A DNA stretch of 40,504 nt from Nitrosomonas eutropha (GTDB taxonomy: Bacteria; Pseudomonadota; Gammaproteobacteria; Burkholderiales; Nitrosomonadaceae): contig NZ_QICQ01000026.1 of the NCBI RefSeq assembly GCF_003201195.1, positions 1 through 40,504 of the forward strand. The letters run 5' to 3'. This document shows positions 1-40,504 of this stretch, piece by piece; positions within the stretch are counted from its first letter, which is position 1; each line of letters starts with the position of its first letter. The notes under the pieces are model-generated. The model was given only the letters and a program-made list of their open reading frames with translations, did not search any database and was not told where the DNA came from. The position numbers and the translations under genes are program-made.

Positions 1-11
1 CAAACACAAAC

Positions 12-37
12 AAAAAAAAGCCCGCAATTACGCGGGC
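12..37 (-). terminator. Rho-independent terminator of guaBA
   Basis: A perfect 6-bp GC stem (GCCCGC / GCGGGC, 20-37) with a 6-nt loop is followed, reading on the minus strand, by a run of eight T (plus-strand A's at 12-19). It lies about 50 bp beyond the guaA stop codon, so it most likely ends the guaB-guaA transcript. Confidence 0.9.
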
Positions 38-85
38 TTAGCGGCATTTCATGCCATCAGGTGCCTGGCTGTGCCAGACGCGGAA

Positions 86-1645
86 TCATTCCCACTCGAT
101 GGTCGCGGGGGGTTTGCCTGAGATATCGTAAACCACACGGTTGATGCCACGAATTTCGTTGATGATGCGGTTGGAGATTCTGGCCAGCAGGGTGTAAGGC
201 AGTTCAGCCCATTGTGCCGTCATGAAATCTTCAGTCTGAACGGCGCGCAGCGCGATGACATACTCATAACTGCGGTTATCTCCCATAACGCCAACTGATT
301 TTATTGGCAGGAAAACAGCAAATGCCTGGGAGGTTTTTTCATACCATCCAGCGTTTCTCAGCTCTTCAATAAAGATGGCATCAGCCTGGCGCAATAATTC
401 TGTGTATTCATATTTAACTTCTCCAAGAATACGGACACCCAGTCCCGGCCCGGGAAAGGGATGACGAAATACTAGGTCACGCGGCAGTCCCAGTGCCAAG
501 CCAAGTTCTCGTACTTCATCCTTGAACAGTTCACGCAGTGGTTCCAGCAATTTGAGGCGAAGTGTTTCTGGTAGACCACCAACGTTATGGTGGGATTTGA
601 TTAATCCTGATTTCTTTGTGTGGCTGCCGGCAGATTCAATGACATCCGGATAAATGGTGCCTTGCGCCAGCCATTTGACGTTTTCAATTTTTGCGGCTTC
701 CTGCTGAAAGATTTCCACAAATTCGCGGCCGATGGTGCGGCGTTTCTGTTCCGGATCAGTGATTCCTTTCAATTGCTCCAGGAATTGTCTGCTAGCATCA
801 ACGTAGATGACGTTGACCGCAAGATTCCGGCTAAAGGTTTCCATGGTTTGCTTGGCTTCATTCAGGCGGAGCAGGCCGTTGTCTACGAATACGCATACCA
901 GCTGATCACCGATGGCGCGGTGGATTAGTGCGGCGGCTACTGAAGAATCTACCCCCCCAGACAATCCCAGGATGACTTTATCGCCGCCGACGCGCGCGCG
1001 TATCCGGCCAATGGCCTCTTCTACGTAATCCGGCATGTTCCAGTCATAGCCCGCATCACAGATATCATGAACGAAACGATCGAGGATAGCTTTTCCCTGA
1101 AGGGTGTGAGTGACTTCAGGATGGAACTGGACACCGTAGAACCTGCGTGTTTCGTCAGCCATGGCTGCAAAGGGAGTGGCTGCATTGAAGGCAATGGCTG
1201 TGAACCCAGGCGGTAATTTATTAACCCGGTCACCGTGGCTCATCCATACATCAAGAGCGGGTTTGCCATCAGAGTTGATGCGATCCTTGATGTCCTGGAA
1301 CAGCCTGCATGGTTCTGTTAACAATTCTGCATAGCCAAATTCGCGCGTTTGCGCATTTTCCACCTCTCCTCCGAGCTGAGCTGCCATGGCCTGCATTCCA
1401 TAACATATGCCGAGAACAGGGACACCCAGTTCAAACACAATTTGAGGCACACGCGGCGCGTCATTGGTAAAGATGGATGCCGGCCCGCCGGAGAGAATGA
1501 TGCCAACAGGAGAAAATTCCCGAATAAATTGCGGGCTGACATCAAAGGGGTGGAGTTCACAGTAAACACTGGTTTCCCGGATGCGCCGTGCGATTAAACG
1601 AGCGTACTGCGAGCCAAAATCCAGGATAAGAATTGCTGAATGCAT
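86..1645 (-). CDS. guaA: GMP synthase (glutamine-hydrolysing)
   Basis: Converts XMP to GMP using glutamine and ATP, the last step of guanine nucleotide synthesis in the cytoplasm. The 519-aa length is normal for the family. The N-terminal class I glutamine amidotransferase domain shows the nucleophile in GICYGMQ (Cys81) and the His-Glu pair in VQFHPEV. The central ATP-pyrophosphatase domain carries the P-loop GLSGGVDSS near residue 230. The C-terminal dimerisation domain ends in PPATIEWE, the usual family ending. The start lies only 12 bp after the guaB stop, so the two form an operon. Confidence 0.97.
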
Positions 1646-1657
1646 ATCAGTAAAGGG

Positions 1658-3121
1658 TTATTCAACGTGATAATTGGGGGCTTCTTTGGTGATCTGAACG
1701 TCATGCACATGAGATTCCCGGATTCCGGCAGACGTGATTTCGATAAACTCAGCTTTTTCATGCATTTCACTGATGGTATGGCATCCCAGATAACCCATGC
1801 TGGAACGGACACCTCCTGTCAGTTGATGGATGACATTGGCGAGAGAGCCTTTGTAAGGAACGCGACCTTCCACGCCCTCGGGTACCAGTTTTTCTGCTTC
1901 ATGGCGCTCGGTTTCCTGAAAATAGCGATCGCTTGATCCTTGTTGCATGGCAGATAATGAGCCCATGCCGCGATAACTTTTATAGGCTCTACCCTTGAGT
2001 AGCTCGACTTCACCTGGGGATTCCTCTGTTCCAGCCAGTAGACCTCCCAGCATGACTGCGCTTGCCCCTGCAGCAATGGCCTTGGCAATATCACCGGAAT
2101 AACGAATACCTCCATCTGCGATAACTGGTACACCTGTACCCTGCAGTGCAGTAGCAACATTATCAATTGCTGAAATTTGCGGGACACCAACACCAGCAAT
2201 GACCCGGGTGGTACAGATTGAACCTGGACCGATTCCAACCTTTACGGCATCAACACCATGATCTACCAATGCTTTGGCTCCTGCAGCCGTGGCAACATTA
2301 CCAGCGATTACCTGAATTTCAGGAAAATTTCTCCTGACCCAGTACACGCGTTCCAATACGCCCTGCGAATGCCCATGTGCTGTGTCCACGACAATTACAT
2401 CTGCACCAGCTTCCACCAAAGCGGCGGCACGTTCGTCACTGCCTTCCCCCACCCCGATTGCAGCACCCACGTATAAACGTTCCCGTTCATCCTTGCTGGC
2501 ATAGGGATGTTCGGTTGTTCTGGTGATGTCCTTGACGGTAATCATCCCGCGCAATTCGAAGTTTTCATCGACAATCAGTGCTTTCTCAAGCCTGTGTTTA
2601 TGCAGTAAGGCCAGTGCTTCTTCCTGTGAGATGCCTTCTCGGACAGTAACCAGACGCTTCTTCGGGGTCATGATATTTTTGACCGGCTGATCAAGGTTGG
2701 TTTCAAACCGCAGATCGCGGTTGGTAACAATGCCTACAACCTTTTTGCCCTTTACTACGGGCAAGCCGGATATGTTGTGTTGCCGAATCAGTTCCAGAAC
2801 GCTTCTGACGGTCATGTCTGGAGAGACGACAATCGGATCAGTGACAATGCCGCTTTCGAAGCGTTTTACTTGTGCAACCTGCGCTGCTTGGGCGCTGATC
2901 GGCATATTTTTGTGGATAATGCCGATCCCGCCCTCTTGGGCGATAGCAATAGCAAGTCGTGCTTCGGTAACTGTATCCATCGCGGCTGAAACAATCGGAA
3001 TCCTGATCCGGAGAGAACGGGTTAGCTGTGTGGTGAGGTCAACATCCCTGGGCAAGACTTCGGAATGAGCGGGAAGCAGTAATATATCGTCGAAGGTGAG
3101 TGCTTTTTGTATGAGTCGCAT
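1658..3121 (-). CDS. guaB: Inosine-5'-monophosphate dehydrogenase
   Basis: Oxidises IMP to XMP with NAD+, the committed step to GMP, feeding the downstream guaA product. The 487-aa length is typical. The TIM barrel opens with [20 protein letters not shown]. Two CBS domains are inserted at roughly residues 95-205, where ATP/GTP regulation is expected. The catalytic loop [11 protein letters not shown] contains the active-site Cys at about residue 305, and the later YRGMGS segment and the conserved end ([15 protein letters not shown]) are present. First gene of the guaBA operon; a good promoter lies about 25-35 bp upstream of its start. Confidence 0.97.
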
Positions 3122-3141
3122 GCTGCCGATCCTTCACAAAA

Positions 3142-3156
3142 CCGATATTATATCGG
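3142..3156 (-). promoter_or_regulatory. Probable guaBA promoter -10 with overlapping palindrome
   Basis: On the minus strand a perfect TATAAT (3147-3152) lies about 26 nt upstream of the guaB ATG. It sits inside a 15-bp perfect palindrome (CCGATAT T ATATCGG, 3142-3156). The -35 region is weak (ACAGAC-like, 17 nt further upstream). The palindrome over a -10 box could be an operator, perhaps for purine control, but this is inference. Confidence 0.5.
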
Positions 3157-3245
3157 AACCAGCTGTATTGTCTGTCTTGACTTCATGTGTTTCTTCCAGC
3201 CGGAGCGAATCCTGGCAAGGGTAATTGATATCAAACTCAATATTA

Positions 3246-3611
3246 TCAACGCATACGCCAGGCTGAATAGGTTGTTTCCCGATTGAAATCATTCCAGATA
3301 TAAGTCGGTTGAACGAGGGAAGTAGTGGGTATTACGAAGGTGACGATATCAAGCGCACCACTTAATGTCCGCCCCACTGTTTGAACGATGCCCACGAAAA
3401 ATCCTGCTGTTACACCGTAGATAGTTCCTTTTTTCTGGCTGGAAATCATCATATTTTTAGGGATTTCACCAATGCCAGTAACGATATTGGCAACGCCTGT
3501 AGCCAGCTTTTCTCCTGCTTTTTCAGGATAGCTGTCAGCAGCCTGTGCGCTAAATGAAAGTAAAAGACTCAAAATTGCTGGTAGTAGGAATGCTATGGAA
3601 GTATGTTTCAT
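3246..3611 (-). CDS. Exosortase system-associated small protein (TIGR04073-like)
   Basis: A 121-aa exported protein. The N-terminus is a Sec signal peptide: MKHT, then a hydrophobic stretch ending AQAADS (cleavage probably after the second Ala). The mature part has the pattern remembered for the TIGR04073 family: KLATGVANIVTGIGEIPKN, then GVTAGFFVGIVQTVGRTLSGALDIVTF, with short amphipathic hydrophobic stretches. Members occur in bacteria with exosortase/EpsH systems, but no exosortase gene is in this window. The start is preceded by AAGGAG on the minus strand. Molecular role unknown. It stands alone between guaB and a HAD phosphatase gene. Confidence 0.7.
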   Translation of the reverse strand: MKHTSIAFLLPAILSLLLSFSAQAADSYPEKAGEKLATGVANIVTGIGEIPKNMMISSQKKGTIYGVTAGFFVGIVQTVGRTLSGALDIVTFVIPTTSLVQPTYIWNDFNRETTYSAWRMR

Positions 3612-3656
3612 TTTGTTTTCTCCTTGTTAAAGAATGTAAATTATCTGATTGAGGTG

Positions 3657-4322
3657 CTATTGGCGCAGGCTAATAATACGCCACCCGCATTCTTTCGCAT
3701 GTTCATGGAGTGTGGCATCCGGGTCCACCGCAACAGGATGTGTCACCTTTTTGAGGAGTGGCAGATCGTTGAGCGAGTCACTATAAAACCAGCTTTGCAG
3801 GAAAGAAAGCCAGGTGAGGTTATGCATGTCCAGCCATTGTTCCAGCCGGGTTATTTTACCTTCCCGGAAAGAGGGAGTGCCGGTTACGCGGCCGGTAAAT
3901 TCACCATTTTCCAGTTCCGGTTCGGTGGCAATTAGATGATCAACACCCAGCATGCTGGCAATGGGGGCGGTTACGAAGCTATTGGTGGCAGTAATAATAA
4001 TGCACAAATCCTTTTCAGCCTGATGCCCGGCAATTAATTCACAAGCGCCGGGAGCAATCAATGGTGCAATTTTTTGTTTGACAAAACGACTGCGCCATTC
4101 ATTTAATTGTTCGCGCGGGTGGCGGGAAAGAGGCTTTAACTGAAAATTCAGAAATTCATGAATATCCAGTGTGCCCGCTTTGTATTGCTCGTAAAATTCA
4201 ATGTTACGAGCTTCGTAGACCTCCCGATCCAGAACATTTTGTTCAATCAGGAACTGTGCCCATTGAAAATCGCTGTCACCAGCCAGGAGTGTGTTATCCA
4301 GGTCAAATAATGCCAGTTTCAT
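3657..4322 (-). CDS. HAD-superfamily (SerB-like, IB) phosphatase
   Basis: A 221-aa cytoplasmic hydrolase of the HAD fold. The first motif FDLDNTLL supplies the catalytic Asp pair (Asp7, Asp9). Motif II is the IITATNS segment (Thr/Ser), and motif III/IV is YSDSLNDLPLL, with Lys in the preceding REGKITRLE segment. A helical cap at about residues 20-90 matches the IB (phosphoserine phosphatase-like) group. The substrate cannot be told from sequence. In beta-proteobacteria a gene of this type often lies beside hda, as here (136 bp apart, same strand). Confidence 0.85.
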   Translation of the reverse strand: MKLALFDLDNTLLAGDSDFQWAQFLIEQNVLDREVYEARNIEFYEQYKAGTLDIHEFLNFQLKPLSRHPREQLNEWRSRFVKQKIAPLIAPGACELIAGHQAEKDLCIIITATNSFVTAPIASMLGVDHLIATEPELENGEFTGRVTGTPSFREGKITRLEQWLDMHNLTWLSFLQSWFYSDSLNDLPLLKKVTHPVAVDPDATLHEHAKECGWRIISLRQ

Positions 4323-4458
4323 GATGCTGATCGGTATAAGAAAAAATGGATGTAATAAAGCTGTGTAAGGAAAAACAGCAGATTCGTTTCAAAGTTGAAC
4401 GGAGCAACTGCAATCATCTGATATTCCGAGATTGACGATCGTCCGAAACCGGTGCTGA

Positions 4459-5124
4459 TTATAACAGTTCACGCAGCAAGGGAAGGGTGACGGGGCGCTG
4501 CCTAGTCAGCGAAAGCTGATCCAGCGCGCTGACCTGCCTGATCAGGGAGGATAAGTCCCGTTGTTCATGCTTCAGTAAGTAGTTGCAAACATCCAGAGGC
4601 AACTCAAATCCGCAACGGATTGCATAGTCTTGCATAACTTCTATTTTTTTTTCATCCGTTAATTCGTGTACTTGATATACCAATCCCCAGCCCAGGCGAG
4701 TAGTCAGATCCGGACGCAAACCCAATTGTGCAGGCGGTCGGGTGCCACCAGCCAAAAATATCCCATACTTGCTTTCACGGATCTGGTTATAAAGATTAAA
4801 CAGTCTAATTTGTTCAGCATCATCCAGTTGTTCAATGTTATCAACTGCTATGCAATCTGCGGTTAGATTGAAATCAATTTCATCAGCCTGATTGCAATCA
4901 ATGTAGTGTGTATTGCGCTGCTGTTCCATAAAAATATTGGTTACCGCCTGCAGCAGATGGCTTTTACCGCTTCCTGTATTTCCCCACAGATAATAAAAAC
5001 GATCTTGACGATTGTCGGCAACCAGATTCCTCAGTGTGTACAGCAACTCTTCGTTCCCTTCAGGAATAAAGTTGTCCAGTGACGGCGGGCCGATTTCAGT
5101 AATATCAAGGAGAAGTTGTCTCAT
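4459..5124 (-). CDS. hda: DnaA regulatory inactivator Hda
   Basis: With the DNA-bound sliding clamp, Hda stimulates ATP hydrolysis by DnaA and prevents re-initiation of replication. The 221-aa protein is a short AAA+ ATPase resembling DnaA domain III. It has Walker A GNTGSGKS (residues 48-55), a Walker B-like CIAVDNIEQLDD, and a sensor/arginine-finger region around RPDLTTRLGWGL. The N-terminus RQLLLDI fits the clamp-binding motif that distinguishes Hda from DnaA. There is no C-terminal DNA-binding domain, which also separates it from DnaA. Confidence 0.93.
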   Translation of the reverse strand: MRQLLLDITEIGPPSLDNFIPEGNEELLYTLRNLVADNRQDRFYYLWGNTGSGKSHLLQAVTNIFMEQQRNTHYIDCNQADEIDFNLTADCIAVDNIEQLDDAEQIRLFNLYNQIRESKYGIFLAGGTRPPAQLGLRPDLTTRLGWGLVYQVHELTDEKKIEVMQDYAIRCGFELPLDVCNYLLKHEQRDLSSLIRQVSALDQLSLTRQRPVTLPLLRELL

Positions 5125-5286
5125 TGGCAGTTTTTGGAATCTATTTTTGCATATGGGATAAAAGAGACAATATGCTGATAGATTAAAGATGTCCGGATAT
5201 CAAAACAGTGTTATTGCGCAGCAGTTGTAATTTTTGAGTAGATAGATAAAGTTGAAGCAGCCTCGCAATCGAAGTATTCTACGAAG

Positions 5287-6405
5287 TTATTTCATGAATT
5301 TTCTGATTCTTTTCCTGATTTTCCCCGCAATATGTTTAGACATGCAAGCTAGTCCCCAGAAAGATACGGGATTATAGGCAACTAATCCCAAGCGCTCACG
5401 TCGGTGGCTCATCCAATCTTTTTTGTAAGCGTCGTCCCCGGTAAGGTAGTCAACTTCATGCACCTTGTCCACGTCAATTACGTATTGCATCAGGTGCGCA
5501 GTCAGAATGGTGCCGGGAGATAGGTTGGCATATTTTTCATCGTACGCTAATTTGTAGATTGCTGCCCGGCCATGATTTATTATCCAGAGCTGTGCTGCAA
5601 TTGGTTCTTCGTCATAGTATGCAATTCCTAACCTCAACCAGCCTCTGGTTGCACAAAGACTGATTAAAGAAGGCATAAATTCTGGGTAAGGCTCCGGTAT
5701 TTTCCAGCTTGCCCCGTAAATTTTTTCCCAGGCATCAATTGCGATGGAGAGCTTGTCGTGAGTTGTAATGATTTCCAGTTTTCCTCGCCCTCCTGCCAGA
5801 AATTTTTTCTTTCGCCGTTCCAGTGTATTCCTCACCCGAGAGGAAAGCCCCTGTAAATAAGCAGAGAATGACTGGTTGTTTACAGGCAGATACCAATTCC
5901 CCCAGCAGAAAAACCGATCAGTTTTAAAACCAATTTTCTTTAAAGCTTGTTCGTGGAGGTCAAAACCTGACCAGGACGGATCCATAATGTCAAAGCGCAG
6001 TACGTCAGCTCGTGTGTCTGACACAATCTTTCTTAAGCAATCAGCCAGGTTGTCAATTGTCAGGTTGGGAAGAATCAAAGGTTGATACAGTGAGGAATAA
6101 AAGCAGGTAAAGCCGTTAATCTGCCGAGCACTTAACTTTCCTTTTTTTCGTAATAACGTTGGCCAGATCCCTTGCATAACGCTCCCTTCTTCTGAAGTGT
6201 AAATACAGATTTCTTTTGTTTGCTGGATAACATTGGTCTCTAACAGAAGAAACCAGTCTCTGGATAAATCAAAGCTTGTTTTTTCACCTAATTCAAATAA
6301 TTTCTGGTAGTTCGTAGGTAAATCGTTAAGGCTTTTGTATTTATTGATTAGTTGTTCCATGGGTTTTATTTGTAATGAGCGTAAATGGGTGACATTTGCG
6401 CTCAA
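5287..6405 (-). CDS. FemAB/GNAT-type acyltransferase, function unknown
   Basis: A 372-aa protein resembling the Acetyltransf_6 (FemAB/CelD-like) group of GNAT-fold transferases. The recognisable core is the segment with SSRVRNTLERRKKKF followed by AIDAWEKIYGASWK and later YYDEEPIAAQLWIINHGRAAIYKLAYDEKY...SPGTILTAHLMQYVI. Proteins like this are common in exopolysaccharide or exosortase gene sets, which fits the exosortase-associated gene nearby, but the substrate is unknown. The reported start is a TTG. An ATG at 6360 (MEQLINKYKS) is an equally good start; neither has a strong Shine-Dalgarno sequence. It appears to be monocistronic. Confidence 0.7.
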   Translation of the reverse strand: MSANVTHLRSLQIKPMEQLINKYKSLNDLPTNYQKLFELGEKTSFDLSRDWFLLLETNVIQQTKEICIYTSEEGSVMQGIWPTLLRKKGKLSARQINGFTCFYSSLYQPLILPNLTIDNLADCLRKIVSDTRADVLRFDIMDPSWSGFDLHEQALKKIGFKTDRFFCWGNWYLPVNNQSFSAYLQGLSSRVRNTLERRKKKFLAGGRGKLEIITTHDKLSIAIDAWEKIYGASWKIPEPYPEFMPSLISLCATRGWLRLGIAYYDEEPIAAQLWIINHGRAAIYKLAYDEKYANLSPGTILTAHLMQYVIDVDKVHEVDYLTGDDAYKKDWMSHRRERLGLVAYNPVSFWGLACMSKHIAGKIRKRIRKFMK

Positions 6406-6512
6406 GTGTCCGATTATATGACTACACGAGGTTCATAATAGAACGGAGGTAGAAAAGGATAGCTGTAGTTAAATTTGTATGGACATATTATGCGGGTTGT
6501 AAGTCTTTTTTA

Positions 6513-7784
6513 TTACGCTTTGTTTGGCGCCAGCCTCCTGGCCATTTTTAATCCTGCCAGGCTGAATATGCCTGCCATTGTCAGATAAAGGCCAACAAAG
6601 GATGTGCCTCCCGCATCATTAAGTGCCTGTGCGGCAAGGGGGGCGAGTGCGCCGCCTAGAATACCTCCTAAGTTGAAGGCAACAGATATGCCTGTATAGC
6701 GTATTCGCGGAGGGAAAAGTGATGGTAGCCATACGCCAAGCGGGCCGTAAACAAACCCCATTATAAACAGGGCAAGCGAAAGCACCATCCAGACCAGCCA
6801 TAGCGATCCCGCCCCCAAGGCTGGTCCAAATATTAAGCCCAGGATAATTGTCGCTGCACATCCCCATACCAGTACCTGGTTTGCGTGATGCTGATCGGCA
6901 CGTATTCCCGAGAGAACGATACCAATAGCCAGAAATAATATTGCTGCAAGCTGAGTGAGCAGAAACAGCTCACGATCGTATCCAAGTGTCGTAGTGCCAT
7001 GAGCCAGTGCAAAAGCGGTTGAAAGATAAAAGATGGCAAAACAGGCAACTACTGTAAACGTTCCGGCAAAGGTGATAGCGGCATGCTTGCGTATCAGCTC
7101 GCCGATGGGAACCGGAATGGGAGGATCTTTTGCCAGTGCCCGGGTAAATTCGGGTGTTTCATTAATTTTCAGCCGCACCCATAAACCAAGTCCAACCAGA
7201 ATTGCACTGGTAAGGAATGGGATTCGCCATCCCCATGCTGCAAAGTCTGTTTCACTCAACGCCGTACCGAGAAGCAAAAACAATCCGTTTGCGGCAATGA
7301 ATCCAATTGGAGCACCTAACTGAGGAATCATACCAAACCGCGCACCCCATCCCGGGGGAGCGTATTCAACAGCCAATAAAGCCGCGCCGCCCCATTCGCC
7401 GCCAAGTCCCAGTCCCTGACCAAAACGCAGGGTGCACAATAGTAACGGAGCTATCCAGCCTGCTGTCGCGTAGGTGGGCAAGAATGCAATCAGCAGGGTT
7501 GATATGCCCATCAGCAACAATGAGGCGACCAGTGTTGATTTTCTTCCAATACGATCACCAAAATGGCCGAATAATATTGCGCCAACCGGCCGCGCGAGGA
7601 AGGCGAGTCCAAAGCTCAGGAATGACAACATTAATTGTGCAGACGGAGATTCTGCAGGAAAGAATAAAGGTCCGAATACCAGTGCCGCTGCCGTGGCATA
7701 AATATAAAAATCATAAAATTCGATGGTTGTGCCGACTAGGCTTGCAATCAGTATGCGGCGATGCTGATAAAAAGGGTGGGACAT
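6513..7784 (-). CDS. MFS transporter, metabolite:H+ symporter (MHS) type
   Basis: An inner-membrane carrier of about 423 aa with around 12 hydrophobic segments. The N-terminal half carries the MFS loop 2-3 signature GHFGDRIGRKSTL. The opening SLVGTTIEFYDFYIYATAAALVF and the segment RFGQGLGLGGEWGGAALLAVEYAP are hallmarks of the MHS subfamily (shikimate, proline/betaine, alpha-ketoglutarate and citrate carriers). The substrate cannot be assigned. I place the start at the ATG at 7784 (MSHPFYQH); a TTG two codons upstream is also in frame. It lies about 100 bp after rfbC on the same strand. Confidence 0.85.
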   Translation of the reverse strand: MSHPFYQHRRILIASLVGTTIEFYDFYIYATAAALVFGPLFFPAESPSAQLMLSFLSFGLAFLARPVGAILFGHFGDRIGRKSTLVASLLLMGISTLLIAFLPTYATAGWIAPLLLCTLRFGQGLGLGGEWGGAALLAVEYAPPGWGARFGMIPQLGAPIGFIAANGLFLLLGTALSETDFAAWGWRIPFLTSAILVGLGLWVRLKINETPEFTRALAKDPPIPVPIGELIRKHAAITFAGTFTVVACFAIFYLSTAFALAHGTTTLGYDRELFLLTQLAAILFLAIGIVLSGIRADQHHANQVLVWGCAATIILGLIFGPALGAGSLWLVWMVLSLALFIMGFVYGPLGVWLPSLFPPRIRYTGISVAFNLGGILGGALAPLAAQALNDAGGTSFVGLYLTMAGIFSLAGLKMARRLAPNKA

Positions 7785-7790
7785 AGTCAA

Positions 7791-7888
7791 ATCAGTTTCT
7801 TCGAGATTTCCGGGCTGTCAGGATACTTCAAGCCGTATTGCGCCAGGAGTTGGCGCACATTTCCATTGGTGTTGCAGAAGCTCTTGCG
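7791..7888 (-). other. rfbC-to-MFS gap with in-frame open tail after the rfbC stop
   Basis: After the rfbC TAA the same frame stays open for about 33 codons (reading ...NGNVRQLLAQYGLKYPDSPE...) before a TGA (7787-7789) just upstream of the MFS ATG. It looks protein-like but carries no start codon and I do not recognise it. It may be the remnant of a gene fused or deleted between the two, or chance. Confidence 0.3.
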
Positions 7889-8434
7889 TTAGTCAAAGAC
7901 CTCGGCCTGATCAAATGGGGTTCCCAGGGCATCCTTGGTGGATAGAGCAGGCTGAATACCTGCTGGCCAGGCAATGTCGAGTGTTGGGTCATTCCAGAGA
8001 ATGCAGCGCTCATGGACAGGTGCATAGTAATCCGTGGTTTTGTAGAGAAATTCGGCGGTATTGCTCAGTACGACAAAACCATGGGCAAATCCTTCAGGTA
8101 TCCAGAGTTGGTATTTGTTTTCTGCAGAAAGGATTTCCCCCGTCCATTGGCCAAAGGTTGCTGAGCTTTTGCGCAGATCAATCGCTACGTCGAACACTTC
8201 ACCTTGCACCACACGCACCAGCTTGCCCTGCGGTTGCTGAATCTGATAATGCAGGCCGCGCAGGACATTCTTCATACTGCGGCTGTGATTATCCTGCACG
8301 AACTGAACCGGCCTGCCGATGATTTCTTCAAAACTGGCTTGATTGAAGCTTTCAAAAAAGAAGCCGCGTTCATCGCCGTATACTTTGGGTTCGATTAGAT
8401 AGATATCAGGAATCGCAAGAGGTGTGGCTTTCAT
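7889..8434 (-). CDS. rfbC: dTDP-4-dehydrorhamnose 3,5-epimerase
   Basis: Catalyses the third step of dTDP-L-rhamnose synthesis. The 181-aa cupin-fold protein has the expected family landmarks: YGDERGFFFESFN near the N-terminus, QDNHSRSMKNVLRGLHYQ with the catalytic His and substrate-binding Arg, VVQGEVFDVAIDLRKSS, LWIPEGFAHGF, and YKTTDYYAPVHERCILWNDP with the catalytic Tyr. A Shine-Dalgarno AAGGA is 9 nt before the ATG. The partner genes rfbA, rfbB and rfbD are not in this window, so it is an isolated copy or its pathway lies elsewhere. Confidence 0.95.
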   Translation of the reverse strand: MKATPLAIPDIYLIEPKVYGDERGFFFESFNQASFEEIIGRPVQFVQDNHSRSMKNVLRGLHYQIQQPQGKLVRVVQGEVFDVAIDLRKSSATFGQWTGEILSAENKYQLWIPEGFAHGFVVLSNTAEFLYKTTDYYAPVHERCILWNDPTLDIAWPAGIQPALSTKDALGTPFDQAEVFD

Positions 8435-8511
8435 TCAGATTTTTCCTTGAACAGGTTCTAAGCAGTAGAGTGCGGCGGTGGACATTACCTGGTCTATATG
8501 CGTATCCAGAA

Positions 8512-9480
8512 TTACTGCAACGCTGTATTAATCTGGTTAAAAGGCTTGTTTTGCAGGAAATTACGTATGTTATCTGCCAGCAGGTTGATCATGCGTTGTC
8601 TAGATTCCACACTGGCCCAGGCGGAATGGGGTGTAATAAGCAGGTTGGGATGAGGGTAATCCAGCAAGGGATTGCCATTAACCGGCGGCTCTGCTTGCAG
8701 GACGTCGATAGCTGCGCCGGCAATACGGCCAGAATAAAGGGCTTGCAGCAGGTCGTCTTCATTGATCAGGCCGCTTCTGGCTGTATTAATAAGGTATACC
8801 GAGGGTTTCATCAGATCAAATTCCCACTTGCCAATCAAATGCCGGGTATCTGCCGACAACGGGCAGTGCAGCGTAATGAAATCCGCTTGTTGGATAACAT
8901 CATTGAATGCCATGCGCCCAGGCCGGATGGATGAGGCGGATTTATATTCGGCGATCAACAGTTTCATACCAAATGCTTTGGCTATATTTGCCACAGCACT
9001 ACCGAGCTCGCCATGCCCGATGATACCAAGCGTCTTTCCTGCCAATTCCATAACGCCGAAATCAAGCGGGCAGAAGTAGGTGCTGGTCTGCCATCCCCCT
9101 TTTTTTATCAGCTGCCGATATTCCACGAAACGGCAGGCAAAGTTCAGCATGAACATAAGCGTGTGTTGCGCAACGGAACTAGTGGCATAGTTGCGTACAT
9201 TACATACCGGAATATTGCGCTCAGCGGCTGCAGCAAGATCGACGTTGTTATAACCGGTGGCTGCGACACAAATCAGTTTTAGCTGATCTGCTGCAAATAT
9301 GGCTGTCCGATCCAGCTGCACTTTATTGCTGATGATGATTTCAGCTCCCTTGATCCGCTCTGTAACCTGTTCACGGGAGGTGTTGTCATGATAAATCCAG
9401 GGAGATACGGCCTGCTCCAGCGCTGCCCGATCAATATCACCGCGCGTGACGGAGCCGAAATCAAGGAAAACCGTAAGCAT
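8512..9480 (-). CDS. D-2-hydroxyacid dehydrogenase (glycerate dehydrogenase/hydroxypyruvate reductase type)
   Basis: A 322-aa NAD(P)-dependent oxidoreductase of the D-isomer 2-hydroxyacid dehydrogenase family. The Rossmann motif GIIGHGELGSAVA binds the nucleotide. The catalytic Arg is in INTARSGLINEDDL, the Glu in the IDVLQAEPPVNGNPLL segment, and the His in LLITPHSAWASVESRQR. The segment CVAATGYNNVDLAAAAERNI is typical of glycerate dehydrogenase (HprA). That activity would reduce hydroxypyruvate or glyoxylate, but the exact substrate cannot be fixed from sequence. Confidence 0.9.
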   Translation of the reverse strand: MLTVFLDFGSVTRGDIDRAALEQAVSPWIYHDNTSREQVTERIKGAEIIISNKVQLDRTAIFAADQLKLICVAATGYNNVDLAAAAERNIPVCNVRNYATSSVAQHTLMFMLNFACRFVEYRQLIKKGGWQTSTYFCPLDFGVMELAGKTLGIIGHGELGSAVANIAKAFGMKLLIAEYKSASSIRPGRMAFNDVIQQADFITLHCPLSADTRHLIGKWEFDLMKPSVYLINTARSGLINEDDLLQALYSGRIAGAAIDVLQAEPPVNGNPLLDYPHPNLLITPHSAWASVESRQRMINLLADNIRNFLQNKPFNQINTALQ

Positions 9481-9594
9481 AATTGTTATATGGCTGGATA
9501 TTTAAAAAGAATGTTTCAAAGAAATGTATTGAAAGCCAGGTACGTTGTCAAATAAAGCGGTCTTTCTTGATAGCTTGGATTGGCGGCCCGGAAA

Positions 9595-9627
9595 CAAAAA
9601 AGCCGATACGGTTCCCGGTATCGGCTT
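9595..9627 (-). terminator. Rho-independent terminator of the cytochrome c-552 gene
   Basis: A perfect stem AGCCGATAC / GTATCGGCT around an 8-nt loop (9601-9626) is followed on the minus strand by a T-run (plus-strand A's at 9596-9601). It begins about 25 bp after the cytochrome stop codon. Confidence 0.88.
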
Positions 9628-9649
9628 AAATTTATAGCTGATGATCAGA

Positions 9650-9961
9650 TCATTTAAGTGTCGAGATCCATTCTGCCAGTGCTTTGGCATCCCCATCACT
9701 GACATTGACGTTTGGAGGCATTGGAATCTGACCCCATACACCAGTGCTGCCCCCTTTTATTTTGCTTACCAGGTATCCGGTCTCATCATCCTTGCCCGCA
9801 TATTTGGTTGCAATTTCTTTAAATGAAGGGCCAACAAGTTTTGCATCTACCTGATGACAAGCGACACAATTATTTTTTGCTGCCAATTCGGGGCTGGCCT
9901 GAACAGAACCGGCCACTAACAACGCTGAAGCAGCAAATACACCTAACCAAGCTGTTTTCAT
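9650..9961 (-). CDS. Cytochrome c-552 (small periplasmic class I c-type cytochrome)
   Basis: A 103-aa precursor with a Sec signal peptide (MKTAWLGVFAASALLVAGSVQA) and an ~81-aa mature protein. The single haem site is NNCVACHQVD (CXXCH). The distal Met ligand is in GVWGQIPMPPNVNVSDGDAK, followed by the C-terminal helix ALAEWISTLK. This closely resembles the soluble cytochrome c-552 of Nitrosomonas, which carries electrons between the ammonia-oxidation chain and terminal oxidases or reductases in the periplasm. A Shine-Dalgarno AAGGA precedes the ATG and a strong terminator follows, so it is a monocistronic gene, as expected for an abundant carrier. The strongest taxonomic marker in the window. 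Confidence 0.95.
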   Translation of the reverse strand: MKTAWLGVFAASALLVAGSVQASPELAAKNNCVACHQVDAKLVGPSFKEIATKYAGKDDETGYLVSKIKGGSTGVWGQIPMPPNVNVSDGDAKALAEWISTLK

Positions 9962-9984
9962 CAGTTTTTTCCTTTTATGAATGA

Positions 9985-12055
9985 TTAAGGGAGTGCCATT
10001 CTACCGTGAACCCTGCAGACTTGCAGCAGTTCATTCAGTGAATGAATCTCCGGAAGACAACGCCTGCCCTCACATACTTGAGCGCTGATTTTTCCATCTG
10101 GGGCAGAGCGTTTTTTAAGACCATCGGGTAACCCGGAAAGTTCATGAGGCAATGCGATTGATATCATATTCAATGAACAGGGAACCAGTGCCTTAAGCCA
10201 TGTCTGCAATTCTGCTTCATCTCCAGACAGGAGCACTGTCCGGGTTGGTTCCAGAAATTCCTCCAGCGCGACCAATATGCTGCAATGCGAACTGGCCTGG
10301 TGTGACAACACATCAGAGAAAATATCCAGTGTACGTTTGGCAGATTCGAGGTAGCGTGGCTCGCCCACTAGATAGCCCAGGTGCTGCAAGGCTATGCTGG
10401 CAATACCGTTTCCGGCTGGAATGGCGCCATCGTGACCGGTTTTAGGCCGATGAATAAGTATCTCATCATGACTGGTGAAAAAAAATCCATCGGATGTTTC
10501 ATCTTCAAACCGGGTGAGCAGTGTATCTGCCAGGGTGATGGCAAAATCAAGATCTGCCTGTCGAAAGCGGGCTTGCAGCAGCGTCAGCAGACTATCCAGC
10601 AGGAAGGCGTGATCATCCAGATAGGCATTCAGATGCGCTTTGCCATCCTTGAACGTTGCCAGCAGGCAGCTATCCTGCCATAGCCTGTCGTGGATGAAAT
10701 CCATTGCCTGCACGGCTGAATCAATCCATTCCCCACGTTCAAAAATCTGTCCGGCGCGCGCCATGTCCTTGATCATCAGCGCATTCCAGCTGGTCAGTAT
10801 TTTTTCATCACGTCCCGGCCGGATACGCTGCTCACGTTCGTTTAGTAACTTCTTGCGTGCGCTGTCAATGAGCTGTTGCGCAGCTTCCGAATGGATTTGA
10901 TTATTTGCTGCAACTGCCTCGATTGATTGCACCACTTCAAGATGCCAATGCTGACCTTCGAAGTTGGGATGGCGATCAAGGCCAAAGTAAGGGGCTGTCG
11001 CCGCATATTCTTCCCTGGTGAGAATCGCGGCAATCGCCTGCCGATCCCAGACGTAGAATTTGCCTTCTTCATGTTCAGAATCAGCATCCAGTGAGGCAAA
11101 ACAGCCCCCACCTGCTGCTGTACTGGCTTACATTTCCCGCATGACCCAGGCTGCTGTTTCTTCAACAACCTGTTTGAAAAGCGGGTTGCCGGTTATCAAC
11201 CAGGTTTCTGCATAGAGGGACAGCAGCAGCGCATTGTCATACAGCATTTTTTCAAAATGTGGAATCCGCCAGTAACGATCAGTGCTATAGCGGCAGAATC
11301 CTCCGCCCAGTTGGTCATATAAACCACCCTGCGCCATCTTTTCCAGAGTGTGGGTCACAACATGCAGTGCCTGAGTATTATTATCAGCGATATAACGTCG
11401 CAGGCAGAACTGCAATTCAGCCGGATGAAGGAACTTGGGCGCATCGCCAAATCCGCCATACATTTCATCAAACTGGCGATTCAACTGTTGCCATGCCTGG
11501 TCAATTGGTTGTCGGGAAAGTACGGAAGCATCGGTTTTGGGTGTGGGCAGTGATTGAGCAAGCAATTTCAGTAATACTGCATTCTGCTGTTCGATATCCG
11601 CTGTACGAGTGTGATAAGTCTCTGCCACTTTTGGCAGTAGTTGCAGGAATCCCGGCATACCGTGACGTGCTTCCTTTGGAAAATAAGTGCCACCGAAAAA
11701 AGGCTTTTGTTCGGGTGTCAGGAACATGGTCAGTGGCCAGCCGCCAGCCGCCGGAACGATGATTCAGCGCATAGTGTGCACTCTGGTAAATTTGGTCAAT
11801 ATCAGGGCGTTCTTCACGATCAACCTTGATATTGACGAAATGCGTGTTCATGGCGCAGCCACTTCAGCATCTTCAAATGATTCATGCGCCATCACATGAT
11901 ACCAGTGGCAGGCGGAATAGCCGATGGAAAGCAATATCAGCTTATTCTGTGTTTGTGCGATTTACAATGCCTCTTTCCCCCATGGATCAGTCCACAGGAT
12001 TGTCTGCGTGCTGCAGCAAGTAAGGACTGGTTTCTCCGGCAAGGTGGTTAGGCAT
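9985..12055 (-). pseudogene. Decayed DUF255/thioredoxin-domain protein (YyaL/SSP411-like)
   Basis: Reading the minus strand in several frames reconstructs one full-length protein. It begins MPNHLAGETSPYLLQHADNP and continues through the thioredoxin-like domain ([29 protein letters not shown]) to the glucosidase-like half (LDADSEHEEGKFYVW; AGNGIASIALQHLGYL). I count at least six lesions. These are a 2-nt loss at VDW(Y)PWGE; a 1-nt insertion shortly after; CAA to TAA; a 1-nt loss before [10 protein letters not shown]; a 7-nt tandem duplication at 11739-11752 that shifts frame inside SGGW; and an in-frame TAA at 11128-11130 after WVMREM. The usual CHWCHVM motif is CHWYHVM here. The remaining open pieces (9985 to about 11127; 11128-11727; part of 11501-11851) are fragments, not separate genes. 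Confidence 0.93.
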
Positions 12056-12072
12056 TGTTTTTTGTAGGGAGA

Positions 12073-13746
12073 TTAATCAGTAACCGCACCACGACTGGCG
12101 GTTGATACCAGTTTGGCATATTTTGCCAGTACACCGCGTGTGTAGCGCGGCGCAGGCGGCTGCCAGGCAGCCCGGCGGCGTTCCAATTCTGTTTCTGAAA
12201 CATTCAGTTGTAACAGGCGGCGATGCGCATCGATTGTGATTGAATCTCCTTCTTCCACCAGAGCGATCACTCCCCCGGCGTATGCTTCCGGTGCTACATG
12301 GCCTACGACCATGCCGTAGGTGCCGCCGGAAAAACGGCCATCGGTAATCAATCCGACCGAATCACCCAATCCTTCACCGATTAGCGCCGAAGTAGGGGAG
12401 AGCATTTCACGCATGCCGGGACCGCCGCGTGGCCCCTCGTAGCGAATAACGACAACATCACCCGGCTTGATTTTGCGATCGAGAATGGCAGTCATACAGG
12501 TTTCTTCGGATTCAAACACTCTGGCGGGCCCGGTAATATTGGGGTTTTTTACACCGGAAATCTTGGCCACCGCACCTTCCGGCGAAAGATTACCCTTCAG
12601 GATCGCCAGATGACCTTGTTCATACACCGGGTTGTCCCAGGTGCGGATGACGTTTTGATCCGCGCGCGGTTGTTCAGGAATATCTTTCAGTACTTCAGCG
12701 ATAGTTTGTCCGCTGATGGTCAGACAGTCACCATGCAGCAGACCGTGCACGAGCAGCATTTTCATCACTTGTGGAATGCCGCCTGCTCTGTGCAGATCAG
12801 TGGCGACGTAGCGCCCGGAAGGTTTCAGGTCACACAACACCGGCACACGGGCACGAATCGCTTCGAAATCGTCAATATGAAAATCTACTTCTGCTGCGTG
12901 GGCGATGGCCAGCAGATGCAGCACAGCATTGGTCGAGCCGCCTACGGCCATGACTACCGTTACTGCATTTTCGAGTGACTTGCGGGTAATCAGGCTGCGC
13001 GGCAGAATCTGTTTTTTGATTGCTTCCACCAGCACCTCGGCAGAGCGGGTGGCGCTGATCCGCTTTTCCTCATCTTCCGCAGCCATAGTGGAGGAATGGG
13101 GCAGACTCATGCCCATCGCCTCAATCGCAGAGGACATGGTGTTGGCGGTGTACATGCCGCCGCACGAACCTGCGCCGGGACAGGCATGGCGTTCAACTTC
13201 CAGCAGTTCCTGATCATCAATCTTGTGTGCGCTATGTTGCCCAACCGCTTCAAACGCACTGACGATTGTCAGATCGCGACCCTGGTAGTGACCGGGCTTG
13301 ATGGTGCCGCCATAGACAAAAATGGATGGCACGTTCAGTCTAGCCAGCGCGATTAGGGCACCAGGCATGTTTTTGTCACACCCGCCAATGGCAATGACGC
13401 CATCCATGCTTTCCGCCTGCACGCAGGTTTCAATGGAATCAGCGATTACCTCGCGTGATACCAGTGAGTATTTCATGCCTTCGGTGCCCATGGAGATACC
13501 ATCCGATACCGTAATCGTGCCGAACATTTGCGGCATGGCACCGGCATTTTTCAATGCATGTTCCGCACATTTGGCAAGCGTATCCAGCCCCATGTTGCAA
13601 GGCGTGATGGTGGAAAAGCCGTTGGCAATGCCGACAATGGGCTTATCGAAATCTCCGTCACCGAATCCAACTGCACGTAACATGGCGCGATTGGGAGCAC
13701 GTTTCGCACCTTTAGTGATGGCCTGGCTGCGTCGATTGTCTGGCAT
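12073..13746 (-). CDS. ilvD: Dihydroxy-acid dehydratase
   Basis: Dehydrates 2,3-dihydroxy-isovalerate and -methylvalerate in valine, isoleucine and leucine synthesis. The 557-aa length is normal. Iron-sulphur cluster cysteines are visible in [12 protein letters not shown] and [16 protein letters not shown] (with a further Cys in the early PCNMG segment). The C-terminal signature [24 protein letters not shown] is intact. A purine-rich GAGGGAA lies just before the ATG. A run of GATA tetranucleotides lies immediately upstream. Confidence 0.97.
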
Positions 13747-13757
13747 ATTATTCCCTC

Positions 13758-13775
13758 ATAGATAGATAGATAGAT
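13758..13775. repeat. Tetranucleotide (ATAG)n microsatellite upstream of ilvD
   Basis: About 4.5 perfect copies of ATAG, starting 12 nt upstream of the ilvD ATG and directly adjoining its ribosome-binding site. It lies in the 5' untranslated region or promoter, so length changes would alter spacing rather than reading frame. Confidence 0.85.
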
Positions 13776-13878
13776 GTGATGAATATAGTTAGGCAAGGTA
13801 ACGATTGCTGGGGGTGATTGCTGTGGTCAGCAGATGTTGCCGTATAATGCGTATTTTACCGTAAGTCAGGCTGCTGCC

Positions 13879-14715
13879 ATGTTCGTTCATCCACAATTTG
13901 ATCCGATTGCGATTTCCATAGGTCCGCTTGCTGTTCGCTGGTACGGGTTGATGTACCTGCTCGGGTTTTTCTTGTTCATTGTGCTCGGGCGCTATCGTAT
14001 CCGGCATCAGCCCGGTTGTATCTTTACCCGGGAAATGCTGGATGATGCACTGTTTTTCGGCGTGCTGGGTGTCGTGCTAGGTGGTAGGCTGGGGCAGGTT
14101 TTATTTTATGAGCCAGGTTATTTTTTGCAGCATCCACTGGAGATTCTGGCGATCTGGCATGGTGGAATGTCTTTCCACGGCGGATTTCTCGGCGTTATTG
14201 TGGCTATGATATGGCTGGCACGCAAATACAGGCTGTCATGGTTATCAGTCACTGATTTTATCGCACCACTGGTTCCGCTTGGCCTGGGTGCAGGACGTAT
14301 TGGTAATTTCATCAACGGGGAATTATGGGGACGACCTACGGATGTGCCCTGGGGGATGATTTTTCCGTATGTAGACAATCTGCCACGGCATCCGTCCCAA
14401 CTATATGAATTTGCATTGGAGGGGTTGGCATTTTTCATTCTGATGTGGCTTTATTCAGCCAAACCAAGACCACTGGGTGCTATCTCCGGAATGTTTATGA
14501 TTGGTTATGGCGTTTTTCGCTCATTCTGCGAATTCTTTCGCGAACCGGATGACGGTTTTCTCGGCGTCATGACCCTGGGGATTAGTATGGGTCAGTGGTT
14601 ATCACTGCCGATGATTGCAGCCGGTGTCGCACTGGTGTTCTGGGCATACCGGCATGACCAAAAGCCGGAAAAGATTGCCCAGGATTCGCGGAACAAACGC
14701 AAAAACCGGAGCTAA
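13879..14715 (+). CDS. lgt: Prolipoprotein diacylglyceryl transferase
   Basis: Transfers diacylglycerol from phosphatidylglycerol to the lipobox Cys of prolipoproteins in the inner membrane. About 278 aa with seven hydrophobic segments. The family signature [17 protein letters not shown] is at about residues 137-153. Other conserved parts are [25 protein letters not shown] (catalytic His region) and [13 protein letters not shown] place the start at the ATG at 13879 ([15 protein letters not shown]), the usual Lgt opening. An in-frame ATG at 13834 would add 15 atypical residues. Confidence 0.95.
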
Positions 14716-14739
14716 CAGTCAAAATGGATTGGGATAGTC

Positions 14740-15885
14740 ATGCCCTCTGATTTGCCGGTTGACCACAATCCCCGGCATCAACTTATTACCACAGAAGCAG
14801 GTAATTCCTGTCTGCAGCTTACCGGTAGCTATACCCTCGTTTCGCTTAACCCATCATTACCCGCAGTTGCAAGGGAGCTGGCGCAGCTGGCCAGTCAACC
14901 TGGCCTGTACTGGGATCTGACGAATATCCACCAGCTTGATTACGCGGGCGCCGTGATGTTGTGGCAGATTTGGGGCGAGCAGCGTCCTGATCATCTGCTG
15001 CTGCGCCCCGAGCAAGAACAAATGTTTCAGCGCTTGGAAAAAGTGGTATCGCTGCCTGAACCGACACAGCGCAAATGGTTTTTGCCTGTCTCCCTGCTCG
15101 GGCAACAGCTCCTCCGTTTTTTTGATCACCTCGCTGGCATGATTAGCCTTTCTGGCCAGATTGTGCTGGATATCGTTTACCTGATGACCCATCCAAGCAG
15201 GATTCCTGTGCGGGAAATTTCTGCGAATTTGTATCGTACTGGCGCACAGGCACTTGGCATTACTGCCATCGTCGGATTTTTGATCGGTATTGTGCTGAGC
15301 TATCTTTCCTCTGAACAGCTACATATGCTTGGAGCGGATATCTACATTGTCAATATTCTCGGGATGAGTATCATCCGGGAGCTGGGTCCAATGCTGGCTG
15401 CCATATTGGTTGCTGGGCGCTCCGGTTCCGCCATGACTGCCCAGCTGGGGGTCATGCGTGTGACCGAAGAACTGGATGCACTGACGGTAATGGGTATTCC
15501 TCATAGCCTGCGACTAGTATTGTCCAAAATTATCGGTCTGAGTCTTGCTTTACCGCTGATCGTGCTCTGGACTAGCTCAGTTGCGCTGCTGGGCGGGCTT
15601 TTAGCGGCGGATCTGCAAGTGGGATTAAGTATTCGTTACGCGGTGACTACCTTGCCCGATGCGGTACCAATCGCTAATTTATGGTTAGGACTGGGCAAGG
15701 GAGTGGTCTGCGGCATGGCAATTGCCCTGATTGCCTGTCATTTCGGGCTGCGCATCAAACCGAATACCGAAAGCCTGGGAGAAGGCACTACCAATTCAGT
15801 GGTGACTTCGATTACTGCCGTGATCATCATTGATGCCATTTTTGCAGTGGCTTTTTCCAGTATCGGCATCAGGGTTGCAGGCTGA
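14740..15885 (+). CDS. MlaE-like ABC transporter permease with STAS-like N-terminus
   Basis: A 381-aa inner-membrane permease of the MlaE/YrbE family involved in phospholipid or sterol-like lipid movement across the envelope. The first ~120 residues are soluble and contain a STAS-like pattern (YWDLTNIHQLDYAGAVMLWQIW). The rest is the MlaE domain with GFLIGIVLSYLSSEQLHMLGA, the hallmark IIRELGPMLAAILVAGRSGSAMTAQLG, and the end IIIDAIFAVAFSSIGI. Its stop codon overlaps the start of the next gene (ATGA), so the two are translationally coupled. Confidence 0.88.
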   Translation: MPSDLPVDHNPRHQLITTEAGNSCLQLTGSYTLVSLNPSLPAVARELAQLASQPGLYWDLTNIHQLDYAGAVMLWQIWGEQRPDHLLLRPEQEQMFQRLEKVVSLPEPTQRKWFLPVSLLGQQLLRFFDHLAGMISLSGQIVLDIVYLMTHPSRIPVREISANLYRTGAQALGITAIVGFLIGIVLSYLSSEQLHMLGADIYIVNILGMSIIRELGPMLAAILVAGRSGSAMTAQLGVMRVTEELDALTVMGIPHSLRLVLSKIIGLSLALPLIVLWTSSVALLGGLLAADLQVGLSIRYAVTTLPDAVPIANLWLGLGKGVVCGMAIALIACHFGLRIKPNTESLGEGTTNSVVTSITAVIIIDAIFAVAFSSIGIRVAG

Positions 15886-16667
15886 TGACAACTGCTGAAC
15901 CAGTTATCGAAATTGCCGGATTGACTACTCGCTTCGGCCAGAATGTCATTCATGAAAATATCAATCTGACTGTGCTCAAGGGAGAGGTGCTGGCACTGGT
16001 CGGTGGCTCTGGTAGCGGCAAAACCACTCTACTGCGCCAGATGCTTGGATTGATCACCCCCGCACAAGGCAGCGTCAAAGTATTCGGTGCGACGCACTAT
16101 GATTGCGGCCATGAAAAAGAAAGGGAGCTGCGCACTCGCTCGGGTGTCTTATTTCAGCAGGGAGCGCTGTTTAGCGCTTTGACGGTCTTTGACAATATTG
16201 CTTTGCCCATGCGGGAGTTGCGTATATTGAGCGAAACCATGGTTCGCGATCTGGTCATGCTGAAGCTCGGTATGGTCGGGGTTGAGGCACAGCACGTTCA
16301 CAAGATGCCGTCAGAATTATCAGGCGGAATGATCAAGCGGGTTGCCCTGGCGCGTGCATTGGCGCTGGATCCGGAGCTGTTATTTCTGGATGAACCAACT
16401 GCCGGCCTTGATCCCGCATTGAGTGAAAGTTTTGTTGAGCTGATACGCTCTTTGCGTGAAGAGTTGGCGCTGACGATTGTCATGGTCACACATGATCTGG
16501 ATACACTGGTTGCAATTTCCGATCGAGTGGTTGTGCTGGCTAACCGGAGCATTGTCGCGCTGGGGCCGATACCGGATATTATTGCCAACGGGCGACATCC
16601 GTTTATTAAAGATTTTTTTGGAGGGGCACGCGGGCGTAATGCATTACGCATTTTTCAGCAACTCTGA
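15885..16667 (+). CDS. MlaF-like ABC transporter ATP-binding protein
   Basis: A 260-aa ATPase partner of the upstream MlaE-like permease. It has Walker A GGSGSGKTTLLRQ (around residue 38), a Q-loop in FQQGALFSALTVFDNI, the ABC signature LSGGMIKRVALARA, Walker B LLFLDEPTAGLDP, and the H-loop MVTHDLDTL. It overlaps the permease stop by 1-4 bp. The usual MCE-domain partner (MlaD) does not follow; dapE does, 48 bp later. The substrate-binding component must be encoded elsewhere or be absent. Confidence 0.9.
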   Translation: MTTAEPVIEIAGLTTRFGQNVIHENINLTVLKGEVLALVGGSGSGKTTLLRQMLGLITPAQGSVKVFGATHYDCGHEKERELRTRSGVLFQQGALFSALTVFDNIALPMRELRILSETMVRDLVMLKLGMVGVEAQHVHKMPSELSGGMIKRVALARALALDPELLFLDEPTAGLDPALSESFVELIRSLREELALTIVMVTHDLDTLVAISDRVVVLANRSIVALGPIPDIIANGRHPFIKDFFGGARGRNALRIFQQL

Positions 16668-17852
<1,185 letters not shown>

Positions 17853-17975
17853 CGGTATTGCTACGATCCTATTGTCTATTGTGGCTGTTTTTGCGAACAC
17901 CAACAGGTACGGAGCAATCCAGTAGCAGTACTGGTAAAAAAGGCAGCCTGTTTGTTACTCCTTTCGAGTATTGGC

Positions 17976-18050
17976 TTTACAGACGGATGACAGTATCGCG
18001 TTCCTTGTGAAGGAATCGCTCATTCATTGCTTTTGAGTACCGTCTGTAAA
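17976..18050. repeat. Long nested inverted repeat between dapE and an unknown gene
   Basis: An 11-bp perfect inverted repeat (TTTACAGACGG at 17976-17986; CCGTCTGTAAA at 18040-18050) encloses a second hairpin, roughly GCGTTCCTT GTG AAGGAATCGC (about 17998-18019). The two could form a branched cruciform or RNA. No long T-run follows on either strand. It may act as a bidirectional terminator for the converging dapE and 18076-18546 genes, or be a small mobile or repeat element. Confidence 0.6.
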
Positions 18051-18075
18051 ACACAATATAACTATGTGGGATCAA

Positions 18076-18546
18076 TCAGGCTGCATGCTTGGTTGGCTTT
18101 TTCCCGTGTAGCAGCTCAATCAGTTTCTCGCTTAACTGAAATTTGGCCGACTTTTTGTCAGCTTCCCCTATCTGGCTAATCAATCCGTGCGAGGTCAGCG
18201 CATCAAGCAGTGGCAGTAAATCGTTGTGATCATCAATAAAGTAGGCAAGGCAGGGTCCTTTACGATGGAATCCCCAGCGGTTCCAGTCCCACCAGTTTTT
18301 CTTTAACACATAAAATTCCCGATGAAACTTGAAATCCGGATTGTCCAAATCCTGTTTCATCTCGTTCAACAAGTGCTCATGTGCTTGCCATAATTGATCA
18401 AACAGATTCTGGGTATCGCTTGTGATAATCACCCCTGTCGCTGCATCGGATGACTTTTGCAGGCCAGGTTTTAACAGAAAGGCGCTTATCAGATAAGTTG
18501 CGACAACACCCAGCAAAAATCCTGCCACCAGACTCAAAACGTCCAT
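18076..18546 (-). CDS. Hypothetical membrane-anchored protein
   Basis: 156 aa, not recognised. One N-terminal transmembrane segment (MDVLSLVAGFLLGVVATYLISAFLL) is followed by a soluble cytoplasmic domain rich in Trp and charged residues (FHREFYVLKKNWWDWNRWG). The C-terminal part resembles a helical or winged-helix layout (LLPLLDALTSHGLISQIGEADKKSAKFQLSEKLIELL), but that is only a pattern. The start has a strong Shine-Dalgarno (GGAGGGA). It is translated convergently with dapE. Confidence 0.7.
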   Translation of the reverse strand: MDVLSLVAGFLLGVVATYLISAFLLKPGLQKSSDAATGVIITSDTQNLFDQLWQAHEHLLNEMKQDLDNPDFKFHREFYVLKKNWWDWNRWGFHRKGPCLAYFIDDHNDLLPLLDALTSHGLISQIGEADKKSAKFQLSEKLIELLHGKKPTKHAA

Positions 18547-18732
18547 TTATCCCTCCATTGATATAGTTTGATCGCTAATTTTTATCAGGCAGTATAACAA
18601 GTAACGCAAAAATTCAGACGGGTGATGTTTGCGGTCGAGCTACTGCGACGGCATTTCAATTCCCTTGAGAAGCGCCTGAGTGTTTTTTGAGCGAACGCTG
18701 ACATGATAAAGATTGATAACTCGCAGGATCAA

Positions 18733-19371
18733 TTAATTTACAACCCAGGTATTCACTTGTACCAGGTTGGCATCGCCGGCGTGCTCAATCAGCATTTGGC
18801 GCACCCGTTCCTGCCATAACTCGCCAAAGTACTGCAATTCGGCAGAGCTGGCCTGTCCACTGACTGCCTTCGGAAGCAACTGGCGCATCTCGTTCGGCCA
18901 GGGTACGACGGAAGCATCGAGCACCACCTGTACTGCTGCGCCCGTATCCTTGCGGCGCAGGCCGATTTCACCCTGTAAGGGCTGATCGAAATGCAGTAGA
19001 TTATTACGCCCGAAACGCCCACCAATACCATGAAAGCCGGTTTCTGGTGCTGCGCCGGTAACAAGTTGCACCACAGTAGCCACGACGCCGGTAGTGCCAG
19101 CATCGCGTGCATCAGCCATGTAGACTTCAATTTCACCGCGTACCGGCAATTCATTCCCGTACAGCGCACGCAGACCATGTAGCGTCATCAACCAGGTGCC
19201 AGCTACTGTCGGGCAGGAATGCCCTGCCAACCGTACCGCATCGGCATACCGGTATTCCATGATCCCGTCACGTGCTGTGCCGAGAAACTGTGCCAGCGGA
19301 TCGCGTAGGGTTACAGCCGGCGCATCAGCAAAGAAATCCGGAAACCTTTCTTTATATATTGCTTTATCCAT
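18733..19371 (-). CDS. FmdE-like domain protein, function unknown
   Basis: 212 aa. The segment YADAVRLAGHSCPTVAGTWLMTLHGLRALYG matches the pattern of the FmdE family (formylmethanofuran dehydrogenase subunit E-like). In that family a Gly-His-x-Cys-Pro stretch binds a metal or cofactor, and the following helix is conserved. A later DARDAGTTGVVATVVQLVTGAAPETGFHGIGGRFGR is glycine-rich. There is no signal peptide. Shine-Dalgarno AAGGAG is 8 nt before the ATG. The reaction is unknown; classical methanofuran chemistry is unlikely in this organism. Confidence 0.6.
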   Translation of the reverse strand: MDKAIYKERFPDFFADAPAVTLRDPLAQFLGTARDGIMEYRYADAVRLAGHSCPTVAGTWLMTLHGLRALYGNELPVRGEIEVYMADARDAGTTGVVATVVQLVTGAAPETGFHGIGGRFGRNNLLHFDQPLQGEIGLRRKDTGAAVQVVLDASVVPWPNEMRQLLPKAVSGQASSAELQYFGELWQERVRQMLIEHAGDANLVQVNTWVVN

Positions 19372-19739
19372 TACGAAAACTCCTTGTCCAAGATAACAGT
19401 CTTTTTTACAAAAAGACTTCTGCGTAATTCTGTAATTTTACAGTTGTGCAGGGGGGGTATGGGGAATGAACCGTGCGAAGCCAAGCATACAGCGTCTTGT
19501 CTTGGTGAGCTGACGTGCCATTGTGAGCAAACCAGCCTTTAACTGCGACTGCGCCCACAAGCATAATGCAGCGGAAAGCAGGTAGTGGCCAGGCTGACGT
19601 AGCAACCCAGTTCACTGCCCTTGCTTTTGCACACACCCAAGGAGTGAAGCAATCCAGTGAAGTGGTAGCGGTGGTAGTGGATCACCATAGCCTGACGGCT
19701 TCGTGATGACGAGGAAAACAAATACCGGCTTGTATGCCA
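19372..19739. other. Non-coding stretch before CRISPR array 1
   Basis: No convincing gene in about 370 bp. Around 19640-19710 there is a degenerate stretch (GAAGCAATCCAGTGAAG..., CGGCTTCGTGATGACGA) resembling a dispersed genomic repeat of the TGGATTGCTTC...ATGACG kind. Similar stretches occur near 24445-24485 and 36085-36180. The last ~30 bp border the degenerate terminal repeat of the array. Confidence 0.5.
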
Positions 19740-20476
19740 ATCTCAATCCCTTTGAAATCAGGGCATGGGTGTTTCAATTATGTACACGATATACCCGGCT
19801 CAAAACAAGTCTCAATCCCTTTGAAATCAGGGCATGGGTGTTTCTCACTCGACCCAATACCAAATGATACAAACGTTCGTCTCAATCCCTTTGAAATCAG
19901 GGCATGGGTGTTTCTATAGTAGTTATATTAATACGCTGTTTAAGACAGCGGTCTCAATCCCTTTGAAATCAGGGCATGGGTGTTTCTGTTTGGAAAGTTT
20001 AAAATCAAGGATGGCCAGCGTCTCAATCCCTTTGAAATCAGGGCATGGGTGTTTCCGTGTACAAATGGGCGCAAGCGGAAGATCCAAACGTCTCAATCCC
20101 TTTGAAATCAGGGCATGGGTGTTTCTTTGCCGCCACCGTCAAGCACGCTCACGAGATCAGTCTCAATCCCTTTGAAATCAGGGCATGGGTGTTTCCCTGC
20201 AACCAAGAAGAATTGGAAGATTTCCTCACGGTCTCAATCCCTTTGAAATCAGGGCATGGGTGTTTCCATACGCGTACGCCAATCCCCAATCAGGTGAAGG
20301 TCTCAATCCCTTTGAAATCAGGGCATGGGTGTTTCGGTAAATGAAGGCGGAGAAGGTTACTCATCATACGGTCTCAATCCCTTTGAAATCAGGGCATGGG
20401 TGTTTCGACCTGTCAGATGCTGGTGTCAATGTTCTTAGTTGTCTCAATCCCTTTGAAATCAGGGCATGGGTGTTTC
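19740..20476 (-). CRISPR. CRISPR array 1: 11 repeats, 10 spacers
   Basis: The repeat is 36 bp, on the plus strand beginning GTCTCAATCCC and ending GGGTGTTTC. Copies start at 19740, 19809, 19879, 19951, 20020, 20090, 20160, 20231, 20300, 20371 and 20441. Spacers are 33-36 bp and all differ. The copy at 19740 has its first base changed (A for G), marking the old, trailer end. The leader is at the right end, so the array is transcribed on the minus strand. In that sense the repeat ends ATTGAGAC, which would give the 8-nt type III crRNA 5' handle. The spacer at 19915-19950 contains a perfect 6-bp hairpin (CGCTGT/ACAGCG). Confidence 0.98.
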
Positions 20477-20570
20477 TGACTACTGTCATTTTTCTCTTTA
20501 CAATCAATACCTTGAAAAGGGTGTAGAGGAAAAATGGTAAGAAGCTGCAAGATGTCTCCTGTCAGTTGGT
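20477..20570 (-). promoter_or_regulatory. CRISPR array 1 leader
   Basis: Reading the minus strand toward the array, blocks GGAGACATCTTGC, TTTTTCCTCT, ATTGATTGTAAAGAG and AAAAATGACAG are shared in order and spacing with the sequence directly before array 2. Shared, AT-rich and directly abutting the repeats, this is the leader holding the array promoter and the spacer-integration signal. The rest of the gap to the cas2 stop (20571-20725) holds no gene I can support. Confidence 0.88.
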
Positions 20571-20725
20571 TATTTGTTCCATTAATACAATAATCGGTAA
20601 AGTTTAAATATCTGAGGTTGGTTTATTTTCTGATATTTTGAACGATCCCGCCATGTTTACAAGAGCGAACTGTAACTGATCTGGCTTTCTTTTCAGACGA
20701 TTGATCGCTTCAGAAAAGCTGTACG

Positions 20726-21010
20726 CTACCACGCAGTGGGCAATCCACTCCATTGGATGCCTTCTGGCAAGGCGGGTTGACCGATGCGAGCCTTCAGCCC
20801 ACGACTCGGCAACGGATAAACACGCAAATCATCCACTTTTTCATCAATCAGTTCGATCGCCCCCTGCATGCAGTGTTCAAGCTGGCGATCATCTCCGCTA
20901 AACAAAAATACAGAATATTGCAACGGTACGGCACGTTTTACCAGATAGCGATGCAAGCGCGCCAGCCGTCGCGGGTGCGTAATGTCATAACAGATAATAA
21001 AATCACTCAT
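20726..21010 (-). CDS. cas2: CRISPR-associated Cas2 (copy nearest array 1)
   Basis: 94 aa. Begins SDFIICYDITHPRRLARLHRYLVKR, with the first-strand Asp (YD) and the Arg-rich helix of Cas2. This is followed by LQYSVFLFSGDD, typical of the ferredoxin-like fold. It forms the integrase scaffold with Cas1 for spacer acquisition. It starts 8 bp after the cas1 stop. It is clearly different from the other cas2 at 22023-22310, with which it brackets cas1. Both look intact. Confidence 0.93.
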   Translation of the reverse strand: MSDFIICYDITHPRRLARLHRYLVKRAVPLQYSVFLFSGDDRQLEHCMQGAIELIDEKVDDLRVYPLPSRGLKARIGQPALPEGIQWSGLPTAW

Positions 21011-21018
21011 TAACTACT

Positions 21019-22005
21019 CTAGCCGAAATCTTCAAAACTATCATCTGGTTGCACATCATCTTCCGCTGTGGCCAGAATCTCGTTCACCTGCGCTGTTAAC
21101 CACTCAATTTCCTGGTTAATGCCTTTGCGCAGGGTTTCACTGTGCTCCCCATAGGCAGCGTAATAGCGCGTACGGCCAGCCTTGCCAAGCAGGCAACCTG
21201 CTTCTGTCGTCGAAAAATGATCTTTTTCCAATACTTTCTTGCGTATCAGTGCAAGCGCAAACTGATCCGCCAGCGGGCGCAAAGGCTCCAGCAAATCGGA
21301 AGCGAGTGATTCCCGACCAAAGGCCAGACGATGATAAAAACCAACGTAAGGATCAAACCCGGTACCATACAGCGCAATGGCAATTTCACTATGCAGCAGG
21401 GTATAAGTGAGCGAAAGCAGGGCATTGAAAGGATCACGCGGCGGGCGACGGTTGCGGCCACTAAAATGTAGTGAATCCGGAACAACAGCCTGCAAACCGG
21501 AAAAATAGCGCGCAGCAGCGGAACCTTCTACACCACGCAAGCTGGCAGCACTGCTGACATGGCCGATACGAGACCGATGCTCCTCCAGTGCGCGTAAGGC
21601 GTGGCTGAGTTCGTAACGTACCTGCATATCGTTTTCGCGTAGCTCGGCAAACCATTCGATCTGACGTGTCAGCTTACGTTCGATGAGTGCCTTGGCAATC
21701 TGCAAACAGAACGGTTTGTCAAAACTCAGGCGGATCTGGACAACACGCCGGGCTGCATCGTTGTGTGGGCGTGCCAGCAGCAAACTGGGACGGCCAATCC
21801 GCCCGCTCAGGATGACAACACCCACCCCCTGTTCACCCAGTTTCCCCAACAGGGCGGCTGGCAACTTGACATCACCACGCAGAAAAACGCGCGTCAGTGG
21901 CGCAATGGGCACCGTGCCAATACGTTCGCCATTTTCGCGAAAAACAATGGCACCGGATTCAAGTTCAAGCACTACTCCGCGACGATCAACAAACAGGCTG
22001 GTCAT
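21019..22005 (-). CDS. cas1: CRISPR-associated integrase Cas1
   Basis: About 328 aa; inserts new spacers at the leader end. The N-terminal beta domain begins MTSLFVDRRGVVLELE. The helical catalytic domain shows the three metal ligands: Glu in SLRGVEGSAAARYF, His in LLHSEIAIALYGTGFDPYVGFYH, and Asp in ESLASDLLEPLRPLAD. I use the ATG at 22005, which has a Shine-Dalgarno AAGGA 8 nt upstream. The open frame extends 23 codons further but that part overlaps the neighbouring cas2. It sits between two cas2 genes. Confidence 0.96.
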   Translation of the reverse strand: MTSLFVDRRGVVLELESGAIVFRENGERIGTVPIAPLTRVFLRGDVKLPAALLGKLGEQGVGVVILSGRIGRPSLLLARPHNDAARRVVQIRLSFDKPFCLQIAKALIERKLTRQIEWFAELRENDMQVRYELSHALRALEEHRSRIGHVSSAASLRGVEGSAAARYFSGLQAVVPDSLHFSGRNRRPPRDPFNALLSLTYTLLHSEIAIALYGTGFDPYVGFYHRLAFGRESLASDLLEPLRPLADQFALALIRKKVLEKDHFSTTEAGCLLGKAGRTRYYAAYGEHSETLRKGINQEIEWLTAQVNEILATAEDDVQPDDSFEDFG

Positions 22006-22022
22006 ATCGTTTTTCCTTGTTT

Positions 22023-22310
22023 TCAGGTGATGCAGAAATACTGTGCCGTGAATGTGCTGGCTTTGCCGTAACAACGCGGCTTCATACGTGGATCAAGACT
22101 GAGAATATGCAGGCGATCTTCCTGCGCATCCATTAGTTCATCCAGATCAGCGCGAATGGTGCGCAGCTCGGCTGATGTTACCCAAAGTTCAAAAACCGAT
22201 TTCTGGCCACCCACCTTATAACGTTTGAGATAGCGGCAAACTTTATACAATCTGCGTGGATTGCAGACATCATAAGCGACGAGATACAGGCTTCGGTTCA
22301 TGTGCAGCAT
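22023..22310 (-). CDS. cas2: CRISPR-associated Cas2 (second, upstream copy)
   Basis: About 95 aa from the ATG at 22310 (MLHMNRSLYLV); an ATG three codons later (22301) is also possible. NRSLYLVAYDVCNPRRLYKVCRYLKRYKVGGQKSVFELW has the Cas2 YD motif, Arg-rich helix and second strand. SAELRTIRADLDELMDAQEDRLHIL completes the fold. AAGG lies about 10 nt before the 22310 ATG. First gene of the cas2-cas1-cas2 adaptation transcript. It differs from the other Cas2 at most positions, so it is not a recent duplicate. Confidence 0.92.
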   Translation of the reverse strand: MLHMNRSLYLVAYDVCNPRRLYKVCRYLKRYKVGGQKSVFELWVTSAELRTIRADLDELMDAQEDRLHILSLDPRMKPRCYGKASTFTAQYFCIT

Positions 22311-22583
22311 TGTAGGGTTTACCTTGCGCAGACTGTACGCCGGCAAGCTTGCCACTGGCAGCATCAAACAGACCAGTATCAGTAACTATCTGTGTACATT
22401 GTTTGCCGGATGGATCGTAATATTTGCGATGATGCCGCACTATATGCGGGATGCGACAGATACCAATAGTGGTCCTGATCAAACATCAACTGGGAGAAAT
22501 GGCTCGGCGTTTTGAACAGTGCGATCTCGGTGATGCCATGGATTTTGGGAAGAATGCGAATTAAAATGCGCACGGAGATTGCC
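22311..22583 (-). other. Promoter region of the adaptation cassette, with unexplained sequence
   Basis: This stretch separates cas2 from the decayed ccdA and should hold the promoters of both. The palindrome GGCAAGCTTGCC is at 22342-22353. Open frames on the minus strand here (up to 22645) have no Shine-Dalgarno and no recognisable motif. I see no supportable gene. Confidence 0.5.
22342..22353. promoter_or_regulatory. 12-bp perfect palindrome upstream of cas2-cas1-cas2
   Basis: GGCAAGCTTGCC lies 32 nt before the cas2 start. The same 12-mer occurs upstream of cas10 (33698-33709) and of the unknown 310-aa gene (34887-34898). One-mismatch forms are at 24800-24811 and 31035-31046. It may be a regulator-binding site or the stem of an RNA hairpin. 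Confidence 0.45.
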
Positions 22584-22848
22584 ATGTCAGATATACACAA
22601 TACGCGGCGCGCTCGCACCGGCTTGCCCGGCAAGCGAGCAATCAATCTGAGCTTAAGCAGTTGATGTGCTGGATGCAGCCAGACAACTCGACATCAACAT
22701 TTCCCAGATTTACGATAATCACCTGCGTGAAATCGTTCGTCGTGAGCAGGAGCGAAAATAGCGTGAAGATCACGTCGAATTCATCGCTACCTACAATGCC
22801 ACCATCGAAGCCGAAGGCTTGCCACTGGATGAGTGGAAAAGCTTCTGA
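22584..22848 (+). pseudogene. ccdA: Decayed CcdA-type antitoxin
   Basis: Reads as a CcdA antitoxin: after an N-terminal SDIHNTRRARTGLPGKRAINLSLSS, a one-base insertion (extra T near 22652) shifts frame to DVLDAARQLDINISQIYDNHLREIVRREQERK. Then a TAG replaces the expected Trp codon, followed by REDHVEFIATYNATIEAEGLPLDEWKSF, the classic CcdA toxin-binding tail. It has one frameshift and one nonsense codon, so it is inactive. The stop overlaps the ccdB start by one base, as in intact ccdAB operons. It runs opposite to the surrounding cas genes. Confidence 0.88.
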
Positions 22849-23162
22849 TGGCGGGCTTCGATGTCTATATCAATCCGGGCAGCCATGCCAACAACGCTCT
22901 ATTTACTGGATGTGCAGAGCGATTTGCTTGATGGGCTGGATAGCCGAATGGTAATTCCACTGCGCGGCTCAAAAACTTCCCGGAGGTCAGATTGCCAACA
23001 CGTCTTACACCGCTACTGGCCATCGAGGGTAAAGATTATTTGCTGGAAACTCCAAAGATGAGTGCGGTGCCACGGCGTATCTTGAAATCCCCCGTGGCCT
23101 CGTTTGCTGATATGCAAGCCCGCAGCACAGCAGCGCTGGATTTTTTGTTCCATGGGTACTGA
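22848..23162 (+). pseudogene. ccdB: Decayed CcdB-type gyrase toxin
   Basis: With two frameshifts allowed (around 22900 and 22965) the plus strand reads MAGFDVYINPGSHANNAL, then LLDVQSDLLDGLDSRMVIPL, then LKNFPEVRLPTRLTPLLAIE...LLETPKMSAVPRRILKSPVASFADMQA and finally AALDFLFHGY. This is the CcdB pattern, including the gyrase-poisoning C-terminus. The frameshifts make it inactive. It ends 26 bp before the end of the convergent CARF gene. Confidence 0.88.
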
Positions 23163-23188
23163 TTTGTGGATAATCAGCAACTTGCCGG

Positions 23189-24319
23189 TTAATCTTGCTT
23201 GTTGTCAAAGCCGCTGATCTGAATACTTTCCGGCGGCAAGGTCAGGCCGCGCCGGGTATGCGGACGCTTACCGGCAGTCATCAATAGATAGGGAGTTGCT
23301 GCCGAACCAAGTGCATCTTTTAATATACGCTCCACCTTGGCATTTTTGGTCTGAAAAAACTCCTTCTCCATCCCGTTATTGAGTAGCTCGGCAGTTTTCT
23401 CGTAATCAATGACATCAATACCAACTACTGCCCGGTAAATATCGAGAAATAATCCAGCGTCAGCTTCACGCCAGGTTGTTTCAGGCTGTCCCTGTCGGGC
23501 AAGCGTAGCCCACCACGCCAGCCAGGCAAGTAATTGCGGTTTCATGGTAACTGTAGTTGTGCCACAGACAACGTGTCTTTGCTCCAGATCGATCAGCAGG
23601 CGTGGTGGTGCAAAACTTTGCTGCAAGGTGGCGACAGTTTCACTGAATCCTGCACGACCGGTGATTAACGCAACAGGAAGGCCGTGTCGCAACCGTACCA
23701 CAGGAATTTCAGCCAGGGTGACAACGGCCTCAGCGGTATCAATATGATGCCCATCCCGTGTTACCAGTCGACGGGGCTGACGAGGCGGATAGAAAAAATC
23801 CGGATGCCCTTCAAAGGGGGATGAAACCAGAATATGAGAGAGCGTATCCTGCGGCCGGGCAAACAGTGAGAAGGCATAACCGAGATAAAAGCCCATGGTC
23901 TTGCGCCCGCCGGCAATCGAAACATGCAGCGCCGCATCTGCGTTGCCGGTCAGTTGAGCGACAAGCGCCGTGATTGTGTCAGCTGCGGCGGCATTTTCGG
24001 CTGGTGTGCGAATATCGGCGAGCTTTTTCTGATGATGGCTGATGATGTGGATGCAGTCTTCATCAAAACGAGGATGGCCGATCTGCGGTTGATCATTCAG
24101 CAGCGCATGGAAATGGCCACCATCGGGATGCAGCAATGCTGCCCGCGCCAATCGCGCTCCATCAGTGGTGGTCAGTAAATGTACCTCTGTCGGAATGAAG
24201 GGTGGGGTCCGTGCCACAGCCAGGGCATACAGCGTTTCAGTAACAATCTGCGGTGACAGTCCTGTAACACATAGCAGGATGCGACGCGGATATTCATGGG
24301 GTTGCAGTAGTTTTGACAT
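23189..24319 (-). CDS. CRISPR-associated CARF protein, NE0113 family
   Basis: 376 aa. It matches the family first defined from Nitrosomonas europaea NE0113 (TIGR02584/PF09623; some annotations call it a Csm6-like ring nuclease). The CARF (cyclic oligoadenylate-binding) domain covers about residues 12-180: RRILLCVTGLSPQIVTETLYAL, EVHLLTTTDGARLAR, and the ligand-loop HVSIAGGRKTMGFYLGYA (S134-T141), then VSSPFEGHPDFFYPP. The C-terminal ~120 residues look helical or winged-helix (AELLNNGMEKEFFQTKNAKVERILKDALG). I see no HEPN RxxxxH motif. It may therefore degrade or sense cyclic oligoadenylate rather than cut RNA; family-level inference only. Confidence 0.88.
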   Translation of the reverse strand: MSKLLQPHEYPRRILLCVTGLSPQIVTETLYALAVARTPPFIPTEVHLLTTTDGARLARAALLHPDGGHFHALLNDQPQIGHPRFDEDCIHIISHHQKKLADIRTPAENAAAADTITALVAQLTGNADAALHVSIAGGRKTMGFYLGYAFSLFARPQDTLSHILVSSPFEGHPDFFYPPRQPRRLVTRDGHHIDTAEAVVTLAEIPVVRLRHGLPVALITGRAGFSETVATLQQSFAPPRLLIDLEQRHVVCGTTTVTMKPQLLAWLAWWATLARQGQPETTWREADAGLFLDIYRAVVGIDVIDYEKTAELLNNGMEKEFFQTKNAKVERILKDALGSAATPYLLMTAGKRPHTRRGLTLPPESIQISGFDNKQD

Positions 24320-24439
24320 AGTGGAACAATTTCCCTAGCAGATATTCAGCAAGCAAATCTATAGCAGTAAAGACACTGTCTTCCTATGTTTGAACAATGG
24401 TTGAGAGGTGGATACACCGAAGCAACCCAAGCTGGTAAT

Positions 24440-24490
24440 ACAAAGATACTGGATTGCCACGGCTTGTGGCTTCGCGATGACAGCCAAAAT
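24440..24490. repeat. Degenerate dispersed repeat fragment
   Basis: The stretch with TGGATTGCCACGGCTTGTGG and CTTCGCGATGACAG resembles those at 19640-19710 and 36085-36180. It lies in the gap (24320-24511) between the CARF gene and the small membrane peptide. A small hairpin (GATTGG/CCAATC) is just downstream near 24496-24515. Confidence 0.4.
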
Positions 24491-24511
24491 GGGTGATTGG
24501 AGAATCACCAA

Positions 24512-24658
24512 TCAGAGGGAATTTCTCTCTGAATCGGAACTTTTGAGGATTGCAATGATGCCCATAAAGGTCACTCCGATGATGGCGAGGTTCTCTGGCG
24601 GAATATCCTTGGCTTTTTCCAACACATCTCCCAGAACATCAATAATCGAGTCTAACAT
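24512..24658 (-). CDS. 48-aa single-span membrane peptide
   Basis: A short gene between two CARF-protein genes, same strand as the cas operon. The start is the ATG at 24658, backed by a strong Shine-Dalgarno (AAGGAG, 7 nt spacing). An amphipathic N-terminal helix (MLDSIIDVLGDVLEKAKDI) is followed by one transmembrane segment (PENLAIIGVTFMGIIAILKSS) and a short charged tail. Not recognised. It could be a membrane-acting effector, a toxin-like peptide or a regulator. It is separated from csx1 by about 157 bp, so it may have its own promoter. Confidence 0.6.
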   Translation of the reverse strand: MLDSIIDVLGDVLEKAKDIPPENLAIIGVTFMGIIAILKSSDSERNSL

Positions 24659-24815
24659 TTTGTTCTCCTTGATTTGAAAAAGTAAATCATTTCCAATGTA
24701 GGCAGATAACTCGGTCATACCTTGCATGGATTCATGACACAACACGAGAAAATCTGACAGATGCAAAGTTTATCGTTTTGCATTGCCATGATGGCGCATG
24801 ACAAGCTTGCCGTTA

Positions 24816-26274
<1,459 letters not shown>

Positions 26275-26278
<4 letters not shown>

Positions 26279-27231
26279 GCAACACAAATTTGATAGTGGC
26301 CCAGCCCGAAGCTGGCGTTTTTACCGGCATGCAGCCATTGCCCGAACCATAATGCCGGCCAGAATGCAGATAGCTTGCCGTGCAAATTCCAGCGACCGGT
26401 AACGCCACCCAGTGCCATTTCCTGTTGTTGACGGCTGGAATAACGCTTCCAATCGCGCCAGGAAAGTTGTCGGTTACCCTGGATGCTGCTGGCCAGTTCA
26501 CCCAGATGGTGAAAATCCGGTTGCCAGGCAAGCTCGCCATGAAATTCGCTCATTAGTGCAAGCCGTCGCACCAGCGCCATCAACAAAGCACGCTCAGTAA
26601 TGGTTTGCGCCTTAAGGGGAACTCCGTTATTTTGCAGACGCAGCGGGGTGACAAGATGCAGGCGCACGCTGTCGCCGGGCAAAGGTGGGCAAGCCAATCG
26701 TGTGTCATGTTTCTGAATGCTGCCATTTTCCGGTGTGTAAATGGCCAGCGAAGATTCCGGTCGTTCCAGCCAGATACCCATCAGCTCTGCTTGCCCATTG
26801 CTTGAGCCAATCCCGCGCGCCAGTGCCCGCCGCCAGGCAAGGATGGCAATGGGCAGTTCCTCCACGGCACGACCAACCAGCGTAAAATGGAAAGTCAGCG
26901 TATCCCCGGGGTGCAGCACGCGCGCGCCCCACTCGGGGGGCTCGATGATATAAGGAGCCGGAATCCTGCTGAAATCCTGCAATGGGTGATGTTCCGGCGG
27001 AACCGACTCGAACAGCAGGGTATAGGGGCAATCGCGCCGTAACGGGCAGGTTGCACAATCTTTCTCGCGTGTGATACAGCCTATGCTGCGCAGAGCATGT
27101 CCAAATGCACCGCGTAACATGGAACCGGCATAATCCGGCAATCGAATCGAACGAGTTACTCGCCAGTCAAGGCGGTAACGCCCCAACGACAGGACAGGAG
27201 AGGCAGGTTCAGTCAGGTAATGTGTATTCAT
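26275..27231 (-). CDS. cas6: crRNA-processing endoribonuclease Cas6 (RAMP)
   Basis: 318 aa; cuts the precursor crRNA within repeats. It belongs to the PF10040-type Cas6 branch. LPDYAGSMLRGAFGHALRSIGC is followed by the cysteine cluster CATCPLRRDCPY (with the preceding Cys), probably a zinc site. LTPEN-type middle segments follow, and the C-terminal half has GVTGRWNLHGKLSAFWPALWFGQ and the glycine-rich loop AGKNASFGLGHYQI typical of RAMP folds. It lies 22 bp after csm5 and is coupled to csx16. Confidence 0.93.
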
Positions 27232-27253
27232 AATTCCGATCGGATAGGTTCAT

Positions 27254-28855
27254 TTAGAGGCGTAAGGCTGACAACTTCAGCTTTTTACGTTCCTCCTTAA
27301 GTTCCACCTTGACCAGTTTGGGCAGCCATTCTTCGATCGCATCGGCAACAGCATGTTTCTCGTTGATTGTCCAGTCCGCGCCTTCCTGCGCTGCTTTTAC
27401 CAATGCCCGTGCTTCATTGTGAATAGCAGCATTGGGATTTTCCTTGCCGCCCCGGAGCTGCTCCGCGCGCCGAACACACCTGGATACAAAAGCCTCAACA
27501 CGGCGCTGATTCTCCGTCATGGCCGCCAGTGCAGCTTCACGAGCGGCTTGTGCTGCGGCTTTGGCCTGCTCGGCTGCAGCGGCTTCTGCCTGGCGGCGGA
27601 CTGCTTCTTCACGAGCTTTGGCACGATTCGCGATACGCTCGTCAGCTGCTACGATGCGCTCACCATGCGCTTCCAGAATCGGCGTTGCATATTTATTAAC
27701 TTGATTTTGTACAGCGGCTGCCAGATATTGGTGTGCATCATCACAAGCATGCACCCAGATCCAGCCAAATGGCAGCAGATGACTGGTCGCTGCGCGCGTT
27801 GTACTGGCAAAGCGTTTTTCGGTAGTGGTGGGTCTATATTGATCCGGCTTTCCATTTGGAGTTTTAATTTTGATGCTGCGTACTCCTTCCAGCGTGAGGG
27901 ATTCAGCGCCTGAATGCTTGCCAACACGCAGCAAAAATCCCTGCCGTGTTTTCATCAGCTCGCCCAATTCTCCGGCCAGTAATTGTTTGATTAATGTGCG
28001 CCACTGCGGATCAAACAGTGTGCGGAATTGTTCATGATCAAGCTCATTTTCCAGTTGTGGGCGGTAAAACGCATTACAGGCATCACATAAGGATTGCCAG
28101 CCGATTCTGCCCGTCAACCGCAACTCGCCCGCAAAGGCATCAACCATGGTTTCCCGCACAGTCTCAAGAAATACCTTGAGTTCAGGTGAACTGCCGCGCT
28201 CGCTCGGTTTCTTCTTTTTGCTGACGGCATAAATGATGCGCGTAGGTGGTGCCATACGATCATCTGGCACACGCGCATCCGCCAGCGCCACGCTGCGAAA
28301 AGGATCATTTTCAAATTTACCTGCCTGATAACCCAGCAACCGTTGCTGAAGCTGTGTCGGGCTTTCTTGCTTTTCAAGCAAAGGCTTTCCTCTGTTCTGA
28401 TAATTCAGCCAGGCGGTACGGATCGCACCTTTGAGCGAACTGCCGGGCAGATACGGCGCACCATCCAGCGGCTTGAAGGCTGTGCGCGCCATGGGGAACA
28501 GATTGTAAACAGTCCTGCCATCCCCACTTCGCTGCTGTGGCTTGCCAGATTTTTCCTCATATTCATGGGCAATATCCGGTGCAACATCCACCCATTGACT
28601 GGCAATTTGCGCAAGCCGGGCGCGTCTTTCCTTGAAAAAATGCTGGATCGAACCGATTGGTTGGCGGCTATCGGCCAGTTGTATTAGCTGCTGCTTCTCT
28701 TTTTCATCAAGCTCAGCGGCAATATCTGCCGGATCAAGTACATGCAGCAACCCTTCATTGATAACAAAATTGGTCGGCTCAAAAACCTCATCGCAGCCAA
28801 TATGTACTGGCGATAACGTGGAAATTTTCAGTGGATAGCTATGCGGGGCCATCAT
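27254..28855 (-). CDS. csm5: Csm5, type III-A RAMP, with long C-terminal extension
   Basis: 533 aa; caps the 3' end of the crRNA in the Csm complex and helps its maturation. RAMP features: PLKISTLSPVHIGCDE at the N-terminus and GAPYLPGSSLKGAIRTAWLNY (the glycine-rich loop) near residue 140. Csm5 is usually about 350-420 aa. Here a ~140-residue tail from about residue 395 is Ala/Glu/Arg-rich coiled coil (NRAKAREEAVRRQAEAAAAE...) ending in a basic KVELKEERKKLKL segment. Start overlaps the csm4 stop (ATGA). Confidence 0.92.
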   Translation of the reverse strand: MMAPHSYPLKISTLSPVHIGCDEVFEPTNFVINEGLLHVLDPADIAAELDEKEKQQLIQLADSRQPIGSIQHFFKERRARLAQIASQWVDVAPDIAHEYEEKSGKPQQRSGDGRTVYNLFPMARTAFKPLDGAPYLPGSSLKGAIRTAWLNYQNRGKPLLEKQESPTQLQQRLLGYQAGKFENDPFRSVALADARVPDDRMAPPTRIIYAVSKKKKPSERGSSPELKVFLETVRETMVDAFAGELRLTGRIGWQSLCDACNAFYRPQLENELDHEQFRTLFDPQWRTLIKQLLAGELGELMKTRQGFLLRVGKHSGAESLTLEGVRSIKIKTPNGKPDQYRPTTTEKRFASTTRAATSHLLPFGWIWVHACDDAHQYLAAAVQNQVNKYATPILEAHGERIVAADERIANRAKAREEAVRRQAEAAAAEQAKAAAQAAREAALAAMTENQRRVEAFVSRCVRRAEQLRGGKENPNAAIHNEARALVKAAQEGADWTINEKHAVADAIEEWLPKLVKVELKEERKKLKLSALRL

Positions 28856-29820
28856 GCGGATTCCTCCATACAGATTCCCAGCACTGGTGCATAACCCTGG
28901 TGCACTGCCGTCTTTTGCATCAGTGATACCTTTGCCAGGCCATTGCCAATGAAGCGGGTTTGCGCTCTGTTGCCTGTGGGCGTAAAAATGGCGCCGGTTG
29001 CTGCCAGCAGTAACGGCTGCTTAAACGGATTGGCACCCAGCGCCAGCGTGCCGCCATGCCGGCCAAAGCGGGTCAGCACCTGCCAGTAACTGCGCGTGAT
29101 ATCGAAACCCTGCCCTTGCGGTGCACAGGGTGCCAGTGTCCAGTACGCATTGGCATCTGGGTACGTTTGTTTGAATAATGTCGCTTCTTCTATCTGTTCC
29201 ACAGCGAATTTACCCAGGCCAATGCTGGCATCACGGCCGTAGCCAACATTGCCAATATATTCAAGCAACTGGAGCAGTGTTGCGCATGGCAGGCGATCTT
29301 CATCAAGCACACACCACAAATCCATGCGCTGATCCGGTTGATAAAAAATTTGCGACTGGGTGTAGGGTGCAAATTCACCTGTGCCCGTTGTGCCGGTCAG
29401 CCGGTTAAGCGTGTTGTGAAATGCAGCCGCCTGGATCGGCTTGTTCTGTTTACCGCAAACCTCTTTACCGTAAACATCTTCATCAGAGGCGGCGATATCC
29501 AGTAGCTGACGCAGCGGCAAATGTACCTTATCATGTGGAATCCAGCGTTTGCCCTTGGCTTCCTTACGTTTTGCCGGGTCTTCCTCGTTGTTTGCCTGTA
29601 ATGCAGCCGGAACGGTGGGGCGCGGCAGATAGCCACTCGGGAAGCCATCAGAAACTATCAGCCAGGGGCAGCCGGCGGAATAACCGGTGAGCAGGGTTTC
29701 AAGTTTTTCTTCTCCGAGCATTTCGCGGACAGCATGACAAAGCTGACCAAACAAGGTATCACCCGCCAACGGGGTACCCAGTGGCGAACGCAGCCGAAGA
29801 GTTACACGCAGTGGAGTCAT
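28852..29820 (-). CDS. csm4: Csm4, type III-A RAMP
   Basis: 322 aa; a Cas5-like subunit that holds the crRNA 5' handle next to Cas10. RLRSPLGTPLAGDTLFGQLCHAVREMLGE is the typical Csm4 opening (substrate-loop and first helix). PSGYLPRPTVPA and the terminal region with LATGAIFTPTGNRAQTRFIGNGLAKVS-type glycine-rich sequence fit the family. The start is 4 bp after the csm3 stop and it overlaps csm5. Confidence 0.92.
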   Translation of the reverse strand: MTPLRVTLRLRSPLGTPLAGDTLFGQLCHAVREMLGEEKLETLLTGYSAGCPWLIVSDGFPSGYLPRPTVPAALQANNEEDPAKRKEAKGKRWIPHDKVHLPLRQLLDIAASDEDVYGKEVCGKQNKPIQAAAFHNTLNRLTGTTGTGEFAPYTQSQIFYQPDQRMDLWCVLDEDRLPCATLLQLLEYIGNVGYGRDASIGLGKFAVEQIEEATLFKQTYPDANAYWTLAPCAPQGQGFDITRSYWQVLTRFGRHGGTLALGANPFKQPLLLAATGAIFTPTGNRAQTRFIGNGLAKVSLMQKTAVHQGYAPVLGICMEESA

Positions 29821-29824
29821 TGTT

Positions 29825-30541
29825 TCAAGCCGTTTGATTGAATGGGATGATGGCGTGAAACTGTTCCATCAAATCTGTACCGTCGAGCTTCAGCGCCGCA
29901 AATTTGATCTTGCCGTAGCCGCGCGAGCCGGACCCGCCGAGGCTATCCAGTTCCAGCAGTCGCAGACCAAGTAGCACGGTATCAAGCAGATCATCACCCG
30001 CCAATACCTTGAGCGTCAGGGTGAAATCAAAGCATGCACCAGCAATTACCCGTTCGATAAAGCGCGGACTTTCAGCTGTACCAGCAATACGGTTGATGGA
30101 GTTCTCCGACTTGACTTCGGTAATCAGCAAGTTCCGGGAATCGACTTCTTCTATTTTCCAATCGTTGCTCAACGGGCAATCCCAAAAAGCCAAGCGAGTG
30201 GGACCAATGCTGGTGACGAGCTGATCTTCCGCCTTGTCCGGTGCACCACCAAATAGTTTGATAACAGCGCGCCCGGCGGAATTGTTTTCATCCTGGGCAA
30301 GCTGTTTGAATGAATAAGGCGCACCTCCCGCTGCCAGCACCAGGCCGTGACGCCATTCCAGCAAGCTGCGGATTTTGCCTTTCAATGAGGAGCCGGGAAT
30401 ATAAGGCTGACCAGTAAGCGGGTCCTTGACTACCGGGCTGTCGGTTCCCCCGATACGCATTTCACTGTCGCCCGCACCAATATGCAGGCCGGATTGAAGA
30501 ACAATGGTACCGATGATTTTCTGGATTTGAGTCAGTTGCAT
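29825..30541 (-). CDS. csm3: Csm3, type III-A backbone RAMP and target-RNA nuclease
   Basis: 238 aa from the ATG at 30541 (MQLTQIQKIIGTIVLQSGLH), which has an AAAGGA Shine-Dalgarno; the longer open frame overlaps csm2. Csm3 forms the filament along the crRNA and cuts target RNA at 6-nt steps. The catalytic Asp is expected at D34 in IGGTDSPVVKD. The RAMP glycine-rich loop is in PYIPGSSLKGKIRSLLEW, and the C-terminal GGSGSRGYGKIKF is intact. All features suggest an active target RNase. Confidence 0.96.
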   Translation of the reverse strand: MQLTQIQKIIGTIVLQSGLHIGAGDSEMRIGGTDSPVVKDPLTGQPYIPGSSLKGKIRSLLEWRHGLVLAAGGAPYSFKQLAQDENNSAGRAVIKLFGGAPDKAEDQLVTSIGPTRLAFWDCPLSNDWKIEEVDSRNLLITEVKSENSINRIAGTAESPRFIERVIAGACFDFTLTLKVLAGDDLLDTVLLGLRLLELDSLGGSGSRGYGKIKFAALKLDGTDLMEQFHAIIPFNQTA

Positions 30542-30593
30542 GATGGATTCCTTTAGGCGACAAATAATTGGAAAGTTGATGTCACGGGCACAA

Positions 30594-30965
30594 TTAATCT
30601 CTTTTGAAGAACTTAAGAAATCCGAGCATGGCTTCAAAGTGCAGCCGGAAATGATTCAATGTACGCGTATCTGTTACCTGTTTGATGCAACTGTTCAACC
30701 ACTCAACGAATTCCTGGGTGACCAGTTTGCGGCCCTGTGCATAGGCAGCCTTGGCATTAAGCATGTGGATAAACGCTTCATAATCCTTGAATTTTTGTTC
30801 ATCTGTTCCGATGCGTTCCTGCCAACCGACCAGTTCATCATAAAAGCGCCGGATTTGAGTTGATTTGTTTTTGCTTGTGTCCTTATTAAGCAACTCAGCA
30901 ATATCTTTTGCATCTTTCGAAAACAGGGTGGCAGGGGGCGGATTGGTTTTCAGATCAAGTGTCAT
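30594..30965 (-). CDS. csm2: Csm2, type III-A small subunit
   Basis: 123 aa, all-helical small subunit of the Csm complex. The pattern TSKNKSTQIRRFYDELVGWQERI, then MLNAKAAYAQGRKLVTQEFVEWLNSCI and FRLHFEAMLGFLKFFK is characteristic of Csm2. A good Shine-Dalgarno (GGAGA) precedes the ATG. 52 bp separate it from csm3 and about 80 bp from cas10, with a hairpin in the latter gap. Confidence 0.94.
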   Translation of the reverse strand: MTLDLKTNPPPATLFSKDAKDIAELLNKDTSKNKSTQIRRFYDELVGWQERIGTDEQKFKDYEAFIHMLNAKAAYAQGRKLVTQEFVEWLNSCIKQVTDTRTLNHFRLHFEAMLGFLKFFKRD

Positions 30966-31014
30966 TTTGTGATCTCCGTATGTTGTCGATAGTAGGTGTT
31001 GATAATAAATGGCT

Positions 31015-31046
31015 GCCCGGTTTGATTGCCGGGCGGCAAGCTTGTC
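31015..31046 (-). other. Hairpin and near-palindrome between cas10 and csm2
   Basis: A GC stem GCCCGG/CCGGGC (31015-31034) is followed by a one-mismatch copy (GGCAAGCTTGTC, 31035-31046) of the 12-bp palindrome found in cas promoters. On the minus strand it follows the cas10 stop directly. No strong T-run, so it might attenuate rather than terminate, lowering or stabilising the csm2-onward message. Confidence 0.4.
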
Positions 31047-31047
31047 G

Positions 31048-33630
31048 TCATTGTCGCTGGCGATACAGCAGCACCGAAACTGGCAAGCGGTAAGCGCCGC
31101 GATATTGTTTCAAGGCTTCGCCACATTCACGGGCAAGCGCTTTACCAGTCGCCTGTTGATGTTTCGGCAACCGGGCGCAACGGTACGCCAGGCGTGAACG
31201 CCACAGCGCATCTTCCGGACGGCGATTGGCTGTTTCTGGGCGATCACGTTCCGCCTGGTCAGATAACAACAGCAGGTTGTAGATAAAACCAGTGGATAAA
31301 TTGCCTGCTTCACTGATCAACTGCGCCAGCGCATCGCGACGTTCCTCCATGAGTGTTCGCCACTCAGTCCAGTTGACAGTGACATCCCACAGGCTGACGG
31401 CATTCTTTGCATCGTCATCGTGCCGCTTGGCGGCATGCAATCCGGCTTCGGCAGCAATGGCAAGCTGGCGCGCCGGTACTTTCGGCTGTGTCATGGCGGC
31501 ACCGAGCGAGAAGGTAATATCATCACGCACAACATAACGGGTAAAAGCCTTGCGCATGGCGCTCGCCAGCTCAAGCGTTGATTCCCAGGGGCCGATCAGA
31601 AAAAAATCATCTCCACCGGCAAATACGGTGTAAGTGTTGCGAAAGCGCCCATTTTCACCGTGGGCGCAGTACCACGGCAGCCACAAGGCAAAGAACGCAT
31701 TCACCTGACGAGATAATGCCGCCCAGCTGGCAAAAGTGGGTTCCTCCAACCCGTTCTGGAACAATGCACCCAGGTTGTCAATATCGCCCTTGAGCGTAAC
31801 CAGGGCAATTTCACCCAGCCATTTACCGTTTTCCTGCAACCGACGATTTTCGCAGGCGATATGGTGTAATGTCTTGATTGGGTGCTCACGATCAAATTCA
31901 GCCTCATCTTCCCAGCGACCGTACTTGTCAGATAGTTGCTGATCGAAGTTATCGAATATCGGCACATAACTGTTGACGAAGCGGCGGGCATAACCGTGAA
32001 AACACGAACCATCCGCTTCTGGCAGATCAAAATCCCAGGCGCGTACCAGTTCCCCTTGTTCGGCCAGTTTGCCGTGATGACCGGAAGCATCCGCTTCGTT
32101 GACAAACACCAGGCGGTAGCCGAAGTAATCCAGATCGAGTGGGTTTTTGAAGCTATCAGCTGTGTTCAATACCAGCAGTCGTGCATGTTTGGTGAGCGCT
32201 TCGCCAATGGCGATCTGGTCGCGTGACAACGCGCAGGAAGCTGGTTTTTCTCCCTTGGCGGCGCGATCAGCCGGGTATCGGCCATGATAGCCACAAGGGC
32301 CATCAGTAAAGGAAATTTCGCGCACCGCAGCAGTGTTGTCACACAGGTCAAAACGCCGATGTTTGGCAATATCGAGCTCGGTAAACAGCCGCTGCGTGAG
32401 CGCCTTGAATTGTTTGCTGACCAGATCATTACAACTGGCTGCTGTTTGAGCAATCCCCACACCAATCTCGCCATAGGTGTGCTGCAGGCACCATTGATCG
32501 AAACTGTGTCGACAGGTTTCCACCGCCTCGCGCGCCGATTGGGTATTAGGCGCGACGATGAGAAACTTGCCGGCAGCATTGATAATCTGGCTGGTCGATG
32601 GCAGTTGCAGGGTCTCCAGCAATTTGAGTGCCGCCATTTCAGCTAGCAGTGCCACCTGAAAGGAGCGCCCGCGCAACAGTTTGTGGGCGTGCTTTTGGGT
32701 TTGTGCGCCCTGCGCAAAGATGAAGTTCTGAATTCCGAAAAAATCCCCCTGGATCAACAGCAGCTTTTGTTCATCCCAGTCAGGGCGTTCCGGATTGCTC
32801 AATTTTGCCAGTGCATCGGCACCGGTATTACCGGTTTCCTCGTGCCAGCGCCACAGGGCGGCTGCCAGTGCAGCCACTGCCTTGCTGTGGTCGTAGAGAG
32901 AAACATCTGGTACCACCCCTCGGTTGGTCGCTGAAGGGATGGCCTGTGTGTATGCCAGCCAGGCGGAATCAAAATGATCCAGCCACAGTGGCCAGTTGTT
33001 GCGGTGCGATTGTGGAATGGATGCCAGCGCTTGCATGAATTGCTCCCACAATGCAGCATACTCAGTCTGTGCTGATTTATCTCCGTCCGGCTCAACAGCC
33101 GCACGTTTGTCAGGAAAAATGGCCTCCGGCCCGAGCGCCCGCAGGGGATAGGCATACGCAAACTGGCCGGCAGGGGCCTGTGGATTGGTTCTGATCTGTT
33201 CGAACAAGCTCATCATCCGTGCCTGAAAACGGTTTTTATGCTGCGGCGTTTCCCCTTCGGCATCGGCATTGTATTCGTCAAATTTTTTGCGTTCGAAGCC
33301 TGAAGCAGCCCGATCAGCAGTAGCAATGATCCACTGCAGCAGTGTTCCCGGTTTGTGGTGCGCAGCCGCAGCATTGGCCATGCTGTCGGTAATATCGACA
33401 CCGCTGGTACGGCCAGAGAAAGGAGAGACATCACCGCGCAGAAGATCTGGAGCAAACTTTTCCACGACATCCCACATCCCCCCGGTATGGGCAGCATGCG
33501 AATATTTATAGAGCGTGGTTAGTGCAGCGAGATCACCGTTAACCGGCTGACCGGTTCTTTCGTGAAACTTGCCAAGATCATGTAACAAGGCAGAAAAGGC
33601 TACGCGACAGGATGAATGTAGAAGTGACAT
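31048..33630 (-). CDS. cas10: Cas10/Csm1, type III-A signature subunit
   Basis: About 860 aa from the ATG at 33630 (MSLLHSSCRVAFSALLHDLGK). This start is supported because the 25 nt before it match those before the neighbouring unknown gene's ATG. The HD nuclease domain starts at H17-D18 (SALLHDLGKFHERTG), followed by KYSHAAHTGG. The palm polymerase motif FAGGDDFFLIG is at residues 672-675, so cyclic oligoadenylate synthesis should be intact. The N-terminal HD motif is also complete, so target-activated DNase is likely. It is the largest subunit of the Csm effector. Confidence 0.96.
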   Translation of the reverse strand: MSLLHSSCRVAFSALLHDLGKFHERTGQPVNGDLAALTTLYKYSHAAHTGGMWDVVEKFAPDLLRGDVSPFSGRTSGVDITDSMANAAAAHHKPGTLLQWIIATADRAASGFERKKFDEYNADAEGETPQHKNRFQARMMSLFEQIRTNPQAPAGQFAYAYPLRALGPEAIFPDKRAAVEPDGDKSAQTEYAALWEQFMQALASIPQSHRNNWPLWLDHFDSAWLAYTQAIPSATNRGVVPDVSLYDHSKAVAALAAALWRWHEETGNTGADALAKLSNPERPDWDEQKLLLIQGDFFGIQNFIFAQGAQTQKHAHKLLRGRSFQVALLAEMAALKLLETLQLPSTSQIINAAGKFLIVAPNTQSAREAVETCRHSFDQWCLQHTYGEIGVGIAQTAASCNDLVSKQFKALTQRLFTELDIAKHRRFDLCDNTAAVREISFTDGPCGYHGRYPADRAAKGEKPASCALSRDQIAIGEALTKHARLLVLNTADSFKNPLDLDYFGYRLVFVNEADASGHHGKLAEQGELVRAWDFDLPEADGSCFHGYARRFVNSYVPIFDNFDQQLSDKYGRWEDEAEFDREHPIKTLHHIACENRRLQENGKWLGEIALVTLKGDIDNLGALFQNGLEEPTFASWAALSRQVNAFFALWLPWYCAHGENGRFRNTYTVFAGGDDFFLIGPWESTLELASAMRKAFTRYVVRDDITFSLGAAMTQPKVPARQLAIAAEAGLHAAKRHDDDAKNAVSLWDVTVNWTEWRTLMEERRDALAQLISEAGNLSTGFIYNLLLLSDQAERDRPETANRRPEDALWRSRLAYRCARLPKHQQATGKALARECGEALKQYRGAYRLPVSVLLYRQRQ

Positions 33631-33830
33631 ATAAAAATTATTCCGGTAAACAAGACGATTGCGCATTGTGTATCGTCCATTGACTGACAAGTGCGGGGGC
33701 AAGCTTGCCAAGCAGGATAAACATGCTATCCCTGACAACCTGCATCCGCTGACTGGAACAGGAATAGATGATTCCACCCTGACCGGCCGTTTAATCACAC
33801 GAATACCGGCGAAAGATGGCAGTACTTCTG
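33628..33830 (-). promoter_or_regulatory. cas10 upstream region, duplicate of the region at 34819-35020
   Basis: The cas10 5' region shares in order several blocks with the sequence upstream of the unknown 310-aa gene. These are the ATG-proximal ATAAAAATTAYTCCGGTAA (plus-strand reading), TGCATTGTGTAT-like sequence, the palindrome GGCAAGCTTGCC (33698-33709), GACCGGYC, TCACRCGAATA, and ATGGCAGTACTT-like sequence. On the minus strand GGAA lies about 10 nt before the ATG as a Shine-Dalgarno candidate. It probably holds the cas10 promoter and regulatory site. Confidence 0.7.
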
Positions 33831-33888
33831 CGAAATGAAATAACAAAAGGGTGGAAAAATACTGTTTACAGGCAGTAAATGAACATTT

Positions 33889-34821
33889 TCAGGCTATTTC
33901 TGCCTTGATTGGCGGAAGACCATCGTCTGCGTTTTTCAGAGAGAATCTCTGGATTGCTTCTCGCTCACCCCAACATTTCCGGCAGGGTTCGAGCCCACTG
34001 GCCTGCAGTAAATGAATGGGAAGCACATGGTTGACTACGCGCATCTGCTTCCGGTACAGCTCAAACAGCAGGTTGATCAACTGCCGTTTCAACGTGAAAA
34101 ACTGTTCCACAATCGCTCTCCTTTTAGGATCAGCTGTGCAGGCAAGTGCTTTTTGAATGTGTGGAGCGTGGCGAACTCTTTTGATGACTGCGCCATCATC
34201 TCCATTTTGCATATCGAGAGATACGTCAACAGTTTTACGAATCTGCTGTTGCAGCTCTGCGATCGTCATTGCCGATACGCCCTGAACTCCGCTGTTTTCA
34301 TAGCATACCGATTGAGGGTTAATTTGAATGTGGAACTTGGCACCCACGCGCGCCCAGAAGACATCATCCGGCCTTCCCTTAAGCTCTTTCTTGGTTTGCT
34401 CGCAAAACGCCTGAAATTTTCTAACTTCCTGCGCACCACGCGCGCTAATTTGTGGTGGAACGAGATAATTGGTGAAATCCACAGTGAGATAGTGGCACTC
34501 GTTGGTTTTATGGAATTTTGGCATGCCTACACTAAAAACATACTTAGGCGAGAATGTTTGTTTTTTGATACGCAAGGACTGATACTTCCCCTCTAGCATC
34601 AATTTTTGTACATACAACCGCTCTGCTTCGGGTTGATTCAGGATTGAAGCCAGGCTTTCTTCGTAAATAAAATCAAAAATCCAGTCTATGGATACCCTGC
34701 CTTCTGGTTGCAACCATCCGCCAGAGAGCTTGGTGTAGGTACTCTTGGTTACATACGCCATATCCTTCGCTGCTTTTTCAGTAATCTGATTAACGCGACA
34801 AGTTGGTGCCAGCTCGAACAT
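33889..34821 (-). CDS. Unknown 310-aa protein, candidate type III accessory gene
   Basis: Not recognised. Starts MFELAPTCRV. It has a helical N-terminal part, a central segment KYVFSVGMPKFHKTNECHYL-TVDFTNYLVPP, and a C-terminal CXXC (C280-C283 in EPCRKCWGE). H104, C109, C280 and C283 could form a metal site; other cysteines are C140, C173 and C228. No RxxxxH, CARF, HD or transmembrane pattern was seen. It lies on the cas strand as the first gene of the island, 258 bp ahead of cas10, and its upstream region is a diverged duplicate of that of cas10. A zinc-binding, DNA- or RNA-related protein is possible, but this is a guess. Confidence 0.8.
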   Translation of the reverse strand: MFELAPTCRVNQITEKAAKDMAYVTKSTYTKLSGGWLQPEGRVSIDWIFDFIYEESLASILNQPEAERLYVQKLMLEGKYQSLRIKKQTFSPKYVFSVGMPKFHKTNECHYLTVDFTNYLVPPQISARGAQEVRKFQAFCEQTKKELKGRPDDVFWARVGAKFHIQINPQSVCYENSGVQGVSAMTIAELQQQIRKTVDVSLDMQNGDDGAVIKRVRHAPHIQKALACTADPKRRAIVEQFFTLKRQLINLLFELYRKQMRVVNHVLPIHLLQASGLEPCRKCWGEREAIQRFSLKNADDGLPPIKAEIA

Positions 34822-35020
34822 ATAAAAATTACTCCGGTAAGCAGAACGGAGTGCATTGTGTATTAGCTGCTGGCCGACAAGCTGACGGCAAGCTTGCCGG
34901 TCAGAGTACGTGTTGCCTTGATCAGAATGGAGATATACGATTTCATTTCGGTCGAAGACCGGTCACGCGAATATGGATGAAAAATGGCAATACTTTTACA
35001 AACTGAAAGGACAGAAAAAG
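34819..35020 (-). promoter_or_regulatory. Upstream region of the unknown gene, duplicate of the cas10 region
   Basis: Aligned blocks with 33628-33830 include the ATG-proximal ~28 nt, the 12-bp palindrome at 34887-34898 (66 nt before the ATG, 68 nt in cas10), the GACCGGTC block and AATGGCAATACTT. In this copy the palindrome is extended by CTGAC/GTCAG arms, giving a longer hairpin. The rest, to the leader near 35150, holds no gene I can support. Confidence 0.7.
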
Positions 35021-35149
35021 CAGTAATATCTGCCTGTTCCCTTGGAAATTGCTGGTTGTTGGTGGCTGAAAACACTGCAGATGACAGATTGTGGCCCAGG
35101 GAAAAATAGCCACCAGCTGCCTGGTAAAATGAAGCGTTTTTGAAAGAAA

Positions 35150-35244
35150 TTATTGTTTGGAGGAGACATCTTGCTGCATCCCGCTATTTTTCCTCTTTGC
35201 CCCGTGCAGTGGATTGATTATAAAGAGAAAAATGACAGCAATCA
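35150..35244 (+). promoter_or_regulatory. CRISPR array 2 leader
   Basis: GGAGACATCTTGC, TTTTTCCTCTTTG, ATTGATTATAAAGAG and AAAAATGACAGCA are shared with the array 1 leader in the same order, ending directly at the first repeat. This fixes transcription of array 2 on the plus strand, away from the cas genes. Confidence 0.88.
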
Positions 35245-36056
35245 GAAACACCCATGCCCTGATTTCAAAGGGATTGAGACCTAAATGTAGGGCTAATATG
35301 AGAACAGCAGCAGCGAAACACCCATGCCCTGATTTCAAAGGGATTGAGACGTCACGAGATTTGACGTACTTTTCACCTATCTCGTAGAAACACCCATGCC
35401 CTGATTTCAAAGGGATTGAGACAGTCCTAGTTTCTTTACTTTGTTATTTATCGCATCGAAACACCCATGCCCTGATTTCAAAGGGATTGAGACCACCTAC
35501 AAATGCGTCATTCAAACATTCATATTTAGAAACACCCATGCCCTGATTTCAAAGGGATTGAGACCCAATACCATTCTGATGCCGGCGCTCATATTCGAAA
35601 CACCCATGCCCTGATTTCAAAGGGATTGAGACACAAGAAAAAAGAAGTGTTCAACATTAGAGATATTGAAACACCCATGCCCTGATTTCAAAGGGATTGA
35701 GACGTTCACATCCAAACACTAATGCATTTGGATGAGACGAAACACCCATGCCCTGATTTCAAAGGGATTGAGACCGGATAGACTTCGACGAGCAAACACC
35801 TTTCCATTGAAACACCCATGCCCTGATTTCAAAGGGATTGAGACGTCGCTGGCCTGTATGGGGTCGATCCGGTTATTTCGAAACACCCATGCCCTGATTT
35901 CAAAGGGATTGAGACCGGATAGACTTCGACGAGCAAACACCTTTCCATTGAAACACCCATGCCCTGATTTCAAAGGGATTGAGACCTAAGGTGATTTCCT
36001 CACCCATATCATCTTCCATAGAAACACCCATGCCCTGATTTCAAAGGGATTGAGTC
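35245..36056 (+). CRISPR. CRISPR array 2: 12 repeats, 11 spacers
   Basis: The 36-bp repeat begins GAAACACCC and ends GGGATTGAGAC, the reverse complement of the array 1 repeat. Copies start at 35245, 35315, 35387, 35458, 35529, 35597, 35668, 35739, 35809, 35880, 35950 and 36021. Spacers are 32-36 bp. The last copy ends GAGTC, a degenerate trailer-end repeat. The spacer at 35775-35808 is identical to that at 35916-35949. The 3' end ATTGAGAC is the expected crRNA 5' handle. Repeats inside contain a short CCCT...AGGG stem for Cas6. Confidence 0.98.
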
Positions 36057-36079
36057 GAGTTGGTATGTAATTTCCCTGC

Positions 36080-36185
36080 CATCACGAGGGACGCAGTGAT
36101 GTGGTAATCCAGTGTTGTCGTTACCACTTCGCTGGATTGCTTCACCCCTTGGATGTTCGCAAAGACGGCAAAGTCAGCTCACAAG
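36080..36185. repeat. Degenerate dispersed repeat beyond array 2
   Basis: The stretch GGGACGCAGTGATGTGG...CGCTGGATTGCTTCACC...TTCGCAAAGACGG resembles those at 19640-19710 and 24440-24490 and lies at the outer (trailer) side of array 2, as the first does for array 1. No gene lies in 36057-36195. Confidence 0.4.
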
Positions 36186-36195
36186 CAGCGGCTCC

Positions 36196-37530
36196 TTAAT
36201 GGCGCACCTTGCTTGTATAGCATGCCTGCACCAGCCTGGTGCGTCCGGCACCCCAGCCACTGATGGCTGCTCCCAGACACAGAGCGGTAAATAACCAGCC
36301 GCTGGCGGCATACCCGCCAGTGAGACTGTGCAGCATGCCAATCAGCAAGGGGCCCAGTGCCGCCAGCGTATAACCAACACTCTGCGCCATACTGGATAAG
36401 TGTGTTGCGATGTGAGCGTCGGGAGAACGCAGGACGATTATGGTCAGTGCGAGTGCAAACAAGCCACCCTGCCCGATTCCTTGCAAAATGCCGAATTCCC
36501 AGACTAATTCAATTGGGCCGAACAACATTCCCAGAAAGCCGATTGCAGCAGTGAGCGCCATTGCTGCATTGATTAGGCTCTGGTTCTTGCAGCGTACTGC
36601 CAGAGAGGGCAGGACAAAACAGGCGATCAGTTGCACTACGATAGAAATGGACAGTATCCATCCGGCTTGTACGCCATCTAAACCCCGATCATGCAAAATA
36701 GGGACAATCCAGCCGAATATACTGTAACCCAGTGCAGACTGTAATCCCATGAAAAACGTTACCTGCCAGGCGAGTGAGTCTCGCCATAAACTGACTGTCT
36801 GAAGTTGTCTGTTTTGTGGAGCCGAATCTGGCACAACAGCATACGGCAACCATAGCAGCATCACTATTCCTGCGGGTAGCGCCCAGAGTGCCAGTCCGGT
36901 TGCCCAGGTTGTTTCCAGCGATTGGGTGAGTGGTAAAGTGCCGGCTGCTGCAACGGCAGCACCCGCGCACAGTGCCATGGTATACGATCCGGTCATTAAT
37001 GCAGGGGATTGAGGAAACTCCTTTTTGACCATGGCAGGCAATAGTACATTGCCGATTGCAATAGCCATGCCTGCCATGGCTGACCCGAGAAACAGGGGCA
37101 AGATATTTCCCCATCCACGCATGGCTGTACCTGCAGTCAACAGTACCATGACGACCAAAAGGGTTCGTTTGTTTCCTATTCGTTGCGACAGCCAGGGTGC
37201 CAGTGGTGCAAAAATACCGAGACACAACACTGGTAAGGTTGTCAGGTAGCCAGCCTGTGCAGAGGTGAGTACTTGCTGCTGCAACATATCGGGTAGCAGG
37301 ACAGAAAGACTGGCAAACAGGGGGCGTAAATTGAAAGCAATCAGTATCAATCCAAACCCAAGCATCAATCGTCCCATTACCTCATAAAGCAAGGATGCAT
37401 GTGAGCTTACAGGTTGATCAGACACTGTGAAAATTTCTGGATGAAGCGAATCTTGTGCGGTGGCATCGCGAGTAATGCCTGGTTCGCTTTGCCCTGTGGA
37501 TCGAGATCGCCGCTTGCATTTAATGGGCAT
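36196..37530 (-). CDS. MFS transporter, CynX/NimT (cyanate transporter) type
   Basis: Up to 444 aa with about 12 hydrophobic segments. RLMLGFGLILIAFNLRPLFASLSVLLPDM at the start of the membrane part is the hallmark of the CynX family (a conserved RP/LRP in the first helix). LGIFAPLAPWLSQRIGNKRTLLV carries the MFS loop 2-3 motif. The substrate could be cyanate, a nitroimidazole-type drug or another small organic; no cyanase gene is nearby. The first ~50 residues are polar and atypical, so the ATG at 37377 (MGRLMLGFG) is the more likely start. Confidence 0.8.
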   Translation of the reverse strand: MPIKCKRRSRSTGQSEPGITRDATAQDSLHPEIFTVSDQPVSSHASLLYEVMGRLMLGFGLILIAFNLRPLFASLSVLLPDMLQQQVLTSAQAGYLTTLPVLCLGIFAPLAPWLSQRIGNKRTLLVVMVLLTAGTAMRGWGNILPLFLGSAMAGMAIAIGNVLLPAMVKKEFPQSPALMTGSYTMALCAGAAVAAAGTLPLTQSLETTWATGLALWALPAGIVMLLWLPYAVVPDSAPQNRQLQTVSLWRDSLAWQVTFFMGLQSALGYSIFGWIVPILHDRGLDGVQAGWILSISIVVQLIACFVLPSLAVRCKNQSLINAAMALTAAIGFLGMLFGPIELVWEFGILQGIGQGGLFALALTIIVLRSPDAHIATHLSSMAQSVGYTLAALGPLLIGMLHSLTGGYAASGWLFTALCLGAAISGWGAGRTRLVQACYTSKVRH

Positions 37531-37627
37531 CTAAAGGAGCGTACGCATACAAAGTTTGGGATGAAAACAGGATCGGGATATGTGTCTGATACGTCTGGTC
37601 TTGATACCTGACTTGGTGCTTTTTGGT

Positions 37628-38569
37628 CTAAATGGCTTGCAGTGCCACACGCGCGGCCGCGAGATCCCAGGCGCCAGTGCCAACGCTTTTGAAAACCCTG
37701 GGGCGGGATTCGTCGAGCTGGTTTTGAAGGGCGTGAGCCAGCGAGCGCACGCAAGACCAGTCAACATCAGCCTGAATGAGATCGCCAGCCTCATGACGCG
37801 CACTGACCAGATCATCAACGAAGATAGCGCTACTATTAAGTGTGACCTTGCCAAGTTCGGCCATCTCCGGCGTGAAAGCACCTACGCCGACCACCAGGCG
37901 ATCGCGTAAGGCAGTTTCGTTATAGACAGCTTGTGTGCTTGTCGTGACAGTAATGACGACATTTACATTATCGGAAATCAACTGCTCTGCGGGAACAAGC
38001 TTGCCATGGAGGGACTGATACTGGTCACAGAAAGCTGCCGAAGCAGTTTCACTGCGTCCACGTACCCATATTTTTGATTGTGGATACAATGCGTAGAGCG
38101 CCTGAACGTGGTGGCGCGCTTGTACACCTGTTCCAATCAGCAGGATTTCATGAGGCGCTTGCTTCAGGAAGGTACGGATTGCAAGCATCGTGACAGCGGC
38201 CGTTCTCCGTCCAGTCACCTCCGGGCCGTCAAGCAGGCAGATGGGTTTGCCGGTTTCCGTGTCGCACACAGTTACCGTGCCGTGGATGGTGGGCAGTTGC
38301 CGCTCCTTGTTTGCGGGTTGTACAGTCACGAGTTTGTGAATCCCGATATCATGCGCGGTGGCCGGCATGCTCAGCATTACGCCACCAATCCCAAAGGGTA
38401 CAACCATGCGTTCCGGGCTCTGAATCTGGCCGGCATCGTACTCTAGGGCGGCGGTGGCAATGGCATCCACCAGTTTGCTGAAATCCAGGGATTTGGCTGT
38501 GCGCTCCCTGGACAATACAATAAGTTCTTCTGTAGCGGGGAATGTGGAGACAATGCTGGGAGGGTTCAT
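37628..38569 (-). CDS. Ornithine cyclodeaminase/Δ1-pyrroline-2-carboxylate reductase family protein
   Basis: 313 aa. The Rossmann segment EILLIGTGVQARHHVQALYAL binds NAD(P). GGVMLSMPATAHDIGIHKLVTV and CLLDGPEVTGRRTAAVTMLAIR match the mu-crystallin/ornithine cyclodeaminase family. VGVGAFTPEMAEL and the C-terminal VFKSVGTGAWDLAAARVAL are also typical. The overall pattern favours the branch annotated as Δ1-pyrroline-2-carboxylate (or piperideine-2-carboxylate) reductases in proline/lysine breakdown. AGGGA lies 7 nt before the ATG. It is on the same strand as the MFS gene, about 97 bp apart, so they may be co-transcribed. Confidence 0.85.
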   Translation of the reverse strand: MNPPSIVSTFPATEELIVLSRERTAKSLDFSKLVDAIATAALEYDAGQIQSPERMVVPFGIGGVMLSMPATAHDIGIHKLVTVQPANKERQLPTIHGTVTVCDTETGKPICLLDGPEVTGRRTAAVTMLAIRTFLKQAPHEILLIGTGVQARHHVQALYALYPQSKIWVRGRSETASAAFCDQYQSLHGKLVPAEQLISDNVNVVITVTTSTQAVYNETALRDRLVVGVGAFTPEMAELGKVTLNSSAIFVDDLVSARHEAGDLIQADVDWSCVRSLAHALQNQLDESRPRVFKSVGTGAWDLAAARVALQAI

Positions 38570-38821
38570 GGTTTTTCCCTGAGATTAGAGTTTTTCGTGC
38601 TGAAGCAGGTAATTGGCAGGCTGGGTCAACTTACGATCAGAAAAATACTGCAGCAGATAAATTATCTCCGATAATCAGAGTTGTGTTGGCTTCACAGGCC
38701 AGTAATGTTCGTAAGAGGTTGTCACTTGTCCAGTGCCGTAGCAATAAAAAATACCTGTACTACCCATTTTAGTGGGTAATAAGCCAGTAAGTAGCATATT
38801 CGTATCGCTGATATAAAAGGA

Positions 38822-39080
38822 TGTTGTTGGCGGTTGCGCTGAGCACTTCGTGCTGGCACTCGGATTTGGCCGGCGCACCGAGGGGGCCGCGCTGCGCGTT
38901 TGCTCAAGCGGGTGTTCAATATTGATTGAGGATTGCCCGCATTGCGGGGGGACCCTGAAAATCATCGCCGCCATCCTGGAATCTGGCGCAATCACTAAAA
39001 TTCTTGACTATCCTGGCTTGTCCCCCCGAGCGCCGCCTAGAGTACCTGCGCAGATCTTTAATCCGTTCGAGCCAACCTGA
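38822..39080 (+). pseudogene. IS91-like transposase C-terminal fragment
   Basis: LLKRVFNID, then after a one-base shift IEDCPHCGGTLKIIAAILESGAITKIL, is the C-terminal zinc-finger end of IS91-family transposases; it then runs on to PPRVPAQIFNPFEPT. Frameshifted near 38928 and lacking the upstream catalytic part. A remnant of an old insertion. The 250 bp before it (38570-38821) contains only a small hairpin, TACCCA/TGGGTA near 38761-38778. Confidence 0.75.
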
Positions 39081-39351
39081 TCCTGTGCTCGTTCCTATCA
39101 GTTCTCTTCATCACTGGGCTGACCTTGACCTTTGGGTGTCTTTCACGCAGATAGCGAAAAAGAGCCTCAAACCAACACTTTTTGCTGCTGATCAACAATA
39201 AATTTAAGAATTTCGGGTGGCTTCCCGGTCAGGTTGACGACCAAACTGTTTCCCAGTACATTCGGTTTTTATGAAAAAGGGCGTTTGTTTTTCCCATACC
39301 CTTAACGCTGTCATCCGGTTCGGTTAGTCTTACCGACTATCGAATGTCCTT
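39081..39351. other. Non-coding debris between IS fragment and GNAT fragment
   Basis: No supportable gene. Only short broken frames occur, consistent with decayed insertion-element sequence. Confidence 0.4.
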
Positions 39352-39620
39352 TTGAGGCGGCTGCCGCGATACCCTGTGGTTCCCATCGTGATGATGGGCC
39401 GATTAGCGGTTGACCAATTCTATCAAGGCATCGGGCTTGCGCGATCTCTTTTGGCCGACGCAGTTTACAAGGTTCGGCAACTCGATATCAGTGTGTTTGC
39501 ATTGGCTGTAGTTGCAAAGGATGACGAGTTCGATGCGTCTACCGGCACCATGGCTTTGTGAAGCTGGAAAGCAGGGATGGCAACAACCGAACGCTTGTGC
39601 TCCCCTTCGCTGACACGTAA
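39352..39620 (+). pseudogene. Frameshifted GNAT (TacT-like) acetyltransferase fragment
   Basis: LPRYPVVPIVMMGRLAVDQFYQGIGLARSLLADAV is the acetyl-CoA-binding core of the toxin-like GNAT group (RLAVD...GxGL...LL). A base missing near 39538 shifts frame; the frame then reads FYRHHGFVKLESRDGNNRTL-VLPFADT. The N-terminal ~80 residues are missing and no antitoxin gene is seen, so it is a remnant of a toxin-antitoxin-type pair. Confidence 0.78.
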
Positions 39621-39653
39621 TCCCCCGAAAACTGCTGCAACGATTCTATTAGA

Positions 39654-40298
39654 ATGATCAACCCAATGGACCAGTACATACAGGCGATTGTCGCATTGCT
39701 TGCGATTGCCAACCCACTTTCTGCAGTTCCTGTGTTCTTGCAAGCGGTCGATGGTCTCGACAGGACGCAGCGACGGAAATCCGCTTTGCTAGCGGCGATT
39801 TCTGTTTTCACCATCCTGTTCGTTGCCGCCGTCGCGGGGAACTGGATGCTAGACATTTTCGGTATTTCCATCTCCGCGTTTCGTTGTGGTGGCGGATTGG
39901 TGATCCTGCTGATGGGGCTGACGATGCTGCAAGGCCGTACTTCGAGTGTCCAGCAGGAGTCACTCACTCACAACGAACGTCGAAGCAAGATTTTTGTGCC
40001 CATCGCCATGCCGCTCGTTGCCGGACCCGGAGCGATCACCACCGTGATCACCATTGCGCTTGCCGAGCCCTATTGGAAGAACCTGTCTGTCGCTTTGACG
40101 GCGATCGTGGTCTTGACGATGGTGCTCTGGGTCGTGCTCCTGTTGTCGCAAGGCGTCCAAGGACTGCTTAGCCCTCTTGGTCAGAAGATATTACTGCGCT
40201 TTTTTGGTTTGATCCTGGTGGCCATCGGTGTACAGTTCATCCTGGCAGGTGCGTATGAGTTTTTCACCGATGCGATAGCTCAACAAGCACTTCGATAG
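39654..40298 (+). CDS. MarC family integral membrane protein
   Basis: 214 aa with six hydrophobic segments. The opening YIQAIVALLAIANPLSAVPVFLQAV and the central PIAMPLVAGPGAITTVITIA are hallmarks of the MarC/YchE family; LRFFGLILVAIGVQFILAGAYEFF ends it. The biochemical role is unsettled; relatives were once linked to antibiotic resistance and some annotations suggest amino-acid transport. Start uncertain: ATG at 39654 or 39666 (MDQYIQ). It is intact although it lies among decayed mobile genes. Confidence 0.85.
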   Translation: MINPMDQYIQAIVALLAIANPLSAVPVFLQAVDGLDRTQRRKSALLAAISVFTILFVAAVAGNWMLDIFGISISAFRCGGGLVILLMGLTMLQGRTSSVQQESLTHNERRSKIFVPIAMPLVAGPGAITTVITIALAEPYWKNLSVALTAIVVLTMVLWVVLLLSQGVQGLLSPLGQKILLRFFGLILVAIGVQFILAGAYEFFTDAIAQQALR

Positions 40299-40418
40299 CA
40301 AGATCACTCTCAATAGCTTGACCTAAGCGGCAGTTCCGCTGCGTGTTTAGGTTGAGCGAATCATCACCCAGCTGGGAATGCCTAAAATAGTGGGTGTGGC
40401 CAGGGTCTTAGAATCTGT

Positions 40419-40502
40419 TTATGATCTTCTGAGTATCAGTGCCATGAAGGCCAGATGAATAAACTGCAAGCTGGTGTTAAGTTTACGCTCACAATTTTTC
40501 CA
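40419..40502 (-). mobile_element. IS5-family transposase, C-terminal end (runs off the window)
   Basis: On the minus strand from the window edge: WKNCERKLNTSLQFIHLAFMALILRRS then TAA at 40419-40421. The pattern NCERKLNTSLQF..LAF..L.L matches the C-terminus of IS5-type transposases. The sequence just beyond (CAGGGTCTTAGAATCTG, near 40402-40418) probably holds the element's terminal inverted repeat. Only about 28 codons are visible, so it is unclear whether the rest is intact. Confidence 0.72.
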
Positions 40503-40504
40503 TA

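What the first reader, a model, noticed from the sequence alone, without database searches (positions are those of the whole stretch)
33889..34821. Unrecognised 310-aa gene at the head of a type III-A island, sharing a duplicated upstream region with cas10
It lies between array 2 and cas10 on the cas strand. I recognise no family. It contains a possible His/Cys metal site (H104, C109, C280, C283), and its 5' region is a diverged copy of that of cas10. A gene expressed like cas10 inside the island could be a new accessory or regulatory component of type III immunity.
Basis: partly seen in the sequence, partly recalled or inferred. Interest (0 to 1): 0.8.

Follow-up and report, generated by a model that had tools for sequence, protein, structure and literature searches.

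The report
Plasmid-family gene wired to cas10 promoter
A gene of a so-far unnamed protein family, with distant relatives on small bacterial plasmids, lies beside the type III-A CRISPR genes of a Nitrosomonas behind a second, diverged copy of the DNA that precedes cas10; it is therefore likely switched on together with the CRISPR machinery and is predicted to add an extra layer of defence.

Summary
The ORF is real: 310 aa, minus strand, between CRISPR array 2 and cas10, matching no Pfam, NCBIfam or PADLOC family. H104, C109, C280 and C283 are invariant, with E65, N176 and I194, in a 15-row alignment reaching plasmid proteins at 17-21% identity. The 5' region is a diverged copy of cas10's (0 of 500 shuffles reach its score). 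It carries the palindrome GGCAAGCTTGCC, whose three exact copies in the genome precede cas2-cas1, cas10 and this gene. Its first ten codons also resemble cas10's. Orthologues occur in 3 of 85 congeneric genomes (window's own included), all with csm1 and all beside a CRISPR array. Plasmid relatives have no cas gene annotated nearby (10 stretches), so the family is not CRISPR-specific; one branch was recruited. Best reading: a self-sufficient, probably zinc-binding defence protein placed under cas10 control by duplication of the cas10 start region. Wiring and family are shown at sequence level; metal, promoter activity, molecular activity and immune role are inferred. Fold and literature searches gave no function.

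The parts
33889..34821 (-). gene X: 310-aa protein of an unnamed family (P0001)
   Evidence: ORF; 0 hits in Pfam, NCBIfam, PADLOC; 23 homologues besides itself; dN/dS 0.17-0.18
33973..33984 (-). codons of the C280-x-x-C283 pair (Pro-Cys-x-x-Cys end of the conserved domain)
   Evidence: invariant
33889..33969 (-). C-terminal extension and stop seen only in this genome's copy
   Evidence: orthologues stop after CRKCW(R/L)
34495..34512 (-). codons of H104 to C109 (Pro-Lys-Phe-His-x4-Cys half of the predicted metal site)
   Evidence: invariant
34832..34835 (-). GGAG ribosome-binding sequence of gene X
   Evidence: read
34818..34898 (-). 5' region of gene X that is a diverged copy of the cas10 5' region
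   Evidence: aligned part; 0 of 500 shuffles; the repeat finder D16/D17
33627..33709 (-). the matching 5' region of cas10
34887..34898 (.). palindrome GGCAAGCTTGCC before gene X (65 nt before the ATG)
33698..33709 (.). palindrome GGCAAGCTTGCC before cas10 (67 nt before the ATG)
22342..22353 (.). palindrome GGCAAGCTTGCC before cas2-cas1 (cas2 recognised by eye)
31035..31046 (.). one-mismatch copy of the palindrome before csm2 (69 nt before the ATG)
24800..24811 (.). one-mismatch copy of the palindrome between csx1 and the NE0113-type gene
35161..35244 (+). leader of array 2 (the part also found at array 1), between gene X's 5' region and the array
   Evidence: 85% identity over 120 nt including the first repeat
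35245..36056 (+). CRISPR array 2, 12 repeats
19740..20476 (-). CRISPR array 1, 11 repeats, same repeat in the opposite orientation
31048..33630 (-). cas10/csm1 with HD (residue 17) and GGDD (residue 672) motifs
   Evidence: TIGR02578, 679 bits; motifs
30594..30965 (-). csm2
29825..30637 (-). csm3
28852..29820 (-). csm4
27254..28855 (-). csm5
26275..27231 (-). cas6
24816..26030 (-). csx1-type CARF-HEPN effector
   Evidence: TIGR02221 and PADLOC CARF_HEPN
23189..24319 (-). NE0113-type CARF protein (NCBIfam: ring nuclease Csm6)
   Evidence: TIGR02584
21019..22074 (-). cas1
   Evidence: PF01867

Best explanation
Gene X belongs to an unnamed family with plasmid-borne relatives and an invariant His/Cys/Cys/Cys signature, sits behind a duplicated copy of the cas10 upstream region in the type III-A island, and so is likely expressed with Cas10 and likely works as a self-sufficient auxiliary defence protein beside the Csm complex. 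Shown at sequence level: the family, the invariant residues, the duplicated 5' region with its palindrome in three Nitrosomonas species, the cas10-like first codons, purifying selection, and co-occurrence with csm1. Inferred: that the duplication carries a working promoter and operator; that H104/C109/C280/C283 bind zinc and hold the helical insertion between them in place; that the protein acts on nucleic acid (one relative carries S1 RNA-binding domains); and that its activity protects against plasmids or phages without needing Cas proteins, since its plasmid relatives have no annotated cas neighbours. Proposed history: the cas10 start region, including about ten codons, was duplicated, and a plasmid-type gene came to stand behind the extra copy, once, before the three species parted.
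For: Family: 24 proteins with P0001, itself included, 35 with a 15-row profile, 27 with a more distant profile (the sets overlap), 11 plasmid records. Signature: E65, H104, C109, N176, I194, C280, C283 invariant in 15 rows that I chose, 12 of them 15-35% identical to P0001. Wiring: 5' copy; exact palindrome 3 of 3 genome copies in the island, 6 of 27 at up to one mismatch; of 21 exact copies in seven genomes, 16 lie within 9 kb of cas10 on its contig and one directly before X in G040. First ten codons: 14 of 27 nt after the ATG identical in each of three genomes, reached by 63, 114 and 113 of 20,000 shuffles. The nearest relatives outside this branch, P0013 and P0014 (predicted starts on contigs under 1 kb), begin at the M-D-V-A-Y-V-T that follows. 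The ten extended proteins are one clade among 27 rows, support 100/100. Co-occurrence: X in 3 of 85 congeneric genomes, Csm1 over cut-off in 19 of 85 including those three, Fisher p 0.0098. Co-inheritance: dS of X to the two orthologues 0.99 and 1.12, of cas10 0.92 and 0.79. Autonomy: no cas gene annotated in 10 plasmid stretches; 4 of these 10 carry a recognised defence gene (restriction-modification twice, viperin, SspE-like). Not core: missing in 16 of 19 Csm1 genomes.
Against: No expression, binding or defence data exist here. Only three genomes show the CRISPR link, and in one (G040) X and cas10 lie on separate contig ends carrying an antitoxin and two parts of a PIN-domain gene. The genome with the closest cas10 (G012, dS 0.32) lacks X, so it is dispensable. 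The cas10 upstream regions of G023 and G024 gave no hit to those of X at E 0.01. Defence genes near plasmid relatives have no baseline, and the plasmid collection was the one I searched, so the share of plasmid members is biased; G251 holds one on its chromosome. No relative was found in 50,697 phage records (three queries) or in five scans of viral contigs, and no member has a tested function. X diverges faster than its neighbours: 66.8-70.7% identity to two genomes against 79.7-90.5% for nine other genes, csm5 of G040 (46.9%) excepted, compatible with weak constraint.
Confidence: 0.5

Rival explanations
1. X is a loosely held subunit or RNA-binding cofactor of the Csm complex or of crRNA handling, rather than a self-sufficient defence protein.
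For: It shares cas10's 5' region and palindrome, sits directly before cas10 in two genomes, and one family member is fused to S1 RNA-binding domains.
Against: Absent from 16 of 19 Csm1-bearing genomes of the genus; plasmid relatives have no annotated cas neighbour in the 10 stretches read; it diverges faster than the Csm subunits, csm5 of G040 excepted.
Confidence: 0.17
2. X is a plasmid-stability or selfish gene that was captured with a cas promoter and hitch-hikes in the island without an immune role.
For: Relatives are on small plasmids, one of 2.6 kb with no other annotated gene; three sit near toxin-antitoxin genes; an antitoxin and PIN pieces lie between X and cas10 in G040; G012 lacks X.
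Against: dN/dS 0.17-0.18 and retention in three species with dS near 1; the island palindrome, exact or with one changed letter, is kept at X in all three genomes.
Confidence: 0.17
3. X is a second-messenger effector without a CARF or SAVED domain, activated by the cyclic nucleotides that this GGDD-bearing Cas10 is expected to make, as reported for membrane proteins such as Csx23.
For: Six relatives (P0018, P0019, P0022, P0028, P0035, P0036) read by eye as membrane-anchored at the N terminus with this domain at the C terminus, a layout like that of Csx23 as described in a passage of PMC11229360.
Against: X itself shows no membrane segment by eye; plasmid relatives have no annotated cas10 nearby to supply a messenger; no CARF or SAVED model matched.
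Confidence: 0.1
4. X is the transcription regulator that binds GGCAAGCTTGCC and controls the cas genes.
For: The palindrome precedes X itself, as in autoregulation.
Against: The palindrome or a one-letter variant precedes cas10 in the four genomes of this Csm1 type that lack X (G006, G012, G023, G024); fold searches showed no convincing DNA-binding match, which is weak evidence.
Confidence: 0.05

Closest known systems
Type III CRISPR accessory (ancillary) gene families
   Same: Encoded in the cas10 island, co-oriented with cas genes, patchy among otherwise alike islands
   Different: No CARF, SAVED or known effector model matched; family not in NCBIfam or PADLOC; relatives also lie outside CRISPR loci
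Csx23 (membrane effector with a non-CARF sensor domain; passage in PMC11229360)
   Same: Some relatives of X combine an N-terminal membrane anchor with a soluble C-terminal domain (by eye)
   Different: X has no such anchor; not compared directly with Csx23
Ada-type and similar small zinc-binding modules with His-x4-Cys ... Cys-x-x-Cys (recalled, no call)
   Same: Spacing of the two halves and the Gly-Leu-x-Pro-Cys-x-x-Cys ending resemble them
   Different: 170 residues separate C109 from C280; joined halves matched no Pfam family
Uncharacterised plasmid proteins such as WP_176705042 (pA6H2), WP_130118209 (Acinetobacter) and BBS39864 (Enterobacter)
   Same: Same invariant E/H/C/N/I/C/C residues over the whole length
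   Different: No cas genes annotated nearby; no N-terminal extension like cas10's; 17-21% identity to X

Membership tests
Type III CRISPR accessory gene | Encoded within or beside a cas10 locus in several genomes | tested here: met
   Beside a CRISPR array of the island's repeat in 3 of 3 genomes; next to cas10 in 2, with a contig break and toxin-antitoxin pieces between in the third
Type III CRISPR accessory gene | Occurs with cas10 more often than expected | tested here: met
   3 of 3 X genomes have Csm1 over cut-off, 19 of 85 overall; Fisher p 0.0098; only three cases, not corrected for kinship
Type III CRISPR accessory gene | Family largely confined to CRISPR loci | tested here: not met
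   11 plasmid records hold relatives; no cas gene is annotated in the 10 stretches read. This lowers the claim for the family, not for the Nitrosomonas branch
Type III CRISPR accessory gene | Contributes to type III immunity | not testable with these tools
   needs an interference assay
Core Csm subunit (Csm2-Csm5, Cas10) | Present in essentially all islands of the type | tested here: not met
   Absent from 16 of 19 genomes with Csm1 over cut-off
CARF/SAVED cyclic-nucleotide effectors | Match to a CARF, SAVED or HEPN model | tested here: inconclusive
   No match in Pfam, NCBIfam or PADLOC; structure search had no row at E up to 0.001, which does not exclude a distant fold
Zinc-binding protein (His-x4-Cys / Cys-x-x-Cys) | Four ligand residues conserved across the family | tested here: met
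   invariant (truncated rows left out)
Zinc-binding protein (His-x4-Cys / Cys-x-x-Cys) | The four residues meet in space and bind metal | not testable with these tools
   model pLDDT 81 but no coordinate file was at hand
Ada-type zinc module | Sequence match to a known zinc-module family | tested here: inconclusive
   six joined half-site sequences gave 0 Pfam families at E up to 10; HMMER filters drop weak matches
cas transcription regulator | Palindrome present only where X is present | tested here: not met
   exact or one-letter variant before cas10 in G006, G012, G023, G024, which lack X

The most novel reading that the evidence does not exclude
X founds a new family of metal-dependent immune proteins that plasmids carry as stand-alone weapons and that Nitrosomonas built into its type III-A system by duplicating the cas10 control region, start codon included: a captured plasmid defence gene now under CRISPR command, within a cas regulon marked by one palindrome.
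Probability: 0.35. Interest if true: 0.8.

Novelty: new variant of a known kind. Interest (0 to 1): 0.6.

Why it matters
Type III systems are known for recruiting accessory genes, but how a foreign gene comes under cas control is seldom visible (recalled, not searched). Here the join can still be read: a second cas10 upstream region, palindrome, ribosome-binding site and first codons in front of an unrelated gene. The protein belongs to a family found on plasmid records of Acinetobacter, Aeromonas, Enterobacter, Raoultella, Pseudomonas and Bacteroidota, with seven invariant residues and no assigned function, so testing one small plasmid relative in a laboratory E. coli would bear on many. The palindrome gives a direct handle on the unknown regulator of these islands.

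Full report
What is there. Upstream of it on the cas strand lies CRISPR array 2; downstream lies cas10. The island holds cas10/csm1, csm2, csm3, csm4, csm5, cas6, a CARF-HEPN csx1, an NE0113-type CARF gene and cas1 (plus a cas2 recognised by eye), and two arrays with one repeat in opposite orientation. Cas10 keeps HD and GGDD motifs. Gene X itself matched nothing in Pfam, NCBIfam or PADLOC, and only two weak, functionless PHROGs.

The family. Single-sequence search found 24 proteins, X itself included; the closest are 61-73% identical and of Nitrosomonas where a source names them, others 45-49% identical on contigs of up to 3 kb. Profiles gave 35 and 27 hits, overlapping sets, including Aeromonas, Dyadobacter and Rudanella proteins. 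Translated search of 72,556 plasmid records with P0041, a protein 59% identical to the Dyadobacter one, gave 11 records: Acinetobacter 3, Aeromonas 2, and one each of Dyadobacter, Hymenobacter, Pseudomonas, Parabacteroides, Enterobacter and Raoultella. I read stretches around 10 of the 11. Seven residues, E65, H104, C109, N176, I194, C280 and C283, are identical in a 15-row alignment that I chose to span these groups. Homologues that break off or lose frame (P0012, P0015, P0016, P0021) were left out of the alignments that give these counts. Six relatives read by eye as having an N-terminal membrane anchor, and a Hymenobacter relative carries two S1 RNA-binding stretches.

The link to CRISPR. 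In the genus, X is in 3 of 85 genomes, the window's own included; Csm1 passes its cut-off in 19 of 85, including all three (36 of 85 have some match at E 0.001); Fisher p 0.0098. All three carry X next to an array of the island's repeat. In G040, X and cas10 sit at the ends of two contigs; an antitoxin of the Phd family and two parts of a PIN domain lie at those ends, so a toxin-antitoxin pair probably stands between them. Seven genomes share this Csm1 type by its first residues, of 13 loci whose start the script recognised among 19. Of the four without X (G006, G012, G023, G024), one (G023) has an array before cas10, in the other orientation; the others showed no copy of this repeat in the 8-14 kb read upstream.

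The shared 5' region. The 81 nt before and around the X start align with those of cas10 at score 60, against a shuffle maximum of 28 in 500. Across genomes the main matched pieces between X and cas10 upstream regions are 65-78% identical over 54-269 nt; the cas10 regions of G023 and G024 gave no hit to X's at E 0.01. X-to-X and cas10-to-cas10 comparisons are mostly as close or closer, which suggests that the duplication predates the split of the three species. The similarity runs past the start codon: X begins M-F-(E/G/S)-(L/F)-A-(P/A)-(T/S)-C-(R/Q)-V and cas10 of the same genomes M-S-L-L-(H/Q)-S-S-C-R-V; 14 of 27 nt agree in each genome, reached by 63, 114 and 113 of 20,000 shuffles (the three tests are not independent). 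The nearest relatives outside this branch, P0013 and P0014, begin at the following M-D-V-A-Y-V-T, though these are predicted starts on contigs under 1 kb; more distant ones have unrelated N termini. The ten extended proteins form one clade (support 100/100). I read this as one event in which the cas10 start region was doubled and a plasmid-type gene came to stand behind the extra copy.

The palindrome. GGCAAGCTTGCC occurs three times exactly in the 2.67-Mb genome, each time in this island: before cas2-cas1, cas10 and X. With one mismatch allowed there are 27 sites, 6 of them in the island; one of the six (26527) lies inside cas6 and may be chance. Spacing to the ATG is 65 nt at X, 67 at cas10 and 69 at csm2. 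In seven genomes of this Csm1 type there are 21 exact copies, of which 16 lie within 9 kb of cas10 on its contig and one more directly before X on the other contig of G040 (my count: G000 3 of 3, G040 2 plus 1 of 3, G006 3 of 4, G023 4 of 4, G024 2 of 2, G012 2 of 5, G079 0 of 0). G079 has copies with one or two changed first letters instead, three of three in its island, one of them before X. Because islands without X carry it too, X is not its likely reader; because X carries it in all three genomes, X likely belongs to the same regulon. That it is an operator is inferred.

Selection. X has dN/dS 0.17 and 0.18 against its two orthologues, with dS 0.99 and 1.12; cas10 has dN/dS 0.06 in both and dS 0.92 and 0.79. 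X is kept and appears to have travelled with the island about as long as cas10. It changes faster than its neighbours: 66.8-70.7% identity against 79.7-90.5% for nine other genes in the same two genomes, csm5 of G040 (46.9%) excepted and csx1 found in G079 only. G012, nearest in cas10 (dS 0.32), lacks it, which I read as a loss.

How it works. The fold search gave nothing usable. The relatives on plasmids have no cas gene in the annotation read, so the protein's activity should not need Cas proteins. Four of ten plasmid stretches carry a recognised defence gene nearby: an annotated adenine methylase with a BglII/BstYI-type enzyme (PADLOC supports the methylase, not the enzyme), a HaeII-type enzyme and a viperin, and an SspE-like protein; I ran no baseline. 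Three others have toxin-antitoxin genes close by. My commitment is therefore to a self-sufficient auxiliary defence protein, likely zinc-stabilised and likely acting on nucleic acid, brought under cas10's control. The wiring is shown at sequence level; the activity is not.

Limits. Three genomes are few. The PLSDB gene tables are incomplete and larger plasmids were read in part, so 'no cas gene annotated' is weaker than 'no cas gene'; I did not scan those plasmids for arrays. One relative (G251) is on a chromosome, and the record labelled a Parabacteroides plasmid may be chromosomal. Metagenome contigs of the close homologues could not be opened. Novelty in print rests on the searches within an open-access library only.

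Noticed in passing
22342, 33698, 34887 (exact); 24800, 31035 (one mismatch): Palindrome GGCAAGCTTGCC marks the starts of cas2-cas1, cas10, gene X and csm2; a likely operator of an unknown regulator, conserved in related Nitrosomonas islands.
   Followed up: partly
33889-33969: The window's X has about 26 extra C-terminal residues; orthologues stop after CRKCW(R/L). The reading frame differs from the orthologues at their stop.
   Followed up: partly
33630 versus 33846: The longest cas10 ORF starts at a TTG at 33846, but relatives point to the ATG at 33630.
   Followed up: yes
35738-35844 and 35879-35985: A repeat-spacer unit of array 2 occurs twice, 107 of 107 nt identical.
   Followed up: no
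G040 contigs C9 and C21 (L048 103-512, L049 141-377): Antitoxin Phd and two parts of a PIN-domain gene at the contig ends between X and cas10 (the shorter PIN part is below Pfam's cut-off); a whole PIN gene also stands between cas6 and csm5 in G079 (L007 7327-7728).
   Followed up: partly
L055 (AP022137.1), L056, L060: Plasmids of 2.6-8.1 kb in Enterobacter, Raoultella and Aeromonas carry distant relatives of X, in the 2.6-kb one as the only annotated gene. The Enterobacter gene is also on plasmids of 2 E. coli genomes at 99% or more (one over 72% of its length), and a short 84% match lies in a third, 3 of 5426 in all.
   Followed up: partly
L061 (NZ_OY725757.1): A record labelled a Parabacteroides plasmid carries rpmF, era and der, so it may be a chromosome piece.
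   Followed up: no
L057, L058, L059: On three Acinetobacter plasmids the relative of X ends a run of small genes: a DUF4258-annotated or unnamed one, one of 145 aa, one of about 112 aa, then the relative: a possible operon partner set.
   Followed up: partly
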